Positions 1 through 64,000 of a DNA stretch of 64,000 bases are shown piece by piece; position 1 is the first letter of the stretch, and the number at the start of each line of letters is the position of its first letter. The stretch is from an uncultured Spirochaetia bacterium (GTDB taxonomy: Bacteria; Spirochaetota; Spirochaetia; CAKZLE01): NCBI GenBank assembly GCA_937125225.1, contig CAKZLE010000022.1, positions 1 to 64,000 of the forward strand, given 5' to 3'. The translations under genes and the position numbers were made by a program. Below the pieces are notes generated by a model. That model was given only the letters and a program-made list of their open reading frames with translations. It searched no databases and was not told the origin of the DNA.

Positions 1-241
1 TTTGAAGATTTGGGAGGCTACCAGGCGTAATCCAAAGGAGAGATCCTTTGAATTACACAGAAAAACTTCTTGAGCCTGAATAATGACATTTCTAGAATCA
101 CATTTTATTGAGAATAGGTTTTTCTATGAGCTTCAATGAGCATCAAAAGAAAAGAGAGAACTTTGTATGAATTTTATGAAGTAATCTACTTAATTATTAG
201 GTTTTGATCCTCGACCCAAAGGAGTCAAGCATCTATGCTAA
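1..241. other. Window-edge non-coding stretch with hairpin
   Basis: This lies downstream of the first sulfatase. Frame 1 from base 1 is open for nine codons and then stops (TAA at 28-30), so it could be the tail of a plus-strand gene cut by the window edge; that is too short to judge. An inverted repeat at 27-56 (13-bp arms, one mismatch, 4-nt loop GAGA) could fold as a hairpin. No U-tract follows it, so it is not a convincing intrinsic terminator. I see nothing else supportable in 57-241. Confidence 0.35.
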
Positions 242-1654
242 TTACCTGCTAGCCCCTTCCTGCTGATACCTTGTAAGAATCTCCTGAAGTTGTAGAACAA
301 TTTCAGGTCTATCATTCCACAGATTAGTCGTTTCACGAAAATCATCATGGATATTGTATAGTTGACCCTCAGGTTTATTACCTTCTGGGGTATATCGAGC
401 TGGTTCACTGAATCCCCCGGAACCATTCCCGAATACTGCTTTCCATTCACCTTTCCTGACAGAGAATAGCCCATCTAGAGAGTGGTGTACTAGAGCTTCA
501 TGAACAGGAGAATCTACTACCTCATTTTTAAGGACCGGTAGAAAACTCTTACTATCCTCTGCATGATTCGCAGGTATTTCTACATCGATTATATCGGCAA
601 GAGTTGCAAAGATATCTACTAGGCAAAGTGGTTCATCAGATATCAAACCTTCAGGGATAGTATCGGGCCACTGGGCAATACATGGTTCCCGATGTCCACC
701 ATCGTAGATATCACCTTTCTGTCCCCTAAGATCCCCGTTGGATTTATGACCATAGTCCTTACCATCATAGTTGAGTGCTCGCGCCCCGTTATCTGAAGAG
801 AAGATCACCAACGTATCCTTTTCAAGGTTATGTTCTTCTAGAGCTTTTCGTACCCTACCTACCATATGATCAACCATTAGTACCATATCACCTCGATTCC
901 CTGCATTGGATTTACCTTTCAGGAATTCCGGTGGAACACAAGGCCTGTGAGGAGAAGAGGGGGTAAGATAGAGAAAGAACGGTTCTTCCTCCTTACTTTG
1001 TCTCTCTATGAATTCCTCTGCTTTTTTGATGAACGTGAGATCCACCTCTGTTTCCTCAAAGTTCTTCGCCTGCATCCCTTCGCGCTGCTGAGGGTAGAAA
1101 TGATGCTTCTTGAACGTCGGCAGGGTTTCTGGTCGATTATTCTTCAGATAACAGTAGGGAGGCATATCAAGGGATCCGGCAATTCCGAAGAATTCATCAA
1201 AACCAAGGTCACAGGGACCTCCTTTGAATCCACGTGCATAATCGACTGTATCCCCATCTATATTCCAGCCATTGATATCACACTCTTTAAGAGCCTTACC
1301 TTCAGTATCATACCAATCCAGTCCCAGATGCCATTTACCGATTGCTGCAGTCTGGTAACCCTGTTTTTTGACTAAAGAGGCCAGTGTCTCCCTTCTCTGT
1401 TCGATGAGGGGCGCCCCGAAACCGCCGAGTACATACTCCTTCAGCCTAGTCCTCCAGCAGTATCGCCCAGTTAAGAAGCTATATCTACTCGGTGAACAAA
1501 CAGCAGAGGAAGAGTGCATATCAGAGAAGCGGATACCGCTTTCTGCCATGCTATCCAAATTGGGAGTAGAGAAATTAACTGCTCCCTGGCAGCTCATATC
1601 ACCATAACCCATATCATCTGCAAAAATCATTATTATGTTAGGTCTTTTACTCAT
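242..1654 (-). CDS. Sulfatase, arylsulfatase A-like, Cys-type
   Basis: A 470-residue sulfatase of the alkaline phosphatase superfamily, predicted to hydrolyse a sulfate ester. Near the N-terminus an NIIMIFADDMGYGD metal-binding segment (D13, D14) is followed by C53-S-P-S-R57, the C-x-P-x-R signature whose cysteine is converted to formylglycine. A GKWHLG segment and a later SSDNG metal motif are also present. There is no signal peptide, so it should act in the cytoplasm; a maturation enzyme (FGE or anSME) must be encoded outside the window. A good ribosome site (AAGGAAATAGAC) precedes ATG. It is the last gene of the tct-sulfatase operon, 117 bp after the LacI gene, so it may also have its own promoter. 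The substrate is unknown. Confidence 0.9.
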   Translation of the reverse strand: MSKRPNIIMIFADDMGYGDMSCQGAVNFSTPNLDSMAESGIRFSDMHSSSAVCSPSRYSFLTGRYCWRTRLKEYVLGGFGAPLIEQRRETLASLVKKQGYQTAAIGKWHLGLDWYDTEGKALKECDINGWNIDGDTVDYARGFKGGPCDLGFDEFFGIAGSLDMPPYCYLKNNRPETLPTFKKHHFYPQQREGMQAKNFEETEVDLTFIKKAEEFIERQSKEEEPFFLYLTPSSPHRPCVPPEFLKGKSNAGNRGDMVLMVDHMVGRVRKALEEHNLEKDTLVIFSSDNGARALNYDGKDYGHKSNGDLRGQKGDIYDGGHREPCIAQWPDTIPEGLISDEPLCLVDIFATLADIIDVEIPANHAEDSKSFLPVLKNEVVDSPVHEALVHHSLDGLFSVRKGEWKAVFGNGSGGFSEPARYTPEGNKPEGQLYNIHDDFRETTNLWNDRPEIVLQLQEILTRYQQEGASR

Positions 1655-1771
1655 GTCTATTTCCTTCTTGTTGTATTTTGTTGAAATTCACTAAAGAGGT
1701 ATAATTTCGATTGTTACTCTTTATGACTAACGAAAAATTATAGAATATTCATTTTATTCTGTTCAGATATC

Positions 1772-2779
1772 TTACTCTCTTAGAGTTTCTCCCTGAATGA
1801 AGACAGGATCGATAGTGATGACCTCAGGGGGAATTATTATTTTGGGCTTTTTTGAGTCAATAGCCTGAAAAAGCAGTTTCACAGCTTCGTTAGCCATTTG
1901 TTTCGGTTCAAGCTCAAATGATGATAACTCTTGAACCTGAATCTCTGGAGAATAACATGAAGCACCTGAGATGATTGATATTTCCTTGGGAACACTCTTC
2001 CCTAGAGAAAAACAGACTTTCAGGGCACACATGGCCATAGGGTCATCTATGGTGAAAATACCATCTATATCAGGATTATGAGTAAGTAAATCTTTCAGCT
2101 CTTGGCTGAGTTGGTCAGAATTATTAATAACTATACATTCTATATCAGGATTCTTATTCTTAAGTTCATCAAGGAATCCCTCAGTCCTGCATATATCAGG
2201 TCTACTGGTTTGATTCCCTGAAATAGTAATAATATTTCTACATCCAGCCACTATCATCCTGTCAGCAGATTCTTTTCCAATAAACTCATTATCGACTCTT
2301 ACGATTGGTGCATTGATATTATGATAATAACGTCCAAGCTGCACCACAGGTGTTCCTGAAGCTATTACCTCATTGATCTCTTCAATATTATCTCTGTTCG
2401 AGGGTGTTATGATTATCCCATCAATTGATTTGTCCTGTAGAGAGGCGATTATTGTTCTTTCTCTTTCGGTATCTCCTCTTGAAGAGGTGATGATTACATG
2501 AGATCCTCGCTGTTCAATCTGTTCTTCAAGATATTCTGCAAATTTCGGGAAAAAGGGATCTTGTAGAGTAGGAATCACTATCCCGATGTTGAAGCTTCTC
2601 TTGAGTGCCATACCACGTGCCTGTAGATTGACGTGATACCCTACTCTTTTCATGACTTCATTAACCTTCTCAATAAGCTCTGGGTCTACATTCTCTTTCC
2701 CGTTTATCACATTTGAGACTGTTCCAACGGAGACTCCTGCAATTCTTGCAACGTCTTTTATTGTAATCTTACTTTTCAT
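1772..2779 (-). CDS. LacI-family transcriptional regulator
   Basis: A 335-residue LacI/GalR regulator. The N-terminus (TIKDVARIAGVSVGTVSNVI) is the canonical LacI helix-turn-helix with hinge, followed by a periplasmic-binding-protein-like ligand domain (IGIVIPTLQDPFFPKFAEYL onward). It lies 9 bp after the upstream sulfatase and inside the transporter/sulfatase operon, so it probably senses the imported compound or a breakdown product. The likely target is the 28-bp palindrome upstream of tctC, made of two LacI-type half-operators with central CG. Repression of its own operon is inferred from that arrangement and is not shown directly. Confidence 0.9.
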   Translation of the reverse strand: MKSKITIKDVARIAGVSVGTVSNVINGKENVDPELIEKVNEVMKRVGYHVNLQARGMALKRSFNIGIVIPTLQDPFFPKFAEYLEEQIEQRGSHVIITSSRGDTERERTIIASLQDKSIDGIIITPSNRDNIEEINEVIASGTPVVQLGRYYHNINAPIVRVDNEFIGKESADRMIVAGCRNIITISGNQTSRPDICRTEGFLDELKNKNPDIECIVINNSDQLSQELKDLLTHNPDIDGIFTIDDPMAMCALKVCFSLGKSVPKEISIISGASCYSPEIQVQELSSFELEPKQMANEAVKLLFQAIDSKKPKIIIPPEVITIDPVFIQGETLRE

Positions 2780-2788
2780 ATACCGTTC

Positions 2789-4126
2789 CTAATTGATCCC
2801 TACAGCTATATTATCATTACTATTAGCTATAAAATGATCATAAAAATCATCTCCAATATCAACCAATTTTCTTTTAAGCCTAGTTTCAAGATCATTCCTG
2901 ATTGAAGAGCATTCATTTTCCCAATAGAGGTTCTTCGTCTGATAGGGATCTCTTATCATATCATATAGACGACAGTTTGAATCTTTTCTTGCCTTGATTA
3001 TCAAGTAATCATTTGTTCGTAGAGCACGATAACTATACTCAAGATCATCATCATCAAACCAACTATTGAGTTCGATGAGAACTTCCTGCCTTCCAGAAAT
3101 ATTCTGTCCGAAAATCTGCTCTGAATAATCATTACCCTTCATCGAGTCTGGTATATCCATACCAACGAGTCCCAATGTGGTGGTTGGTATATCAATACTA
3201 CTGATAAGATTCTCGCTTACTGATGGGGATATTATTTCTCCAGGATAACGAATAATAAAAGGTATGTTTGACGATTCTTCCTCAGCATAGAACTTCTGTA
3301 CTCGATTGTGGCTACCCATGAAGTCTCCATGATCAGAAAAATAGAATATGATAGTATTATCATACTGGCCGTTTGATTTCAGTGTATCTATTAACCTTCC
3401 GATATTATCATCAAGATTCTTGATCTGAGCATAATACCCTTTTGATTTCGTAATATTCTCTGATGTTTTCCAACAATCAGGTACATTATCTCTAAAGCTT
3501 ATTTCCCGGTCATCATAATCCCGCATATAAGATTCAGTAGTAACGTGGGGGTCATGTGGTGGTTCAATCGAAACGACCATGAACCATGGAGACTCTTCTT
3601 CCATACTATTGAGTTGGTCTATAGCTAAATCTGTAAGAGAGTCAGTCTGGTACCCTGAGAGTGTTTTTAGCGGCATCGGATAGTTCCCTTCAGCATATTG
3701 TGTATTGAAGGGTCTATTGGAATTCTCCCACCCGATCCAGGTATCCCACCCGGGGCGAAAACAGGGAGCAACGAAATGGCTTGGGGCGGCTCCACCAGAA
3801 AGATGCCACTTTCCCAAATGTACCGTATGGTAGCCATTAGCTTTGAAGACCTCTGGTAGCATGAGTATCCCTTTGTCTATAGGTCTATGCAATGAACCAA
3901 CTCCATGCTGATGGATATATTGAGAAGTATAGACAGAGGCCCTGAATGGTGAGCACAAAGGACTGATAGAATAGGTATGGGTGAATCTCACCCCCTCACC
4001 TGCCAATGAGTCAAGATTTGGGGTCTCAACATTACTACACCCGCTGCAGCTCATTGCCTGTCCACGATGCTGATCACTGAATATCCAGAGAACATTCTTT
4101 TTATCTGGTTTATTACGATCACTCAT
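2789..4126 (-). CDS. Sulfatase, Cys-type, second paralogue
   Basis: A 445-residue sulfatase. The N-terminal NVLWIFSDQHRG segment contributes the metal-binding aspartate (D18), and C58-S-P-F-R62 is the formylglycine signature. HLGKWHLSG and the later YFSDHGDFMG metal site complete the fold. There is no signal peptide, so a cytoplasmic location is predicted. Its start overlaps the end of tctA by 8 bp, implying translational coupling to the transporter. It is only distantly similar to the other sulfatase in this operon, so the two probably act on different positions or steps. The style resembles choline-sulfatase/heparan-type bacterial sulfatases, but I would not name a substrate. Confidence 0.9.
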   Translation of the reverse strand: MSDRNKPDKKNVLWIFSDQHRGQAMSCSGCSNVETPNLDSLAGEGVRFTHTYSISPLCSPFRASVYTSQYIHQHGVGSLHRPIDKGILMLPEVFKANGYHTVHLGKWHLSGGAAPSHFVAPCFRPGWDTWIGWENSNRPFNTQYAEGNYPMPLKTLSGYQTDSLTDLAIDQLNSMEEESPWFMVVSIEPPHDPHVTTESYMRDYDDREISFRDNVPDCWKTSENITKSKGYYAQIKNLDDNIGRLIDTLKSNGQYDNTIIFYFSDHGDFMGSHNRVQKFYAEEESSNIPFIIRYPGEIISPSVSENLISSIDIPTTTLGLVGMDIPDSMKGNDYSEQIFGQNISGRQEVLIELNSWFDDDDLEYSYRALRTNDYLIIKARKDSNCRLYDMIRDPYQTKNLYWENECSSIRNDLETRLKRKLVDIGDDFYDHFIANSNDNIAVGIN

Positions 4127-5618
4127 TGACGAACCTCTTTTTTAAAAGATGTATCGACTGCTTGATTACAGGAGTCAAGAATGAGATACCTGCCAGAATC
4201 AGGAATACGAGACTTATTGGTCTTTCATAGAATATTGAAAATGTATTATCTGAAATAGCCATAGAACGTCTGAAGTTATTCTCAATCAATGGTCCTAGGA
4301 CCAGTCCTAAGAGCATCGGAGATCTGGGAATATCCAGATTATGCATAACAAGTGCTATTATTGCTATCACGAGGGCTAAGTAGAGATAAAAGATCGTATT
4401 ATTCACAGCAAAAGAACCCGCTAAACACAATGCAGCGATCACTGGAGCCAACATCGCATATGATATGGTAGATAGTTTTGTGAACAACTTAATCAATATC
4501 TTTCCTTGGAACAACATAAGGATATTGATGATTGTGAACCCAATGATTATTGCATAGATCTGAGGCCCTTGTTCAGTAAATAACCTGGGACCGGGAGTCA
4601 TACCATGAACCATCAAGGCTCCCATCATGATAGCTGCAGCAGCATCGCCAGGAATTCCCAGGGTCAAAAGTGGGATCAGGGCCGTTCCAGTGGCTGCATT
4701 ATTAGCAGATTCTGTTGCAGCAACGCCTTCCAAACATCCTTTCCCATACTCATCTCTACGCTTAGAGAATCGTTTTGCCTGGGAGTATGAGATATAGGAA
4801 GCTATCGCACCACCAGTACCTGGAATGGCACCTATGATATTTCCAATGAGTGTTCCTCGTATGATTACGTTCTTTGACTCCAGAAGTTCTGACATGAGAA
4901 GTTTTTCTTCCTGTTTTATCTTGTTAGAGTCTATTTTTTTAATATCAAGTTTACGGTTTTTGTTTATCAGCACCTCTGCTAATGCAAACAGCCCGATTAG
5001 AGTCACTACTAGAGGTATTCCACTAAGTAATCGATAATTATCAAAGGTGAATCGACTTACTCCAGCAGCATCTACTCCAATACAACTGATGAGGATACCA
5101 AGAGAACCACTGATAATCCCTTTCAGTAGATTCCCACCGCTTATACTCGAGATGATCGACATCCCAAAGAATGAGATCGCAAAATATTCAGAGGGACCGA
5201 ACTTCAATGAAAGTTTAGCAATCTGGGGGGAGAGGAAAAGTAACATAATAGCGCTTACCACTCCTCCAATACAAGATGCATATAAGGCCATATCAAGGGC
5301 CTTCTTTGCTTTCCCGTTCTGTGCTGCAGGATACCCATCAAGAATTGTCGCAGCACCAGCTGGAGCACCTGGAGTATTTATTAATATCGCAGTAATAGAT
5401 CCTCCATAAACACCACCTACATAAAGTCCAAGCAGTACCAATAGCCCTGATACGGGTGTGAGTCCAAAGGTCAGGGGGAGAAACAGGGTGATTGCCAGCA
5501 TACCTGTCAAGCCGGGAATTGCACCAACAATGATCCCGAAAAATAGACTGAAGTTCATCAGTAGAAAATTTTCAAGTGTTGCCAGTTGAATAAACGATTG
5601 ACCGATAATTTCAAACAT
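4119..5618 (-). CDS. tctA: Tripartite tricarboxylate transporter, TctA large permease
   Basis: A 499-residue polytopic membrane protein of the TctA/DUF112 family, the large permease of TTT secondary transporters. Family hallmarks include GAIPGLTGMLAITLFLPLTF near the N-terminus, the GGVYGGSITAILINTPGAP segment and a second copy near GAIPGTGGAIASYISYS. A longer reading to 5660 exists, but 5618 is preferred because it gives ATG behind GGGGAGG at good spacing, one base after the tctB stop. It works with tctB and tctC to import an organic acid using an ion gradient. In this operon the cargo is probably sulfated (see findings). Confidence 0.93.
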   Translation of the reverse strand: MFEIIGQSFIQLATLENFLLMNFSLFFGIIVGAIPGLTGMLAITLFLPLTFGLTPVSGLLVLLGLYVGGVYGGSITAILINTPGAPAGAATILDGYPAAQNGKAKKALDMALYASCIGGVVSAIMLLFLSPQIAKLSLKFGPSEYFAISFFGMSIISSISGGNLLKGIISGSLGILISCIGVDAAGVSRFTFDNYRLLSGIPLVVTLIGLFALAEVLINKNRKLDIKKIDSNKIKQEEKLLMSELLESKNVIIRGTLIGNIIGAIPGTGGAIASYISYSQAKRFSKRRDEYGKGCLEGVAATESANNAATGTALIPLLTLGIPGDAAAAIMMGALMVHGMTPGPRLFTEQGPQIYAIIIGFTIINILMLFQGKILIKLFTKLSTISYAMLAPVIAALCLAGSFAVNNTIFYLYLALVIAIIALVMHNLDIPRSPMLLGLVLGPLIENNFRRSMAISDNTFSIFYERPISLVFLILAGISFLTPVIKQSIHLLKKRFVNE

Positions 5619-5619
5619 C

Positions 5620-6114
5620 TTACATACCTCCCCAAAGTGTACTTGACGGAAGATAAACATAGAGGAAGAATTTAAATAGGAAATTAATAATGATTATTAT
5701 ACTGAATATGATCATATAATTGAGCCACTTTTTTTGTTTATAATTTATCAGTATGGCACTTGTGAGCATACAGGTAGAAATCATAAATCCAATAATCGGT
5801 AGTAAAATCAGATACAGATAAAAAACACCACAATACAGAATATATCCGAGACCTTTCTTAACTACAGCTCTATCGATAGTAGTCTCTATATGTTTACTAT
5901 TTATGATACCCTGTAGGATGAGTATCAAGCTGCAGCTTAGGATGATCCATAGAAGCACTTTTGGAAGAGACTGTGAAGAAAAAGTTGTAATTGACCCTAT
6001 CTCGATTATCTTATCCAGATTGATTAATAGATATAATGATAGAGTAGATCCAATTATTCCGGATAATGATTCTTTATTTAGGATACGATTCAATATTGCT
6101 TGTCTGTTTATCAT
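5620..6114 (-). CDS. tctB: Tripartite tricarboxylate transporter, TctB small permease
   Basis: A 164-residue protein with about four hydrophobic segments, matching the size and topology of TctB small subunits. The sequence itself is weakly conserved, as is usual for TctB, so the call rests mostly on position between tctC and tctA. The tctA ribosome site (GGGGAGG) lies in its last codons, so translation of the two is coupled. A ribosome site AAAGG lies about 8 bases before ATG. The 67-bp gap to tctC contains a short inverted repeat (around 6138-6155) that could stabilise the tctC part of the transcript. Confidence 0.8.
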   Translation of the reverse strand: MINRQAILNRILNKESLSGIIGSTLSLYLLINLDKIIEIGSITTFSSQSLPKVLLWIILSCSLILILQGIINSKHIETTIDRAVVKKGLGYILYCGVFYLYLILLPIIGFMISTCMLTSAILINYKQKKWLNYMIIFSIIIIINFLFKFFLYVYLPSSTLWGGM

Positions 6115-6181
6115 AAATGAAACCTTTGTTACCTCCAGACAGCTTTCAAGCTGCCCGAAGGGAATAAATTTATAGTTTTAG

Positions 6182-7153
6182 CTATTCAACGTATTTAAGC
6201 CATTGCTTAACATCTTCGATTCCTCTGGTGATCTTTGCGTCTATCTCGTCAGGTGTCAGTGGATCTACAACAAATCCCATTCGCTCCTGCAGCTCCTTGA
6301 TCTCTGACATCTCAAAGATCTCAGCAAACTTTTCCTGATAGAATTCAACTATCTCAACAGGGGTGCCTTTGGGTACAGCATAAAAATTGAATCCTGAATA
6401 GTCGATATCATAACCAAGAGATATAGCAGATGGGACCGCTTCAGTATTTTTGAACTTCACTTCCATGCTATCATTAAAAGTTATAATAGGTACTAGTTCC
6501 CCAGACTCAACATATGGTGCAACTACAGGTGCCAATGCACATACAAGATCGATGTTACCACCCAGGAGGCTTGCAATAGGTTCTGTAACTTTATCAAATG
6601 GAACTGGTGTAGCCTTAGCATCCATCTCTGTGAACAGTGCAGCTTGTAACATATGGGAATCAGATTTCAATCCAAATGTACTATATTTTATGATATTATT
6701 TATTCCATAGGCTTCCAAACTATTGAAATCTTTGATTTCTGATGAAGCAGAAGCACATACGACCATGGCAGTCTTTCCGATATTTCCAATGATTGGAATA
6801 TAATCATCATAGCTATACATAACCTTTGTTGTCTGTGGTCTGATAGCCATCAATCCAATATTTGCTGTGATAATATTATATCCATCAGGTTTCTTCTCAA
6901 TGAACTCTGTTACTGCTACGACGCCTCCGGCACCTGTTCTATTCACGACTCCCATGGGTTGCCCCATAACTTCATTTGCATGTTCAGCTACAGCTCTTGC
7001 AAGAACATCTGCATTTCCACCTGCTCCGTAAGGTACTGTCAGTGTTATTGGTTGTGTTGGGAAACTTGCAGTAATCTCCTCGCTTTGTCCCTGTGCCCAT
7101 AAGGCCCCAGCAAAACATAACAGTACTGCACAAAGTAATGTAATCTTTCTCAT
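6182..7153 (-). CDS. tctC: TctC/Bug-family periplasmic solute receptor
   Basis: A 323-residue extracytoplasmic binding protein of the Bug (tripartite tricarboxylate receptor) family. It opens with a signal peptide (MRKITLLCAVLLCFAGALWA, cleavage likely before QGQ). Next come family motifs ITLTVPYGAGGNADVLARA and NRTGAGG, then a VPFDKVTEP segment. The reading frame is open to 7231, but 7153 is chosen: AAAGGAG sits at ideal distance, and the upstream extension covers the promoter and operator. It delivers substrate to TctAB. Bug proteins typically bind carboxylates through a water-mediated pocket; the ligand here is unknown. Confidence 0.92.
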   Translation of the reverse strand: MRKITLLCAVLLCFAGALWAQGQSEEITASFPTQPITLTVPYGAGGNADVLARAVAEHANEVMGQPMGVVNRTGAGGVVAVTEFIEKKPDGYNIITANIGLMAIRPQTTKVMYSYDDYIPIIGNIGKTAMVVCASASSEIKDFNSLEAYGINNIIKYSTFGLKSDSHMLQAALFTEMDAKATPVPFDKVTEPIASLLGGNIDLVCALAPVVAPYVESGELVPIITFNDSMEVKFKNTEAVPSAISLGYDIDYSGFNFYAVPKGTPVEIVEFYQEKFAEIFEMSEIKELQERMGFVVDPLTPDEIDAKITRGIEDVKQWLKYVE

Positions 7154-7173
7154 TTCAAACTCCTTTTGTTTAC

Positions 7174-7201
7174 GATGAAACGGTTCATGAACCGTTTCAT
7201 C
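7174..7201. promoter_or_regulatory. 28-bp palindromic operator before tctC
   Basis: A perfect inverted repeat of 28 bp. Its inner 24 bp are two abutting 12-mers, TGAAACGGTTCA and its reverse complement TGAACCGTTTCA. Each is a LacI-type near-palindrome with central CG. It sits just downstream of the -10 box of the tct promoter, where a bound repressor would block initiation. The in-operon LacI protein is the obvious candidate. Confidence 0.8.
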
Positions 7202-7202
7202 A

Positions 7203-7231
7203 ATACTAAGCCCTGTTATGATATCTGTCAA
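7203..7231 (-). promoter_or_regulatory. Sigma-70 promoter of tct-sulfatase operon
   Basis: On the minus strand TTGACA (7226-7231) and TAGTAT (7203-7208) are separated by exactly 17 bp. The palindromic operator follows at the expected transcription start. This supports the shorter tctC start. Confidence 0.8.
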
Positions 7232-7300
7232 GGATTTTTTTTAATGTTAGGATCTACCATCAGATAAGCTCACATTATAAGAGGTGGTAATCATGTATGC

Positions 7301-7328
7301 TTTGAATTCACTACTCCCATGTTATAAT
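7301..7328 (+). promoter_or_regulatory. Sigma-70 promoter of LRR gene
   Basis: TTTGAA (7301-7306), a 16-bp spacer and a consensus TATAAT (7323-7328) lie 76 bp upstream of the LRR reading frame. The promoter still looks intact although the gene is broken. Confidence 0.55.
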
Positions 7329-7403
7329 GATACCTAGAAACTACACATTGAATCAAATTACAACAGACTCAATTTATTGGACTATTGATCAGGAGAATGA
7401 ATT

Positions 7404-8100
7404 ATGTCAGTTTTAAACCGTAGATGGATGCTTATGTTACTTTTACTTATCCTCTCTCCTTCAATGATACATGCAAATCAACAGATCTATACTCCTGATT
7501 CCAGTTTTGAATATCATATCGAAGATGATGAAGTGACCATCTTAGGGTTCATGGGGACTGAAACAGAAGTAGTTATCCCTCCAGTCATTGAGGGGTATCC
7601 AGTCACCACTATAGGAGAATATGCCTTCATAGCATGTAATGATATCTGGAGCATCACCATCCCTGTCGGTGTGACTACCATAGATTATGGTGCATTTTAT
7701 CTATGAGAAGGTCTTAAAGAGATCAATCTACCCGATACAATTAACGTGATCAAAGAAGAGGCTTTTACACAATGCAATAAACTTGAAAGAGTAGTCATCC
7801 CTGAAGGAGTCACCTCACTGGAAGATTATATGTTCTATGAATGCAGCGAATTGGAATTCGTCCGATTGCCGGAAACTCTTACCTCCATCGGCTCTATGGT
7901 CTTTGTCCTCTGTACGGATCTTAAGAAACTGTTGATCCCTGGAAGTGTTGATCATATTGCAGATGATGCATTCTATATACAGTTGTTTTGACTATATCTT
8001 CTGTGAGGCACCTGATAAACCTGAGAGATGGTCAGATACGTGATCAGAACAGAATCTTGACTTTCATTCTGTGGAGGTAATCTGGAGCTATGAGAGATAA
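7404..8100 (+). pseudogene. BspA-type leucine-rich-repeat protein, broken
   Basis: This is a remnant of a secreted LRR_5/BspA-like surface protein. It has a ribosome site AGGAG, a signal peptide ending SMIHA, then repeats with the pattern AF..C..L..I.IP...T.I. Three lesions interrupt it. A TGA at 7704-7706 falls where the other repeats have cysteine. A net frameshift lies near 7980. A TGA at 8041-8043 replaces what should be a tryptophan. The shifted frame from 7990 encodes the typical family tail FCEAPDKPERW and ends at 8100. The repaired protein would be about 230 residues, short for the family. It is most likely a recent pseudogene. Confidence 0.85.
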
Positions 8101-8145
8101 CGATATATAATAATTGAATAAAAATCCAATTTCGAGATGTTACGC

Positions 8146-8487
8146 ATGAGTAAAAAGAGGAATATCATTTCCCTGTTATTAGGTTCTTTATCTCTTGTAA
8201 TCTATATTCTCTTTTTCATTGACGAATCATCAGTTCTTGCCCCTGGATTCGAGGGGTACTCTATTTATCTACTATTCCTGGTTTTTCTATTTGGATACAT
8301 CATTCTCTGGAGGTCTGAGACTTTGGCAGGGATAATCTTTCTCGTCTGGTATGGGCTGGATCTTTGTCTGGTGAAATAGGTATGGGTTGATGGGGTTATG
8401 ACTCTTGTCCTGGGATTTCCGATTTTTTTGCTAGCAATCGCTCTCTTGATCCATGGGTCCTCTAATGAAGAAAGACCTATGCAGTGA
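8146..8487 (+). pseudogene. Small membrane protein gene interrupted by TAG
   Basis: The frame starts at ATG 8146 (or 8137) and encodes MSKKRNIISLLLGS followed by three hydrophobic segments. It stops at TAG 8377-8379. The same frame continues without interruption as VWVDGVMTLVLGFPIFLLAI, a fourth membrane segment, and ends at TGA 8485-8487. The composition of both halves and the GFPIF motif suggest one four-helix membrane protein of about 113 residues, cut by a single nonsense mutation. The family resembles small uncharacterised membrane proteins; I assign no function. It sits next to the broken LRR gene, so this stretch may be decaying. Confidence 0.55.
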
Positions 8488-8629
8488 TCCACATGATGTT
8501 CCCTCCACTCCCAAAGCTACATCTATTGGTAGCTGATTATATACGGGGAGCGGGATTGAGATACTCTCATAATGCTCTATTCATAATCGATCAATGAATT
8601 GGCGGCACTTTCTTTGACCTTCTTTGATA

Positions 8630-9751
8630 TTACCTGTTATCCCAGATTGAAGAGGGGTCTTTTCGTTTTCCGAAACCGAATACATAACTACCACTTAAGA
8701 ATAATCTATTCATGAATGGAAGATGTTTGATGAAGAAACGAACGAAGTTATGAAGGAATCCACTCTTTTGATTGAATGGGCATACTCTGATACACACTCC
8801 ACAATCTGTCTTACTCTTACACCAGAATCTGAAACATGATTCAGGATTGACATACCATTTCATCGGTCCGTTATTATTTGATATTGTAGGACCTTCATTC
8901 GTCATCTCATCGAAAGATATTGATTTTGAGGGACAATACCTGGCACATTTTTTACATAGGTCACAGAATCTCTTCACACCAAATGATACCGGCTTATCAG
9001 GAACTAATGGCATATTGGTGAAGATCTTACAGATTCTCACTCTTGGTCCATACTTCTCTGTTATCAAGAGCCCATTTCGGCCTAACTCTCCTAGACCTGC
9101 ATCAATGGCGATAGGAATACTCAAGGCGGTACCATTTCCACAGGGATAAGCATCATAGCCAATCTCCCGGATGAACTTTGACACCATCCCGGATATGAAC
9201 GCCATCTTAGAATAACCTAGACCGGCTGCTGCAGCACTTCCATTCGAGGGGGCTGTCTGTATTAGGTCATAATCCATTTCGATAGCAATCGCTATCACGT
9301 GCCCCATATCTTCGGGGAGATCTACCGGAAGATGCTCTTTTCTGCTTCTACTATATGTTTTCGAATAGAGCCACTGCTCCCGAATCTCGGCGACTCCCAC
9401 AAGAGATGCGCCATAGATCTTAGCTACCCGTTTGATTTTCTTTGTCAGTTCTTTCGGTGTTGCTTTGATCTTCTCTCTTGTTGCTAAAGGGCCATTCACT
9501 TCATCAGATGCTACGGGTGAATACAGGGTTCCTTTCACACCTACAGAACTACCTTTGCCAAAGTAATCTTCTACATACCAGGCAGCATCAGTAAGAGCAA
9601 ATCCTTCATGACTATACCCAGGTTTCCCGACGATCGATTCAGAATCACGGAAGATCCTATCCTGTTCTTGCCATTCCGGCTCTAATGTGCATCGTCTGAA
9701 CATATCATTCTTCTGATCGAACCGTTCTATTCTGTTATCTGATTCTTTCAT
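8630..9751 (-). CDS. Reductive-dehalogenase-like corrinoid/Fe-S protein
   Basis: A 373-residue protein. The C-terminal third carries two 4Fe-4S motifs: C263-x2-C266-x2-C269-x3-C273-P and C317-x2-C320-x3-C324-P, with further cysteines at 306 and 311. The middle contains DAGLGELGRNGLLITEKYGPRVR, a segment typical of reductive dehalogenase (RdhA) and epoxyqueuosine reductase (QueG) corrinoid-binding cores. The spacing after the first cluster, W-x4-ESC and TDCG-x-C-x3-CPF, is RdhA-like. There is no twin-arginine signal and no RdhB anchor gene nearby, so it would be cytoplasmic and not part of a standard respiratory dehalogenase. It may reduce an organohalide or another substrate. The start is uncertain because the ribosome site is weak. 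Confidence 0.7.
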   Translation of the reverse strand: MKESDNRIERFDQKNDMFRRCTLEPEWQEQDRIFRDSESIVGKPGYSHEGFALTDAAWYVEDYFGKGSSVGVKGTLYSPVASDEVNGPLATREKIKATPKELTKKIKRVAKIYGASLVGVAEIREQWLYSKTYSRSRKEHLPVDLPEDMGHVIAIAIEMDYDLIQTAPSNGSAAAAGLGYSKMAFISGMVSKFIREIGYDAYPCGNGTALSIPIAIDAGLGELGRNGLLITEKYGPRVRICKIFTNMPLVPDKPVSFGVKRFCDLCKKCARYCPSKSISFDEMTNEGPTISNNNGPMKWYVNPESCFRFWCKSKTDCGVCIRVCPFNQKSGFLHNFVRFFIKHLPFMNRLFLSGSYVFGFGKRKDPSSIWDNR

Positions 9752-9958
9752 CTCTGTTCTATTTCCTGAATTGATCTCAACTATTCTCTGGCTAAAAAGC
9801 GGTACTAAAAGAAATCGTCTAGATGATTATACTCCATATTCTCTTTCGATTGGTAGGGAAATGATGATATCATCTTTAGTACTTTTCATTCTATCATCAT
9901 TGCACAACCTGCTGATACATGTTACACCTTGTATCATTATTACTTCACAGGAGAGGAC

Positions 9959-11197
9959 ATGACTATAGAGAGAACCTATGATTATCATCAGAGAATGAAG
10001 CTTTTCTCAGAATCCTTTGATCTGAATAGAGAGAAGACCACAATAGATACATTCTCACAGGATATCTTCATGCAGGAGTTTCACTCAACAGCTCATGAGT
10101 TCCTCCCTGATGAGAACGAACATCTTCTACATATGCCTGCTTTTCTTTATCTCATGAAATACTACCTCGCAAACAGCGAAGCAACCAATAGAGAGATTTT
10201 CCATAGCCTGAAAGAACCCGATAGGATCATACCTGAGAACAACACCTTTACCTATCCGATCATAAGGAGTTCCTCTTCTGATGTATCAGATAAAGTAACG
10301 ATTCTTTTCCATGGACTCAATGAGAGATTCTACCAGAAATATCTACCCTGGGCCTCAACACTTGCCGAGAAGACCAATTCTACGGTCATCATTTTCCCTA
10401 TTGCCTTCCATATGAACCGTTCTCCAGAGTCCTGGAGTAATATTAGAAAGATGATGCCGGTTATGAAAGAGCGAAAGAGTCTCCTACCTCACCTAAAGGC
10501 GAGTTCCTTTGCTAATGCCGCTTTGAGTTATCGAGTTCAATTCTCACCTCAGAGATTCATCCTCTCAGGTGTACACACCTTCTTTGATGTGATCAAGCTC
10601 TTAGAAGAAATCAAGGAGGGTGACATCCCTGGGATTAAAGCTAAGGCTGAAGTCAATATCTTTGCCTATTCTATTGGAGCTACACTTACCCAAGTTCTTA
10701 TGATGGCAGATCCAAAGGGCCTTCTCTCATCAACGAAAGCCTTCATGTTCTGTGGAGGGGCTGTTCTCGATCAGACTACTCCTATCAACAAGACCATCAT
10801 TGACAATGAAGCTTTTGAAAGCCTCTTGATCTTCTTTGAAGCTATTCTTGACGGTCATGTCGAAGATTTGATCTCCTTAGGAGATTATAAACATGATCCC
10901 GTCTATCATTATTTCAAAAGTATGCTCATTTTCGATAAAATGGAAAAGGAACGTATAGTAAGATTCAAAGAGATTTCAGATCGGATACATATGATCTGTC
11001 TAGAAAAAGACACGGTCATGAGACCTGAAGCGGTAAGAAACTCGATGAAAGACTCAAATATCCCCTTAGAGATTTTGGATTTCTCTTATCCATACAAACA
11101 TGAACACCCCTTCCCCCTTTCAGGCCCCGTGAATGAAGATGTAGAGAGAGCTTTCGAATTAATCATGAATCGTGCCTCTGTGTTCTTAAATAGTTAA
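9959..11197 (+). CDS. Alpha/beta-hydrolase-like protein (DUF6051-like)
   Basis: A 412-residue soluble protein. VTILFHGLNERFYQKYLPWA resembles an oxyanion-hole strand-loop, and NIFAYSIGATL is a nucleophile-elbow-like A-x-S-x-G with the first glycine replaced by alanine. A C-terminal histidine (YKHEHPFPL) could complete a triad. The frame is open to 9929, but ATG at 9959 has an ideal ribosome site (CAGGAGAGGAC). It resembles large uncharacterised hydrolase-fold proteins (I think DUF6051). Substrate and pathway are unknown. It is convergent with araA and shares the hairpin at 11204-11232. Confidence 0.6.
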   Translation: MTIERTYDYHQRMKLFSESFDLNREKTTIDTFSQDIFMQEFHSTAHEFLPDENEHLLHMPAFLYLMKYYLANSEATNREIFHSLKEPDRIIPENNTFTYPIIRSSSSDVSDKVTILFHGLNERFYQKYLPWASTLAEKTNSTVIIFPIAFHMNRSPESWSNIRKMMPVMKERKSLLPHLKASSFANAALSYRVQFSPQRFILSGVHTFFDVIKLLEEIKEGDIPGIKAKAEVNIFAYSIGATLTQVLMMADPKGLLSSTKAFMFCGGAVLDQTTPINKTIIDNEAFESLLIFFEAILDGHVEDLISLGDYKHDPVYHYFKSMLIFDKMEKERIVRFKEISDRIHMICLEKDTVMRPEAVRNSMKDSNIPLEILDFSYPYKHEHPFPLSGPVNEDVERAFELIMNRASVFLNS

Positions 11198-11203
11198 TTG
11201 TGA

Positions 11204-11232
11204 CTGCATACTGAAGTCATACCAGTATGCAG
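11204..11232. terminator. Hairpin between convergent hydrolase and araA genes
   Basis: CTGCATACTG (11204-11213) and CAGTATGCAG (11223-11232) form a perfect 10-bp stem with a 9-nt loop between the two convergent genes. There is no strong U-tract on either side, so it may terminate weakly in both directions or protect 3' ends. Confidence 0.5.
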
Positions 11233-11242
11233 CTATTCGTAT

Positions 11243-12760
11243 TTAAACGTTGCCAGAGAAAGCCTTTACCGTGTAGTAGAGGTCATTCCATTTTAATTCT
11301 TTCTTGAACTCTTCAATCTTCGTAACTTCATTTATCATGAGCAGTTCCATATCACACATAGAAGCATAGTCAATCAGCATCTCAGGAGTCACGTCCTTAC
11401 TGTAACCAGTGTGGTGAGCACCACCTGCAAGAATCCAGGCCTCTGCTGCGGTCTTAAGATCAGGAAGAGGTCTCCAAGGCACGCGTGCTACAGGGAGTTT
11501 TGGAAGTTCTACGAACTTATCGAGAGTCTGAACCTCATTGACAAGTAATCTGAACCTATTACCCATATCCATGATCGATGCATTGAGAGAGTTACCTCCG
11601 GGGACATCGAATACCATTCTCACAGGGTCCTGTTTCCCTCCGATTCCTAGCGGATGACATTCAAGTCGCACCTCATTCTTTCCAGCGATAGAGGGACAGA
11701 CTTCCAGCATATGAGACCCTAAAACTAACATATTCTCAGGATCTAGATGATAGGTATAGTCTTCCATGAAGGCAGATCCTTTTCCTAGTCCTTGCCCCAT
11801 TACCTTCATAGCTCTCACAAGAGCAGCAGTCTTCCAATCTCCTTCTGCTCCAAACCCATATCCTTTTGCCATAAGCCTCTGACAGGCAAGACCTGGCAAC
11901 TGTGCAAGCCCACTGAGATTCTCAAAAGTCGTTGTGAACGCCTTGAATCCCCCTTTTACCAGAAATCTTTCTATACCAATCTCTAATCTTGCAGCCTCTC
12001 TTAGAGAGTCGGCACTTTCCCCACCAGGCTTCAGTTGCTCAGCAACCGTATAGGTCTCAAGGTATTCTATGATCAGAGAATCTATATCTCCATCTGTCAC
12101 CGTTGCCATGGATTCTCCAAGATCAGCGAGACCATAGCCCATAACCTCATAGCCGAAGGCTATATGAGCGGCTACTTTATCGCCCTCAGTGACAGCCACA
12201 TTTCTCATGTTATCACCAAATCTACAGATTGCTGCTCCATAAAGGTCCATTCTAGCCGCTGCTGCTCTTATCCAGGCTGCGATTCTTGAGAGGACCTCTT
12301 CATCCTTCCAATAGCCGACAACTACTTTTCTATTGATCTTCATACGTGAATTAATATACCCATGTTCTCTGCCACCATGAGCAGACTGATTCAGGTTCAT
12401 GAAGTCCATATCAATCTCTTCCCAGGGAATATCACGATTGAACTGAGTATGAAGATGAAGTATCGGTTTCGAGAGTTTTGCCAGACCATTGATCCACATC
12501 TGAGATGGAGAGAACGTGTGCATCCAAAGCATGACCCCACCACATCGTGGATCTGCACTTGCCTCGGTACAGAACTGTTCTATCTCTTCATGGGTGGTAA
12601 GTACTCCCCTGTTGATGATCTTAGCAGGTATGACCTCTTGTTCTCCAATATAGTCAGCTATAATCCCTGTATTAGCTGCTACTTTTTTTAATGCCTCTTC
12701 TCCATACAGATGCTGTGAACCCACAGCCATCCAAATATCCATATCCTTATAGATCTTCAT
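11243..12760 (-). CDS. araA: L-arabinose isomerase
   Basis: 505 residues, the full family length. It converts L-arabinose to L-ribulose, the first step of bacterial arabinose catabolism, in the cytoplasm and with Mn2+. Conserved segments include [13 protein letters not shown] near the start, [18 protein letters not shown] (catalytic Glu), [12 protein letters not shown] (Glu), [20 protein letters not shown] (His) and GGAHHTGYS (His). The ribosome site AAGGAG is 6 bases before ATG. No araB, araD or transporter lies next to it, so the rest of the pathway must be elsewhere. Its own LacI-type operator (12784-12801) lies 24 bp upstream. Confidence 0.97.
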
Positions 12761-12783
12761 ATGTCACTCCTTTTCATTTTTAT

Positions 12784-12801
12784 TGCGTTTACGTTAACGC
12801 A
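12784..12801. promoter_or_regulatory. LacI-type operator upstream of araA
   Basis: TGCGTTTACGTTAACGCA is an 18-bp near-palindrome (16 of 18 positions symmetric) with the central CG typical of LacI-family sites. It lies between the regulator gene and araA, and a related site lies upstream of the regulator gene itself. Confidence 0.8.
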
Positions 12802-12830
12802 CACTATCCTAAAAATACTCTTGAAAGATA

Positions 12831-13877
12831 TCAATCTTCTGAGATAAATGTCTCCAGATTCTCCTTTGTTATGATATGTAGAGGGGTATTCACTAGTGTT
12901 GGAATATCTTTCCCCAGTACGAGCGCTTCATAAAGCGAAATGACCCCTCTGAACCCCTGCCTCTCTGGTTGTTGGGTGATGATGAAATCTATTATCCCAT
13001 TTCTGATATAATGCTCTTTACCGGGGATCATATCATATCCTATCAGATGTATATCATCATATTCTGGAGACTCACTCTCAATAAATAAGGCGACATCATA
13101 GACAAGAGAATTTGCTACGAACAATCCATCAGGTTGATGAGCCCCCCCTAAGGAAGCTTCAAGAATTCCCTGCAAGCCTTCTTTACTATAGGTAACGATC
13201 TTTTCTCTTACCAAGGATATATCAGGTTCAAGCTCCTGTAGATGAGTTTCAAAACCATCTATCCTACTCTTTAGATGTAAGTTATCTCCTGGTGGCTCTA
13301 TAACGAGAACCTTGGGAGATATGATACCTTTGAACACTAAAGACATGAGTCTTGCCGATAATATACCACTTTGATTGGAATCCTGACCGATAAAGGAGAT
13401 CTTTCCCTCCATCTCTGGGATATCAGAATCGATGAAGATAAAAGGTTTACCCCCTAGAGTCAATGTGTTTCCCATATCCAACGGACGAACTGGGGCCGTT
13501 ATTATTCCCTCTGACCCATCTTGTAAAGCAGTCTCTAGAGATTTGATGCAGGAAGCTCTTGAATATCTGTCAAACTCATAGATGGTGAGAGTACTACCGA
13601 AACTATTAAGCTCTGCTGCCCCTTTCTCTAATCCTCTATACACCAATTCCCAATATCCGCTATCCTGATCTCTTCTTGGGATCACAGCAGAAAACGCATG
13701 TCTCTTGATGTTCTTCAGACCACGAGCATGAATATTCGGTACGTAACCAAACTCTTTCATGAGCTTCTTGACTTTCAGTGCAGTCTTCTCGGAATATCTA
13801 CCTCGTTCATGGATTATTCTATCTATCGTACCTATCGAGACACCTGCAGCCTCTGCTATATCTTTGATGGTGGCCAT
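12831..13877 (-). CDS. LacI-family regulator, probable arabinose regulator
   Basis: A 348-residue LacI-type protein that opens MATIKDIAEAAGVSIGTIDR (helix-turn-helix) and continues into a periplasmic-binding-like sensor domain. The frame is open to 13910, but the ATG at 13877 begins exactly where LacI proteins begin, and the upstream codons overlap an operator. The gene lies upstream of araA in the same direction with matching operators before both genes, so it very likely controls arabinose use and itself; the ligand is inferred. It is a close paralogue of the regulator at 25606-26625: both share IDRIIH.RGRYS and HARGLKN and an unusual IDRIIH in place of the common VSRVLN. Confidence 0.9.
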   Translation of the reverse strand: MATIKDIAEAAGVSIGTIDRIIHERGRYSEKTALKVKKLMKEFGYVPNIHARGLKNIKRHAFSAVIPRRDQDSGYWELVYRGLEKGAAELNSFGSTLTIYEFDRYSRASCIKSLETALQDGSEGIITAPVRPLDMGNTLTLGGKPFIFIDSDIPEMEGKISFIGQDSNQSGILSARLMSLVFKGIISPKVLVIEPPGDNLHLKSRIDGFETHLQELEPDISLVREKIVTYSKEGLQGILEASLGGAHQPDGLFVANSLVYDVALFIESESPEYDDIHLIGYDMIPGKEHYIRNGIIDFIITQQPERQGFRGVISLYEALVLGKDIPTLVNTPLHIITKENLETFISED

Positions 13878-13895
13878 AACAATGAAATTCCTTTT

Positions 13896-13913
13896 AGCGT
13901 TAACGTACACTCA
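13896..13913. promoter_or_regulatory. LacI-type operator upstream of the arabinose regulator
   Basis: AGCGTTAACGTACACTCA matches the araA operator (reverse complement) at 15 of 18 positions and keeps the central CG. It lies between the -10 box and the start codon of the regulator, which suggests autorepression. Confidence 0.7.
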
Positions 13914-13914
13914 A

Positions 13915-13943
13915 ATAGTATACTCGAATTCAGCTAATGTCAA
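13915..13943 (-). promoter_or_regulatory. Sigma-70 promoter of the arabinose regulator
   Basis: On the minus strand TTGACA (13938-13943), a 17-bp spacer and TACTAT (13915-13920), immediately upstream of the operator at 13896-13913. Confidence 0.75.
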
Positions 13944-14041
13944 ATGTATAACTCATGACTTTATTCAACTATGAATAATCATCATTATCTACATTTTTAT
14001 TAACATGTTTAATCATATAATTAATTTTCTTAATTTACATA

Positions 14042-14070
14042 TTGACTTTATTAAGTTTCGGTATTACTGT
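14042..14070 (+). promoter_or_regulatory. Sigma-70 promoter of DUF2089 operon
   Basis: TTGACT (14042-14047), a 17-bp spacer and TACTGT (14065-14070), followed by the ribosome site GGAGG at 14080-14084. The preceding 100 bp are very A+T rich, a likely UP-like element. Confidence 0.6.
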
Positions 14071-14090
14071 ATATATATCGGAGGATAGAG

Positions 14091-14456
14091 ATGAAACATA
14101 GCTGGAATAAACTATCAACAATGATCAGTGGAAAACGATTCTTGATCAAGAAGATTCATATCATCGAAGATGATATCGATATTGAAGGGAACTTCGATAC
14201 TCCACCCTTAGCTCAATTAACGATGGAAGATCAGATCTTCGTCGCAGCCTTCGTAAAGACCCATGGTTCTATCAAACAGATGGAATCCATTTTCGGTATC
14301 AGTTATCCAACAGTAAAGAATCGATTGAATTCTATAGCTGGACGCCTGGACATCCTCGATATCGAAATAGAGATAAAAGAACCGGTCTCAACGATCCTAG
14401 ATCGTTTGGAACGGGGAGAGATAGATACAGACCAGGCATTAAAGGAGATCAAGTGA
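14091..14456 (+). CDS. DUF2089-family regulator-like protein
   Basis: A 121-residue protein. The middle contains an HTH-like stretch: SIKQMESIFGISYPTVKNRL reads as a recognition-helix pair. The C-terminus (LDRLERGEIDTDQALKEIK) is the short helical motif seen in DUF2089 and SHOCT-type proteins. It starts a three-gene operon with a membrane protein and a SHOCT-like protein, an arrangement often linked to envelope-stress circuits. The role as a DNA-binding regulator is inferred from the fold pattern. The stop overlaps the next start (TGATG). Confidence 0.75.
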   Translation: MKHSWNKLSTMISGKRFLIKKIHIIEDDIDIEGNFDTPPLAQLTMEDQIFVAAFVKTHGSIKQMESIFGISYPTVKNRLNSIAGRLDILDIEIEIKEPVSTILDRLERGEIDTDQALKEIK

Positions 14457-14728
14457 TGTTCCCTATGCTACTTTGGGTAAGAATCCACGATGAGAATCAT
14501 AATATACGGTTCTTCATCCCGTTCCTATTAATACTGATACTCCTATTACCCCTTTTCATCATTGCCTGTATCATCTTACCGTTTTTGTATCTTGCACCCT
14601 CAAAGACACTTCCTGCTAAGGCTGCCCTACTAATAGTATTGAACATCCCAAAACTCCTGCAGTCTTCTAGAGGTCTTGAAATCGTAACTCATTCGAATGA
14701 TTCAGATATTACTATTTTTATCAAATAA
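14456..14728 (+). CDS. Small membrane protein of DUF2089 operon
   Basis: A 90-residue protein with two adjacent hydrophobic segments (about residues 20-50) and a polar C-terminus. Its ATG overlaps the stop of the DUF2089 gene by one base, with AAAGGAG upstream, so the two are translationally coupled. A GTG one codon earlier is an alternative start. I do not recognise the family. Its position between a predicted regulator and a SHOCT-like protein suggests an envelope-related partner. Confidence 0.65.
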   Translation: MFPMLLWVRIHDENHNIRFFIPFLLILILLLPLFIIACIILPFLYLAPSKTLPAKAALLIVLNIPKLLQSSRGLEIVTHSNDSDITIFIK

Positions 14729-14743
14729 CGTTGGAGGAAGAAT

Positions 14744-15175
14744 ATGGCTGAAGAAAGATTAAGAATCTTGAATATGCTCTCAGAGGGAAAATTGACCCCT
14801 GAAGAGGCAGAAAAACTGTTAAATGCAGTAGACACCAATAAGAAGATTGATGAGAATCAATCTGTCAATCAGATCATCGGAAATGCATTTGAGAACAAGT
14901 TCCTGTATGTACAGGTTGAACCCAAAGAGGGTAAGTCCTCAGATAGAGTTTCTGTTAAAGTACCGTTCGCCCTATTGAAGGCTGGACTGAATATCGCAGG
15001 ACTCATCCCTCAGGAGGCTCAAGACAAGATTGAGTCCTCTATGAAGGAGAATGGGGTCTCTTTTGACCTGAGTAACATAAATCCCGATAATATTCAGGAA
15101 CTCATGGCAGCTCTTGAAGAATTGAAGGTGGATGTAGACTCAGATGATGCTACTATCCAAGTCTATTGTAGATAA
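14744..15175 (+). CDS. SHOCT-like domain protein (YvlB/LiaX N-terminal type)
   Basis: A 143-residue protein. The N-terminus (EERLRILNMLSEGKLTPEEAEKLLNAV) is the short helical motif found at the start of YvlB/LiaX-type proteins. The rest alternates strands and helices (YVQVEPK, VSVKVPFALLKAGLNIAGLI) and ends in an acidic segment with predicted beta structure. It has no membrane segment. It is the third gene of the operon, 15 bp after the membrane protein and behind a strong ribosome site (GGAGGAAGA). By analogy with relatives in Firmicutes it may sense or modulate envelope stress; that is not established here. Confidence 0.7.
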   Translation: MAEERLRILNMLSEGKLTPEEAEKLLNAVDTNKKIDENQSVNQIIGNAFENKFLYVQVEPKEGKSSDRVSVKVPFALLKAGLNIAGLIPQEAQDKIESSMKENGVSFDLSNINPDNIQELMAALEELKVDVDSDDATIQVYCR

Positions 15176-15179
15176 TTCT

Positions 15180-15206
15180 ACAGGGGAGTTCATACTCCCC
15201 TGTTTT
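15180..15206. terminator. Bidirectional intrinsic terminator
   Basis: ACAGGGGAGT and ACTCCCCTGT form a perfect 10-bp stem with a TCAT loop, followed by a short T-run on the plus strand. It lies between the convergent SHOCT-like and DUF1846 genes. Confidence 0.85.
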
Positions 15207-15208
15207 CT

Positions 15209-16729
15209 CTAATCGGCAAGCAGTAGTTTTGAGGCGAATACCGGATCACTTGTAACATTGATCCCGAGTTTACGCATACCTGCCTCGTCCCCACTTGTAG
15301 GAATATGAGTCAGATGGGCATCAGTACCTCTAAGATGGACTAGCTGTTTCATAGCAGCTTCTGCTAAGGGATTAGAGGTCACAGACATCGCCAAAGCGAT
15401 CAGGACCTCATCAACATCCAGACTGATTCTTCGACCAGCGAGAATATCCTTCTTCAATACTTGTATAGAGTTCATGATAGTCTTAGGTATAAGATCAATC
15501 TCTTCAGGTATCTTGGCTAGGTGTTTGACAGCATTGAGTACAAGAGCCGAGGAGGCATGGAGGATCTCTGAGTTCGTCCCGGTAATTATTGTACCATCGT
15601 TGAGTTCCAATGCTGATGCGGAAACAATACCGTCTTTCCCCTTATTCCTCTCAACACCATCTTTAAGAGTCGCTTTAGCAACGGGAACGATCTTCCTGTC
15701 GGCTATAGTTAGACCAAGATTATCCATAATGAGTTTGACCCGTTCGATTGCCTCTTTAGATCCAATACCCATAGCATGTTCACAAGAGACCCGATAGAAT
15801 CTTCTGATGATCTCCTGTCTCGAGGCCTCCTTCACATTCTCATCATCACTAATTCCTAAACCACATTGGTTCACCCCCATATCGGTCGGGGATGCATAGA
15901 ATGATTTCGTACCGGTGATTTTCTCGATTATCCGCTTAAGTAGTGGGAATGCATCGAGATCACGGTTATAGTTCACGGTAGATTCATTATAGGCATCAAG
16001 ATGAAAATGATCGATTCTGTTGATATCGCCAAGGTCAGCAGTAGCTGCCTCATAGGCAACATTGACTGGATGTTTCAGTGGAAGATTCCAGATCGGAAAG
16101 GTCTCGAATTTTGCATACCCCGACTCATTTCCTTCACGATGATCATGATAGAGCTGAGAGAGACAGGTTGCGAGTTTTCCACTTCCTGGTCCCGGAGCTG
16201 TCACAATCACTATAGGCCGTTCAGTCTTTATATAATCATTGGCGCCATAACCTTTATCACTAACGATCAGATCTATATCGGTAGGATACCCTGCAGTCTT
16301 CTTATGAGTGTATACGGTAACACCTCTTCTCTCGAGGAGGTTCTTGAACTGTACAGCTGATGGTTGTTCCTCATAACGGGTAATCACTACCGCCTCGACA
16401 TGAATGCCCCACTCCGTGAAATCATCAATCATCTTCATGGTATCTGCATCATAGGTGATACCAAAGTCCCCACGAATCTTCTTTTTCTCAATATCTCCTG
16501 CATAGATACAGATGATCACATCGATCTTATCTTTCACCTTCTGAAAGACCCTCAGTTTCACATTAGGATCGAATCCTGGTAAGACACGGGATGCATGGTA
16601 ATCGAAAAGGAGTTTCCCTCCACATTCCAAATAGAGCTTTCCGTCGAACTGATTCATTCGTTCAAGGATAGCTTGAGTCTGTTCTTCTAAGTATTTCTCG
16701 TTATCAAAACCTTTTTTGTTCATATTCAT
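15209..16729 (-). CDS. DUF1846 (UPF0371) family protein
   Basis: A 506-residue protein, full length for this family, recognisable from KGFDNEKYLEEQTQAI at the start and LPGFDPNVKLRVFQ, with a P-loop-like TAPGPGSGKLATCL near the middle. Structures are known for the family but the biochemical role is not settled; it has been suggested to act in nucleotide or amino-acid metabolism. It is a single-gene unit that converges on the DUF2089 operon and shares the terminator at 15180-15206. Start choice between M1 and M3 is open because the ribosome site is poor. Confidence 0.88.
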   Translation of the reverse strand: MNMNKKGFDNEKYLEEQTQAILERMNQFDGKLYLECGGKLLFDYHASRVLPGFDPNVKLRVFQKVKDKIDVIICIYAGDIEKKKIRGDFGITYDADTMKMIDDFTEWGIHVEAVVITRYEEQPSAVQFKNLLERRGVTVYTHKKTAGYPTDIDLIVSDKGYGANDYIKTERPIVIVTAPGPGSGKLATCLSQLYHDHREGNESGYAKFETFPIWNLPLKHPVNVAYEAATADLGDINRIDHFHLDAYNESTVNYNRDLDAFPLLKRIIEKITGTKSFYASPTDMGVNQCGLGISDDENVKEASRQEIIRRFYRVSCEHAMGIGSKEAIERVKLIMDNLGLTIADRKIVPVAKATLKDGVERNKGKDGIVSASALELNDGTIITGTNSEILHASSALVLNAVKHLAKIPEEIDLIPKTIMNSIQVLKKDILAGRRISLDVDEVLIALAMSVTSNPLAEAAMKQLVHLRGTDAHLTHIPTSGDEAGMRKLGINVTSDPVFASKLLLAD

Positions 16730-16778
16730 AATGGCTTGAGATTATAGGCTATTGGTGTCGGTGTCAATTAGAATCTTT

Positions 16779-17642
16779 TTATAGATGTAAGGCCTTTTTC
16801 CAATCGGTATCATTGAATAGTGTGATATGCAGTACATAGAATAGGAGGCTTATCGGGATGAAGATCAACGTGGTTACGATCGACCAGTTCATCTTCCCGC
16901 TGATCACCAGTTCTAGACACCAAAGAAAGACTGCGATATCAAAGAAGAGAAATCCTATGATGTTCAAACCCCTCTTCTTCGTCCTGTTCATATAACTAAG
17001 ATAGACGGTGATACCAGTATTGCAGACCAAGATGATCAGAGACCAGGTAAGATTCGAAGATATGAACCAGTTCAATCCCATACAGATGAGAGCGGTATCC
17101 AGGAAAATAGCTCCTAATAGCTGTAGGACGTTCGGTCGTCTCTTCACAATATAGAAGAGAAGTATCTCAATGATAAGGAAGATGAGAAGAAAGAAGTTCA
17201 TACTTCCTGAGAGGAACCCAAGATAGGTCTCAGTCCGCATTTCAATAAGTAGATTGATGATAAAAAGAATTAGCAGACATACCGTGACCGATATGAGCGG
17301 CCTCTTACCAAATCTATAGAAGAACCAGGAGATCAACATACTGCCGATCATGGGAACGGTCACAAAGAAAGACCAAGTTATGGCCCGGTGCTGCAGGAGA
17401 TCGAGACCAATGGATATGGCTATGGGGAATAAGCCAATGAAGGCGATCAGACCCGTGATCAAAAACCGTTTTTCCTTCTTTGTCAACTCCCGGTACATGG
17501 GCTTTGGTTTAACCACATCCTCAGGATAGTCTCTTTGGATATTATCAAGGTCTCTGACCTCTTGTGGTATATAGGTATCACATAAGGGGCAGGATGTTAG
17601 ACGATCTTCGATCTCTACACCGCATCTAGGACAATATGGCAT
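16779..17642 (-). CDS. Zinc-ribbon membrane protein, DUF6320-like
   Basis: A 287-residue protein that starts with a zinc ribbon (CPRCG at residues 4-8, CPLCD at 18-22). After a charged linker come about eight hydrophobic segments. Its ATG overlaps the stop of the preceding condensation-type gene (TAATG) behind GGGAGTG. This pairing with an alcohol-acetyltransferase-like gene is typical of DUF6320 proteins. It may form a membrane partner of the acyltransferase; the substrate is unknown. Confidence 0.7.
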   Translation of the reverse strand: MPYCPRCGVEIEDRLTSCPLCDTYIPQEVRDLDNIQRDYPEDVVKPKPMYRELTKKEKRFLITGLIAFIGLFPIAISIGLDLLQHRAITWSFFVTVPMIGSMLISWFFYRFGKRPLISVTVCLLILFIINLLIEMRTETYLGFLSGSMNFFLLIFLIIEILLFYIVKRRPNVLQLLGAIFLDTALICMGLNWFISSNLTWSLIILVCNTGITVYLSYMNRTKKRGLNIIGFLFFDIAVFLWCLELVISGKMNWSIVTTLIFIPISLLFYVLHITLFNDTDWKKALHL

Positions 17643-18907
17643 TATTCACTCCCGTTCGTTCTTATTGTGACATGTATTCCCATCTTTCTCAACCTTGAGA
17701 AGAATCTCTGTTCTACAGATCTATTGTCAATCGTTGAACCGAAGAGTACACTAGTCTTTCCATCATAGGCAATTGAGGTAGCACTTACCTTTTTCCTATG
17801 AGGAGGAGGGATGAACTGGTAGCTTTTTACAAAGGGATGCATTCCCTCTGGGAGTTCTACCCTCCCGAGATTAGAGAAACTCATCGTGAAAGTGATACTC
17901 CCAAATACTTCATAGAACCGCTTCAGGATAGGGTCTTTGAGCCACAGGGGCAATATTCTGACAAAAGGATTCTTCTCACTACCGACGTTCCTTGCGATCT
18001 GTCGTTTGATGAAACGATGGTCAAGTTCCATTTTCATGAACTGTTGTACCTTCCTAATCACATCCTCAAAGCTGAAATGTCCTAATCTCGGGTCTATACC
18101 CGGTTCGACAGTAAGAGCGAAGTTTCTCATCGTCTTCGAGGGGAAGATCTTTCTCAGATTAATCGGGATACTGATCCTGATCGGTCTTTTTAAAAGACTA
18201 TGTTCATACATCTCATTCTGACAGGTATCAATGAGCAGTGCTGTCAAGAACTCACCTATGGTCACATCGTATCTCATCGCCTCTTTTTTAAGAGCCGCAC
18301 TATCCATGATTCCCTCGATGATATTGAATTTAGGGGCATGAAATCCTTTCCCTTTTATTTGATAGGATCTATCCACTCTTGAGGGACTCGGTATTCCCTT
18401 CTCATACTGTTTGGTGAAGCTTTCCTCGAACTCATCAGGATCAAGAGGTTTCTCGCAATCAAGGACCTGTTCCTGTGAATCGATAATATGACCTGAGAGT
18501 CTCAGGTATTCTAAGATGATCCCATTGAGGAAATTCAATGCCCCTGTTCCATCCGTGATAAGATGTGCCACCTCGAAGATGACACGATTCTTATAGGCAA
18601 GTACCCTAAACGGTAGCATCCCTCGGCGTTTGAAGGGAATGTACATGCAGGGATAGCGGCTCTCCGCCTCAACATGAGCTTTTGTCTTACAGGGCTCTAT
18701 ATAGTACCAAAAAAGACCTCTTCTTAGCTGTACCCGATAATAGGGACACCGTACCAACATATGCTCATAGGCTGTAGTCAACCGCTTCAGATTGATTGGT
18801 GCATCGAGATCTGCAGATAATCTGAACATGGTAGTCCTGCGTTTTGAATGCTGAGCAGCGAAGATCTTCGCTGCATTATCTAATCTGAATTCAAATTCAT
18901 GGCTCAT
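17642..18907 (-). CDS. Condensation-fold acyltransferase
   Basis: A 421-residue soluble protein of the chloramphenicol-acetyltransferase/condensation superfamily. EVAHLITDGTG is the H-x3-D-G active-site motif with the catalytic histidine second in the pair. Family-typical segments are RLDNAAKIFAA at the start, a PIRISIPINLRKIFP stretch and SFSNLGRVELP near the end. A TTG start at 18946 would overlap the upstream GNAT gene. ATG at 18907 fits the family N-terminus, though neither start has a strong ribosome site. It probably esterifies an alcohol or lipid, in concert with the coupled DUF6320 membrane protein. Confidence 0.75.
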   Translation of the reverse strand: MSHEFEFRLDNAAKIFAAQHSKRRTTMFRLSADLDAPINLKRLTTAYEHMLVRCPYYRVQLRRGLFWYYIEPCKTKAHVEAESRYPCMYIPFKRRGMLPFRVLAYKNRVIFEVAHLITDGTGALNFLNGIILEYLRLSGHIIDSQEQVLDCEKPLDPDEFEESFTKQYEKGIPSPSRVDRSYQIKGKGFHAPKFNIIEGIMDSAALKKEAMRYDVTIGEFLTALLIDTCQNEMYEHSLLKRPIRISIPINLRKIFPSKTMRNFALTVEPGIDPRLGHFSFEDVIRKVQQFMKMELDHRFIKRQIARNVGSEKNPFVRILPLWLKDPILKRFYEVFGSITFTMSFSNLGRVELPEGMHPFVKSYQFIPPPHRKKVSATSIAYDGKTSVLFGSTIDNRSVEQRFFSRLRKMGIHVTIRTNGSE

Positions 18908-18942
18908 GTTTGAACTATAGTTTGGAACAAAGTCTCTGTCAA

Positions 18943-19386
18943 TCAAAGATCACAACCATAGAGTCTGAAGGAATGGTCAAATCCACTCTTCTCATAGAAC
19001 TCCTGAGCTTTAAGATTTCTCGACTCTGTCCCTACCTCAAGCTCTACACAGCCGAGTCCCTTCGCTGTATCTCTCATCGCACAGATGAGCGCCAGGCCTA
19101 TCCCCTCACCTCTTCTATCTCTCGTTATGATGAGTTCATTGATCAATGCACTCTTCTGAGCATAAAGAAGGGTTTGATAGACTACACCGCTGATCATCCC
19201 AACAGGCTTGTTCGAATCCACAGCGATGAGGAGTATATTGCTCTTCTGGTTCAACTTCATCTCAAGAATAGCTGAAATCTCTTCTTCAGATATCGTCACC
19301 TCACCTTCGAGAAGGTCTATAAGCTCTTTGAGAAGAGCAAATACCGCTTTGATATCTTCACCGATCATCTCTCTGATCTTTATCAT
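18943..19386 (-). CDS. GNAT-family N-acetyltransferase
   Basis: A 147-residue GNAT enzyme. IREMIGEDIKAVFALLKEL opens the fold, ELIITRDRRGEGIGLALICAM supplies the acetyl-CoA loop (R-x2-G-x-G) and VGTESRNLKAQEFYEKSGF is the C-terminal signature. An ideal ribosome site (GAGGAGG) precedes ATG. It is followed closely by the condensation-type gene, so the two may be co-transcribed. The acceptor substrate cannot be read from the sequence. Confidence 0.88.
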   Translation of the reverse strand: MIKIREMIGEDIKAVFALLKELIDLLEGEVTISEEEISAILEMKLNQKSNILLIAVDSNKPVGMISGVVYQTLLYAQKSALINELIITRDRRGEGIGLALICAMRDTAKGLGCVELEVGTESRNLKAQEFYEKSGFDHSFRLYGCDL

Positions 19387-19442
19387 GTTCGCCTCCTCAA
19401 TCCTTGCTATTGATGCTATCTTTTCATTATATTCTCAAGAAG

Positions 19443-21092
19443 TCATTCCATATCCTCTATTAGCGATTTGATCACCATAGCCGTATCATTGATCCGGGCA
19501 ACATCTATGATATCCATCGTATCTTTCTCTGTATGGGTGATCTGTTGCTCATCAAAATGTCTGATGAACCAGTCAGAAGAGAAAGCTATAGCTGGATATC
19601 CCATCTGAACGAACATACTGTGATCCCCCTGTACCCAGGATTGCCCTTCAATGACATGAGGAAAAGCTTCAGAGACCTCTCTCATCGAAGCGGTGATATT
19701 ATATGGGGTATCATAGAAAGAGTATGCTGTCGCACCTTCAAGGAATCCTACTCCATCGATGTTGATATTCAGGATACAACTCTTATCATCGTCAAAATCT
19801 TTCAGATATCTCATCTGACCGGGGATATTATAGTGATCCTCACCGTTAAGCACAACGAGTTCTATCGCAAAGCCGCCCCGATGATCCTTCAAGAGCTTTG
19901 AGAGACAACTCAGGACTGCAACTCCAGCTGCATTATCAAGTGCACCTGGAGAACCCTTCTTTGCATCGATATGGGCTGTAATGACGATCTTCTCTGCATC
20001 GATCGGTCCCTTTCGGGCTATCACATTATACCCACAGGAATCTATCCTCCTCGCATCGCTGAATACATGAACGGTCACTCCATTCTGTTCTTTGAGAGAT
20101 TCTCCCTCAATATCCTTGATCAGTACAGAGGGAATATGGAAATCACCATCCTCGATCAGGGGAAAAGGATAGACTCCACCTGCCAGAGAGGCATTACGAC
20201 CTGTTGCACAGATGATCACCTTTGGTCCTTTTGTTTCCAATAGACTGATGATCCTCTGATGCTCCTCAGGTTGATAGAAGATGAAACCTTTAGGCATAAG
20301 CTGTTCTCTTGCGATCTCACCACAGAGTAGGAGTACTTTATCCCTACAGTAGCAACGTTCCAACTCCCTGATACTTGTAACTATCTCTAAAGGTGCTGAA
20401 TCATCACAACCCAATGAGTAGGGACTAGCCGATACATCCATCATTCTGCCGCCATACTCGATATAGGCCTCTTCACAGAACCAGTCTATCGCATCGAATC
20501 TCTGCTGGTATGTTGACCAGCCATGAAGTTTGAAGATCAAATCTATATATTCAGTTGCCTTGAGATTACCGGCAGTCCCTACGGCTCTATTACCTACCTG
20601 ATTCGTCAATGATCTCATCATATGGGAGATCAGGAGATCATTTATACAGAGATCACTTTTCATTGGGACATAGAGGATACCGTCTTTGACCTGTTTTTTA
20701 TCTGTTGCAGAAAACCCTAACTTCTCATAGGTCCCGACTGCATTGATAGAGGAATAGACGGTGAGTGCTTTATATGACGGATCAATTTCTTGAATGAGAT
20801 GCTCGAACAGAGATCTTCCGATACCTTTTCGTTGGAAATTCTCATCAACGAAGAATAGGCAGATATGAGTGGAATCTCGGAGGGCTATAATCCCAGTAAG
20901 GATATCATTCTCAAAATGGCAAAGGAGTAGATCCTTTTCAGAGAATCGTTTTACGATTTGCCTTGGAGATACCTCAAAATAGAACCTCTCTTGCCCCTCT
21001 TGAGTGAAGTCCTTACCAACAAATTTGTCGAAGACCCTCCTGATAAGTTGAGATATCGCAATCTCTGCTCCCAGTTCATATGCTTTGATCAA
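19443..21092 (-). CDS. GNAT acetyltransferase fused to M28 peptidase
   Basis: A 549-residue two-domain protein. Residues 1-145 form a GNAT domain with acetyl-CoA loop QRKGIGRSL (87-95) and AVGTYEKLGF (118-127). Residues 150-549 are an M28-type zinc aminopeptidase with ligands placed at H374 (TAHID), D386 (ALDNAAG), E418 and D419 (NGEDHY), D446 (NIDGVG) and H520 (ITHTEKDT). A PA-like insert lies between about 205 and 350. There is no signal peptide, so it should be cytoplasmic. It starts at TTG behind GGGAG. The fusion suggests linked acetylation and hydrolysis of peptides or amino-acid conjugates; both active sites look intact. Confidence 0.85.
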   Translation of the reverse strand: MIKAYELGAEIAISQLIRRVFDKFVGKDFTQEGQERFYFEVSPRQIVKRFSEKDLLLCHFENDILTGIIALRDSTHICLFFVDENFQRKGIGRSLFEHLIQEIDPSYKALTVYSSINAVGTYEKLGFSATDKKQVKDGILYVPMKSDLCINDLLISHMMRSLTNQVGNRAVGTAGNLKATEYIDLIFKLHGWSTYQQRFDAIDWFCEEAYIEYGGRMMDVSASPYSLGCDDSAPLEIVTSIRELERCYCRDKVLLLCGEIAREQLMPKGFIFYQPEEHQRIISLLETKGPKVIICATGRNASLAGGVYPFPLIEDGDFHIPSVLIKDIEGESLKEQNGVTVHVFSDARRIDSCGYNVIARKGPIDAEKIVITAHIDAKKGSPGALDNAAGVAVLSCLSKLLKDHRGGFAIELVVLNGEDHYNIPGQMRYLKDFDDDKSCILNINIDGVGFLEGATAYSFYDTPYNITASMREVSEAFPHVIEGQSWVQGDHSMFVQMGYPAIAFSSDWFIRHFDEQQITHTEKDTMDIIDVARINDTAMVIKSLIEDME

Positions 21093-21158
21093 AACTGATA
21101 CTCCCTATGATTATAATATCATACAGGAGAAGTTCATAAAGAAGAATCTCTTAAAAGA

Positions 21159-21629
21159 TCATGTGCATAAGTAGGATATATCAAGAGCAACTCGTAACTT
21201 CCTGTTCATCTTCAAGAGTTCTTCGATCATATCGAGATAACGAGTCTGTTCACTCTCATCAAGGATTCCAATCACCTTCTTCACATATTCAAGATGCTGC
21301 TCACCGAATTCATTGGAAAAGTGTTCTCCCTGATCCGTAAGTTTTAGGAGGAATACCCGTTTATCCTCTTCTGTTCTCTGTTTTACGACATATCCAGAAT
21401 TGATCAAACGGTTGGCGACTGAGGTAAAGGAGCCCTTCTCAAGAGATAATTGTTTACTTACCGATGACATCGGTGAAGGACCATTGAACTTGAGGAACAT
21501 CATTGTCTTGATATGAGTAGGATTCAAGGAATCTGGAAACTCATAGGAGTTCTCGAACTCCCTGAAATAGATTTGACCCATATCACGATTTAGATTGAAT
21601 AAAGTTTTGAAATACTCTTTAGGATACAT
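21159..21629 (-). CDS. MarR-family transcriptional regulator
   Basis: A 156-residue winged-helix protein: LNPTHIKTMMFLKFNGPSPM, then the recognition region SVSKQLSLEKGSFTSVANRL, then the wing KQRTEEDKRVFLLKLTDQG. ATG at 21629 is preferred over an upstream TTG because GAGAGGG precedes it. It lies 107 bp downstream of the MATE gene on the same strand. Inverted repeats around the MATE promoter look like its operator, so it probably represses the pump operon and itself until a toxic ligand appears. Confidence 0.9.
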   Translation of the reverse strand: MYPKEYFKTLFNLNRDMGQIYFREFENSYEFPDSLNPTHIKTMMFLKFNGPSPMSSVSKQLSLEKGSFTSVANRLINSGYVVKQRTEEDKRVFLLKLTDQGEHFSNEFGEQHLEYVKKVIGILDESEQTRYLDMIEELLKMNRKLRVALDISYLCT

Positions 21630-21736
21630 CCAGATTAACCCTCTCAATTATTCTCTCGATGAACCTGCCCAGGTCCTATAGAGGTAGTGCCATCTCAAGC
21701 ATACCATAGAATGGGCAGTTCATTGTAGTTTTATAT

Positions 21737-23128
21737 TTAGACAGTCTGTGTAACGACCTTCAGGGTGCTCTCGGAAGAAGAAATACCCTTCACCTTCTTG
21801 TTTCTCCTGACATCGATCATCAGAACGATGATAGAGACAGCCACAGCGAGTCCATCTGCAATCGGTGTTGCCAACCAGACACCTTTCAAGCCTAAGAATC
21901 CAGGAAGGATGAAGACGATAGGTATCAAAAAGATGAATTGTCTTAATAGGCCCAACACCACCGAGGTCTTTCCTCTCCCGGTCGATTGGAAATATGAGAT
22001 CGATAGAAGATTGATACTCAGTAGTGGCAACATCATGATGAAATACCTCAGACCTTCTACGGCAACAGGTATTGTCGAAGACCCCTTATTGAGGAATAAC
22101 GTGATAGCAACCTCTGGGAACAAATACAGTAAAAGGAATACTACAGTAGAAAAGATGACCGTACCGGTTATTCCTAACCTTATGGTCTTAATTACACGAT
22201 CTTGTTGCCTTGCCCCATGATTATATCCCATTATAGGTTGAATTCCCTGTTGGATTCCCATGACTGGCATGATGAAAAAAGTATAAAGACTGTTTATAGC
22301 ACCCATAGCGGTTATCGCAGCTATACCTCCATAGAGATTCAGTCCTCTATTTAGGAACATCATGGATAGACTTGTCCCTATCGTACCAATGAATGTAGAG
22401 AAACCTATAAGAATGATTTTACCAGTGATCTCTAGTTGTGGTATGAAATCTTTCCATGTCACCTGTATGATTGATTTTTTTCTCAGATAGAAACTTAATA
22501 AGATACTGAAACCGGAGAACTGCCCAATGATCGTAGCGAGGGCCGCACCTTGTACTCCCATATCGAAGATACCTATGAAAAGATAGTCCAATATGATATT
22601 GGCGATTGCTGAAGTGAGCATAGCGATCATCGATAGTAAGGGGTTACCCTCATTCCTGATCATGTTATTGAAGATCATCGACATAGACTGGAAGATATAA
22701 CCAATGAGGATGATCCTCATATAGGTAGTACCATAAGAGATCAATGCATCAGTCGCGCCGAGGAGATACAATATGCTCTCGAGATTCAAGGAGATGATGA
22801 TCATGATGATGATTGCGACGATCAAACCATTACTTATCGTATTAGCAAAATAGTGGCTAGCACCTCTTTGATCCTTCTCTCCTAGCTTGATCGAGAACAA
22901 TGCCGCCCCACCGGCTCCTATGAGGGCAGAAAAAGCAAAAGTGAGCAACATGAGTGGAAAGACTATAGTCAGACTCGCAAGAGCATCCTCCCCTGCAAAT
23001 TGACCAATGAAAATCCTGTCTACGATATTATAAATCGCATTGACGATCATAGCGATCACAGAGGGTATCGAGTATTGTAATATGAGTGCACCTATCGGTT
23101 TTGTTCCAAGTTCTTTCTGTTTTTCCAT
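21737..23128 (-). CDS. MATE-family multidrug efflux pump
   Basis: A 463-residue membrane protein with about 12 hydrophobic segments in two related halves, as in MATE transporters. Segments such as YSIPSVIAMIVNAIYNIVDRIFIG, FSALIGAGGAALFSIKLG and GIQQGIQPIMGYNHGA are typical of the DinF/NorM-like bacterial branch. ATG at 23128 is preferred over an upstream GTG; AGGTGAG provides the ribosome site. It exports cationic drugs or metabolites using Na+ or H+. The promoter and operator lie directly upstream. Confidence 0.95.
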   Translation of the reverse strand: MEKQKELGTKPIGALILQYSIPSVIAMIVNAIYNIVDRIFIGQFAGEDALASLTIVFPLMLLTFAFSALIGAGGAALFSIKLGEKDQRGASHYFANTISNGLIVAIIIMIIISLNLESILYLLGATDALISYGTTYMRIILIGYIFQSMSMIFNNMIRNEGNPLLSMIAMLTSAIANIILDYLFIGIFDMGVQGAALATIIGQFSGFSILLSFYLRKKSIIQVTWKDFIPQLEITGKIILIGFSTFIGTIGTSLSMMFLNRGLNLYGGIAAITAMGAINSLYTFFIMPVMGIQQGIQPIMGYNHGARQQDRVIKTIRLGITGTVIFSTVVFLLLYLFPEVAITLFLNKGSSTIPVAVEGLRYFIMMLPLLSINLLSISYFQSTGRGKTSVVLGLLRQFIFLIPIVFILPGFLGLKGVWLATPIADGLAVAVSIIVLMIDVRRNKKVKGISSSESTLKVVTQTV

Positions 23129-23137
23129 TCTTCTCAC

Positions 23138-23163
23138 CTATTAGTTTGCTTTCTAACTAATAG
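23138..23163. promoter_or_regulatory. MarR-type operator before MATE gene
   Basis: Perfect 9-bp arms, CTATTAGTT (23138-23146) and AACTAATAG (23155-23163), are separated by 8 bp. The outer arm overlaps the -10 box. Size and symmetry suit a MarR dimer. Confidence 0.8.
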
Positions 23164-23189
23164 ATACTATAAACAGACGATCATGTCAA
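23161..23189 (-). promoter_or_regulatory. Sigma-70 promoter of MATE-marR operon
   Basis: On the minus strand TTGACA (23184-23189) and TATCTA (23161-23166) with a 17-bp spacer. The -10 box shares bases with the operator. Confidence 0.7.
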
Positions 23190-23191
23190 CT

Positions 23192-23208
23192 ACTTAGATT
23201 TCTAACTT
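23192..23208. promoter_or_regulatory. Second MarR-like site upstream of the -35 box
   Basis: The minus strand reads AAGTTAGAAATCTAAGT, with imperfect symmetry around TTAGA/TCTAA. It shares AGTTAGAAA with the main operator and ends 2 bp before the -35 box. It is probably an auxiliary binding site. Confidence 0.5.
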
Positions 23209-23212
23209 TATA

Positions 23213-23737
23213 TTAATCCCACCGGGATAAGAACCAGTTCTCAATGACCATACTGAATGTCATAGTGAAGGAATGCTTTGAAAGGTCGTATAGCAGACCA
23301 GTAGTAAAAAGCCGTCCTCGTTCACCATAGAAAGGATTCCCTATGGCAATGGGACTGATTCGAAGGCTGATCATAGGATGATGTTCTCCAGTATCACGTT
23401 CGATAAGATAGATCATACCAAGATCAGCGATCATATTGAAATAGGTCGGTTCTATATCACCGAGAAGATCAAGCCCCAGTACCGCAGAAGCTCCTATTGT
23501 CTCTGTGATAACAGGAGTCAATTGAGTCACAATCCCCAATTCTAATTCGATTCTTGGTGTGATCCCGAATCTTGCCCCAACCTCACCATACAACCCATCA
23601 GGAACTGATTGATTATCGCTCAGGGGAAAGAAGGATATCGGTCCACCCGTGATGGCCCAGTCCATGGCATACAGAGGAACAAACGTACAGGATACGAATA
23701 ACAGGAACAATATGAGTCGTTCTGTGCTTCTTACCAT
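23213..23737 (-). CDS. Secreted protein, possibly outer-membrane
   Basis: A 174-residue protein. It has a signal peptide (ILFLLFVSCTFVPLYAMDWA; cleavage probably after LYA) and then glycine- and aromatic-rich segments of alternating polarity (YGEVGARFGITPRIELELGI) that suggest a small beta-barrel. It ends in W-D without a clear C-terminal phenylalanine. ATG at 23737 overlaps the previous gene's stop by 7 bp. It is a probable envelope partner of the upstream gene, which has a similar barrel-like character. I do not recognise a family. Confidence 0.6.
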   Translation of the reverse strand: MVRSTERLILFLLFVSCTFVPLYAMDWAITGGPISFFPLSDNQSVPDGLYGEVGARFGITPRIELELGIVTQLTPVITETIGASAVLGLDLLGDIEPTYFNMIADLGMIYLIERDTGEHHPMISLRISPIAIGNPFYGERGRLFTTGLLYDLSKHSFTMTFSMVIENWFLSRWD

Positions 23738-24255
23738 AGATAGAACCCCACTCTGAAGATTTCCAGGTTCCATCCCTCTAGCATCTCATCTATCCCCGCA
23801 AGAGGATTGAAGATCAGACCGGGAGAGAGGATCGAACTATACCCTCCTCCTACCTTGAACCGTAGGGGATGTATTGAACTTATGAACAACGGTTGGCTAA
23901 GGGAATCGAGGGGTGCGGTCGCTGAGATCTGAAAAGATGGAGCATAGTAGCTGTCCAATGAGATCCAGTTCTTGAAGGGATGATCCTTGATCAGGATCGG
24001 GAAGAACTCGATTCCTGCATTCAATACCATCTCAGTAGAGAGATCACCTAACAGGGGTATCCCAACTCCGGCCTCTATGGATACAGGTAGCAGCTTCACC
24101 GCCAGGACCATATCCAAAGAGATATACTCCTTATTTGACAGTGCTTCGGAAGCATACCCTTTGGATGATAACTCATACCCGATATGAGGAACATATTCTG
24201 CATAGGATGCAGTTGCCGTAAGAAGAAGGCATAATAGGCCGATCATTCTCTTCAT
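23731..24255 (-). CDS. Secreted beta-barrel-like protein
   Basis: A 174-residue protein with signal peptide MKRMIGLLCLLLTATASYA and a mature region rich in alternating hydrophobic residues and Ser/Gly, ending RVGFYLW as in outer-membrane barrels. ATG at 24255 sits 6 bases after a perfect AGGAGG inside the end of the phospholipase D-like gene, so it is translationally coupled to it. Repeated I.L..L..P motifs (SIEAGVGIPLLGDL) resemble those in the downstream partner. The family is unknown; an envelope location is inferred. Confidence 0.6.
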   Translation of the reverse strand: MKRMIGLLCLLLTATASYAEYVPHIGYELSSKGYASEALSNKEYISLDMVLAVKLLPVSIEAGVGIPLLGDLSTEMVLNAGIEFFPILIKDHPFKNWISLDSYYAPSFQISATAPLDSLSQPLFISSIHPLRFKVGGGYSSILSPGLIFNPLAGIDEMLEGWNLEIFRVGFYLW

Positions 24256-24257
24256 CA

Positions 24258-25547
24258 TCAACCTCCTAACTGCATCATCATGAAATTGAGATAATATGCG
24301 AGGCCCCGATAACTGAGAGACTCCTCTTCCGAGACCTCTCTGCAATGAGATCTCACATCAGCGATGAAAGGACTGAGCCTATCATAGGCAATCACATCAT
24401 CGAATACCATCGATATCTCTCGTGAGGCTGTCTGAGATCTGTAATTATAGTTCGCTGATCCAACAGCAACTATAGAATCATCTGCAGTGATGAGCTTCTT
24501 ATGTAATAGTGAACCTTCCGGGGATTCATAGATGAATACGCGCGCCCCAACTTCTAGAAGGTCTTTTATACTGTAATAGGTTGCATAGGTGAACCTTGCA
24601 GAGACATGATTCGCAGAGAGGATCACATGAACTTCCACACCTCTGTCGATCGTAAAGGCGATTCTCTCGAGAAGTGCGGGTGTCAGGATCATATAGCATT
24701 GTATCATAAGGATAGAATCTTCAGCCTGTGAGAAGACACTATCGAACATCCTCGTGGTCACACCTTGAGTCTCAGTGTTCTGGTCCAATAACCAAACTTC
24801 AGTCTCAAGGAGCCCCTCATCGACTGAAGGTACGGGAAAACTCGAAGAGGAAATAGGTTCTAAGGCATAGAGATTCCATGTACGTATAAAAGAATTGATC
24901 ATCTGAGCTGCACTCTGGGGTGAGTATATCTCAGTCATCCCATCAATAGAGCCTCTCTCATAAGAGAAACCTAAAGAATCAGGATCGATATTCATACCAC
25001 CGGCAACGAGATATTTACCATCTATGATCCAGAATTTCCGATGGTCTCGATCGAGAAGTCCCAATAATCTGAATATTTTGAAGGCTCTAATGGGGTTATA
25101 CTCTATGATATCTATCCCCATAGCTTTAATATCTTGAATTGGAACTGGAACCTCGAGTGCTGTGGTCCTATCCTTCCGATAATATGATGCAGAATCCATG
25201 AGTAGTTTGACTGTTACCCCACGTTTCGTTGCATTGCTGAGAGCTTCGAATATCTTTATTGAGTTTACATGTGAACCCACAAGGAACGTATCTATGAGAA
25301 CATAGTTCTCAGCTGATTCAATCAGTTCTACAGCTCTTTTGGTCCAACTCTCACCAGTGTAATAGTAGGAGGGAAGACTCGCTTTATGTGGGGTCATGGA
25401 AAAGGACCTGAAAAATTGTGCGATCGTATTGTGAGCAACTGAATACTCTTCCAATCTCTCAGAAGTCTTACAAGAGGTCATGCTTAACAATAAAAAGCAT
25501 AACAATAATATGCTTATCAACGGTTTTCTTAAGTTCATATGTCTCAT
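24258..25547 (-). CDS. Phospholipase D-like lipoprotein
   Basis: A 429-residue protein with a lipoprotein signal (LLLSMTSC lipobox) and two PLD motifs: H-R-K-F-W-I-I-D, a perfect HxK(x)4D, in the first half, and H-K-K-L-I-T-A-D with a following GSANYN in the second half. It therefore belongs to the PLD/cardiolipin synthase superfamily and is anchored outside the inner membrane. It may act on phospholipids or nucleic acid at the envelope. The start could also be the second Met at 25538, since neither has a clear ribosome site. It begins a three-gene run with two secreted proteins. Confidence 0.85.
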   Translation of the reverse strand: MRHMNLRKPLISILLLCFLLLSMTSCKTSERLEEYSVAHNTIAQFFRSFSMTPHKASLPSYYYTGESWTKRAVELIESAENYVLIDTFLVGSHVNSIKIFEALSNATKRGVTVKLLMDSASYYRKDRTTALEVPVPIQDIKAMGIDIIEYNPIRAFKIFRLLGLLDRDHRKFWIIDGKYLVAGGMNIDPDSLGFSYERGSIDGMTEIYSPQSAAQMINSFIRTWNLYALEPISSSSFPVPSVDEGLLETEVWLLDQNTETQGVTTRMFDSVFSQAEDSILMIQCYMILTPALLERIAFTIDRGVEVHVILSANHVSARFTYATYYSIKDLLEVGARVFIYESPEGSLLHKKLITADDSIVAVGSANYNYRSQTASREISMVFDDVIAYDRLSPFIADVRSHCREVSEEESLSYRGLAYYLNFMMMQLGG

Positions 25548-25605
25548 ACTGGTATCATCATACCAACCACAGTTTGCTTTGTCATCTTATTTTTCAAGGA
25601 CATCC

Positions 25606-26625
25606 CTAATATATATACTCCTCAAGATTCTCTTTTGTTATGATCGTTAAAGGGGTATGAATTGTCTCCTCAACCTCACGAGAGAGTACAATAGAGTTAT
25701 AAAGAGTCAAGATTCCCTGATACCCTTGGGCTTGAGGTTCCTGGGTGATAATAAAATCGATTCGACCATCGTTAATAGACTCCTTTCCCGATGGAATAAG
25801 ATCATAGCCGATCAGTGCGACCTTCTCTGCACCTAGTAGCCCAGCAGTCAATTGCTCTGCGATCTCATAGACATAGGAGTTAGCCACGAATATCCCATCA
25901 AATTGGTCCAATGGACTATAATCTACAATCAAAGAGTCGTTAGAAACTGATAGTTCTGTGATTACTACCGATTGCCTCGCCGATGAGAGATATTCAGAAA
26001 AGCCCTTGATACGTTCCTGGTGATGAATATTCTCCCCAGGAGGATGAACGATCAGGATCTTTGGTATCTCAATACCCCGTATGAGCAGGGACATCAACTT
26101 AGCAGACAGCACCCCACTCTTATAGGAATCCTGACCCATATAGGAGATCTTCGTTTTAATCCCTTCGATATCTGAATCGATAAACATAACGGGGATATCA
26201 TGGTCTGAAAGAAACCTCTGCACCTCATCATGAAATGTTGGTGCGATAAGTAATCCCTCAAATGATTGTTCTACTATCTGCTCTAACCTTTTCTGAAGAG
26301 TCTCAAAAGAGAATCTATCATAGTGGTATAAGGTAAGTTCCGCCCCGAAAGAGGAGAGCTCTCGTGAACCTTTCATGATTCCCTCAGTTACAAGAGCCCA
26401 ATAGCCGTTGTCCTGTGAAGGTTCTGGAATGATAGCAACGAAACGATGCGATCGTGTATTCTTCAACCCTCTAGCGTGGATATTGGGGGTATAATCGAGA
26501 TCCTTCATGATCCTCTCAACCTTTAGTGCGGTCTGAGGCGAGTACCGACCTCTTTTATGTATGATCCTGTCCACGGTCCCTACTGATACTCCAGCGGCTA
26601 TTGCGATCTCTTTAATAGTGGCCAT
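25606..26625 (-). CDS. LacI-family regulator, paralogue of the arabinose regulator
   Basis: A 339-residue LacI protein that starts MATIKEIAIAAGVSVGTVDR. It is closely related to the 12831-13877 regulator, with matching RGRYS, NIHARGLKN and GYD.IP segments. Its promoter (26662-26689) and its own central-CG operator (26643-26660) lie directly upstream, which suggests autoregulation. The PLD-like gene begins 59 bp downstream on the same strand and may be in its unit. No sugar gene adjoins, so its ligand is unknown. Confidence 0.9.
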   Translation of the reverse strand: MATIKEIAIAAGVSVGTVDRIIHKRGRYSPQTALKVERIMKDLDYTPNIHARGLKNTRSHRFVAIIPEPSQDNGYWALVTEGIMKGSRELSSFGAELTLYHYDRFSFETLQKRLEQIVEQSFEGLLIAPTFHDEVQRFLSDHDIPVMFIDSDIEGIKTKISYMGQDSYKSGVLSAKLMSLLIRGIEIPKILIVHPPGENIHHQERIKGFSEYLSSARQSVVITELSVSNDSLIVDYSPLDQFDGIFVANSYVYEIAEQLTAGLLGAEKVALIGYDLIPSGKESINDGRIDFIITQEPQAQGYQGILTLYNSIVLSREVEETIHTPLTIITKENLEEYIY

Positions 26626-26642
26626 ATAGTGCTATACCTGCC

Positions 26643-26660
26643 TGCGTTATCGATAACACT
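26643..26660. promoter_or_regulatory. LacI-type operator upstream of LacI regulator
   Basis: TGCGTTATCGATAACACT contains the perfect 12-bp palindrome GTTATCGATAAC with central CG, just downstream of the -10 box. Its arms differ from the araA operator at the third and fourth positions from the centre. Confidence 0.75.
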
Positions 26661-26661
26661 T

Positions 26662-26689
26662 ATAGTACCAGAGAGAGATCATTTGTCAA
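26662..26689 (-). promoter_or_regulatory. Sigma-70 promoter of third LacI gene
   Basis: On the minus strand TTGACA (26684-26689), a 16-bp spacer and TACTAT (26662-26667), followed by the operator. Further upstream, 26724-26749 holds the short inverted repeat TTGTGA/TCACAA around TTCGCGAA; its role is unknown. Confidence 0.7.
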
Positions 26690-26835
26690 TAAAGGTTTTA
26701 CATCTGTGTTCAGACGTACTAGGTTGTGACTGTTCGCGAAAGATCACAATCTCGACTTTGAATAGGAAAATCGAAAAAGATGCGACTTATGGATAGGTGT
26801 GTATCATTCCCGATAACCATAGCTTATGAACGGCA

Positions 26836-27717
26836 CTAGATCGCTTCAAGGATCCCATCGATGATCACTTGGTCTTCTACAAAGCTCTCATAACCACCAA
26901 GAACTACTGAGGGTTTGAAATAACCATGATAATCACTTCCTGCAGTGATCAGTGCCCCTTTTGCTACAGCATACTCATAGAGGTTGAGACTGACCTCTCT
27001 GCTATGATAGGAGGAAAACACCTCAAGCCCTGTTACACCAGATTTCAGAATATCATCGAGCAATTCAAAGCTCCCTTTTAAGGTTATTCCAGGATGTGCA
27101 ATCACCGGGATACCCCCTGTTGAGGTGATCATTTCAATAGCCGCTGATAGGATCGGCCATCTCATAGGGCAATGGCAAGGTTTCCCTGTATCAAAAAGGT
27201 CCCAATAGAAGTTTGCATAGGGGTTGTCTGAGCGTTTCCCACCAGGTAGAAAGGGAGCAAGGATCTGAGAGTCCTTTGCTTCAGGTCGGCTCAGAAGGAC
27301 TGATCCAATATCTTCTGGAGCGATAGCACCACGAGTCTCGAAGTGGGGAAAAGCCTCAAGGGAGATGGAGAAACCCAACTCCCTGATTTTCTTGAGCCTT
27401 TCATAGGAGGCCTTCTTTTCCATATCCCGACAGTATTCATTCAATAGCTCAAATACTCCCGATTCATGATCGATCCCATATCCGAGCAGGTGGATGTTGA
27501 TTCCTTGAAAATCACAGTCTATTTCAATAGCAGGAATACATCTGATATCATAACTTTTTGCAGCCTGAATCGCCTTTGCAACTGAAGCGACACTATTATG
27601 ATCAGTCACCGCAACATACTCAAGATTTGATTCTTTACACAATCGCAGGAGTTCTTCGGGTTCGTATTCCCCATCAAGACTTGCGCTACTATGCATATGA
27701 AGGTCTATCGTTCTCAT
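26836..27717 (-). CDS. PHP-domain phosphoesterase
   Basis: A 293-residue PHP-type metal-dependent hydrolase. Metal-binding motifs are visible in order: DLHMHSSASLDGEY (H-x-H), VTDHNS (DH), a glutamate in IPAIEID, PVIAHPG and SDYHG. It matches the stand-alone PHP proteins that hydrolyse nucleotide or sugar phosphates, including 5'-3' exonuclease-like members (RNase AM type). It lies one base after the 2H phosphoesterase gene and has a strong ribosome site (GAGGAG), so it is the last gene of the operon starting with pirin. Confidence 0.85.
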   Translation of the reverse strand: MRTIDLHMHSSASLDGEYEPEELLRLCKESNLEYVAVTDHNSVASVAKAIQAAKSYDIRCIPAIEIDCDFQGINIHLLGYGIDHESGVFELLNEYCRDMEKKASYERLKKIRELGFSISLEAFPHFETRGAIAPEDIGSVLLSRPEAKDSQILAPFLPGGKRSDNPYANFYWDLFDTGKPCHCPMRWPILSAAIEMITSTGGIPVIAHPGITLKGSFELLDDILKSGVTGLEVFSSYHSREVSLNLYEYAVAKGALITAGSDYHGYFKPSVVLGGYESFVEDQVIIDGILEAI

Positions 27718-27718
27718 C

Positions 27719-28414
27719 TCACTCCTCTTTTAGAGAAAAAGCACTCACCAGTTCAGTATGTTGTTCTCGTAGACACCAGTCATTCATGACCAACTCCAAG
27801 CGTTCAACCTGTTCTACCCCAAAGGAGTGTTCTCTATACTCTGCGATGGTATCAAGCATTCTCTTCTGCTCAGTTACCGGACGAATGATGCGTACTACTG
27901 TCACATGAGCTGTCTTCAATACATAACGGGAATCGATGGTATGGAGGATATCCTCGCTCTGATAGCGAATTCGTATGGCATCTCGAATATGATCGAGTAT
28001 CTCAGAATCGGGAAATCCTTGTACGAGGATACAGGAGGGAGAGATAGTGATACCAGTAAATTCTAGAGTGAAAGCAGGAGCCTCTAGGAGAGCCTCTTCA
28101 AGATAACGCCTATGCCTTAAGAGGGTCTCTTTTGAGATCGAGAAGCCATTGTGACACTCTATTAGGCCCATTACGGTCACATGAAGATCTGTAACAGGAT
28201 AATAGTATTGATCAGGTTCAATAGCCCTGAAAGCATCAAGCATGCTGTTGATCGATCGTAGCAATTCTGGAGCCTTAAGTCTCAGAATAACCGTGATACC
28301 ACTTCTCTGGTCCTCAGGTGTCAGTACCTGTTCGTCAAAAGAGAAACCTGAGTGTGTAACAGTCTCTAGGGATGTCCTAAATAATGTATCATAGTGTGTT
28401 CTGTCGGTCCTCAA
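27719..28414 (-). CDS. 2H (LigT-like) phosphoesterase
   Basis: A 231-residue protein with two H-x-T motifs, H78-V-T80 in TDLHVTVMGL and H170-V-T172 in KTAHVTVVRI. Their spacing and strand context fit the 2H phosphoesterase fold. Such enzymes open 2',3'-cyclic phosphates or cleave 2'-5' linked nucleotides. Its TTG start lies behind AAGGG, 3 bp after the CBS gene, and the PHP gene follows after one base. Co-occurrence with a PHP and a predicted HEPN protein suggests RNA or oligonucleotide turnover. The specific substrate is not readable. Confidence 0.8.
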   Translation of the reverse strand: MRTDRTHYDTLFRTSLETVTHSGFSFDEQVLTPEDQRSGITVILRLKAPELLRSINSMLDAFRAIEPDQYYYPVTDLHVTVMGLIECHNGFSISKETLLRHRRYLEEALLEAPAFTLEFTGITISPSCILVQGFPDSEILDHIRDAIRIRYQSEDILHTIDSRYVLKTAHVTVVRIIRPVTEQKRMLDTIAEYREHSFGVEQVERLELVMNDWCLREQHTELVSAFSLKEE

Positions 28415-28417
28415 TTG

Positions 28418-29119
28418 TCATTCCCTTTCTTGGTAGATCCCATGAAAGTCCCACGAAGTGACTACATGGAGGATCTGTTGTGTGGTCTTCCCCTGCTCGG
28501 TCATGATGAACATCAAGACTTTAGGATGCTCTTCGATCATCTCACTGATATCATAGACGGTCGTGTATCTTGAGATCATATGAAACAGATTATGATCATC
28601 ACTCACCTTGAAGATATCTGAGACGGTGACCGAATCGATGAGCAATTCGTTACCGATCATCTTATCAGCGAGATAATTGGTAATCGCATTGGTGGTAAGC
28701 ATACCGATGACTCTCTTACAATCAAGAACTGGGAATTGAGAATATCCGGAAGATTTTATCAGTTTTAAGATCTCCTCTAGGGTGTCAGAGAGGGTCACGG
28801 TGATCACCTCCTGATTCTTACAGAGGTCCTGGATCAATTTTGGTTTTGTGATCAGTTCATAGATCTTCTTGATCCTTGAGACTGTAGATTCACAGGGTTC
28901 AGCGATGACGACCTCACCGATCGTATCATGGACTATGGCATTTCTCAATGCACGAAACTCATGTAGATCATCAGCAAAATAGGCGATCTGTCTATTCTTT
29001 TTCCTCAATGCCTGTACGAGTTCATAAAAACTCATTCTCTCATCATCTTTCCCATATAACGTGTTAAGAGCTTTTTCGATCTTATTAAAATATGCAAGGA
29101 AGGCCTTTGCTCTACCCAT
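28418..29119 (-). CDS. HEPN-like domain fused to CBS pair
   Basis: A 233-residue protein. Residues 1-92 are helical and contain R59-N-A-I-V-H64 in EFRALRNAIVHD, the R-x4-H pattern of HEPN domains, many of which are RNases. Residues about 95-230 hold two CBS repeats (the first with GYSQFPVLDCKRVIGMLTT), which usually bind adenine nucleotides. The start has AAGGAGAG and overlaps the VOC gene by 8 bp. The domain order suggests nucleotide-gated activity. The HEPN call is by motif and secondary structure only; the domain could be a non-catalytic relative. Confidence 0.65.
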   Translation of the reverse strand: MGRAKAFLAYFNKIEKALNTLYGKDDERMSFYELVQALRKKNRQIAYFADDLHEFRALRNAIVHDTIGEVVIAEPCESTVSRIKKIYELITKPKLIQDLCKNQEVITVTLSDTLEEILKLIKSSGYSQFPVLDCKRVIGMLTTNAITNYLADKMIGNELLIDSVTVSDIFKVSDDHNLFHMISRYTTVYDISEMIEEHPKVLMFIMTEQGKTTQQILHVVTSWDFHGIYQERE

Positions 29120-29594
29120 CTAGTGTCTCTCCTTCATCTTTGTTCCAGTTCTGTATCTCTATGCAGTTCCCCTCAGGGTCTCTGCAATATGCTACGGTAA
29201 GGGTACCGAGTTCAGGATATTCTCTCACAACAATAGAGCCTACCATAGAACCACCAAGTTCGAGGACCTTATTCACGATTCGATCTACCTCATCGACATG
29301 GAAAGCTAAATGTGCGATACCTTTCCTGTTGATAGGGGCCCATTCATCTGTAAGATCTTCTGGGGCATAGGAAAAAATCTCAAGAGTGGGGCCATGTTCC
29401 GTAAATCCTGGTAGCTCTAGATGCATACCGGTGATTCGTGCATGAGAAAGGGAGGTAAGCGTGTCTATCCATTTCCCACTGAGATCCCTCTCAGGTCCAA
29501 TGGGTCTGCAACCGAATACTTCGATATAAAATTCGCAAAGAATGCTCCAGTTCTCTGCAACGATATTCGTATGTACATATCTGATCTCTTCCAT
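29112..29594 (-). CDS. VOC-family dioxygenase/glyoxalase-like protein
   Basis: A 160-residue vicinal-oxygen-chelate protein with two babbab modules: YVHTNIVAENWSILCEFYIEVFG and, later, GIAHLAFHVDEVDRIVNKVLELGG, ending RDPEGNCIEIQNW. Metal ligand candidates are H8, E71-like positions, H106-like and E152. It is closer to lactoylglutathione lyase/dioxygenase relatives than to antibiotic-resistance proteins. It is co-transcribed with pirin, 15 bp upstream. Substrate unknown. Confidence 0.85.
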   Translation of the reverse strand: MEEIRYVHTNIVAENWSILCEFYIEVFGCRPIGPERDLSGKWIDTLTSLSHARITGMHLELPGFTEHGPTLEIFSYAPEDLTDEWAPINRKGIAHLAFHVDEVDRIVNKVLELGGSMVGSIVVREYPELGTLTVAYCRDPEGNCIEIQNWNKDEGETLDG

Positions 29595-29609
29595 ATGTGT
29601 ACTCCTTTT

Positions 29610-30521
29610 TTATTGCTGATCATGTAAGAATCGATTCTCCTCATACTCCCTGAAAGCTTCACGCAATTCTCCGGAGGTATTCATCACTATCGGGCCATAC
29701 CAGGCGATCGGTTCATCAAGGGGCCTACCTGATCCCAAGAGGAATCTCACAGAATGTTCCTCCGTTGAAAAGGTTATCTGTCTACCATCAGTATAATGGA
29801 TGAGTGCCCCATCATGATAGGTCTTGTGTTGCTGGACTTCCGTATAGTTCTCACTCTCTTCAGAGTAGGAGTAATCTGGCTGATCCTCAGTGAATCGACC
29901 CTCTCCCTCGATGACATAAGCAAACACATTATGCCCCCTCTTCGTCGGATGGGTATAAGAGGAGTGTGGAGGGATCAGTATATCGAGAAGCTCAGGATCA
30001 CTCATCGGATCCTTAACCGGCCCCTTGATCCCCGAAACGTCCCCAGCTATCAGGTGAATCTGAATCCCATTGGTAAATATCAGTTTTGGGATCTCTTCAT
30101 GGCTGATCTCCTGATACCTGGGTTCCATCATCTTTGAGATTGCAGGAAGGTTCAGCCAAAGCTGAAACCCCTCGATCTTACCATCTTCATCCCCTTTCGG
30201 CATCTCCTGATGTATGATACCTCTTCCTGCAGTCATCCACTGTACATCGCCTGAACCAATAATACCGGAGTTACCGAGACTGTCCTGATGCTCTACCTTC
30301 CCGGAAAGGATATAGGTGATCGTCTCGATTCCCCTGTGAGGATGCCAAGGAAACCCTTTCGTATAAGATTCACTATCGTGAGATCTAAAATCATCGAGGA
30401 GGAGAAATGGGTCGAATGACGGTTGTTCATGAAAACCGAATGCCCGTTTTAAGACAACTCCCGCACCCTCTTTGATAGTGGAACTCCAGAGAACCTCTTT
30501 TATCTTTCTATTCTCATCCAT
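29610..30521 (-). CDS. Pirin-family bicupin protein
   Basis: A 303-residue bicupin. The N-terminal cupin shows GFPWHPHRGIETITYILSGKVEHQDS with the metal-binding H-x-H pattern, followed by GDVQWMTAGRGIIHQEMP. The C-terminal half includes YVIEGEG and the family ending FLLGSGRPLDEPIAWYGPIVMNT. Pirins include quercetinase-like dioxygenases and regulators. It has a plausible ribosome site and is the first gene of the five-gene operon. I would not assign a substrate. Confidence 0.93.
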   Translation of the reverse strand: MDENRKIKEVLWSSTIKEGAGVVLKRAFGFHEQPSFDPFLLLDDFRSHDSESYTKGFPWHPHRGIETITYILSGKVEHQDSLGNSGIIGSGDVQWMTAGRGIIHQEMPKGDEDGKIEGFQLWLNLPAISKMMEPRYQEISHEEIPKLIFTNGIQIHLIAGDVSGIKGPVKDPMSDPELLDILIPPHSSYTHPTKRGHNVFAYVIEGEGRFTEDQPDYSYSEESENYTEVQQHKTYHDGALIHYTDGRQITFSTEEHSVRFLLGSGRPLDEPIAWYGPIVMNTSGELREAFREYEENRFLHDQQ

Positions 30522-30682
30522 ACCTAACCCCTCTCCTAACTCTATTCTACTTTGAGGTTGGGCAACTCACAAGGTTTTCTTACCTATCTATTCCACCCTG
30601 ATAAGTACAGTAATTCCCAGATCTCTAAGTCCCCTATTCTACGATTCGTACTTTCACTCCGAACAAAATCCAAGGTACTTCA

Positions 30683-31879
30683 TCAATGATCCTTTTGAGA
30701 ACTCTTCCCATAGAGGGACCTCCCAAAAATGAGGTAGATAGCACAAAGAACCGTCATGAAAGCAGCGAGTATAAAGAAAGAGGTCTCTAATGAGAACGTA
30801 TCACCGATGAACCCGATGATCGGGAAGAAAATGATCATGAGAAAACTGAAGGCCATGCTTTGAAAGGAGAGGATAGTAGCTCTCTGCTCACTAGGAATGA
30901 GTCTATTGATATAATCACTGATCGCGATGATGAGGATACCATCGATGATACCGGTCAAAGCATAGAAGACCATATGCAGAGGAGTCAAGGCGATTCCCCA
31001 AAGGCAGAAGATCAGAAATATCGGCATCATGACTAACACGCCAGACACCCCTATTCTCTTCTCGATCTTTGCGGCCTTGTATCCGGTAATACCTGATACT
31101 AGGGCACTCACAGCAAAAATGATACCGATCATGAACTCGGTATACCCCATTCCTTTCCAATAGTTCTGTAGGTAGAAGAACTCCGTCGTTATACCGGTGA
31201 AGATGAGTTCAGAAAAAAGGATGAGAAATCCAATTCTAGGATTATCCTTAACTACTTGTACACTCTTGACAGTCTGCTCTTTGAGTGTCGCAAATATGGG
31301 CCTAGGGACATGTGGTTGGTCTGGTTCAAGTATAGGCTCCATGAAGAAGAAGGCTGTAACCACAGAGAGGAAGGCAAGTCCCATAGAAATACTGAAAACG
31401 GCAGGATAACTCCTTGTAGCAAGGTATCCTCCAACAAGATAGGCTATGATGGCTGCACTCTGATAGGTGAGTTCTCTCTTTCCTGCGATCTTCATATAGA
31501 TAATATCTTTCCCGTCAAGTTTCAGAGAATCGAAAATTAGTGCATCCCCTGCCCCAGATTCAAGATTGTAGCCGATAGCACAGATCATAAAGCCAACTAG
31601 TTGAATGAAGAAACTCGAAGAATAGAACATGATGAGAAGACTTATGAGAAAACATACTCTTCCTAATAATCTGCTGAGTTTTCGTCCCCAGATATCAGCT
31701 ATTGCACCTGTAGGAACCTCCATGAGGAATGAGGTAAGGTGAAAGATACTCTCAAATATCCCAAGCTGCATCAAGGTAAAGCCTCTGAAAGCCAGATAGA
31801 TCATCCATAGACCTCGAGTGAGATCGAGGTTACAGACCATGATGAATAGATACTCTATGGTGATATTTCTACGGTACAT
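30683..31879 (-). CDS. MFS transporter
   Basis: A 398-residue membrane protein with about 12 hydrophobic segments. TM2-TM3 loop EVPTGAIADIWGRKLSRLLG is a variant of the MFS signature (G-x3-D-x2-G-R-K/R). ATG at 31879 follows GAGGGG; a TTG at 31888 is weaker. It resembles the multidrug/metabolite antiporter-like MFS group common in spirochaetes and Firmicutes. No regulator or pathway gene adjoins, so the substrate is unknown. Confidence 0.85.
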   Translation of the reverse strand: MYRRNITIEYLFIMVCNLDLTRGLWMIYLAFRGFTLMQLGIFESIFHLTSFLMEVPTGAIADIWGRKLSRLLGRVCFLISLLIMFYSSSFFIQLVGFMICAIGYNLESGAGDALIFDSLKLDGKDIIYMKIAGKRELTYQSAAIIAYLVGGYLATRSYPAVFSISMGLAFLSVVTAFFFMEPILEPDQPHVPRPIFATLKEQTVKSVQVVKDNPRIGFLILFSELIFTGITTEFFYLQNYWKGMGYTEFMIGIIFAVSALVSGITGYKAAKIEKRIGVSGVLVMMPIFLIFCLWGIALTPLHMVFYALTGIIDGILIIAISDYINRLIPSEQRATILSFQSMAFSFLMIIFFPIIGFIGDTFSLETSFFILAAFMTVLCAIYLIFGRSLYGKSSQKDH

Positions 31880-32072
31880 GATTTCCAACCCCTCTGATTC
31901 GTAGTAAAGACCACTTTACCATGTTGCTAGTATAACATCATTCATCTATTTTCCAACTATCCATCAAATAGGATCCCAAGTAGATTTTACGTCATTGGGT
32001 GACCAATTTCTCTCAATTACCGATAAATAAGGGAAACTTCCCCCCTCATTCACCACTTTATTTTTCTAATGC

Positions 32073-32101
32073 TTGACAAATGACTCATTTGTAATTTAAC
32101 T
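32073..32101 (+). promoter_or_regulatory. Promoter with embedded palindrome before ParB-like gene
   Basis: TTGACA (32073-32078), a 17-bp spacer and TTAACT (32096-32101). Nested in it is a perfect palindrome ACAAATGACTCATTTGT (32076-32092, 8-bp arms, one central base) that would hide the promoter if bound. The predicted transcription start falls within a few bases of the ATG at 32110. Confidence 0.55.
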
Positions 32102-32109
32102 GAGTATAT

Positions 32110-32499
32110 ATGCAATTACGAGTTGACGAAATAAAAGCTAAGAAAAGGATCCGAAAAGATCTTGGAGATCTCACTCAACTGATGGAAAGCATCAACACTC
32201 ATGGACTCATGAATCCGATCGTAGTTAATGAGAAGAAAGATCTCATCGCAGGGGAAAGGAGACTTGAATCTGTGAAACGTCTAGGATGGATGACCGTAGA
32301 GGTTCATGTGGTCCATATCGATAATGATGCAGCTAAGATCCAGATGGAGATCGATGAGAATCTCTACAGAAGAGCACTCTCTACATCTGAGTTAGCAGAG
32401 GGTTTTTCTCGCATCGATCGTTTACGTAATCCAAATCTATTTCACCGTATCATACGGAGAATAAAGAGTGCGTTCCTTCGACTTTTCCGTCGACAGTAA
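32110..32499 (+). CDS. ParB/Sulfiredoxin N-terminal domain protein
   Basis: A 129-residue protein with the ParB N-terminal fold only: GDLTQLMESINTHGLMNPIVVNEKKDLIAGERRLESVKRLGW is the classic segment with the GERR box. It then ends in a basic tail (RIIRRIKSAFLRLFRRQ). There is no HTH centromere-binding domain and no partner ParA. It has no ribosome site; the promoter places the transcript start near the ATG, so it may be leaderless. It is followed after 18 bp by an M29 peptidase. A regulatory or nuclease-like role is possible. Confidence 0.7.
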   Translation: MQLRVDEIKAKKRIRKDLGDLTQLMESINTHGLMNPIVVNEKKDLIAGERRLESVKRLGWMTVEVHVVHIDNDAAKIQMEIDENLYRRALSTSELAEGFSRIDRLRNPNLFHRIIRRIKSAFLRLFRRQ

Positions 32500-32517
32500 G
32501 CAGTTCAGGAGTAACAG

Positions 32518-33756
32518 ATGAAAAAGACCGTATTACAGTATAATAACCAGTTTGCAGATATCGTTCTTCAAAAGGGGATAAATCTAAAAAAGGGTCAGAG
32601 TGTCATGATCAAATCAAGCCCTCTCAACTATGATTTTGCTCAGACTTTGGCAAAAAGAGCTTATGAGACAGGCGCTGCCTATGTTCTTATAGATCTTCAG
32701 GACAATCTCCTTGTGAGAGCAAGAATAGATAACCAGGATGCTCAACAACTCACCTATATCCCTCAGTTCGTGAGAAATATGCAGTATGAGGCTTTAGCAG
32801 AGGACTGGGCCTATATCCGGATAGACAATACTGATGATCGTGATCAGCTAGAGGGAGTCGATACAGAACTACTATCGTCCTATCAGGGAGAGGTGAGAAA
32901 AAATAGCTCTACCTTGAGGGGATCCTTCATGAGACATGAACATGCATGGTGTGTAGTCTGTGTTCCTGGACCAAAATGGGCAAAACAGGTATTGGGGAAT
33001 GATGCGACTGTCGCAGATCTTTATGAAGTTCTGCTTCCTATTCTCCGTTTGGATCAGGAAGATCCCATTGCAGCATGGGATGCACATGCCAGGAGACTGG
33101 GAGTTATCTGCGAAAAGCTCAATGCAAAGAAGATACGATCCTTTCACTATGAAGACCCAAAGACCGGGACCGACTTCACCGTAGGCTTCTCAAAACTGGC
33201 AGTCTGGCTTGGTGGTCCCAAAGATCTTCCGAGTGGAAGACCCTACTTCCCGAATATCCCAACAGAAGAGGTCTTCACGGTGCCAGAGAGGCTACAGGCT
33301 GAAGGCACCCTGGTGACCACGAAACCTGTCACCATCTTTGGTTCTCAGGTTGATGGCTGTCGTTTCACCTTCAAAGATGGGAAAGTCACTGATTATTCAG
33401 CAGAAAAGGGATATGAGATCCTTAAAAGATTCATTGAAACAGATGAGGGTGCAGCCTATATCGGAGAGATCGCCTTAGTCGATAAGAACACACCTATCGC
33501 TATGAGTGATCAGACCTTCCATTCGATCCTCTTCGATGAGAATGCTGCTAGCCATTTTGCATTAGGTGCAGGATATCCAGATTGTCTGAGCAACGGAAAG
33601 ACTCTTGACTCTCCAGAATCACTACGATCTGCAGGATGTAATACCTCGATGCTCCATACGGATTTCATGATAGGTTCACCTACCATGAAGATCACTGCAG
33701 AGACCTTTGATGGTAATACACTTGAGATAATGAAAGACGGGACCATCCTGATATAG
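32518..33756 (+). CDS. M29-family aminopeptidase
   Basis: A 412-residue metallo-aminopeptidase of the thermophilic (M29) type, full length. Metal-binding elements visible: GEIALVDKNTPI (Glu), HFALGAGYPDCL (His), NTSMLHTDFMIGS (His and Asp). It releases N-terminal residues from peptides in the cytoplasm. Its start follows GGAG and lies 18 bp after the ParB-like gene, likely the same transcript, and it ends at the hairpin 33787-33822. Confidence 0.92.
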   Translation: MKKTVLQYNNQFADIVLQKGINLKKGQSVMIKSSPLNYDFAQTLAKRAYETGAAYVLIDLQDNLLVRARIDNQDAQQLTYIPQFVRNMQYEALAEDWAYIRIDNTDDRDQLEGVDTELLSSYQGEVRKNSSTLRGSFMRHEHAWCVVCVPGPKWAKQVLGNDATVADLYEVLLPILRLDQEDPIAAWDAHARRLGVICEKLNAKKIRSFHYEDPKTGTDFTVGFSKLAVWLGGPKDLPSGRPYFPNIPTEEVFTVPERLQAEGTLVTTKPVTIFGSQVDGCRFTFKDGKVTDYSAEKGYEILKRFIETDEGAAYIGEIALVDKNTPIAMSDQTFHSILFDENAASHFALGAGYPDCLSNGKTLDSPESLRSAGCNTSMLHTDFMIGSPTMKITAETFDGNTLEIMKDGTILI

Positions 33757-33786
33757 GATGATAGTTTCTTTTCTTTAAGACTCTTT

Positions 33787-33822
33787 AAGGTGTATATGAG
33801 AGATCCTTGTATACACCTTTTC
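33787..33822 (+). terminator. Intrinsic terminator after M29 peptidase
   Basis: AAGGTGTATA (33787-33796) pairs with TATACACCTT (33810-33819) over a 13-nt loop, followed by a T-rich tail. It lies 30 bp after the M29 stop. Confidence 0.75.
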
Positions 33823-33888
33823 TTGATTCACTTCATACAGTCAATCAGTGGATTAAACCTATTTTCTTCCCATCCACATACGAGGTAT

Positions 33889-34362
33889 TCAAGAAAGGAT
33901 AATATACATAAATACAGACTCATCTTCTCGCCTATTGATAAGAAAGCCCATTTTTTCATAGAAACGAAGTGCCCTCTTATTAGAAGACCTTACCTCTGCG
34001 ATAATCTGCTCATACCCTTCTGTTTCCGCCCAGTCTAACAAGACCTGTATTATAGCACTTGAAACTGCCTTACCTCTATATTGAGGGGATACCCACATCT
34101 GGATTAACTCTCCTGAGGTAGAATCTGGTTCAGTCTGATATATGGAGGCCATCCCTACGACTATATCATCTTCTCCTGCAAAGAAGGTCGCACGTTCTCT
34201 TCCACTGACACAAGATTCAGCCTGATCAATCCAACTCTCCTCTGTTCGTTCGAGTGAATGCTCGAAGGTAGAACCGAAAGCTTGGGGGTCTGTTTTAAGA
34301 GCTGTTAATCGTGTCTGCTTGAAGATGTCGTATTCATCGGGAAGTATTCTTCTGATTCTCAT
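33889..34362 (-). CDS. GNAT-family N-acetyltransferase
   Basis: A 157-residue GNAT protein: IRRILPDEYDIFKQTRLTAL at the start, then QMWVSPQYRGKAVSSAIIQVLLDW with acetyl-CoA loop Q/R-x2-G-K-A, and EVRSSNKRALRFYEKMGF. The A in the loop replaces the usual G, a modest departure. It overlaps the coaX stop by 29 bp, so the pair is tightly coupled. Substrate unknown. Confidence 0.88.
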   Translation of the reverse strand: MRIRRILPDEYDIFKQTRLTALKTDPQAFGSTFEHSLERTEESWIDQAESCVSGRERATFFAGEDDIVVGMASIYQTEPDSTSGELIQMWVSPQYRGKAVSSAIIQVLLDWAETEGYEQIIAEVRSSNKRALRFYEKMGFLINRREDESVFMYIILS

Positions 34363-35125
34363 GATAATTGAGTATATAGATCAACCTTAGACCGTCAAGA
34401 GTGTGCCACGAATTGATCTCATCTATATGCTTTATGTGAGGAGCGATAATAGAAGAAAATCCACCTGTCGCAATGACATGAAGATCACCTCCCACTTCAG
34501 TTTCTGTCCTCTCGATCAGTTTCTCAACAAGACCTGTGTACCCGTAAAGGATCCCGGCTTGGATCGCCTCTACAGTATTCAGTCCCAAGACATGATCGGG
34601 CATCTCCATTGATACATGAGGAAGTTGAGCTGTATGAGAGGAAAGAGCCTCGACAGCGGTCCCTACTCCAGGAGCAATAGCGACACCTAGGATCCTTCCG
34701 TCAGAAGAGACAGTCGTGAAGGTCAAAGCAGTACCGAAGTCGATGACCATACAGTTTACTTTTGGATAGAGATGATGTGCTTGTGCTGCATTGGAGAGAA
34801 GATCAGAACCTATCTCAACGGGGATACTCCCCTGATCAAGACCATTTTCCAGATCTTTTCTAACGATAATAGGTTCTCTATTGAATAGTCTCAAGATAGT
34901 TTCTTTGATCACTGTAGTGAGTTCTGGGACTACACTGCTTATGATGATTCCACCGATAGAACCAGCGGTGATACCGCTTTGGTTCATCAGGTTAAATAGT
35001 CGGGAACGATACTCATCAGCTGTACTCTCCGTATCAGTCGATATCCTCCAGTGCTCGCCCCATGCATCACCTGCATGAAGTCCGATAGCAATTTGGGAAT
35101 TTCCGATGTCGAGTGCCAGGAGCAT
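34334..35125 (-). CDS. coaX: Type III pantothenate kinase
   Basis: A 263-residue ASKHA-fold kinase. It phosphorylates pantothenate, the first step of coenzyme A synthesis, and needs a monovalent cation. LLALDIGNSQIAIGLH is the N-terminal phosphate-binding motif, and MVIDFGTALTFTTV and ATGGFSS are later ones. It starts behind AAGGGGG. This type III form is typical of many spirochaetes and of bacteria lacking a CoaA. Confidence 0.93.
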   Translation of the reverse strand: MLLALDIGNSQIAIGLHAGDAWGEHWRISTDTESTADEYRSRLFNLMNQSGITAGSIGGIIISSVVPELTTVIKETILRLFNREPIIVRKDLENGLDQGSIPVEIGSDLLSNAAQAHHLYPKVNCMVIDFGTALTFTTVSSDGRILGVAIAPGVGTAVEALSSHTAQLPHVSMEMPDHVLGLNTVEAIQAGILYGYTGLVEKLIERTETEVGGDLHVIATGGFSSIIAPHIKHIDEINSWHTLDGLRLIYILNYHENQKNTSR

Positions 35126-35144
35126 ACGTCCCCCTTCAGAAGTC

Positions 35145-36779
35145 TTATATAGCTAGACTACTGTGTCCATGGTAATAGCTATCACGGAGTTCATTGATCT
35201 TCTCATCCACGAGATATTCGTCGAATTTCATACTCCTATCGATGATTCCACCTGGGGTAAACTCGATAAGCCTGTTTGCAACAGTCTGTACGAACTGATG
35301 GTCATGACTCGAGAAGAGGATACATCCGACAAATTCGATCAGGCCATTATTCAAAGCATTGATCGCCTCTAAATCGAGGTGGTTCGTAGGTTCATCGAAG
35401 ATGAGGGTGTTAGCGCCAGAGAGCATCAATTTGGAAAGCATACATCGAACCTTCTCTCCTCCAGAGAGTACGGTACAACTCTTGAGAGCCTCATCACCAG
35501 AGAAGAGCATCCTTCCCAGGAAACTTCTTATATAGGTATCATCCTTCTCTACTGAGAATTGTCGGAGCCAATCTGTGATGCTGTAATCATTTTCGAAATA
35601 GGAGCTGTTATCTTTTGGATAATATCCTTTCGTTATGGTAACTCCCCAGTCAAAACTTCCCTCATCAGGTTCCATATTCCCGGAAATGATCTCAAACAAG
35701 GCTGTTTTAGCTATATGGTTATTTCCGACGAATGCAATCTTATCTCCAGGCTGAACAGTCATGGAATAGTTATCCAATACTTTCACCCCATCTATGGTCT
35801 TTGAGATATTCTTGATATCAAGAATGATGTTGCCACACTCACGTTCAGGTTTGAACCCAACATAGGGGAACCGTCGTGATGATGGTTTGATATCATCGAT
35901 GGTGAGTTTATCTATGAGTTTCTTCCTACTTGTCGCCTGCCGAGCCTTCGAAGCGTTAGAGGAGAATCTCTGGATGAAATCCTTGAGTTCTGAGATCTTA
36001 TCCTCTCGTTTCTTCTTGTCATCTTTTCGCTGCTTATTGGCAAGCTGGCTAGCCATATACCAAAAATCATAGTTACCGACGTAAAGCTGTATCTTACTGT
36101 AGTCTATATCGACGATATGGGTTGTCACCTTGTTAAGGAAGTGACGGTCGTGAGATACGACGATGACTGTATTATTGAAGTTAAGGAGGAAATCTTCCAA
36201 CCAGTTGATCGATTCAAGGTCAAGGTGGTTGGTAGGCTCATCTAATAGAAGTATATCAGGGTTACCAAAAAGTGCCTGTGCCAACAGGATTCGCACTTTT
36301 ACCGTATCATCAACATCTCCCATCAATTTCTCATGCAGATCTACACCGATTCCGAGACCTGCGAGCATAGCACCAGCTTCTGCCTCTGCCTCCCAACCTC
36401 CGAGTTCAGCAAAATCAGATTCGAGTTCAGCAGCTCGAAGACCATCCTCTTCGGTAAAGTCCTCTTTTGCATAGACCTCATCTCTTTCAGACATGATCTC
36501 ATAGAGTTTTTTGAATCCCATGATCACCGTACTCATTACGGTATACTTATCATAGGCGAAGTGATCCTGCTGTAGGACAGCCATTCGATCTCCCGGTGTG
36601 ATATTCACCACACCGCTATCGTGTTCGAGCTCTCCTGAAAGGATCTTCAAGAAGGTAGACTTACCTGAACCATTCGCTCCAATGACTCCATAGCAATTGC
36701 CGGGAGTGAATTTAATATTCACATTCTTGAATAGTGGTCTATTCCCGAATGCCAAGCCAAGTTCTGTTACTGTAATCAT
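35145..36779 (-). CDS. ABC-F family ATPase, YbiT-like
   Basis: A 544-residue duplicated ABC ATPase without membrane segments, of the ABC-F translation-factor group. First domain: Walker A GANGSGKST, signature-like LLAQALFGNPDILLLDEPTNHLDLES. The linker is charged and helical (QRKDDKKKREDK). Second domain: Walker A is degenerate (GNNHIAKTA) but the signature LSGGEKVRC and LIFDEPTNHLDLEA are intact. ATG at 36779 follows GAGGAAC; an upstream reading to 36809 is less likely. It probably acts at the ribosome; a resistance role is not indicated. Confidence 0.9.
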   Translation of the reverse strand: MITVTELGLAFGNRPLFKNVNIKFTPGNCYGVIGANGSGKSTFLKILSGELEHDSGVVNITPGDRMAVLQQDHFAYDKYTVMSTVIMGFKKLYEIMSERDEVYAKEDFTEEDGLRAAELESDFAELGGWEAEAEAGAMLAGLGIGVDLHEKLMGDVDDTVKVRILLAQALFGNPDILLLDEPTNHLDLESINWLEDFLLNFNNTVIVVSHDRHFLNKVTTHIVDIDYSKIQLYVGNYDFWYMASQLANKQRKDDKKKREDKISELKDFIQRFSSNASKARQATSRKKLIDKLTIDDIKPSSRRFPYVGFKPERECGNIILDIKNISKTIDGVKVLDNYSMTVQPGDKIAFVGNNHIAKTALFEIISGNMEPDEGSFDWGVTITKGYYPKDNSSYFENDYSITDWLRQFSVEKDDTYIRSFLGRMLFSGDEALKSCTVLSGGEKVRCMLSKLMLSGANTLIFDEPTNHLDLEAINALNNGLIEFVGCILFSSHDHQFVQTVANRLIEFTPGGIIDRSMKFDEYLVDEKINELRDSYYHGHSSLAI

Positions 36780-36812
36780 ATATATGTTCCTCGCGAAAGT
36801 TAATTTCAACGT

Positions 36813-36839
36813 AAAAAAGCCAGCCTCTAAAAGGCTGGC
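36813..36839 (-). terminator. Intrinsic terminator after tRNA pair
   Basis: On the minus strand GCCAGCC/GGCTGGC forms a 7-bp GC-rich stem with a 7-nt loop, followed by six T. It ends the tRNA-Gln/tRNA-Glu unit. Confidence 0.92.
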
Positions 36840-36842
36840 ATA

Positions 36843-36914
36843 TAGTCCCTAGGGGAATCGAACCCCTCTCTGAAGACTGAGAATCTTCCATCCTAGCCGA
36901 TAGACGAAGGGACC
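36843..36914 (-). tRNA. tRNA-Glu (anticodon CTC)
   Basis: 72 nt with a clean cloverleaf: anticodon stem GAAGA/TCTTC around loop TTCTCAG, giving CTC; T-arm GAGGGGTTCGATTCCCCT. Acceptor pairs are standard except the first, G1 with U72. CCA is not encoded. Confidence 0.93.
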
Positions 36915-36922
36915 ATTAAAAG

Positions 36923-36994
36923 CTGGCCGAGAAGGACTTGAACCCTCGCAAGCAGAACCAGAATCTGCAGTGCTACCAATTACACCATCGGCCA
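36923..36994 (-). tRNA. tRNA-Gln (anticodon CTG)
   Basis: 72 nt. Acceptor TGGCCGA/TCGGCCA, anticodon stem GCAGA/TCTGC around TTCTGGT, giving CTG, discriminator G as usual for tRNA-Gln. It lies 8 bp upstream of tRNA-Glu and is co-transcribed with it. Confidence 0.93.
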
Positions 36995-37059
36995 ACGTTT
37001 GTAATACTGCGCTAATGTACTAAAAGACCTTGATTTTGTCAATATCCTTTAGGATTATT

Positions 37060-37593
37060 TTACTCACTATCGTATTCAATGAGTGTCGTAACTGAATAAT
37101 CTTTGAGAATTTCCTTGTAAGGGAGGAAGGGCAAACCAATTGTACAGAAGATATCATGGACAGTAGCTCCTGCCTCAGCGAACATCTCTGCAGCAGCTTT
37201 CACAGTCCCTCCTGTCGCGATAAGGTCATCGATGATAAGAACGTTCTCTCCTGCTTTCACATCAGCTTTGTGAATCTGTATGACATCTTCACCATATTCA
37301 AGCTCAAAGCGTTTCTCGTACGTCTCACCGGGAAGTTTTCCCTTCTTCCGTACGAGGATCAATGGAATCTGGAGTCTTTCAGCGAGCGGTGCCGCAAAGA
37401 GGAATCCTCGAGCCTCTATACCCGCTATAGCATCAATATGTTTATCACTATAGAGTTCTACCATCTTATCGATACACCAGGTGAAAGCCTCAGGATTAGC
37501 GAGAATACTCGTTATATCATAGAAGAGGATTCCTGGTTTTGGGAAATCTTCTACTTTTCTTATTGCATCATCTAGGTTGAAATTCTCATTCAT
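37060..37593 (-). CDS. apt: Adenine phosphoribosyltransferase
   Basis: 177 residues. It converts adenine and PRPP to AMP in purine salvage. FPKPGILFYDITSILANPEAF and GIEARGFLFAAPLAERL mark the family. VLIIDDLIATGGTVKAA is the PRPP-binding motif. It has a strong ribosome site (AAGGAG) and lies 18 bp after tsaD on the same strand. Confidence 0.96.
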   Translation of the reverse strand: MNENFNLDDAIRKVEDFPKPGILFYDITSILANPEAFTWCIDKMVELYSDKHIDAIAGIEARGFLFAAPLAERLQIPLILVRKKGKLPGETYEKRFELEYGEDVIQIHKADVKAGENVLIIDDLIATGGTVKAAAEMFAEAGATVHDIFCTIGLPFLPYKEILKDYSVTTLIEYDSE

Positions 37594-37611
37594 GGTCTAC
37601 TCCTTACACCT

Positions 37612-38625
37612 TTATGGATATGATCTTTTGAATGCGGTCACTCGAGGTGAAGCATTCTCATTAAGTGAAGAGGTAATTCCCTGCTTCAGATATTGGTAAC
37701 CGATCGCAGCGATCATAGCGCCGTTATCGGTACATAGTTCCATGGAGGGATAGAAGACCTCTACCCCTTTGAACTGTGACAGTTCAGATCGAACGAGGGT
37801 ATTCGCTGCGACACCACCCCCAGCAACGATTCGAGTCAATCCAGTATCACGGAGTGCCCGTTTGATCCTACGTGTAAGTAGGGTCACTGCAGCTCTCTGA
37901 AACGAGGCTGCAATATTTTCAGGACTCTTCTCAGATTTACCATCCCAGAATTTATCAAGTTGATTGATCACAGCCGTCTTGAGACCGGAATAGGAGACAT
38001 CATAAGTATGTTTCCCCTTGTGTAACGAGGCATCAGGGAAGTTGAAAGCATAGGCATCACCCTCTTTTGCCATTCGGTCAATGATGACACCACCTGGATA
38101 ACCGAAACCATAATGTTTAGACACTTTGTCAAAAGCCTCTCCGATCGCATCATCGATGGTCGTTCCCATGACATCTATATCATCGAATCCGTTGACTTTT
38201 GCGATCACGGTATGGCCACCCGATACCAATACCCCAAGATAGGGATAAGTGATCTCATGTTCTATATGTGGTGCATATAGATGTGCACGAATATGATCTA
38301 TACCAATAAAGGGCTTATGGAGGCTCATGGAGAGTCCTTTCGCAAAACTGAGCCCTACAAGAAGTGACCCTACAAGTCCAGGACGATTCGTCACGGCTAT
38401 GCCATCGATCTGAGAAGGTTCTATCCCAGATTCACTGATTGCCTGTTCATACACCGAGACGATCCATTCAGTATGGAGCCTCGAGGCGATCTCAGGGACG
38501 ACACCATTATAGGGTTTATGTAGTTCTATCTGGGTAGCGATCACATTACTGAGGATCCTCTTCCCATCTTCTACCACTGCTATTGAGCATTCATCACATG
38601 ATGATTCGATTCCCAATACGATCAT
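37612..38625 (-). CDS. tsaD: tRNA N6-adenosine threonylcarbamoyltransferase
   Basis: 337 residues, complete. With TsaB/E/C it makes t6A37 in tRNAs that read ANN codons. GIESSCDECSIAVVEDG opens the ASKHA fold, HIRAHLY supplies the metal-binding histidines, and VSGGHT and the C-terminal ELCTDNGAMIA are conserved. Its start overlaps the preceding small ORF by 4 bases (ATGA). Confidence 0.97.
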   Translation of the reverse strand: MIVLGIESSCDECSIAVVEDGKRILSNVIATQIELHKPYNGVVPEIASRLHTEWIVSVYEQAISESGIEPSQIDGIAVTNRPGLVGSLLVGLSFAKGLSMSLHKPFIGIDHIRAHLYAPHIEHEITYPYLGVLVSGGHTVIAKVNGFDDIDVMGTTIDDAIGEAFDKVSKHYGFGYPGGVIIDRMAKEGDAYAFNFPDASLHKGKHTYDVSYSGLKTAVINQLDKFWDGKSEKSPENIAASFQRAAVTLLTRRIKRALRDTGLTRIVAGGGVAANTLVRSELSQFKGVEVFYPSMELCTDNGAMIAAIGYQYLKQGITSSLNENASPRVTAFKRSYP

Positions 38626-38810
38626 AACTCATATTTCCCATTTATTATTCTGATCAAATCTACCATATCTATCTCACTATCTAAGATATCTGGATAGATA
38701 TTAAATATGAATTGTGCTACCGATTCTGACCAGATGATTCCACTGCGAACTGGACGTCGCTGTTTTTTTGAGAGTTGTATTGCTTCAGTAGCCTCTAGTG
38801 CTGCTAGCAA
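38622..38810 (-). CDS. Small hypothetical protein before tsaD
   Basis: 62 residues from TTG at 38810. The same frame reads back, without a stop, to a CTG at 38834 with AGGAG at correct spacing, which would give 70 residues beginning LEYKTKEELLAALEATEA. The ATG of tsaD overlaps its stop, suggesting real coupling. The protein is short, acidic and helical at the N-terminus (EELLAALEATEAIQLSKK). I do not recognise a family. Confidence 0.5.
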   Translation of the reverse strand: MLAALEATEAIQLSKKQRRPVRSGIIWSESVAQFIFNIYPDILDSEIDMVDLIRIINGKYEL

Positions 38811-38958
38811 CTCCTCTTTTGTCTTATATTCCAGATCTTTCTCCTAACATTTCTCACGTCAGTAATTTACCCTAAAAACTAGTTGTTTATTACTATTTGG
38901 TCAAGTATAAAGGGGGTTGCAATTTGTTATGATTTTTACTAATTTTATTGTCAGTCAT

Positions 38959-39030
38959 GCCAAAGTAGCTCAGGGGTAGAGCAACGCTCTCGTAAAGCGT
39001 AGGTCGTGAGTCCGAATCTCACCTTTGGCT
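38959..39030 (+). tRNA. tRNA-Thr (anticodon CGT)
   Basis: 72 nt. Acceptor GCCAAAG/CTTTGGC, anticodon stem ACGCT/AGCGT around CTCGTAA, giving CGT; T-arm GTGAGTCCGAATCTCAC. CCA is not encoded. No neighbour is co-oriented within 250 bp, except possibly the small frame at 39114. Confidence 0.93.
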
Positions 39031-39319
39031 TTTATATTTTTCACCTTAAACGTTTTTATCAAATCCCTCCAAATGGTCATTGTTCACGAATTTCTTTTCT
39101 AGGGGACCATTTGGTGACAGGATTACGATTCACCCTGAAGTTTATCAATGAATTTCAGTCTTTTACTTCAAGGAGCTTAACCTCTTTGGAAGATGAAACT
39201 ATAAGAACAGGAGAAACACTCCATAGAGCTTCTGAAATTCTTAAATATTTCATTCAACAGATAAGATGTTTCTCAAGTAACTAATAACTTATGGAACAAT
39301 AGAAACCCATCATGGTATT
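39031..39319. other. Non-coding or remnant stretch downstream of tRNA-Thr
   Basis: Perfect 10-bp inverted-repeat arms CCAAATGGTC (39069-39078) and GACCATTTGG (39105-39114) flank 26 bp. The second arm is directly followed by an open frame: GTG 39114 with AGGGGA upstream, 56 codons to TAA 39284. That product (VTGLRFTLKFINEF onward) is helical and lacks homologues I know. It could be a remnant of an element that inserted at the tRNA; no integrase is visible. Confidence 0.3.
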
Positions 39320-40753
39320 TTACTCAGAGCTAGGTGCATAAGCTAGTGCGTCATCATATCTATCAGATGTATGCTCTTTTAGATATTCAACTGCTGATGA
39401 GAATTCTCTTGATGAAGTGAACGTATAATAAGAACTTTCAGTTGTGACAGAATCCTCTATTAGTTCCTCATACACTCCATATATAGGATTCAAATGAGTT
39501 TCATTAAATAATGAAGTAGCAAAATCATTCACATAGGTCTTATAGATCGTTGTATAGTCTGAATCATCAAGTAAATACCTGATTAGAGGCCAGTCATCAT
39601 CTACCTCATCCATTTCCAACTCAAGACACCGACGGCCGGAGGTCAACGCTTCATTATTATCCCAAGGAATCCATTCAAACTTACCGGTATCAGGATTATG
39701 ATAGAGAAAATAATTATGTGGCATGATTCCATAGGTATCAAAGTTCTGTAAAACAGAATTAACAGCAAGCCATTTAAGAAATATATCAACATCAAAGAGA
39801 GCTTCTAGATCGGTTTTCCATGAAGTAGAATCAATATTATTGATTGCATTATATAAAGCGAGAATATCTTCATAGGTTTCATCATCATCTGTCTTAAGCC
39901 CGAATTCTTCCTCATCATAGGTACCAAGAGCAAAGGTTGCTGCATCATCTTCAGGTTTATAGAGATTACCATTGTCATCACTGTATTGAGTTTTTATGAC
40001 AGTGTCATCGACCTCTTCTACAAGGGTATATAACCCATAATAGATATCATCAGAGCTATCGCCTCCATCCACATTGATATAGAGTTCATAGAATGAACAA
40101 TGAGCACTAGTCAGACCAAAATCTTGAAAGAGTTCTGATGTGACGACCTCATGCATTTCAGACTCGTCTTTAAAATTATTTTTTAGGTTAAGCTGTTTGA
40201 ACCCATAAAAACGTTGATTATCAATGGCCTCATAAGTATCTTCGAATTCATCAAAGTCCAACTTGAAAGGGAGCTTACCGCAATTTGCACTATAAAGGCT
40301 TGAATTACCTTTGAAGCGTATCCCTACTTTATACCACTCTAACTCATTCTCATCGGTCCCATCAGGACTATAGAAGAATTCACAGGGGACAAAGAATGGA
40401 TTATCGACGGAACTGAAATCAGTTGAGTTGCCCAACTCCGCAAACAGATCATCTAGATTCTCATTCATCAGTTCCCAATTATCAGGTTCGATGACTATCC
40501 TTATCTTCTGAACTGTCGTGGTATTGAATATATTATCCATATTTGCGCGTATTTCATCAGCTGAGAGCTTTTCATGAGTCTCTTCAGTCCAGTCAGATGT
40601 ACTAGTGAGTTCACTGAAATAGATATTTGATTCATCTGAACTGTCAACCTGATCAGCTATTTCGATATTACAAGAATATAATCCTAGACTGGTTACCAGT
40701 ATAACCATATACAGAAACAACTTTTTTATGTGAGTTCTCCCAGTCTTATTCAT
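39320..40753 (-). CDS. CotH-family lipoprotein
   Basis: A 477-residue lipoprotein (lipobox LGLYSC) of the CotH kinase-like family. Visible features are RFKGNSSL, QLNLKNNFKDESEMHEVVTSEL and GKFEWIPWDNNEAL, the last being the conserved active-site-like segment. Bacillus CotH is a protein kinase; in spirochaetes such proteins sit on the surface. It is very acidic (many D/E runs). Its start overlaps the lamin-tail lipoprotein gene by 8 bp, so the pair works together. Confidence 0.88.
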   Translation of the reverse strand: MNKTGRTHIKKLFLYMVILVTSLGLYSCNIEIADQVDSSDESNIYFSELTSTSDWTEETHEKLSADEIRANMDNIFNTTTVQKIRIVIEPDNWELMNENLDDLFAELGNSTDFSSVDNPFFVPCEFFYSPDGTDENELEWYKVGIRFKGNSSLYSANCGKLPFKLDFDEFEDTYEAIDNQRFYGFKQLNLKNNFKDESEMHEVVTSELFQDFGLTSAHCSFYELYINVDGGDSSDDIYYGLYTLVEEVDDTVIKTQYSDDNGNLYKPEDDAATFALGTYDEEEFGLKTDDDETYEDILALYNAINNIDSTSWKTDLEALFDVDIFLKWLAVNSVLQNFDTYGIMPHNYFLYHNPDTGKFEWIPWDNNEALTSGRRCLELEMDEVDDDWPLIRYLLDDSDYTTIYKTYVNDFATSLFNETHLNPIYGVYEELIEDSVTTESSYYTFTSSREFSSAVEYLKEHTSDRYDDALAYAPSSE

Positions 40754-41399
40754 TTGCTACTCCAGGAGAGGGAATACCCTGAGTCCATTCATTATCCAGA
40801 TACAGGAACACTGTACCATCCCCCTGGTCATCTGCTGTATAAGTGAAGGAGTTTGTCATTTGTGATCCTTCAGAATCATAGATATACACACCTTCAGATT
40901 TACTACCTTTTAACCCCTCCGGGACTGTCAGGTATTCTAGATCATCAAATCCAGCATCTACAGATTGAGTCTCTGAATCTTCATCGACCCAGGTAACAAG
41001 GTGAGTCTCTGAAATGGCATCAGTTATCGCAAAATCATTTGAGTAGAGAATGATCAAATAGTTATTTGCAGGGATTACGTATGTATCATTACTAGTATTC
41101 GTGCTAGTCCATTCAGAATCGACTGAATCCCACTCATTAATATTTAACGTCGAGGTAACTTCATAACCTTCTGTAACACCTTCACTATCACCAAAAAAAT
41201 ATCCTGTTAAATCAATATCTTCGTCAGTTGGATTATACAGTTCAATATAATCTACTGAAAGACCACCGATACTTCCTGATGTCGATACTTCTGTTAGGTA
41301 AAAGGAATAACCTGAGTCAGTATCGTTTATCAAATCACAACTGAAGAGAACTAAAGAACAGACTAGCAAGACCAATACAAAATATCTTTTTCTTAACAT
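40746..41399 (-). CDS. Lamin-tail-domain lipoprotein
   Basis: A 217-residue lipoprotein (lipobox LFSC). The mature part is a lamin-tail Ig-like domain: FYLTEVSTSG...DYIELYNPTDEDIDLTGYFF, then an acidic, Ser/Thr-rich stretch and a second beta-rich part ending PSPGVANE. LTD and CotH domains are often on one chain; here they are separate but overlapping genes. It is probably a surface adhesin or scaffold for the CotH partner. Confidence 0.8.
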   Translation of the reverse strand: MLRKRYFVLVLLVCSLVLFSCDLINDTDSGYSFYLTEVSTSGSIGGLSVDYIELYNPTDEDIDLTGYFFGDSEGVTEGYEVTSTLNINEWDSVDSEWTSTNTSNDTYVIPANNYLIILYSNDFAITDAISETHLVTWVDEDSETQSVDAGFDDLEYLTVPEGLKGSKSEGVYIYDSEGSQMTNSFTYTADDQGDGTVFLYLDNEWTQGIPSPGVANE

Positions 41400-41800
41400 A
41401 TAACCCTCTTATACCTAAAGCTCAAGAATAACAGGGTACATATCACTCTGCAATTCACAAATAAAGCTAGTAAATATCTTTTAAAAACTGAGTTATTATC
41501 TTGATTTGTTGACAAAAAGGCAAACAGAATAGCTAGCTTATGCATAATATTTGATAGATTTTACATATCTTACAAACCATACCAATCAAATCGGAAAGAT
41601 AATCCCGATATCCAAAGATAGAACTATTCTCACTGTCTAGAGGAAGACTTACCATCTATCAATCACATGAATTAAAGTGTTATTTCTCTAAATCAAAACC
41701 GGAGCTTCAAAGATTATATATACCTATTTGCATACAGGGGTATATTCATCTTATTCTACCTTCATAGCTGTTTATGAATCAGCTTCTAGTCTGATTCAAG
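41400..41800. other. Intergenic stretch without detected gene
   Basis: About 400 bp, AT-rich. I see no ORF with a credible start, no clear hairpin terminator and no tRNA. It should contain the promoter of the minus-strand lamin-tail gene near its lower edge. Confidence 0.6.
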
Positions 41801-42265
41801 TTAACATGACTTGATAGCCTCTTTTACAGACTTCTCATCCATATAGGTGAATCTACAGATATCTTCGATCGAGTACTGTTCTCTATATAGCCTCTTAGCC
41901 ACATGTTCCATACTCTCGCCGATCTCTATGAGGTTCTTATCATAGTCATAGAAACGCATGACTTTCTGCTTCCACGGCTGTTCTCGTACTTCATGGAGAA
42001 ATTCCAGACCAAGACTCTTCAACTGTTCCTGTATAGGTTCAAGCTCGTCATGTTCAAAAAAGAGTTCGAAATTATTTCTTCCTGAGATGATTTCTTTACC
42101 ATCTATCAGGGAACTGAAATGTTCTTTCAGATGTAGTGAGAAATCTCCTTCGAAACTCAAGTTCTCCCCATAATCTGCTATGACACTCTGTGATAGGACT
42201 GTCTCAAAGAGATAACGAGATCTCTCGAGCTCCTTAACGGTTATAAGTGGACAACAATACTTCAT
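41801..42265 (-). CDS. VOC-family protein with helical C-terminal extension
   Basis: A 154-residue VOC-like protein: PLITVKELERSRYLFETVLSQ (first module) and ELFFEHDELEPIQEQLKSLG (second), then MRFYDYDKNLIEIGES. Residues about 115-154 (EHVAKRLYREQYSIEDICRF and on) add a helical tail that looks like a helix-turn-helix. It is a single gene with no partner; the function is unknown. Confidence 0.75.
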   Translation of the reverse strand: MKYCCPLITVKELERSRYLFETVLSQSVIADYGENLSFEGDFSLHLKEHFSSLIDGKEIISGRNNFELFFEHDELEPIQEQLKSLGLEFLHEVREQPWKQKVMRFYDYDKNLIEIGESMEHVAKRLYREQYSIEDICRFTYMDEKSVKEAIKSC

Positions 42266-42463
42266 GAGCGACCTCCGAATGCTTAATACTTTTTATCATA
42301 TCATAGGTACGCTATGAACTCACTCATTTCAATCGAAACTACCAAGAAGACTTAAAACCTGAATATATACTTCTCATATTCAATGAAGTATACTTTTTAT
42401 ATAAGGAATATCATTTATTGTAGATACTTCATGGCTTTTCTTTCAAGATAAGGAGAATCACCC

Positions 42464-43249
42464 ATGGTAACGAATAAGATACCTTTACTAGTACTTCTCA
42501 CACTTTTGATCCTCTTACCACTAGCCTGCTCTTTAGGTGGTAACGGCAGTACCCCACCAGCAGACTCCGGTAACGGGACACCCCCTACAATTTATGAACT
42601 GGGAGGTACAGGACCTGGAGGAGGACTGATCTTTTTCGATAAAGGTCAGTATGACAATAAGATGTGGTATGAATCTGCGACTGCCATATACACTATTGAA
42701 GAGCATCCGAGCAAGACTACCGGAACATTCATTTGGAGATACCTGGAAATAGCTCCAAAATCAACTGAGAACACAAGTTGCGAATGGGGATCCTCCGTCA
42801 TATATTGGGAAGACCTTGTTGAATATCCCCAGAATAGAGAGACTGCCATCGGGGGAGGGATCAAGAACACCAGTGAGACGGTCTACTATCATGACAGAAT
42901 GCATGAACTACCGATTTATTCTGGGAATTGCATCTATTATTCACACCCAGAGCAATTCTCTCTAGTGAATGACGGGACTGTTGCTGCAAGATACTGTTCC
43001 CAACTAGGGTATAACGATCTGACAGATTGGTTCTTACCTTCTGAGGACACACTTCAGCTGATATACATGAGATTGAAAGTTCAAGGTCTGAATGGCCAGT
43101 TCTATTATTCGGAATTCGAGAATGCAGGATATTGGGGTTCTACCGAATCGGGTTCCTTCAAAAGTAATGTACTCTATTTCACTAACAGCTATAATCCAGA
43201 AGAGGGACATCAGGAGAACCACTATGTTCGTGCGGTAAGAGCCTTTTAG
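42464..43249 (+). CDS. DUF1566-type lipoprotein
   Basis: A 261-residue lipoprotein (lipobox LPLAC; then a G/S/P-rich linker). GGTGPGGGLIFFDKGQ and the W-x-E repeats, ending LTDWFLPSEDTLQLIY and GYWGSTES...HYVRAVRAF, mark the DUF1566 fold. It is likely on the outer surface. Ribosome site AAGGAGA precedes ATG. No operon partner. Confidence 0.85.
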   Translation: MVTNKIPLLVLLTLLILLPLACSLGGNGSTPPADSGNGTPPTIYELGGTGPGGGLIFFDKGQYDNKMWYESATAIYTIEEHPSKTTGTFIWRYLEIAPKSTENTSCEWGSSVIYWEDLVEYPQNRETAIGGGIKNTSETVYYHDRMHELPIYSGNCIYYSHPEQFSLVNDGTVAARYCSQLGYNDLTDWFLPSEDTLQLIYMRLKVQGLNGQFYYSEFENAGYWGSTESGSFKSNVLYFTNSYNPEEGHQENHYVRAVRAF

Positions 43250-43330
43250 AGGTCCTAAGGAATTTGTTGCATTGCTTTAAACACGTTCTCATCGAGTCAA
43301 AGCTCATACAAGAAGAAACGGCAATGCGCA

Positions 43331-43360
43331 AAGATGGGACCGCTTTCGCAGTCCCATCTT
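43331..43360. terminator. Bidirectional hairpin after DUF1566 and ppdK
   Basis: AAGATGGGAC and GTCCCATCTT form a 10-bp stem with a 10-nt loop between the convergent genes. The A-rich outer arms give short U-runs in both directions. Confidence 0.8.
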
Positions 43361-43381
43361 CATAGATTATTCAAATCTATA

Positions 43382-46075
43382 TTATTCGTTGATCTTTGCC
43401 TGAGCTGCTGCCAATCTTGCGATTGGTACTCTGAAGGGTGAACAACTTACATAGTTTAGCCCTACTTTTGCACAGAAAGCGATGGTTCTTGGTTCTCCAC
43501 CGTGTTCTCCACAGATTCCCAACTTGATGTCAGGTCGAGTCTTTCTACCTAAGTCTGCTGCCATCTGAACGAGTTTTCCAACACCGTCCTGGTCGAGTAC
43601 AGCAAAGGGGTCATATTCATAGAACTGTTTATCAGTGTCTTCGACATAATGTCCCAAGAAACTTCCCGAGTCGTCTCGACTGAACCCACAAGTCATCTGG
43701 GTAAGGTCATTGGTACCGAAACTGAAGAATTCAGCCTCTTTAGCAACCTCATCAGCTGTGATAGCTGCACGAGGAACCTCGATCATAGTACCGATCTTGT
43801 ATTCGATAGTCTCACCAGTTGCCTCAAAGACATTCTTGATGGTTGCTAACGCATTGTTCTTACAGTATGCAAGTTCTTTAACATTTCCAACGAGTGGAAT
43901 CATGATCTCTGGATATACTTCGATATCCTCTTTCTTCACATTGATAGCCGCTTCGATGACTGCCTGTACCTGCATGTTCAGGATTTCTGGGTAGACGACT
44001 GCAAGTCGACAACCTCTGAAACCGAGCATGGGGTTAAACTCATGTAATGAGGTGACCTTAGCTGCAATCTCTTCAACCTGTACTCCAAGCTGCATAGCCA
44101 TCTCATGACGAGAGGTATGATCATGCGGAAGGAACTCATGCAGCGGTGGATCAAGCAGACGTACTGTCGCAGGTCGACCATCAAGTGCTCTGAAGATCTC
44201 TTCAAAGTCCTTTCTCTGCATAGGAAGAAGCTCTTTCAAAGCTGCCTCTCTTTCGATCTTGTTGTTAGCGAGGATCATCTTTCTGATAGAGATGATTCTC
44301 TCACCACCGAAGAACATGTGTTCTGTACGACAGAGTCCGATACCTTCAGCACCGAATTTGACTGCCATCTTCACATCTTCAGGTGTATCAGCATTCGTTC
44401 TGACACCCATCTCTCTAAGTTCATCCACATAACCCATGAAGGTATTGTAATTCTTAAAAAGATCTGATTCATCAGCAGCAAGTTCATCATTCAATACCTG
44501 AACGATCTCAGAAGGTTTAACATTGAGTTCTTCAGCATATACTGCACCGGTAAAACCATCGATTGAGATATAATCACCCTCATTGAGTACTACATCACCG
44601 ATAGTCACGGTCTTTTTCTTATAATCGATCTTAAGGTCTCCTGCACCAGAAACACAGGGACAACCCATTCCACGAGCTACTACAGCTGCGTGAGAGGTCA
44701 TTCCACCTCGTGCGGTCAGGACACCCTTAGCAACTGCCATACCACCGATGTCTTCAGGTGAAGTCTCGACTCTTACAAGGACGACCTCTTTTCCTTCAGC
44801 TACCATAGCTTCAGCATCTGCTGCAGTCATTGCGATGATTCCACAAGCTCCACCAGGTGATGCATTGAGTCCCTTGGTTACTTCGATGACACCCTTTGAC
44901 TTGATCTCCTCATTATCGAGGATAGGTGCGAACAGTTTTCCGAACTCATTAGCAGGTACACGAGAAACTGCTGTTTTTTTGTCTATGAGTCCCTCTTCAA
45001 CCATTTCGACCTGAGTCTTGAGCCAGCTGAAGATCGTTCGTTTACCAGTTCTGGTCTGGAGCATATAGAGCTTCCCTTCCTGAATGGTGAACTCGAGGTC
45101 CTGCATGTCTTTGTAATGATTCTCAAGGATCCCTCTGATTCCAACGAGTTGGTTAAAGACCTCTTCGTTGACATCTTTGAGAGTATCAATGGTGAGTGGA
45201 GTTCTGATACCGGCAACGACATCTTCACCCTGTGCATTCATGAGGTATTCCCCATAGAACATATTCTCACCGGTTGATGGGTCACGAGTGAAGGCTACAC
45301 CAGTTCCTGATGTATCACCCATGTTACCATAGACCATTGACTGTACATTTACCGCAGTACCGAGAAGTCCTCGGATATCATTCATCTGTCGATATTTGAT
45401 AGCACGGTCATTGTCCCATGAACCGAAAACTGCATCGATAGATTTGAATAGCTGTTCTTTAGCATCTTCAGGAAAATCTTCACCTGTAGCTTTCTTATAA
45501 ACTGCTCGATATCCTTCGATAACCAGTTTCAGGTCATCGATTGAAAGATCTGTATCGAGTTCCTTCCCTACTTCATCTTTTACAGACTGTAAAGACTCTT
45601 CGAAATCGTGATGGGGTACTCCCATTACGACGTCTCCGAACATCTGCATGAATCTTCTGTAGGAGTCCCATGCGAATCTTTCGTTTCCGGTCTTCCTGAT
45701 CAATCCTTCGACTGCAGCTCGACTCATTCCTAGGTTTAGGACTGTGTCCATCATACCAGGCATCGACTGTGCTGCACCTGAACGAACAGATACCAGTAAA
45801 GGGTTCTCGGCATCACCGAGTTTTGCACCCATCTCTTTTTCTAATTTTGCTAGATTTTCTAACACTTCATTTCTCAGTGTTTCTGGATAAGCACCATCAT
45901 TCTCGCTAAAATAGGCACAAGCCTCTGTGCTGATGGTGAATCCGGGAGGAACCGGTAGACCAATACTTGTCATCTCGGCAAGGTTAGCACCTTTACCACC
46001 GAGCAGGTCCTTCATACCTGCATTTCCCTCTGAACCGCTGTCTCCAAAAAAGTAGACATACTTTGTGTTTGACAT
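43382..46075 (-). CDS. ppdK: Pyruvate, phosphate dikinase
   Basis: 897 residues, full length. It interconverts pyruvate, ATP and Pi with phosphoenolpyruvate, AMP and PPi; in anaerobes it often runs glycolytically to gain ATP from PPi. N-terminal ATP-grasp region: LLGGKGANLAEMTSIGLPVPPGFTI. The swivelling-histidine site is GGMTSHAAVVARGMGCPC. The C-terminal PEP/pyruvate domain ends with GICGEHGGEPRTI, the cysteine being catalytic. Strong ribosome site (GGAGG) before ATG. Confidence 0.98.
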   Translation of the reverse strand: MSNTKYVYFFGDSGSEGNAGMKDLLGGKGANLAEMTSIGLPVPPGFTISTEACAYFSENDGAYPETLRNEVLENLAKLEKEMGAKLGDAENPLLVSVRSGAAQSMPGMMDTVLNLGMSRAAVEGLIRKTGNERFAWDSYRRFMQMFGDVVMGVPHHDFEESLQSVKDEVGKELDTDLSIDDLKLVIEGYRAVYKKATGEDFPEDAKEQLFKSIDAVFGSWDNDRAIKYRQMNDIRGLLGTAVNVQSMVYGNMGDTSGTGVAFTRDPSTGENMFYGEYLMNAQGEDVVAGIRTPLTIDTLKDVNEEVFNQLVGIRGILENHYKDMQDLEFTIQEGKLYMLQTRTGKRTIFSWLKTQVEMVEEGLIDKKTAVSRVPANEFGKLFAPILDNEEIKSKGVIEVTKGLNASPGGACGIIAMTAADAEAMVAEGKEVVLVRVETSPEDIGGMAVAKGVLTARGGMTSHAAVVARGMGCPCVSGAGDLKIDYKKKTVTIGDVVLNEGDYISIDGFTGAVYAEELNVKPSEIVQVLNDELAADESDLFKNYNTFMGYVDELREMGVRTNADTPEDVKMAVKFGAEGIGLCRTEHMFFGGERIISIRKMILANNKIEREAALKELLPMQRKDFEEIFRALDGRPATVRLLDPPLHEFLPHDHTSRHEMAMQLGVQVEEIAAKVTSLHEFNPMLGFRGCRLAVVYPEILNMQVQAVIEAAINVKKEDIEVYPEIMIPLVGNVKELAYCKNNALATIKNVFEATGETIEYKIGTMIEVPRAAITADEVAKEAEFFSFGTNDLTQMTCGFSRDDSGSFLGHYVEDTDKQFYEYDPFAVLDQDGVGKLVQMAADLGRKTRPDIKLGICGEHGGEPRTIAFCAKVGLNYVSCSPFRVPIARLAAAQAKINE

Positions 46076-46134
46076 GAAATCACAACCTCCAATTTCATTA
46101 TTATTCCGACCACATTGCTTACCCTAGAGTATGT

Positions 46135-46174
46135 TAAAAGAGTCCGGTCTGTCAATAAACAGGTACCGGACTCT
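46135..46174 (-). terminator. Intrinsic terminator after sigma factor gene
   Basis: On the minus strand AGAGTCCGGT and ACCGGACTCT form a 10-bp stem (46139-46148 with 46165-46174) with inner complementarity CTGT/ACAG, followed by a short U-run. It separates the sigma gene from ppdK. Confidence 0.8.
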
Positions 46175-46223
46175 TATGTAGCTTTAAACACACTTTAAAG
46201 GTTTTTATATGAATATCGCACTA

Positions 46224-47093
46224 TTATGCGGTATATGCTTCAAGATATTTTGATCTTGATGGATGTCTCAATCTCTCAAGAGCTTTTTTCTCAATCTGAC
46301 GAATCCGTTCTTTGGTCAGATTGTAGATATCACCAATCTCTTTGAGAGACATAGGATTCTTGCCATTCAGACCAAATCGGTATTGAATGATCTCTGATTC
46401 TTTCTCCGAAAGAGTCCCCAGGATCACATTGATATCATTCTTCAATGAACTCTCCATAGCCTCTTGTTCAGGTGACTTATAGTCGGTATCTTCGATGAAG
46501 TCGCCTAATTGGGAGTTGTTCTTGTCTGCGAACACTGGAGTCTCTAGAGAGACCATGTCTCTCGATATATTCAGAAGACTGGCAATGTGCTTCTCATCTA
46601 ATTGTGTGAGTTTTGCGATCTCATAGAGTTCTGGCTCTTCACCCTTCATACCGGTAAGCTCTTTCTGAGCCTTCTGGATCTGAAGCAGTTCGTTGGATCT
46701 GTTCAAAGGTAATCTGATGGTTCTTGATTTCTCATATACTGCCTTCAAGATAGCCTGTCTAATCCACCATACAGCATAAGATATGAAGTGATATCCCTTC
46801 TCTACATCATACCTTTCGATTGCGTTCATCAATCCGATATTACCTTCATTGATAAGATCGATCAGTGGCAATCCCTGATTCTGGTACTTTTTTGCAACAT
46901 TGACAACGAATCTCAAGTTAGCTTCGATCAGTTTCTGTATTGCAAACTCTTCTCCAGCAGTCGCTCTGGTTGCCAGATCTACCTCTTGCTCTCTTGTCAG
47001 TAGTGGGATCCTATTTATTTCTTTCAAATAGATTGAAAGGATGTTTTCGTCTTCGTTAAAAGAATTGTTAATGTAAGATGCAGCATGTTTCAT
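46224..47093 (-). CDS. RNA polymerase sigma factor, RpoD/RpoS-like short form
   Basis: A 289-residue sigma-70 factor that lacks region 1.1. It has regions 1.2 (ILSIYLKEINRIPLLTREQEVDLA), 2 (ANLRFVVNVAKKYQNQGLPLIDLINEGNIGLMNAIERYD then WWIRQAI), 3 and 4 (SLKEIGDIYNLTKERIRQIEKKAL). The length suggests a group-2 factor in addition to a longer primary RpoD elsewhere, or a reduced primary factor. A direct-repeat pair (47248-47304) lies upstream. It is monocistronic, ended by 46135-46174. Confidence 0.92.
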   Translation of the reverse strand: MKHAASYINNSFNEDENILSIYLKEINRIPLLTREQEVDLATRATAGEEFAIQKLIEANLRFVVNVAKKYQNQGLPLIDLINEGNIGLMNAIERYDVEKGYHFISYAVWWIRQAILKAVYEKSRTIRLPLNRSNELLQIQKAQKELTGMKGEEPELYEIAKLTQLDEKHIASLLNISRDMVSLETPVFADKNNSQLGDFIEDTDYKSPEQEAMESSLKNDINVILGTLSEKESEIIQYRFGLNGKNPMSLKEIGDIYNLTKERIRQIEKKALERLRHPSRSKYLEAYTA

Positions 47094-47247
47094 AGTATTG
47101 CTCCTTATTGGATATTACTATGCAACGTTCGTGCCAAAAAAAATGCGGTGCTACAAAAAGTTAGTCTTTTCTTTGTATTATATAGGTTTATCGTGTTTCT
47201 TATTGATTTCGTCAAGGTGTGCAGATTCCGCAGTTAAGATTAGAAAC

Positions 47248-47304
47248 GTGTCAAAAAGACTCAGTGTATGCAGAGAGGGGCAAAACTGTGTCAAAATAAC
47301 TCAG
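47248..47304. repeat. Two direct repeats upstream of sigma factor gene
   Basis: GTGTCAAAAAGACTCAG (47248-47264) and GTGTCAAAATAACTCAG (47288-47304) match at 15 of 17 positions and are 40 bp apart. Each contains TTGACA on the minus strand. One of them, with an 18-bp spacer to CATACA, looks like a sigma-70 promoter reading toward the sigma gene. Confidence 0.6.
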
Positions 47305-47305
47305 T

Positions 47306-47839
47306 TCAGTGCTTCGAGGTGAGAAATGGGACAATTTGACCCGAATCATTTGAATCAAGAGCAATCTTATAGAGATCCACTTCTGGAAAGGAGATCCTAA
47401 TAGAACGATAATAGGTACATCTATCATAATAGGACATGGGCTTCAGTCCCTCTAAGTCACATATCTCATACCAGGTCATCTTGATAAGGTCATGAATCAT
47501 ATCGCTCTCTGCGATGGTATCAAAGGAACCAGTTCCCTTCTGAAGAAGATACCGGGAGGTCTGTATCGTATGAAATACTCGCCAGTCCTTATCTGAGATG
47601 TCATCGAAACGGTCTCTTACAAAGGAGGCATTCTCCCAACATCGAAGCGCATATTGAGTATGACCAAGATTCCTGTAGGTAAGACCAAGGTAGAAGAAGA
47701 TCTCTCCCATACAGATCGTATCTGTATCCGGACAGACAATCAGTGCCTCCTTGAATAGTTGAAGACTCTTATCAGACTTATTCTCGAAGAGTTCATATTT
47801 TCCTTGTTCTATCAGTTCCCTAGTCTCTCTCATGTCCAT
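47306..47839 (-). CDS. TPR-like small protein
   Basis: A 177-residue soluble protein with TPR-type helix pairs (GKYELFENKSDKSLQLFKEAL and FFYLGLTYRNLGHTQYALRCW), then an unassigned C-terminal half. It probably mediates protein contacts. Its end lies 2 bp from the direct repeats and about 210 bp upstream of the sigma gene. No ribosome site is apparent; the start may be M1 or M3. Function unknown. Confidence 0.65.
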   Translation of the reverse strand: MDMRETRELIEQGKYELFENKSDKSLQLFKEALIVCPDTDTICMGEIFFYLGLTYRNLGHTQYALRCWENASFVRDRFDDISDKDWRVFHTIQTSRYLLQKGTGSFDTIAESDMIHDLIKMTWYEICDLEGLKPMSYYDRCTYYRSIRISFPEVDLYKIALDSNDSGQIVPFLTSKH

Positions 47840-47945
47840 AATATACGAAGGGTCATTCTGAGAGACAAGTAAAAATTATAACAATATGTTATTTATGAAA
47901 TATAGCTTTAATTCTTCTATTTCTCCCTCTTTTAAGCGAAAATAC

Positions 47946-47974
47946 TTGACCTTATCAGGTTACATGCATATATT
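47946..47974 (+). promoter_or_regulatory. Sigma-70 promoter of groES
   Basis: TTGACC (47946-47951), a 17-bp spacer and TATATT (47969-47974). No CIRCE (HrcA) element is visible between it and the gene. Confidence 0.75.
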
Positions 47975-48028
47975 TTTTTAAGTATTTATTTTAAAATCAA
48001 AACACTACTTATTCTTTGGAGGAATATA

Positions 48029-48295
48029 ATGAAGATCAAACCACTTGGTGACCGAGTATTGGTTAAAACTGAACAGGGTGAAGAAAAAACAGCATCAGGA
48101 ATTTTCATTCCTCAGACAGCACAGGAAAAGACACAGACAGCTGTAGTCGTTGCAGTCGGCGATGATGAAGATGTGATCACTGTCAAAGTCGGCGAAAAAG
48201 TCATGTATGACAAATATGCAGGAACACCAATAAAGGTAGATGGAGACGACCACCTACTCGTAAGTATGGCAGATATCTTAGCTGTTATTGAATAA
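48029..48295 (+). CDS. groES: Co-chaperonin GroES
   Basis: An 88-residue GroES: IKPLGDRVLVKTEQGEEKTASGIFIPQTAQEK includes the mobile-loop segment, and the protein ends LLVSMADILAVIE. It forms the heptameric lid of GroEL. groEL does not follow: a terminator lies 20 bp downstream and the next gene is on the other strand. Ribosome site TTTGGAGGA is strong. Confidence 0.97.
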   Translation: MKIKPLGDRVLVKTEQGEEKTASGIFIPQTAQEKTQTAVVVAVGDDEDVITVKVGEKVMYDKYAGTPIKVDGDDHLLVSMADILAVIE

Positions 48296-48314
48296 TCATA
48301 ATTACTAGTATGAG

Positions 48315-48354
48315 AAAAGGTGGACGATAATACCTATCGATTCCACCTTTTTTT
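48315..48354 (+). terminator. Intrinsic terminator after groES
   Basis: AAAAGGTGGA pairs with TCCACCTTTT (48342-48351), with an inner CGATA/TATCG stem, followed by a run of T. Confidence 0.92.
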
Positions 48355-48595
48355 ATGAAAGTTCAAAATTAAGATCTTTTTATTTCTCCTGGATGAGAAA
48401 GAAATCAAATTAGTCTTCTGATACATCCAATCCAATAGTTCTAGGGCTTTCAGTTACAGACCAGAAGTACTTGAAAGAAAATACTCATAGAAAATAAATA
48501 TCATCAACCGTAAGGTTCCAAATCAGATAAGTAACTGGACTTTGTGGAATAATTATCTATCTGAAGCATATGTGACGGTTATTTTTACGTAATTG
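48355..48595. other. Intergenic stretch after groES
   Basis: AT-rich, with no coding frame having a plausible start. I see nothing here apart from the possible 3' end of the PAS-protein transcript. Confidence 0.5.
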
Positions 48596-49672
48596 TTAAG
48601 ATTTTTTTCTTAACAAGTCTTCTGCCACTTCCGGGTATAGCTTTTTTATACAATCAGGACACAACCCATGTGTGACTTGTGATTCTGTATGAGCTATAAT
48701 ATATGAATCTGCATCCATATAATTACCTGCTTTATCGCGTATCTTTTTACAGTTACTGCATATCGGTAACACTTTTTCTAATTGATTAATGTGTTGCTGT
48801 GCTGTTACTAGCTCAGCCAAAGTTTTCTCAAGCTTTTCAATAATAATATTTTTTTCAGTTTCCGCTAGTTTGAAATCTGTGACATCCCGAATATAACTAA
48901 TAACTGTTTTCACTTCGTTGCAATCGTCAATCTCTGGAGAGATGATTGCTTGCAACACCCTTTCATCATTATTTACGGTGGGGAATGAGAATTCAATTAT
49001 TTCCGGTACTCCACTATTGAATACTTTATCATGTTTTTTACGCCAAAAATCGCATAAAGCCTCAGGCATCCCGATTTCTTTATTTGTCTTTCCCAAATAT
49101 TGTTCAGGTGTTAACCCAGTAACAGTATAGAGTGTAGGATTCGCAAAAATATTTCGAAAATTCCTATCAATTCTTACTACGATATCCTGAGTATTGTTTA
49201 GCACTGATGCCATATTCCTTTCACTTTCCAGCAATTTCATCTCAGCCTGCTTACGGGCTGTGATGTCATGAATTATCGATATAAGGATCTTTTTCCCATG
49301 TAATTCGATTGGTGAAGAGTGTACTTCAACCGTCCGAATTTCACCACTAGAAAGTTGGTGAGGGAACTCAAAATAGTTTAAATTCTCATTAATTGCCTGT
49401 TTACGTTTTAAAGCAACTTCTTCCTGGGTTAACATATTGATATCTTGAATTTTCATCTGTTTAAAGATTTTTTGCGAATACCCGTAAAAATTTTGTGCAG
49501 CAATATTAGCATTAACAATAACTCCTGAATCGGGTTCAATGAACAGGATGATTGCATCATGCTTTTCAAACTGTAAGAATGGCATATTTTTATTATTGTT
49601 AAGTACAGGTGCTATAGCCTCTAATTCCAGGACCCTTTTTTCAAGCTCTTCATAAGTAGGTTTTCCGGACAT
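48596..49672 (-). CDS. Double-PAS sensor protein with C-terminal zinc motif
   Basis: A 358-residue soluble protein. Residues about 35-145 and 155-275 are PAS domains (DAIILFIEPDSGVIVNANIAAQ and the second ending VKTVISYIRDVTD). A coiled-coil (NIIIEKLEKTLAELVTAQQHINQLEKVLP) follows. The C-terminus is CSNCKKIRD...HGLCPDCIKKLYPE, a four-cysteine module found at the end of many PAS/response-regulator proteins. There is no kinase or other output domain, so it may signal through partner binding. Confidence 0.85.
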   Translation of the reverse strand: MSGKPTYEELEKRVLELEAIAPVLNNNKNMPFLQFEKHDAIILFIEPDSGVIVNANIAAQNFYGYSQKIFKQMKIQDINMLTQEEVALKRKQAINENLNYFEFPHQLSSGEIRTVEVHSSPIELHGKKILISIIHDITARKQAEMKLLESERNMASVLNNTQDIVVRIDRNFRNIFANPTLYTVTGLTPEQYLGKTNKEIGMPEALCDFWRKKHDKVFNSGVPEIIEFSFPTVNNDERVLQAIISPEIDDCNEVKTVISYIRDVTDFKLAETEKNIIIEKLEKTLAELVTAQQHINQLEKVLPICSNCKKIRDKAGNYMDADSYIIAHTESQVTHGLCPDCIKKLYPEVAEDLLRKKS

Positions 49673-49824
49673 GATGATTCCCTCAATTTTCTATTCGATT
49701 ATGAGTTAAATGGTACTATATTCAGTATCTTCCTTTATACTTCTTAATTCAAGACCTAATACATTACTATTAAAATATCTTACCGCACTATCACGAGCTT
49801 GAAAGAATCCTGTTTAAATATGCA

Positions 49825-49863
49825 CCTACATATAGTTGGAAAACCGATTTTGTTATATGTAGG
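49825..49863. repeat. Inverted repeat between PAS and nuclease genes
   Basis: CCTACATATA (49825-49834) and TATATGTAGG (49854-49863) form perfect 10-bp arms around 19 bp. It lies between the ends of neighbouring genes. A short plus-strand frame (NILPHYHELERILF onward, ends 49930) crosses it and may be a gene remnant. Confidence 0.45.
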
Positions 49864-49916
49864 AAAGCTGGATTCGATGCCCTCTCCAATATGATAACAG
49901 GAAACACCAAAATTCT

Positions 49917-50843
49917 TTATGATTCAGAATAGAGTTTTTCATTAATCCTAGGGATAAGTGTTACCAGGTGGTTTGCTTGTTGTAGTGCAAAATCAGCTAT
50001 TGCTTTTTGCTCCTTAAAAGGGTTATTCACATTCATCTTTTGGACTTCTTTTCTAAAAGAAATCGATTTACCCGCAGCAACAATCTCAACTGCTTCATCA
50101 GTAAACAGATTTATAAAATCATCAAGATTATCAGCCATATCTGCAATCTGTATATCTACATACCCATGCTCTACTTTATGAATCAGCTGATATCTTTTTG
50201 GAAGAGATTCACAGTAAAAATAGATAAAAGTCGAATTAGAAGGTTTCTTACCTGGCATTCTCATACCGATCTCGGGATAGTTCTGAGAAGCAAAAATCCA
50301 ATAATCATGCCAAAATGAGGACACTTTTGAGTCGGGTATGCTTGTGTATCCTCTCCTGTTTTGCTCGATCGCTTCATTCATGATAAATGAACGGTAGGTG
50401 CCTCTCTTGGTCTGGAAAGAAGCAAACCAATCCCTTATATCTTCATAGCTAATTTTTTTCTGATAGTTTATTACATCACTCATAGTATTCAAATAATTCT
50501 CAGGAGCGATAATGCAGGTTGAAAACGAGTCCCACAACCCCATAGTTATACCTTTATCACCTCTTAAGAAATATCTGTTTGCTTGATTTGGTTGTGCTAC
50601 TGCACTTATCTTATTCTCAACGAGAATAGCATGCCCATTCTTATATTCTACTATAATATCTGACTCACCTAATTCAACATCAGAAACTGAATGAAAAGCT
50701 TTTACAACTTCAGGTACAGGCCTTGGAAGCAGATTTTTCTGATAAAACCATACGACAAAATCATAAGAGACATTGAATTCCTCCAATAAGAGCAAATCAA
50801 CATCTCTTTCAGTTACCGCTTCTATGATATTCATGCTAAGCAT
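49917..50843 (-). CDS. PD-(D/E)XK nuclease-superfamily protein
   Basis: 308 residues. E(S)DIIVEYKNGHAILVENKISA shows the superfamily core: a conserved D (about residue 62) followed 14 residues later by E76-x-K78. Preceding helices and downstream strand pattern fit PDDEXK_4-like proteins. ATG at 50843 follows GGAAGG; a longer reading to 50864 is weaker. No methylase or toxin-antitoxin partner adjoins, so a role in defence is only possible, not shown. Confidence 0.72.
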   Translation of the reverse strand: MLSMNIIEAVTERDVDLLLLEEFNVSYDFVVWFYQKNLLPRPVPEVVKAFHSVSDVELGESDIIVEYKNGHAILVENKISAVAQPNQANRYFLRGDKGITMGLWDSFSTCIIAPENYLNTMSDVINYQKKISYEDIRDWFASFQTKRGTYRSFIMNEAIEQNRRGYTSIPDSKVSSFWHDYWIFASQNYPEIGMRMPGKKPSNSTFIYFYCESLPKRYQLIHKVEHGYVDIQIADMADNLDDFINLFTDEAVEIVAAGKSISFRKEVQKMNVNNPFKEQKAIADFALQQANHLVTLIPRINEKLYSES

Positions 50844-50978
50844 CTCACACCTTCCAATATTCACTAAAGATCTTAAACATATTAGCGTTTTACTGCTGTA
50901 ATAATATCATATCTAGAAGAATTCCACATAATGAGTTATATAGACTTTTTTCTATCTCGTAATATGACGAGTTCTCTC

Positions 50979-53072
50979 CTATTGTGAACTATAGAGGAAG
51001 TCTTCTACTCGCTCTACCATCCTCTGCTGTGTACCTCTATAGATCTGCGTCTTTGGTAGTGAGGCAGTGACTTGTGCACCATATCGTTTGGTCACCAATC
51101 TTGAATCAAGTATGACTACCACACCCCTGTCTCTACTTGTTCTCATGAGTCTACCAAACCCCTGTTTGAGTTTGATGATAGCTTCCGGAAGTGCCAGTTC
51201 GAAAAAGGAGTTGCCTCCTGTACTCTCAGTGAGTAGTTTTTTGGCGTAGAAGATGGGCTCTGTTGGTACATTGAAGGGGAGTTTGCAGACAATCAGGAGC
51301 TTCAAGGTATCTCCAGGGGCATCGACTCCTTCCCAGAAGGACTGAGTTGCAAGCAACACACTCTTCTCATCCTCTACGAATCTCTTCATGAGCATATACC
51401 GATTCTCATCTCCCTGCTTCAGGACGGTAAGTCCTCCGACCTCTAAGGCTTGAGCAATCTCACCATATACATCATTGAGCATGGCATAGGAGGTGAACAG
51501 GACTAGCGCCCCACCTTCAGAGATCTCAATGAGTTCTTTGATAGCTGAACAACTGTAGGCAAGATACTCCCTATAGTTTGTAGGCTCGGGAGCATCTGTC
51601 GGAAGACAAAGTAACACTCTGTTTCGATAATCGAATGGGGATTCGATCGATCTCTTCACATAGGGACGCTTGAGATCATCATCAAGACCTACCCTCTGTT
51701 CCCAGAAGCTAAAATTATCACGTACGGTCAAAGTCGCTGAAGTACAGACGATAGTCTCATATTGTGAGAATAGACCTTCCTGAAGAAGGTCAGTGAAGAT
51801 TACCGGGGTGGTCTTCATCATATTATGAGGAATACCTGATCTTGAGACCCATCGCTCCATCCAATAGACATGTGACTCTTCAAGATCGAAACTCCTGTAA
51901 TGATCGAGTAGCGACAACATCCCCTCCATCCTATGACGGACTGATTGTAGTTCATATATCTGAGAAACGATCTCTGCCTCTTCACTGCAGGAATCGATGC
52001 ATTCTTTGAGAAGTCGTATTACCACATGAAGCTGATCCATCAAGGTAATGAGTTTGTTCGTCATACTATGATGTGACTGATAATGTTCTTTATGAATGAA
52101 GAAGGAGTTCCTCCGGTCCCCGATGAAGGCTTCGAGTTCAGTCTCTGATTGATCAATATAGAGTCTGAGATCCATCATGCTTTGATAGATGGCATTGAAG
52201 GCCATTGGGTCATCAGAGAAGGCCCTGACATCCTCCAAAAGTCCTCCTGTCCTACCCATCTTCGTATGAGAGAGCATATGAAGGTAATTCAATAGCGTCC
52301 TGGCATCATAGATCTGTGTGAAGTAACTCGTTGCATTCTTCTCGATATTATGAGCCTCATCGATGATAAGTCTGTTGAAGGCTGGAAGGATGACTGAATG
52401 GTCTGCAGCCTCATCCTCTTGTTTCATGATCATATCAGCAAAGAGCAGGTGATGATTGATGATGATGATCTGTGATGATGCAGCCTCTTTTCTCGCTTTA
52501 TTGACGAAACAGGTATCCTTGTTAGGACATCTGAAACCAAGACAGCTGTCTGCATCAGAGCAGACTCTGTTCCAGACATTCTGTGTATAGGAGAATCTCA
52601 GATCCGCTTTATCACCACTATGGGTCTGAGTCGACCAGGTAAGGATCTTTGTGAGCATCTCGGACTCATTGTCATCGGTGAGTTCTCTTTGAGTGATGAG
52701 GTTCATCATCCTTCTCTTACAGAGATAGTTATTCCGTCCTTTTAAGATCACTGCAGTGATCGGCACATCTAAGCGATCCCTCAGGTAGGGGATATCTTTC
52801 TCCAACAATTGATGCTGCAGATGTATGGTAGAGGTGGCTATGACGAGTCGATCATCCTGTTGTGCAGCACACCACATGATCGCAGGGATCAGGTAGGCGA
52901 AGGACTTTCCGATTCCAGTACCTGCCTCAACGACACAGATCTGGTCTGAACTGAAAGCTTCACTCACCATCTTTGCCATTTCAACCTGTCCCTCTCGGAA
53001 CTCATAAGAGTCATTATTGAGCGCTATGGGACCTTCTGGTCCCAATAGGGACGCTATTTCTTCATGATTCAT
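50979..53072 (-). CDS. dinG: DinG-family ATP-dependent helicase
   Basis: A 697-residue superfamily-2 helicase with an Fe-S cluster. Walker A is EAGTGIGKSFAYL (residues 49-61), DEAH box LIIDEAHN. Four cysteines (C-x7-C-x5-C-x5-C, around CSDADSCLGFRCPNKDTCF) form the cluster site. C-terminal motifs include LLATQSFWEGVDAPG and QGFGRLMRT. DinG-type enzymes unwind 5'-tailed DNA or R-loops. It lies at the end of the overlapping run; its start overlaps the NtrC-type gene by 11 bp. Confidence 0.92.
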   Translation of the reverse strand: MNHEEIASLLGPEGPIALNNDSYEFREGQVEMAKMVSEAFSSDQICVVEAGTGIGKSFAYLIPAIMWCAAQQDDRLVIATSTIHLQHQLLEKDIPYLRDRLDVPITAVILKGRNNYLCKRRMMNLITQRELTDDNESEMLTKILTWSTQTHSGDKADLRFSYTQNVWNRVCSDADSCLGFRCPNKDTCFVNKARKEAASSQIIIINHHLLFADMIMKQEDEAADHSVILPAFNRLIIDEAHNIEKNATSYFTQIYDARTLLNYLHMLSHTKMGRTGGLLEDVRAFSDDPMAFNAIYQSMMDLRLYIDQSETELEAFIGDRRNSFFIHKEHYQSHHSMTNKLITLMDQLHVVIRLLKECIDSCSEEAEIVSQIYELQSVRHRMEGMLSLLDHYRSFDLEESHVYWMERWVSRSGIPHNMMKTTPVIFTDLLQEGLFSQYETIVCTSATLTVRDNFSFWEQRVGLDDDLKRPYVKRSIESPFDYRNRVLLCLPTDAPEPTNYREYLAYSCSAIKELIEISEGGALVLFTSYAMLNDVYGEIAQALEVGGLTVLKQGDENRYMLMKRFVEDEKSVLLATQSFWEGVDAPGDTLKLLIVCKLPFNVPTEPIFYAKKLLTESTGGNSFFELALPEAIIKLKQGFGRLMRTSRDRGVVVILDSRLVTKRYGAQVTASLPKTQIYRGTQQRMVERVEDFLYSSQ

Positions 53073-54417
53073 CTAGTTGGTATTCCTGTATCTTTCTATG
53101 CAGTGTCTTTCTCCCGATACCAAGTACCTCTGCTGTCTTAGATTTGTTTCCCTTGCAAAAAGCAAGAGTTGCTTTGATGATCTCCTTCTCAGCCTCTCCT
53201 AGAGAAAGGCCAAGCTGAATGGAGACCTGATCATCGGTCACACCGTTGCGTACATGGACAGGTAGATCCACAATATCGATCATATCCCCCTTGCACATGA
53301 CAAGAGAGCTCTCGATACAGTTCCGCAGTTCCCTGATATTCCCCGGCCAGGTATATCGATACATGATCGATTGGGCTTTAGGGGAGAACCCGTGTACCTC
53401 TTTTCCATTCTCCTCATTGAACTCTTCTAAGAAGGCGTTCATCAGAAGGGGAATATCCTCTTTTCGTTCTCTTAATGGTGGAACTTCGATATTCACGACA
53501 TTCAGACGATAAAAGAGGTCCTCTCTGAAATTCCCACTCTCGATCTCACTCTTGAGATCCCTGTTGGTAGCAGAGATGATCCTCGTGTCGATGGAGATCG
53601 TCTGTTCTCCACCAACCCGTTCAAAATTCTTTTCCTGCAATACTCGTAATATCTTGATCTGGACCTGTGCATTTATCTCACCGATCTCATCAAGGAAGAT
53701 CGTGCCATGGTCGGAGAGCTCAAAACGTCCCTTCTTCTGAGAGACCGCTCCGGTGAAAGAACCCTTCTCATGTCCGAAGAGTTCACTCTCTAGAAGAGAT
53801 TCACTCAACGCCGCACAGTGGACTTTCACATAGGGACCGTCTGATCGAGAGGAGAATGCATGGACCGCATCAGCGACTAACTCCTTCCCTACACCACTCT
53901 CACCCGTGATCAGTACCGAAGCCTTCGTATCTGCTACCTGTTTGATGGCCTCCATCATCTTGCGCATCTTCACACTCTTACCGATGATCGCGCCATAGTC
54001 GTTCTGTTTCCTGAGTTGATCCACCTCACGTTTGAGAGCCTCATGTTTTTGGTGTAATTCTCTACTAGAGAGGGCTCGCTTTACGAGCAGAGTCAATCTA
54101 TCAAGATTGATTGGTTTCGTCACAAAGTCGAAAGCACCATTCTGCATCGCCTGTACGGCTGATTCAACCGTACCATGCCCGGTAAGGATGATCACAGGGA
54201 CCGTCGGATAGGCAGAGGTGACCTTCTTCAGAAGCTCCTCTCCAGACATCTTCGGCATCTTCAAGTCACTGATGATAAGATCTATCTCAGTGTTGTTCAC
54301 GACTTCCCAGCCTTCTTGTCCATCTGCAGCTATGACGGTCTGATAACCCTCTAGGGAAAGTGCTTTACTGAGACCAGTACGAATATTCTTCTCATCATCT
54401 ACGATCAATATCTGCAT
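53062..54417 (-). CDS. Sigma-54-dependent response regulator, NtrC type
   Basis: 451 residues: receiver (D7, D8 and phospho-acceptor D51 in ISDLKMPKMSG), AAA+ ATPase (GESGVGKELVA Walker A; VKVHCAALSESLLESELFG), GSFTGA loop in place of the usual GAFTGA, and a Fis-type helix-turn-helix (AEVLGIGRKTLHRKIQEY). It activates RpoN promoters when phosphorylated. ATG at 54417 overlaps the kinase stop by one base with GGGAGGGGGGAGC before it. It forms a two-component pair with the upstream kinase. Confidence 0.95.
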   Translation of the reverse strand: MQILIVDDEKNIRTGLSKALSLEGYQTVIAADGQEGWEVVNNTEIDLIISDLKMPKMSGEELLKKVTSAYPTVPVIILTGHGTVESAVQAMQNGAFDFVTKPINLDRLTLLVKRALSSRELHQKHEALKREVDQLRKQNDYGAIIGKSVKMRKMMEAIKQVADTKASVLITGESGVGKELVADAVHAFSSRSDGPYVKVHCAALSESLLESELFGHEKGSFTGAVSQKKGRFELSDHGTIFLDEIGEINAQVQIKILRVLQEKNFERVGGEQTISIDTRIISATNRDLKSEIESGNFREDLFYRLNVVNIEVPPLRERKEDIPLLMNAFLEEFNEENGKEVHGFSPKAQSIMYRYTWPGNIRELRNCIESSLVMCKGDMIDIVDLPVHVRNGVTDDQVSIQLGLSLGEAEKEIIKATLAFCKGNKSKTAEVLGIGRKTLHRKIQEYQLDES

Positions 54418-55580
54418 TATGCTCCCCCCTCCCAATCTATCATGACACGTTCTTTCTGTGGAAGTGGGAGTGAGATGGTGAAGGTGGTACCTTTACCCTC
54501 TTGGGAATCTAGGGAGATCTCTCCTCCATGTTCACGTATGACTTTATAGACTACGGTCAGACCAAGCCCGGAGCCGAAATCCTTAGTGGTGAAATAGGGT
54601 TCGAATATCTTGGCCATGTTCTCTTCACTGATCCCGCTTCCGTTATCGGTGATATCGAGACAGGCACTCTCCCCCTGGATATAACTCGTCACTTTAAGTA
54701 CCCCGCCATCGGGCATGGCAGCCATGGCATTCTTGATGATGTTCAAGAGGGCCTGTTTGAGGTACTTTTTATCCATCTCTATCTTGGGTATCCTCTCATC
54801 GAACTCTGTCTCATAGGTAATATGGTACTGTTCAAGCTCATATTTGGTAAACTCGAAGAGTTCAGTTATCAATTCGTTCAATGATTCCGGTCTCATCCTC
54901 GTATCCATAGGCCTTACGGCAAAGAGGAAATCTACGACGATTCCATTGAGTCTTTCGATCTCCTCTGAGAGGATATCGAGATACTCAGATGCGCTCTCTT
55001 TACACAGGCAACTCTCTCGCTTTAACTCCTTCTGCATCAACTGCAGATGGATACCCATGGAGGCTAGAGGATTCTTAATCTCATGAGCAACACTGGCAGC
55101 CAAAGTGGTGAGAGAGGCAAGGTTCTCCGCCCTTCGATACTTGGCCTCATTCTTCTTCTTGTCTGTGATATCTCTTAGAATAACGATATTCCCTTGTATC
55201 TTCTTATCCAGTACGAGCGGAAGGACGGTAACGGTGAGTACAGAGAGCCCCTTCCCCAACTGGATATAGAACTCCTCTTCATCGATCTTATCACCCCGTT
55301 TTATATGAAGTTCGAGATAGTCTGCTATATCATGATCTTTGATGACTGCCCAGAGGACTCGATCATCAGTCTCATTCTGCATGGGAAGAAGTCTTTTCGT
55401 AGTCTTACTGATCAACTGTATCCGATACTCAGTATCAGTCACAATAATACCATTCTCCATAGAATCTATGACAATGGAGAGCAACTCATTCTCATCGGCT
55501 AACAGGTCAATAAGATTGGTGATCTGTTCTGGAGTGAGTTTAGGAAGTTTCTGTATAGCTTTTCTGATAAATTTCTTCAT
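54417..55580 (-). CDS. PAS sensor histidine kinase, soluble
   Basis: 387 residues. PAS domain (about 30-140), HisKA with H166 in AASVAHEIKNPLASM, and HATPase_c with N box and GSGLGLTVVYKVI. No transmembrane segment, so it senses a cytoplasmic signal. Its stop overlaps the response regulator start, and its start overlaps the holB-like gene by 4 bp. NtrB-like architecture. Confidence 0.95.
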   Translation of the reverse strand: MKKFIRKAIQKLPKLTPEQITNLIDLLADENELLSIVIDSMENGIIVTDTEYRIQLISKTTKRLLPMQNETDDRVLWAVIKDHDIADYLELHIKRGDKIDEEEFYIQLGKGLSVLTVTVLPLVLDKKIQGNIVILRDITDKKKNEAKYRRAENLASLTTLAASVAHEIKNPLASMGIHLQLMQKELKRESCLCKESASEYLDILSEEIERLNGIVVDFLFAVRPMDTRMRPESLNELITELFEFTKYELEQYHITYETEFDERIPKIEMDKKYLKQALLNIIKNAMAAMPDGGVLKVTSYIQGESACLDITDNGSGISEENMAKIFEPYFTTKDFGSGLGLTVVYKVIREHGGEISLDSQEGKGTTFTISLPLPQKERVMIDWEGGA

Positions 55581-56752
55581 ACGATATCCGCTATCCTATA
55601 ATAGAGCGTCTCAAGTAGTAGTGCATCTCCTTGATGGTAGATCACTGATTTCTGATGCATATCTGAAACCATATTGAGTATTTCATAGGCCTGTTCATCA
55701 GTCAGGAGTCGATCAGTGACCTCCTCCTCGAGAATATCAGTAAGCTCTTTCAAAAAGAGAGACATCTGCTTTTTCTGTGATATTGTTGATATGATCTGTT
55801 CGATCTCACTTCTCGGGGTGATACGTCGTTCTAATGCAGTGAACAGGTAACTCTCAGCAGAATCTCTCAACTCTCTACAATCCACCCCCATCTTCGTGGT
55901 AAAGAAAGTCTGAAGGGAATCGAACTCATCTGCCTTATCGAGGAAGACCCTCTCGATCACTTGTTCCTCTGCCCCTTTACGATCTCCTAGGTAGTAAGAA
56001 CGTACTCGTGAAAGTATCGTTGGAATGATCGTGTTCTTCTTCTTTGCAAGAAGAATGAAGAATACATTCTTAGGAGGCTCCTCTAAGATCTTGAGCATGC
56101 TGTTGATCGCAGAGTCATGAAACTCATCGACCCCTTCGATGATGACGATCCTACGGATATTCTCTGAGGTCGATCTGAGCCAGACCGATATATTTCTGAT
56201 ATAACTCACCGGTATAGAGGCATGTACCCCTGCTGCGATCTTTCGAACCTTCTTCATGATCGATTCGAGCAACTTATCAGTCGCATCAGGCTCCTCTCCC
56301 ATATTCATGCCCAGAAGCTGATGAAGAAGATCATCGACATCAGAGGCCTGTTCGAAGAGCCCTTTTTTTGCTGGAGCTGCAGCTTCGATGAATACCGGTT
56401 GAAACTGTCCGAGAAGTACCATCACGGATCTGATGAACAGCTGTCTCGAGGCGAAGTTCTTTGCATACTTCACCGTGGCAAAGGCAGCCTCTATCTCAGG
56501 AATGTGATTCCTTTTTGCAAGGATCATGAGATAAGGATCATGGAGGGTACTCTGCTGTCTGCAGCGAGGGCAATCACAACTCCCGATCCCGACTCTATCA
56601 CAGGAGAGAGCTCTCGCAACCTCTAAAGCTGTGGTCATTCTTCCTGTGTATTGTTTTCCATACATGAGCAGTGCAGATGGTAAATGATCCCGTTCTATAT
56701 CCTTCTGTAGCTGCAAAATTACTGTATCATGGCCATATAACTGCTCAAACAC
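55577..56752 (-). CDS. holB: DNA polymerase III delta'-like clamp loader subunit
   Basis: A 391-residue AAA+ protein: LYGHDTVILQLQKDIERDHLPSALLMYG is the start of the DnaX/HolB fold. CDCPRCRQQSTLHDPYL is a zinc-binding site. The Walker A region is degenerate (GKQYTGRMTT), as expected for the non-ATPase delta' subunit. IEGVDEFHDSAINSMLKILEEPPKNVFFIL is the delta' signature. The GTG start lacks a clear ribosome site and may rely on cvpA. Start codon and exact role are inferred. Confidence 0.8.
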   Translation of the reverse strand: MFEQLYGHDTVILQLQKDIERDHLPSALLMYGKQYTGRMTTALEVARALSCDRVGIGSCDCPRCRQQSTLHDPYLMILAKRNHIPEIEAAFATVKYAKNFASRQLFIRSVMVLLGQFQPVFIEAAAPAKKGLFEQASDVDDLLHQLLGMNMGEEPDATDKLLESIMKKVRKIAAGVHASIPVSYIRNISVWLRSTSENIRRIVIIEGVDEFHDSAINSMLKILEEPPKNVFFILLAKKKNTIIPTILSRVRSYYLGDRKGAEEQVIERVFLDKADEFDSLQTFFTTKMGVDCRELRDSAESYLFTALERRITPRSEIEQIISTISQKKQMSLFLKELTDILEEEVTDRLLTDEQAYEILNMVSDMHQKSVIYHQGDALLLETLYYRIADIV

Positions 56753-56755
56753 TTA

Positions 56756-57250
56756 TTACAGATTCTCCTTGACGAAATTGATACTCATGGGAGCAATTGG
56801 TTCCAGGATCTCCAAGACCCAGCTCTCACCAAAGTATGGGGTGACGTCTATGAAGGTCTGCATGTTTAATGCGAAGACCAAGAATGATACGATGATCGCA
56901 CCTTCGACTGCGCCGAAAGCGAATCCGAGTATATTATCGATAAAACTCAAATGAAGAGACTCCATGATACCAGTCAATGCCATCGAAAGAAGTTTCATGA
57001 TGATGAATCCTACGAAGAACAGTGCTATGAAGGCTATCAGATTACTCCAGGTTCCTAGTTGCAATCGTTCATCGATGATAGGAGCTATAACGGTAGTGAA
57101 CATCAACGCTACGATAAGACCTATGATGATCCCTGCTTTGGACATGAACTCAGATACAAATCCCTTGAAGGTCACACGTAGTGCCATCAATACGATAATA
57201 GCTATTGATACGATATCAACCAATTCTAATGTGATGTTCCCAATAGTCAT
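56756..57250 (-). CDS. CvpA-family membrane protein
   Basis: A 164-residue protein with about four hydrophobic segments (residues 10-150) that match the CvpA/DUF family: VDIVSIAIIVLMALRVTFKGFVSEFMSKAG at the start, then FVGFIIMKLLSMALTGI. CvpA family proteins are linked to envelope integrity. It overlaps murG by 4 bp (ATGA). Confidence 0.85.
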   Translation of the reverse strand: MTIGNITLELVDIVSIAIIVLMALRVTFKGFVSEFMSKAGIIIGLIVALMFTTVIAPIIDERLQLGTWSNLIAFIALFFVGFIIMKLLSMALTGIMESLHLSFIDNILGFAFGAVEGAIIVSFLVFALNMQTFIDVTPYFGESWVLEILEPIAPMSINFVKENL

Positions 57251-58341
57251 ACACTTTCCTCTCTTTTATTGATGTACTTTTTTATCACAGTTGAGATCTT
57301 CGATGCCGCATCCGGATCGACTAGCTGGTATGCTGCATCTGTCATCTTCTTAATGATCTCACGGTGTTCTTTTACTAATAATACCGTACTTTTCACATTC
57401 TCTAAAGTAACTTCTTCATCTTTTATCACGAAAGCGGCCTCATTAGTACTAAATAGCTCTGCATTCCTTATCTGATCTCCACGTGAGCTATCGGTGCCCT
57501 TCGGTATAAGGAGCATAGGTATTTCATTCAGTGCAAACTCATGGATCGCACCGGCTCCTGCCCGTGAAATAACCATGTCGGCTGCTGAAAATAGGTCACC
57601 TAGCCCCTCAGAGATGTGTGGAACAGTCACATAGTTTTCTTTTCTCAGCTCTTTATAGGTCAGCTGACCACTCTGATGCAAGATGAACAACTCTTCGATT
57701 CCTTCCTCTGCCCACTGCCAGATGATACGGTTTATCTCCAGAGCTCCCTGTGATCCACCAAGAACTAGGATGAACATCCGATCTTCTGGTATCCCGTATC
57801 GCATTCTTGCACGCCTTGCATCACCATGAAGAAGTTCTGTACGAACCGGATTACCGGTCACAAAGGTCTCTAGATTTGAGGCATAGTGAGAACGAGACTG
57901 CTCATAGGGGATACATATCGCATCAACGAACCGAGAGTTTATCCTGTTGGCAAGTCCTGGATCTATATCGGATTCATGTGTGACTATAGGTATCCTCAGG
58001 ATTTTCGCTGCGATCACCGGAGGTACACTGACAAAACCACCTTTAGAGAAGAGGATATCTGGGTGGAACCTGCGAAGGATCACTAGCGAATAAACGAAGC
58101 CCACTATGATCCTAAAAAGATCCGTGAAGTTCTGTAACGAGTGATATCTTCTGAGTTTCCCACTTGGTATATGAGAGAACCTGATCCCATGAGAACTCAC
58201 TATATCTTTCTCAGGCCCACGCCTGTCTCCAAGATATAGAGCCTCTATAGAATCATCGGAGGTATCCTTCAATGCCTGCAATACCTGTATCGCAGGATAG
58301 ACATGTCCACCGGTCCCTCCTCCGGTTAGAGCTATCTTCAT
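57247..58341 (-). CDS. murG: UDP-GlcNAc:lipid-I GlcNAc transferase
   Basis: 364 residues. It adds GlcNAc to lipid I to make lipid II for peptidoglycan, at the cytoplasmic face. ALTGGGTGGHVYPAIQVLQAL is the hallmark N-terminal glycine loop; VLGGSQGALEIN and SRAGAGAIHEFALNEIPMLLIP are later motifs. Strong ribosome site AAGGAAGGGA. It starts the overlapping six-gene run. Confidence 0.97.
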   Translation of the reverse strand: MKIALTGGGTGGHVYPAIQVLQALKDTSDDSIEALYLGDRRGPEKDIVSSHGIRFSHIPSGKLRRYHSLQNFTDLFRIIVGFVYSLVILRRFHPDILFSKGGFVSVPPVIAAKILRIPIVTHESDIDPGLANRINSRFVDAICIPYEQSRSHYASNLETFVTGNPVRTELLHGDARRARMRYGIPEDRMFILVLGGSQGALEINRIIWQWAEEGIEELFILHQSGQLTYKELRKENYVTVPHISEGLGDLFSAADMVISRAGAGAIHEFALNEIPMLLIPKGTDSSRGDQIRNAELFSTNEAAFVIKDEEVTLENVKSTVLLVKEHREIIKKMTDAAYQLVDPDAASKISTVIKKYINKREESV

Positions 58342-58421
58342 GCTTCCCTTCCTTATTCCTCATCCTACATAAGTTGAGAGCTTTTTTCCAGTGAATTCCA
58401 AAAACCTTCCTAATCCCCCCC

Positions 58422-58464
58422 TGTTTAACCTCCTTCTAACATTCAGCTTATCATCTGTTCACAT
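58422..58464 (+). promoter_or_regulatory. Pho-box-like repeats before pstS
   Basis: Four 5-mers in 11-bp phase: TAACC (58426), TAACA (58437), TTATC (58448) and TCACA (58459). The spacing matches PhoB/PhoP direct repeats on one DNA face. They sit about 90 bp upstream of the pstS start and would activate it in low phosphate. Confidence 0.65.
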
Positions 58465-58516
58465 TCAGCAGGTAGATATTGTATGTAGCTAAAAGAATTC
58501 TATTGAGGAGAACAAA

Positions 58517-59389
58517 ATGGAAAAAAGATTATCAGTTATGATAGTACTGCTTATGGTAGCAGCTACTATTTTCGCAGGGGGAAAACAGGAAACACAGGCA
58601 CCTGTTACAGCTCCAGCTTCTGCACCGGCCGTAACAGCAACATATGACAGCACATTCAAAGGTGACTTAGCTTTCGGTGGATCTACAACAGTAGACCCCA
58701 TCATCACAGCTGCAATCGAAGAATGGAAAGAACTCTACCCTAACGTACACATAAGTTATGAAGGAGTTGGTTCGTCAACCGGTATCAAAGGTGTACTAGC
58801 AGGAACCTATTCATTAGGTGCTGCTTCAAGAGAGCTCAAAGCTGCAGAAGCAGCTTCTGGAGCAGTGACTACCGCTGTTGCCCTCGATGCTATCGCAGTC
58901 GTCGTGAACAGCAACTCTGTATCACTTTCAAACCTCTCTGTTGAAGATGTCGCAAAGATCTATGCTGGTGAGATCACGAACTGGAAAGAGCTAGGTGGAG
59001 CAGATTCATCCATCGTAGTATTCAACAGAGATGAGGCATCAGGAACCTATGAGACTTTCGAGAAGAAGGTCATGGGAAAGACTGAGTTCATGAAGGCAGC
59101 TAGTGTGACAACAGGTAACGGAGACATGGCAGCAAAAGTCGGTGCTACTCCCAACGCGATTGGATATGTAGGACTCGGTTTCATCTCAGAGAAAGGCCTT
59201 AAACCACTCTCACTCAACGGTGTCGAGGCATCAATAAAGAATGTCTATAACGGCACATATGCAGTTCAGAGAAACCTGAATGTGGTATTCACAGAACTTG
59301 GTAAAATTGAAGATGCCTTTGTGAACTATATTCTCTCTAAAGATGGGCAGGATATCGTAGCAGATCTTGATTTCATCCCTCTTCCATAA
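58517..59389 (+). CDS. pstS: Phosphate-binding protein PstS
   Basis: 290 residues. Signal peptide MEKRLSVMIVLLMVAATIFA, then GGKQETQ and an alanine-rich linker. FGGSTTVDPIITAAIEEWKEL is the phosphate-binding start; GVGSSTGIKGVLAGTYSLGAASREL, then VVFNRDEASGTYETF, complete the site (Ser, Thr, Arg, Asp contacts). It captures phosphate for PstCAB. Ribosome site GAGGAG is strong; a terminator follows, so it is made in excess over the permease. Confidence 0.96.
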   Translation: MEKRLSVMIVLLMVAATIFAGGKQETQAPVTAPASAPAVTATYDSTFKGDLAFGGSTTVDPIITAAIEEWKELYPNVHISYEGVGSSTGIKGVLAGTYSLGAASRELKAAEAASGAVTTAVALDAIAVVVNSNSVSLSNLSVEDVAKIYAGEITNWKELGGADSSIVVFNRDEASGTYETFEKKVMGKTEFMKAASVTTGNGDMAAKVGATPNAIGYVGLGFISEKGLKPLSLNGVEASIKNVYNGTYAVQRNLNVVFTELGKIEDAFVNYILSKDGQDIVADLDFIPLP

Positions 59390-59415
59390 TCTAAGACTCT
59401 TAACAGTGATCTAAC

Positions 59416-59448
59416 AACCGGTAGTCCTTGTGATTGCCGGTTTTTTTT
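59416..59448 (+). terminator. Intrinsic terminator after pstS
   Basis: AACCGG (59416-59421) pairs with CCGGTT (59437-59442), extended inward by weaker pairs to a total stem of about 11 bp, followed by eight T. It separates pstS from pstCAB. Confidence 0.88.
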
Positions 59449-59457
59449 ACATACTCC

Positions 59458-59496
59458 TTTTAACACATTTCTCACATTCATCTAACACTCATAACA
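59458..59496 (+). promoter_or_regulatory. Pho-box-like repeats before pstC
   Basis: TAACA (59461), TCACA (59472), TAACA (59483) and TAACA (59492): the first three are in exact 11-bp phase and the fourth is 9 bp on. They provide a second PhoB-type site after the pstS terminator, so the permease genes have their own control. Confidence 0.65.
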
Positions 59497-59541
59497 TATT
59501 GAACCTGTTATCTATACCTATAGAAAACAGGAGAGAATTGA

Positions 59542-60432
59542 GTGAAAAACGATACACCTTCACATGAACGTTTTATTGAACTTATGTTGTTTCTATTTGC
59601 CTGTGTATCAATCATCAGCGTCATAGGAATCACGTTCTTCATATTCGAAGAGGGGCTCCCCCTTTTCGTTCATGTGAACTTCTTCGAGTTCCTTCTCAGC
59701 TCTGATTGGAGTCCTACAGCAGATAATCCTTCATTCGGGATCCTGGCCTTCATCATAGGCTCGATCTTCGTAACCACTATATCACTTATCATAGCAGTCC
59801 CAATAGGGATCGCTACCGGAGTGTTCATGTCTGAATATGCGAATCCTAAGTGGTCGAGTATAGTTAGGAAGGGAATAGAACTGCTTGCAGGTATACCATC
59901 GGTAATCTACGGTCTTTTCGGATTCTTCTTCATCGCACCTATCATACGAACCCTGACCTCTAGTGATACAGGGCTTGGAGTATTAACAGCCAGTATCATC
60001 CTCGGGATCATGGTACTACCGACGATAATCAATACTACGGAAGTTTCCTTGAGGGCTGTACCACGTGAACTGAAAGAGGGATCACTCGCATTAGGGGCAA
60101 CCTACTGGCAGACGATCATTAGGACTCTCATTCCAGCTGCAAGATCCGGGATCATCGCAGGTATCGTATTGGGAATAGGCAGGTCCATTGGAGAGACCAT
60201 GGCAGTCCTCATGGTAGCAGGTAACTCACCTATCATGCCTAAAGGGCTACTCTCGAATACAAGAACCCTGACTATGAATATTGTCACGGACCTCAAATAT
60301 GCGGAAGTGGGCTCTCTCCATGAGACGAGTCTATTCACTACCGGAATCGTGCTGTTCATCTTCATCCTGTTCATAAACCTGCTCGTTCATTACTTTATGA
60401 AGAAATCTTTAGAGAGGACACAGGGGAAATGA
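59542..60432 (+). CDS. pstC: Phosphate ABC permease PstC
   Basis: 296 residues with about six hydrophobic segments. VKNDTPSHERFIELMLFLF at the N-terminus, GIELLAGIPSVIYGLFGF, and the coupling-helix EAA-like [19 protein letters not shown] and GIGRSIGETMAVLMVAGN mark PstC. GTG start with AGGAGAG. Ends overlapping pstA by 4 bp. Forms the channel with PstA. Confidence 0.95.
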   Translation: MKNDTPSHERFIELMLFLFACVSIISVIGITFFIFEEGLPLFVHVNFFEFLLSSDWSPTADNPSFGILAFIIGSIFVTTISLIIAVPIGIATGVFMSEYANPKWSSIVRKGIELLAGIPSVIYGLFGFFFIAPIIRTLTSSDTGLGVLTASIILGIMVLPTIINTTEVSLRAVPRELKEGSLALGATYWQTIIRTLIPAARSGIIAGIVLGIGRSIGETMAVLMVAGNSPIMPKGLLSNTRTLTMNIVTDLKYAEVGSLHETSLFTTGIVLFIFILFINLLVHYFMKKSLERTQGK

Positions 60433-62048
60433 ACATACAACAAAGCACCAGGCGTGCAAAACGTGAAGAAAAGGTCGCAAAAAGTGTTGTCTATCTCTTT
60501 GTCTTCCTTACCCTGTCCGTACTTGTATGGATCGTTGGTTATGTACTGTTCAAAGGGTTCGTCACGATCAAGGATACCAGTTATGAGGTGACTCCATCAT
60601 CAATAGAATCAATAGCGAGTGAAAAATACCCTGAAGAGCCTTATCTACTCATCGTTCATGACAAGGTGAGGGTCGATGAGATACTCTATGAGGAACTCAT
60701 TGAGATGTACACGAAACGGAGACAGGCTAACTGGGGTGATATCACCCAACAGAACCTGAAGATATGGCCTTTCATGTATGCTGGGAACACATCATTCTAT
60801 GATGCAGCTTCAGAGTTGGTAACCAGCGAGGAATCTGATGAGATCGGAGATCATGTCTCCTACATCAACACCCCTGAAGAGGCCCTGTCCTACATAGAGA
60901 ACGTAGAGGGATCAGCAGGACTTGTCCCTGTAGGGGTATTTTCTGAAGATCAACTTAAAGATGTGAAGGTCGTTCCAGTCAGGATGGTCGGAGTAGCCGT
61001 AAATGACGGTGTTACTGCCATCATCGATAATATGCAACTCAGAGAGATCCGATCCGATGAGGTCGATCATCTCTTTGACGGGACTTATACCAACTGGAAT
61101 CAGATTGGAGGGCCTGATCTGAGAATCGTACCGATAGTCTATCAGGATTCGAGTATCTATGGCGAGCTTACTACACAATTAGGAAACATCGCTGAGGTCT
61201 ACACCGATAAAGACGATTTCATCTCTACGCTGAAGAATACTGAAGGAGCTGTAGCTCGAGTTCTCTTTAAGGATCTCGAAGAGGAGGAGTTGACCTCGCT
61301 CTCTATCATCAAACATGAGGTAAAGAGGAATCTTACCATCCATTACCTCATAGAAGAACCGGCTCGATCAGGTGCTTGGGGAGGTATATCGACTATCATC
61401 ATCAATACCCTCGTATTGATCATCTTTACCTTGGTCTTCTCCTCCCCCATCGGAGTCATGGCCGCTATCTATCTTATTGAATACTCAACTGAGAACAGAT
61501 TCATCAGGATCCTCAGACTCGGGACAGAGACCCTCGCAGGTATTCCTTCGATCGTCTTTGGTCTGTTCGGGTATATCTTCTTCGTAGAGCTCCTTGATAT
61601 GGGCATCGGCTTCATCTCAGCTACACTGACTGTGACACTGATGATCCTCCCAACGATCATCAGGACTTCTGAAGAGGCCCTCAAATCAGTACCTAACACC
61701 TTCAGAGAGGGTTCACTGGCACTGGGAGCTACGAAATTGACAACGATCTATAAGGTTGTTCTTCCTGCAGCCTCCCCTGGTATTCTCAGTGGTATCATCC
61801 TTGCAGTAGGTCGTGTCATAGGAGAGACTGCAGTCCTCATCTATACACTCGGCTCCAACTATGAACTGGTTTCTAGTCCGACCTCTTCAGCCAGAGTACT
61901 TTCCCTGCATATCTATAATCTATTTGCAGAAGCGATATCATTCGAAAGAGCCTTCTCTACTGCAACCGTACTGATTTTCATGATCCTCCTCGTCAACTAC
62001 GGGACTAATACACTGATAGGTAGGATCAATACACAACAAAGGAGTTGA
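60429..62048 (+). CDS. pstA: Phosphate ABC permease PstA with inserted PstS-like domain
   Basis: A 539-residue permease, about 250 longer than usual PstA. TM1 is residues 19-40; residues about 45-300 are an extra extracytoplasmic part; TM2 begins near 319. The permease core has [16 protein letters not shown] and [24 protein letters not shown], intact. The insert resembles PstS: residues 211-247 ([20 protein letters not shown]) align with PstS 145-181 (IYAGEITNWKELGGADSSIV). An earlier stretch, 86-131, repeats the same pattern ([20 protein letters not shown]). It may shape substrate capture or sensing. Confidence 0.93.
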
Positions 62049-62050
62049 CT

Positions 62051-62815
62051 GTGAACATGGTAGAAAACAATAAACTATCAGCAAAGAGAGTGGATCTCTT
62101 CTATGGAGATTTCCAGGCACTTCATGATGTTTCTCTCAACATGGAGAAGAACAAGGTAACCGCTCTGATCGGCCCCTCAGGATGTGGAAAATCTACATTC
62201 ATCAGATGTCTTAACAGGATGAATGATGTCATCGAGGGGGTCACCATCCATGGGGATATCCTCTATGATGGGAAGAACATCAGAACAGACTTTGATGTGA
62301 TCGAACTCAGGAAACAGATCGGGATGGTCTTCCAGAAACCGAACCCATTTCCCATGACGGTCTTTGAGAATGTCGCATATGGACCGAAGATCCATGGTAT
62401 TAAGGATAAGACTCGTCTTGATGAGATCGTTGAGACAAGCCTGAGAGACGCCGCGCTCTGGGATGAGGTGAAAGACAGACTACATAAACCTGCATTAGGG
62501 ATCTCAGGTGGACAGCAACAGAGACTTTGTATCGCACGAGTTCTGGCAGTCAATCCTGAGGTGGTGCTCATGGATGAACCAACCTCAGCACTTGACCCAA
62601 TATCGACAAGCAGGATCGAAGACCTTATAGACGTTCTGAAAAGAGATTATACGATTGTCATTGTCACCCATAACATGCAGCAGGCAGGTCGTATCTCTGA
62701 TAAGACAGCCTTCTTCTATCAGGGTGTGATCGTCGAGGATGGACCAACAGAGAAGATCTTCTTCAATCCGGAAAACCCTCAGACCGAGGCATATATAACA
62801 GGTAAGTTCGGTTGA
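62051..62815 (+). CDS. pstB: Phosphate ABC ATPase PstB
   Basis: 254 residues. Walker [11 protein letters not shown]-loop [12 protein letters not shown], signature [34 protein letters not shown]-loop [11 protein letters not shown] at 62051 is preferred since AAAGGAG lies 6 bases before; TTG 62045 and ATG 62057 are alternatives. It powers phosphate import. Confidence 0.96.
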
Positions 62816-62844
62816 TCAACTACATATGAAGAAGGAGAAGCATT

Positions 62845-63504
62845 ATGGTACAGAGACATCATTACAGTGATAAGATATCAGATATAGATAGGAAAATACT
62901 CATGATGGGTACCTATGTCGAAGAGTCTATTCAGAAATGCATCAATGCCCTAGTAAAGAAAGATAAGGAACTGGCTGCGAAGATCATAAAAGAGGATGAG
63001 CTCATCAACGATCTAGAGATCGCGATCCAAGATGATCTTACACTACTCATCGCTACAGAACAGCCTGTAGCTGGGGATCTAAGACATGTGATCACCTCGC
63101 TGAAGATCGTGACACAACTGGAGAGAATGGGTGACCATGCGGTCCATATCGCAAAGACGACTCTCGATATTGCTGACCAACAATATATCAAACCTCTCAT
63201 AGACCTTCCGAAGATGGCAGCTATCGGGGTCCAGATGCTGCACGATGCTCTTTCTGCCTTCTCAGAATCAGACAGAGAGTCTGCTTGCGATATAGCAAGA
63301 GAAGATGATAGAGTAGATCAACTGCGAGACCAGATAAACAGAGAATTGGTCACCTACATGTTCGAGGATGTTCAGAACCTTCCTCAGATCACCTCTCTGT
63401 TATTCATCTCTCGATGGTTGGAGCGATTTGCCGATCATGTGACGAACATCTGCGAATGGATAGTCTATGATTGCACTGGTGAACATGTAGAGTTAAACTT
63501 ATGA
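62845..63504 (+). CDS. phoU: Phosphate signalling protein PhoU
   Basis: 219 residues, two three-helix PhoU repeats. Metal-site motifs E-x3-D recur: LINDLEIAIQDDLTLLIATEQPVAGDLRHVITSLKIVTQLERMGDHAVHIA, and the second ending SRWLERFADHVTNICEW. It inhibits Pst/PhoR when phosphate is ample. Ribosome site AGGAGA; 29 bp after pstB. Confidence 0.96.
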   Translation: MVQRHHYSDKISDIDRKILMMGTYVEESIQKCINALVKKDKELAAKIIKEDELINDLEIAIQDDLTLLIATEQPVAGDLRHVITSLKIVTQLERMGDHAVHIAKTTLDIADQQYIKPLIDLPKMAAIGVQMLHDALSAFSESDRESACDIAREDDRVDQLRDQINRELVTYMFEDVQNLPQITSLLFISRWLERFADHVTNICEWIVYDCTGEHVELNL

Positions 63505-63517
63505 TTGAGGTAGATAG

Positions 63518-64000
63518 ATGGCTAAAGAGACGATACTAGTAGTTGATGACGAAGCAGATATCCGAGAACTCATTGAGTTCAATCTCGATAGAGAGGGATA
63601 CCAAGTCATGACGGCTGCCACTGGAGAGGAAGCTCTCTCCATGACACAGCACCACAAACCCGATTTGATCATCCTCGATCTCATGCTTCCGGGTATAGAT
63701 GGGCTCGAAGTCTGTAGAGCACTATCCTCCTATGAGATCCCCATCCTGATGGTCACTGCGAAGAGCGAAGACTCTGACATCATCCTAGGCCTAGAGATGG
63801 GGGCAGACGACTATATCACCAAACCTTTCAGCCCCCGGATCCTCATCGCACGGATACGTGCTGTGTTGAGACGGAACCGTAAGAATTCCGATCTATCGAT
63901 AGAACTCAAGAAGATCACCCTTCACGGGATCATCATAGACCCCGCTCGACATCACGTCTCATCTGAAGGGAAGAGTCTTGATCTCAGTGTCACTGAGTTC
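63518..64000 (+). CDS. phoB: Response regulator PhoB, partial
   Basis: The first 161 residues; it runs off the window. Receiver with D10, D11 and phospho-acceptor D54 (LIILDLMLPGIDG), K in ITKPFSP, then the start of an OmpR-type winged helix (SSEGKSLDLSVTEF). It is placed after phoU behind GAGG. It is the likely reader of the two Pho boxes. PhoR is probably just downstream. Confidence 0.92.
   Translation, partial: MAKETILVVDDEADIRELIEFNLDREGYQVMTAATGEEALSMTQHHKPDLIILDLMLPGIDGLEVCRALSSYEIPILMVTAKSEDSDIILGLEMGADDYITKPFSPRILIARIRAVLRRNRKNSDLSIELKKITLHGIIIDPARHHVSSEGKSLDLSVTEF

Follow-up and report, generated by a model that had tools for sequence, protein, structure and literature searches.

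Gene order and a putative operator of the TTT–sulfatase unit

The window, a 64,000-nucleotide stretch of contig CAKZLE010000022.1 from an uncultured Spirochaetia bacterium, carries six minus-strand genes in its first 7.2 kb: tctC, tctB, tctA, a sulfatase gene (S2), a LacI-family regulator gene, and a second sulfatase gene (S1). The contig begins at window base 1, and gene content past S1 was visible only to that base. The features of the unit were as follows:

7203..7231, minus strand: promoter-like site of the unit (TTGACA, 17 nt, TAGTAT; 10/12 matches)
7174..7201, no strand: perfect 28-bp palindrome (two 14-nt arms, 100% complementary)
6182..7153, minus strand: tctC, solute-binding protein with signal peptide (Pfam PF03401, 93.8 bits)
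5620..6114, minus strand: tctB, small membrane subunit (PF07331, 43.0 bits; cut-off 29.1)
4119..5618, minus strand: tctA, permease (PF01970, 481.5 bits)
2789..4126, minus strand: S2, Cys-type sulfatase, 445 aa (Pfam Sulfatase, 181.0 bits)
1772..2779, minus strand: LacI-family regulator (Pfam LacI HTH, 58.4 bits)
242..1654, minus strand: S1, Cys-type sulfatase, 470 aa (Pfam Sulfatase, 193.3 bits)

An earlier sequence-only reading had described tctC-tctB-tctA, two Cys-type sulfatases, and a LacI regulator as one unit. All six genes were recovered in that order and on that strand, with Pfam matches above the curated cut-offs (25 bits for Sulfatase). The TctA, TctB, and TctC domains of a TTT importer were encoded together, each over its cut-off, and the regulator had both a LacI HTH and a periplasmic-binding-like domain. 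In comparison with PDB sequences, TctC matched 4x9t (100.9 bits). Two start codons were moved. The start of tctC was placed at ATG 7153 instead of TTG 7231, because TTG 7231 opens the −35-like hexamer TTGACA, and the new start yielded a proper signal peptide on TctC; that of tctA was moved from 5660 to ATG 5618 on the basis of a GGAGG sequence and the tctB stop.

The genes are separated by gaps of 67 nt (tctC-tctB), 1 nt (tctB-tctA), and 9 nt (S2-lacI), and tctA and S2 overlap by 8 nt. S1 is the least certain member of the unit because it follows lacI after 117 nt. The terminator scan listed none in this gap, which contains a weak promoter-like site (1765-1737, 10/12 matches), although such sites occur in the region at chance level (29 observed vs 27.8 by chance). 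No catabolic gene was found within the operon itself.

The palindrome begins 1 nt past the −10-like hexamer, between the promoter-like site and tctC. Across the 3.43-Mb genome, the pattern of its 24-bp core (7176-7199) was matched with 0–2 mismatches at this site alone; a single further site had three mismatches, no excess over a reversed control. The palindrome halves are similar to LacI-type operators. The palindrome is a probable operator of the LacI-family regulator, and a local repressor would be the natural reading.

Sulfatases and importers of the host genome

The catalytic Cys was located at residue 53 of S1 (CSPSR) and residue 58 of S2 (CSPFR), both within C-x-P-x-R, and domain, motif, and the presence of a maturase in the genome would place both proteins among the type I (formylglycine) sulfatases. 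Neither had an evident signal peptide by a hydrophobicity heuristic that rests on seven solute-binding proteins as the secreted reference, in agreement with the sequence-only reading: the highest 12-residue hydrophobicity mean in the first 40 residues was 1.07 for S1 and 0.23 for S2, compared with 2.44–3.19 in the seven solute-binding proteins. The nearest PDB entries to S1 were 7oze, S1_15 sulfatases, and a GalNAc-6-O-sulfatase, and those to S2 were the GlcNAc-6-sulfatase 5g2v and S1_30A. These share a sequence family with S1 and S2, respectively, but the window proteins stand apart through their location inside a TTT operon and the lack of an evident signal peptide; the PDB names are leads toward sugar sulfates and not specificities. 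Both proteins scored below the cut-offs of the models for choline sulfatase (BetC-like cytoplasmic sulfatase, TIGR03417; S1 87.7 and S2 147.8 bits, cut-off 433.45) and for PehA phosphoric/sulfuric ester hydrolase (NF045661; S1 67.1 and S2 122.3 bits, cut-off 900). Within the genome, the best paralogue of S1 was a sulfatase in the C3 TTT operon, encoded immediately ahead of tctC, and that of S2 was a sulfatase in the C18 TTT operon; the nearest paralogue of the window TctA was the C3 TctA (52%).

The host genome encodes 18 sulfatase-domain genes, 17 with C-x-P-x-R and one (C31c) with C-I-A-S-R in its place. By the same heuristic, none of the 18 had an evident signal peptide. The surprise at finding cytoplasmic sulfatases is therefore weaker than in the earlier reading, since a cytoplasmic location is general among the sulfatases of this genome and not special to S1 and S2. 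By position, six of the sulfatases are found with a TTT, ten with an ABC importer (confirmed by a Pfam check of one protein in each of eight clusters), and two (C3b and C27) with neither. The host thus seems to import sulfated compounds and desulfate them inside the cell as a general habit, with TTT as one of two importer types.

Association with a sulfatase was selective among importers: one lay within 3 kb of five of the seven host TctA genes and of none of the nine TRAP DctM permease genes (one-sided Fisher test, p 0.005; binomial tail, about 3e-6). One of the two sulfatase-free TTTs adjoins the citrate lyase genes citD, citE, and citF. The other is accompanied by a protein above the cut-off for L-ascorbate 6-phosphate lactonase and by a relative of a Pfam-confirmed TauE. 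The formylglycine maturase that the sequence-only reading pointed to was found at C18 as an anaerobic sulfatase maturase (TIGR03942, 448.1 bits; cut-off 349.45). PF03781 matches are likewise present in the host genome.

Recurrence of the pairing and its partner genes

The class-wide search with the window TctA covered 248 genomes, and 60 loci were inspected. A sulfatase was present in 12 of the 20 top-ranked loci, in three of the next 20, and in two of the last 20, which include eight loci hand-picked from lower ranks (L138-L145); among these 17 sulfatase loci, L143 is a fragment scoring 31 bits and L104 a misread frame. Named genomes were scanned with an alignment of 12 TctA sequences, all sulfatase-linked and hence biased toward linked loci, and 19 of the 80 loci obtained had a sulfatase. 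They belong to Spirochaetia, several Clostridia, a Cytobacillus, a Rhodospirillaceae, and a Deltaproteobacteria record (L202), the last with a sulfatase-like protein lacking the catalytic Cys.

With the host loci joined in, 143 TctA rows yielded 136 distinct sequences after identical ones were dropped; loci with TctA missed by ORF calling (e.g., L109, L130, L164, L214, and L215) are absent from this set. A sulfatase was found within 6.5 kb of 34 of the 136, in 29 cases in a same-strand run, so the gene pairing is a recurrent one. At least two sulfatases (>150 bits) lay within this distance of eight TctA. In the TctA tree, one clade of 39 (SH-aLRT 98) contained 25 of the 34 linked sequences, compared with nine linked among the 97 outside, and the sulfatase label required 16 changes against a shuffled mean of 30.4 (0/500 shuffles as low). 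This is a quick tree in which some long branches meet, including those of the host C18 and C24 TctA, which are sulfatase-linked and were placed outside the 39-member clade. Fourteen clade members had no nearby sulfatase. Two of these (L089 and L101) sit on contigs of about 6 kb; others (e.g., L087, L146, L097, and L175) have ample flanks, and membership of this clade is therefore no guarantee of a sulfatase. The TTT-linked sulfatases are themselves diverse, and the loci therefore need not have one ligand in common.

The sequence-only reading would have been refuted by signal peptides in homologues. Among the 40 linked sulfatases with C-x-P-x-R, a signal peptide was scored in only one (L176_4871), whose start is doubtful, its TTG probably being too far upstream. 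Four further linked ORFs do not have this motif: L096 is a fragment, L104 a misread frame, L154 has C-M-S-A-R, and L202 is without the cysteine. As an intended secreted control, two genomes rich in sulfatases were taken from the same class; they gave 30 loci with 16 recognized sulfatase ORFs, several ORFs evidently being called in the wrong frame, and none of the 11 Cys-motif sulfatases among them looked secreted, which hints that non-secreted sulfatases are a wider habit of class Spirochaetia and provides no validation of the heuristic. Replacement of the TctC pincer Thr (before Asp) by Ala was seen in 15/32 sulfatase-linked and 2/89 unlinked proteins, but was rejected as a linkage signature because a comparison of independent pairs across the tree gave no significant difference.

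Partner genes were compared within the same 6.5 kb, using maturase and TauE search models partly made from these same loci. An anaerobic maturase was present at 5/34 sulfatase-linked TctA and 0/102 others (Fisher p 0.0008, relatedness ignored), and a TauE/SafE-like gene at 4/34 linked and 2/102 unlinked TctA (Fisher p 0.034, relatedness ignored). Three of the five linked maturases (L086, L091, and L148) passed the TIGR03942 cut-off; that of L159 was slightly under it (327.1 vs 349.45), and that of L154 is divided over two ORFs, one of which was scored. At L156, from Cytobacillus, the place of these partners is taken by two genes for chromate transporters (CHR) and one for a protein of the FGE family (PF03781, 295.8 bits). 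The L156 genome gave no anaerobic maturase above cut-off, and its FGE protein matched PF03781 at the family level and none of the NCBIfam sulfatase-maturase equivalogs. The CHR and TauE proteins may export the freed sulfate.

Genes of a sugar-acid pathway were found in Marasmitruncus massiliensis (Clostridia; L152), where the order is tctC - sulfatase - tctB - tctA with a divergent gntR. The genes after tctA encode D-galactonate dehydratase (647.8 bits, cut-off 311), a KDPG/KHG-family aldolase, and 2-keto-3-deoxygalactonokinase (DGOK). In Planococcus ruber (L162), these galactonate genes accompany a TTT that has no sulfatase. Compared with it, L152, a single case, gives the impression of a sugar-acid TTT operon to which a sulfatase was added. 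Relatives of the L152 sulfatase at E 1e-80 or better were found in 3/297 family genomes, L152's own included, and in the regions inspected the two others had different neighbours and no TTT arrangement beside them. A second TTT–sulfatase group (L105) has an MR_MLE-like protein with a weak Pfam match (33.1 bits) and no match among PDB sequences.

Proposed function, alternatives, and relation to known systems

We consider it likely that the unit is an import-then-desulfate system for a small sulfated organic anion. TctC would capture the anion in the periplasm, and TctAB would carry it intact into the cytoplasm. The anaerobic sulfatase maturase, whose gene lies outside the unit, would turn the active-site cysteine into formylglycine, and S2, probably S1 too, would remove the sulfate ester(s) in the cytoplasm. 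A LacI-family repressor at the 28-bp palindrome would turn the unit on upon substrate entry. We infer the ligand, the repressor-operator pairing, and the enzyme activities; gene content and order, motifs, palindrome, maturase gene, and the recurrence and tree clustering of the pairing are direct observations. Uptake followed by cytoplasmic desulfation, as the sequence-only reading had suggested for a sulfated organic acid or uronide, gained support from the recurrent pairing (5/7 host TctA), the clustering on the tree, and the maturases or anion exporters at some loci; its substrate part advanced no further than a nearest pathway clue, a galactonate-type sugar acid, in another organism (L152).

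Judged from that one Clostridia operon, the most likely substrate class would be a sulfated sugar acid. The published motif P-F-x-A-G-G-x-x-D forms the carboxylate pincer of TTT binding proteins (PMC5812351), and the window TctC matches it with P-Y-G-A-G-G-N-A-D, Tyr replacing Phe. The retained pincer would fit a ligand with both a carboxylate and a sulfate, although the motif is no proof of it. It is possible, if short of probable, that one TTT branch is specialized for sulfate esters of sugar acids such as galactonate sulfate, with whole import, cytoplasmic desulfation, sulfate disposal by TauE/SafE or CHR proteins, and, for example, the galactonate pathway; its users would be anaerobic Spirochaetia and Clostridia and some aerobic Bacillaceae. 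If true, this would be an organosulfate route left out of secreted-sulfatase models. A recurrent module would give TTT importers without an assigned ligand a testable substrate class and would name a route for anaerobes to use small organosulfates; for one named isolate, M. massiliensis, the predicted ligand would be a galactonate sulfate.

Could the TTT import an ordinary carboxylate, with the sulfatases serving separately (e.g., in sulfur scavenging) and merely placed under the same regulator? Most of the known TTT ligands are carboxylates (PMC5812351), TctC retains the carboxylate pincer, the operon is without a catabolic enzyme, and a sulfatase is absent beside some close relatives of TctA. 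We nevertheless regard this as improbable, given the 8-nt overlap of tctA and S2, the contrast between TctA and TRAP permeases (5/7 vs 0/9 with a sulfatase in one genome), the clustering of the sulfatase label on the TctA tree, and the position of the L152 sulfatase between tctC and tctB. It is somewhat unlikely that S2 alone belongs to the TTT unit and that S1 has its own promoter and another substrate, an arrangement compatible with import and desulfation for S2. The 117-nt gap and the promoter-like site ahead of S1 would agree with it, but the TTT operon at C3 has the closest S1 paralogue immediately ahead of its tctC, and two or more sulfatases (>150 bits) occur within 6.5 kb at 8/136 TctA.

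A need for formylglycine is common to sulfatases and phosphonate/phosphodiester hydrolases and does not separate them. S1 and S2 might be PehA-like hydrolases of the latter kind, with the importer carrying a phosphonate or phosphate ester. Phosphonate monoester hydrolases do occur in the PDB list of S2, and NF045661 matches S2 (122.3 bits) and S1 (67.1 bits), though far under its cut-off of 900. The best PDB relatives of both proteins, however, are named sulfatases, mostly of carbohydrates, and TauE/SafE or CHR genes lie beside some related loci, which makes this explanation improbable.

Most described sulfatase systems free sulfate outside the inner membrane, and the SlcHFG TTT system has a sulfonate substrate (C-S bond) and is not known to include a sulfatase. 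The sequence-only reading knew of no described pathway with the present combination, and we likewise found no report linking TTT and sulfatase in the literature searched, which covered few subscription papers and no preprints. The parts are known; a recurrent module that pairs them seems not to have been described. The closest parallel is the glycosaminoglycan cluster of Streptobacillus moniliformis, with an ABC importer (Smon0120-0123) and a sulfatase (Smon0126), for which cytoplasmic desulfation behind the importer was proposed (PMC5430744). As predicted for the window unit, the sulfated compound is imported whole and the sulfatase is predicted to act in the cytoplasm after import; unlike it, the Streptobacillus cluster uses an ABC importer for unsaturated disaccharides and includes polysaccharide lyases and a glycoside hydrolase (PMC5430744). 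The transporter itself resembles TctCBA-type TTTs (citrate TctC, BugD, BugE, and AdpC) in its three subunits, tctC-tctB-tctA order, and pincer motif, but the ligands of the latter are mostly carboxylates, and no sulfate ester or sulfatase partner is named for them in the accessible part of PMC5812351. The SlcHFG TTT of sulfolactate users is similarly tied to a sulfur-containing acid, and its tctB lies downstream of tctA, unlike the window order (PMC5812351).

Sulfatases beside ABC importers and in related genomes

In the host genome, ABC importers adjoin ten sulfatases without an evident signal peptide, as judged by a hydrophobicity heuristic (L043, L045–L049, and L052), and one of these ABC-sulfatase clusters also encodes an alpha-L-rhamnosidase-like protein. 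These loci may form a wider import-then-desulfate repertoire, in which sulfated compounds would be taken up whole and their sulfate removed in the cytoplasm. Two genomes of the same class, G009 and G069, carry 65 and 75 sulfatase-domain matches, respectively, and none of the 11 sulfatases recognised with a Cys motif in this pair looked secreted.

TTT loci with and without sulfatases

A second group of TTT-sulfatase loci was found (L104, L105, L108, L118, and L137), with relatives of c6 (DUF3604/CehA-McbA-like) and of c8 (weakly mandelate-racemase-like). One of the host TTT loci without a sulfatase is:

L042:126–5366 (host C31), TTT genes adjoining an L-ascorbate 6-phosphate lactonase match (539.5 bits; cut-off 306)

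At L087, L146, L149, and L151, TTT operons include a metallo-beta-lactamase-fold protein adjoining a lacI-like gene, the fold being assigned by Pfam for L087 only and by alike N-termini for the other three. The TctA tree placed TctA of L087, L146, and L149 within the sulfatase-rich clade, yet these loci lack a sulfatase.

Other genes near the operon

Two further features of the window were recorded:

7401–7991, plus strand, two ORFs in a common frame with one stop codon between them, matches to BspA-type leucine-rich repeats
8630–9751, minus strand, reductive dehalogenase match (TIGR02486; 218.6 bits against the NCBIfam cut-off of 160.35)

The second ORF matched LRR_5 at 82.6 bits, and the first scored 25.8 bits, under the cut-off; the pair, which adjoins the operon, looks like a disrupted surface-protein gene. 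The TIGR02486-matching protein also contains a 4Fe-4S domain.
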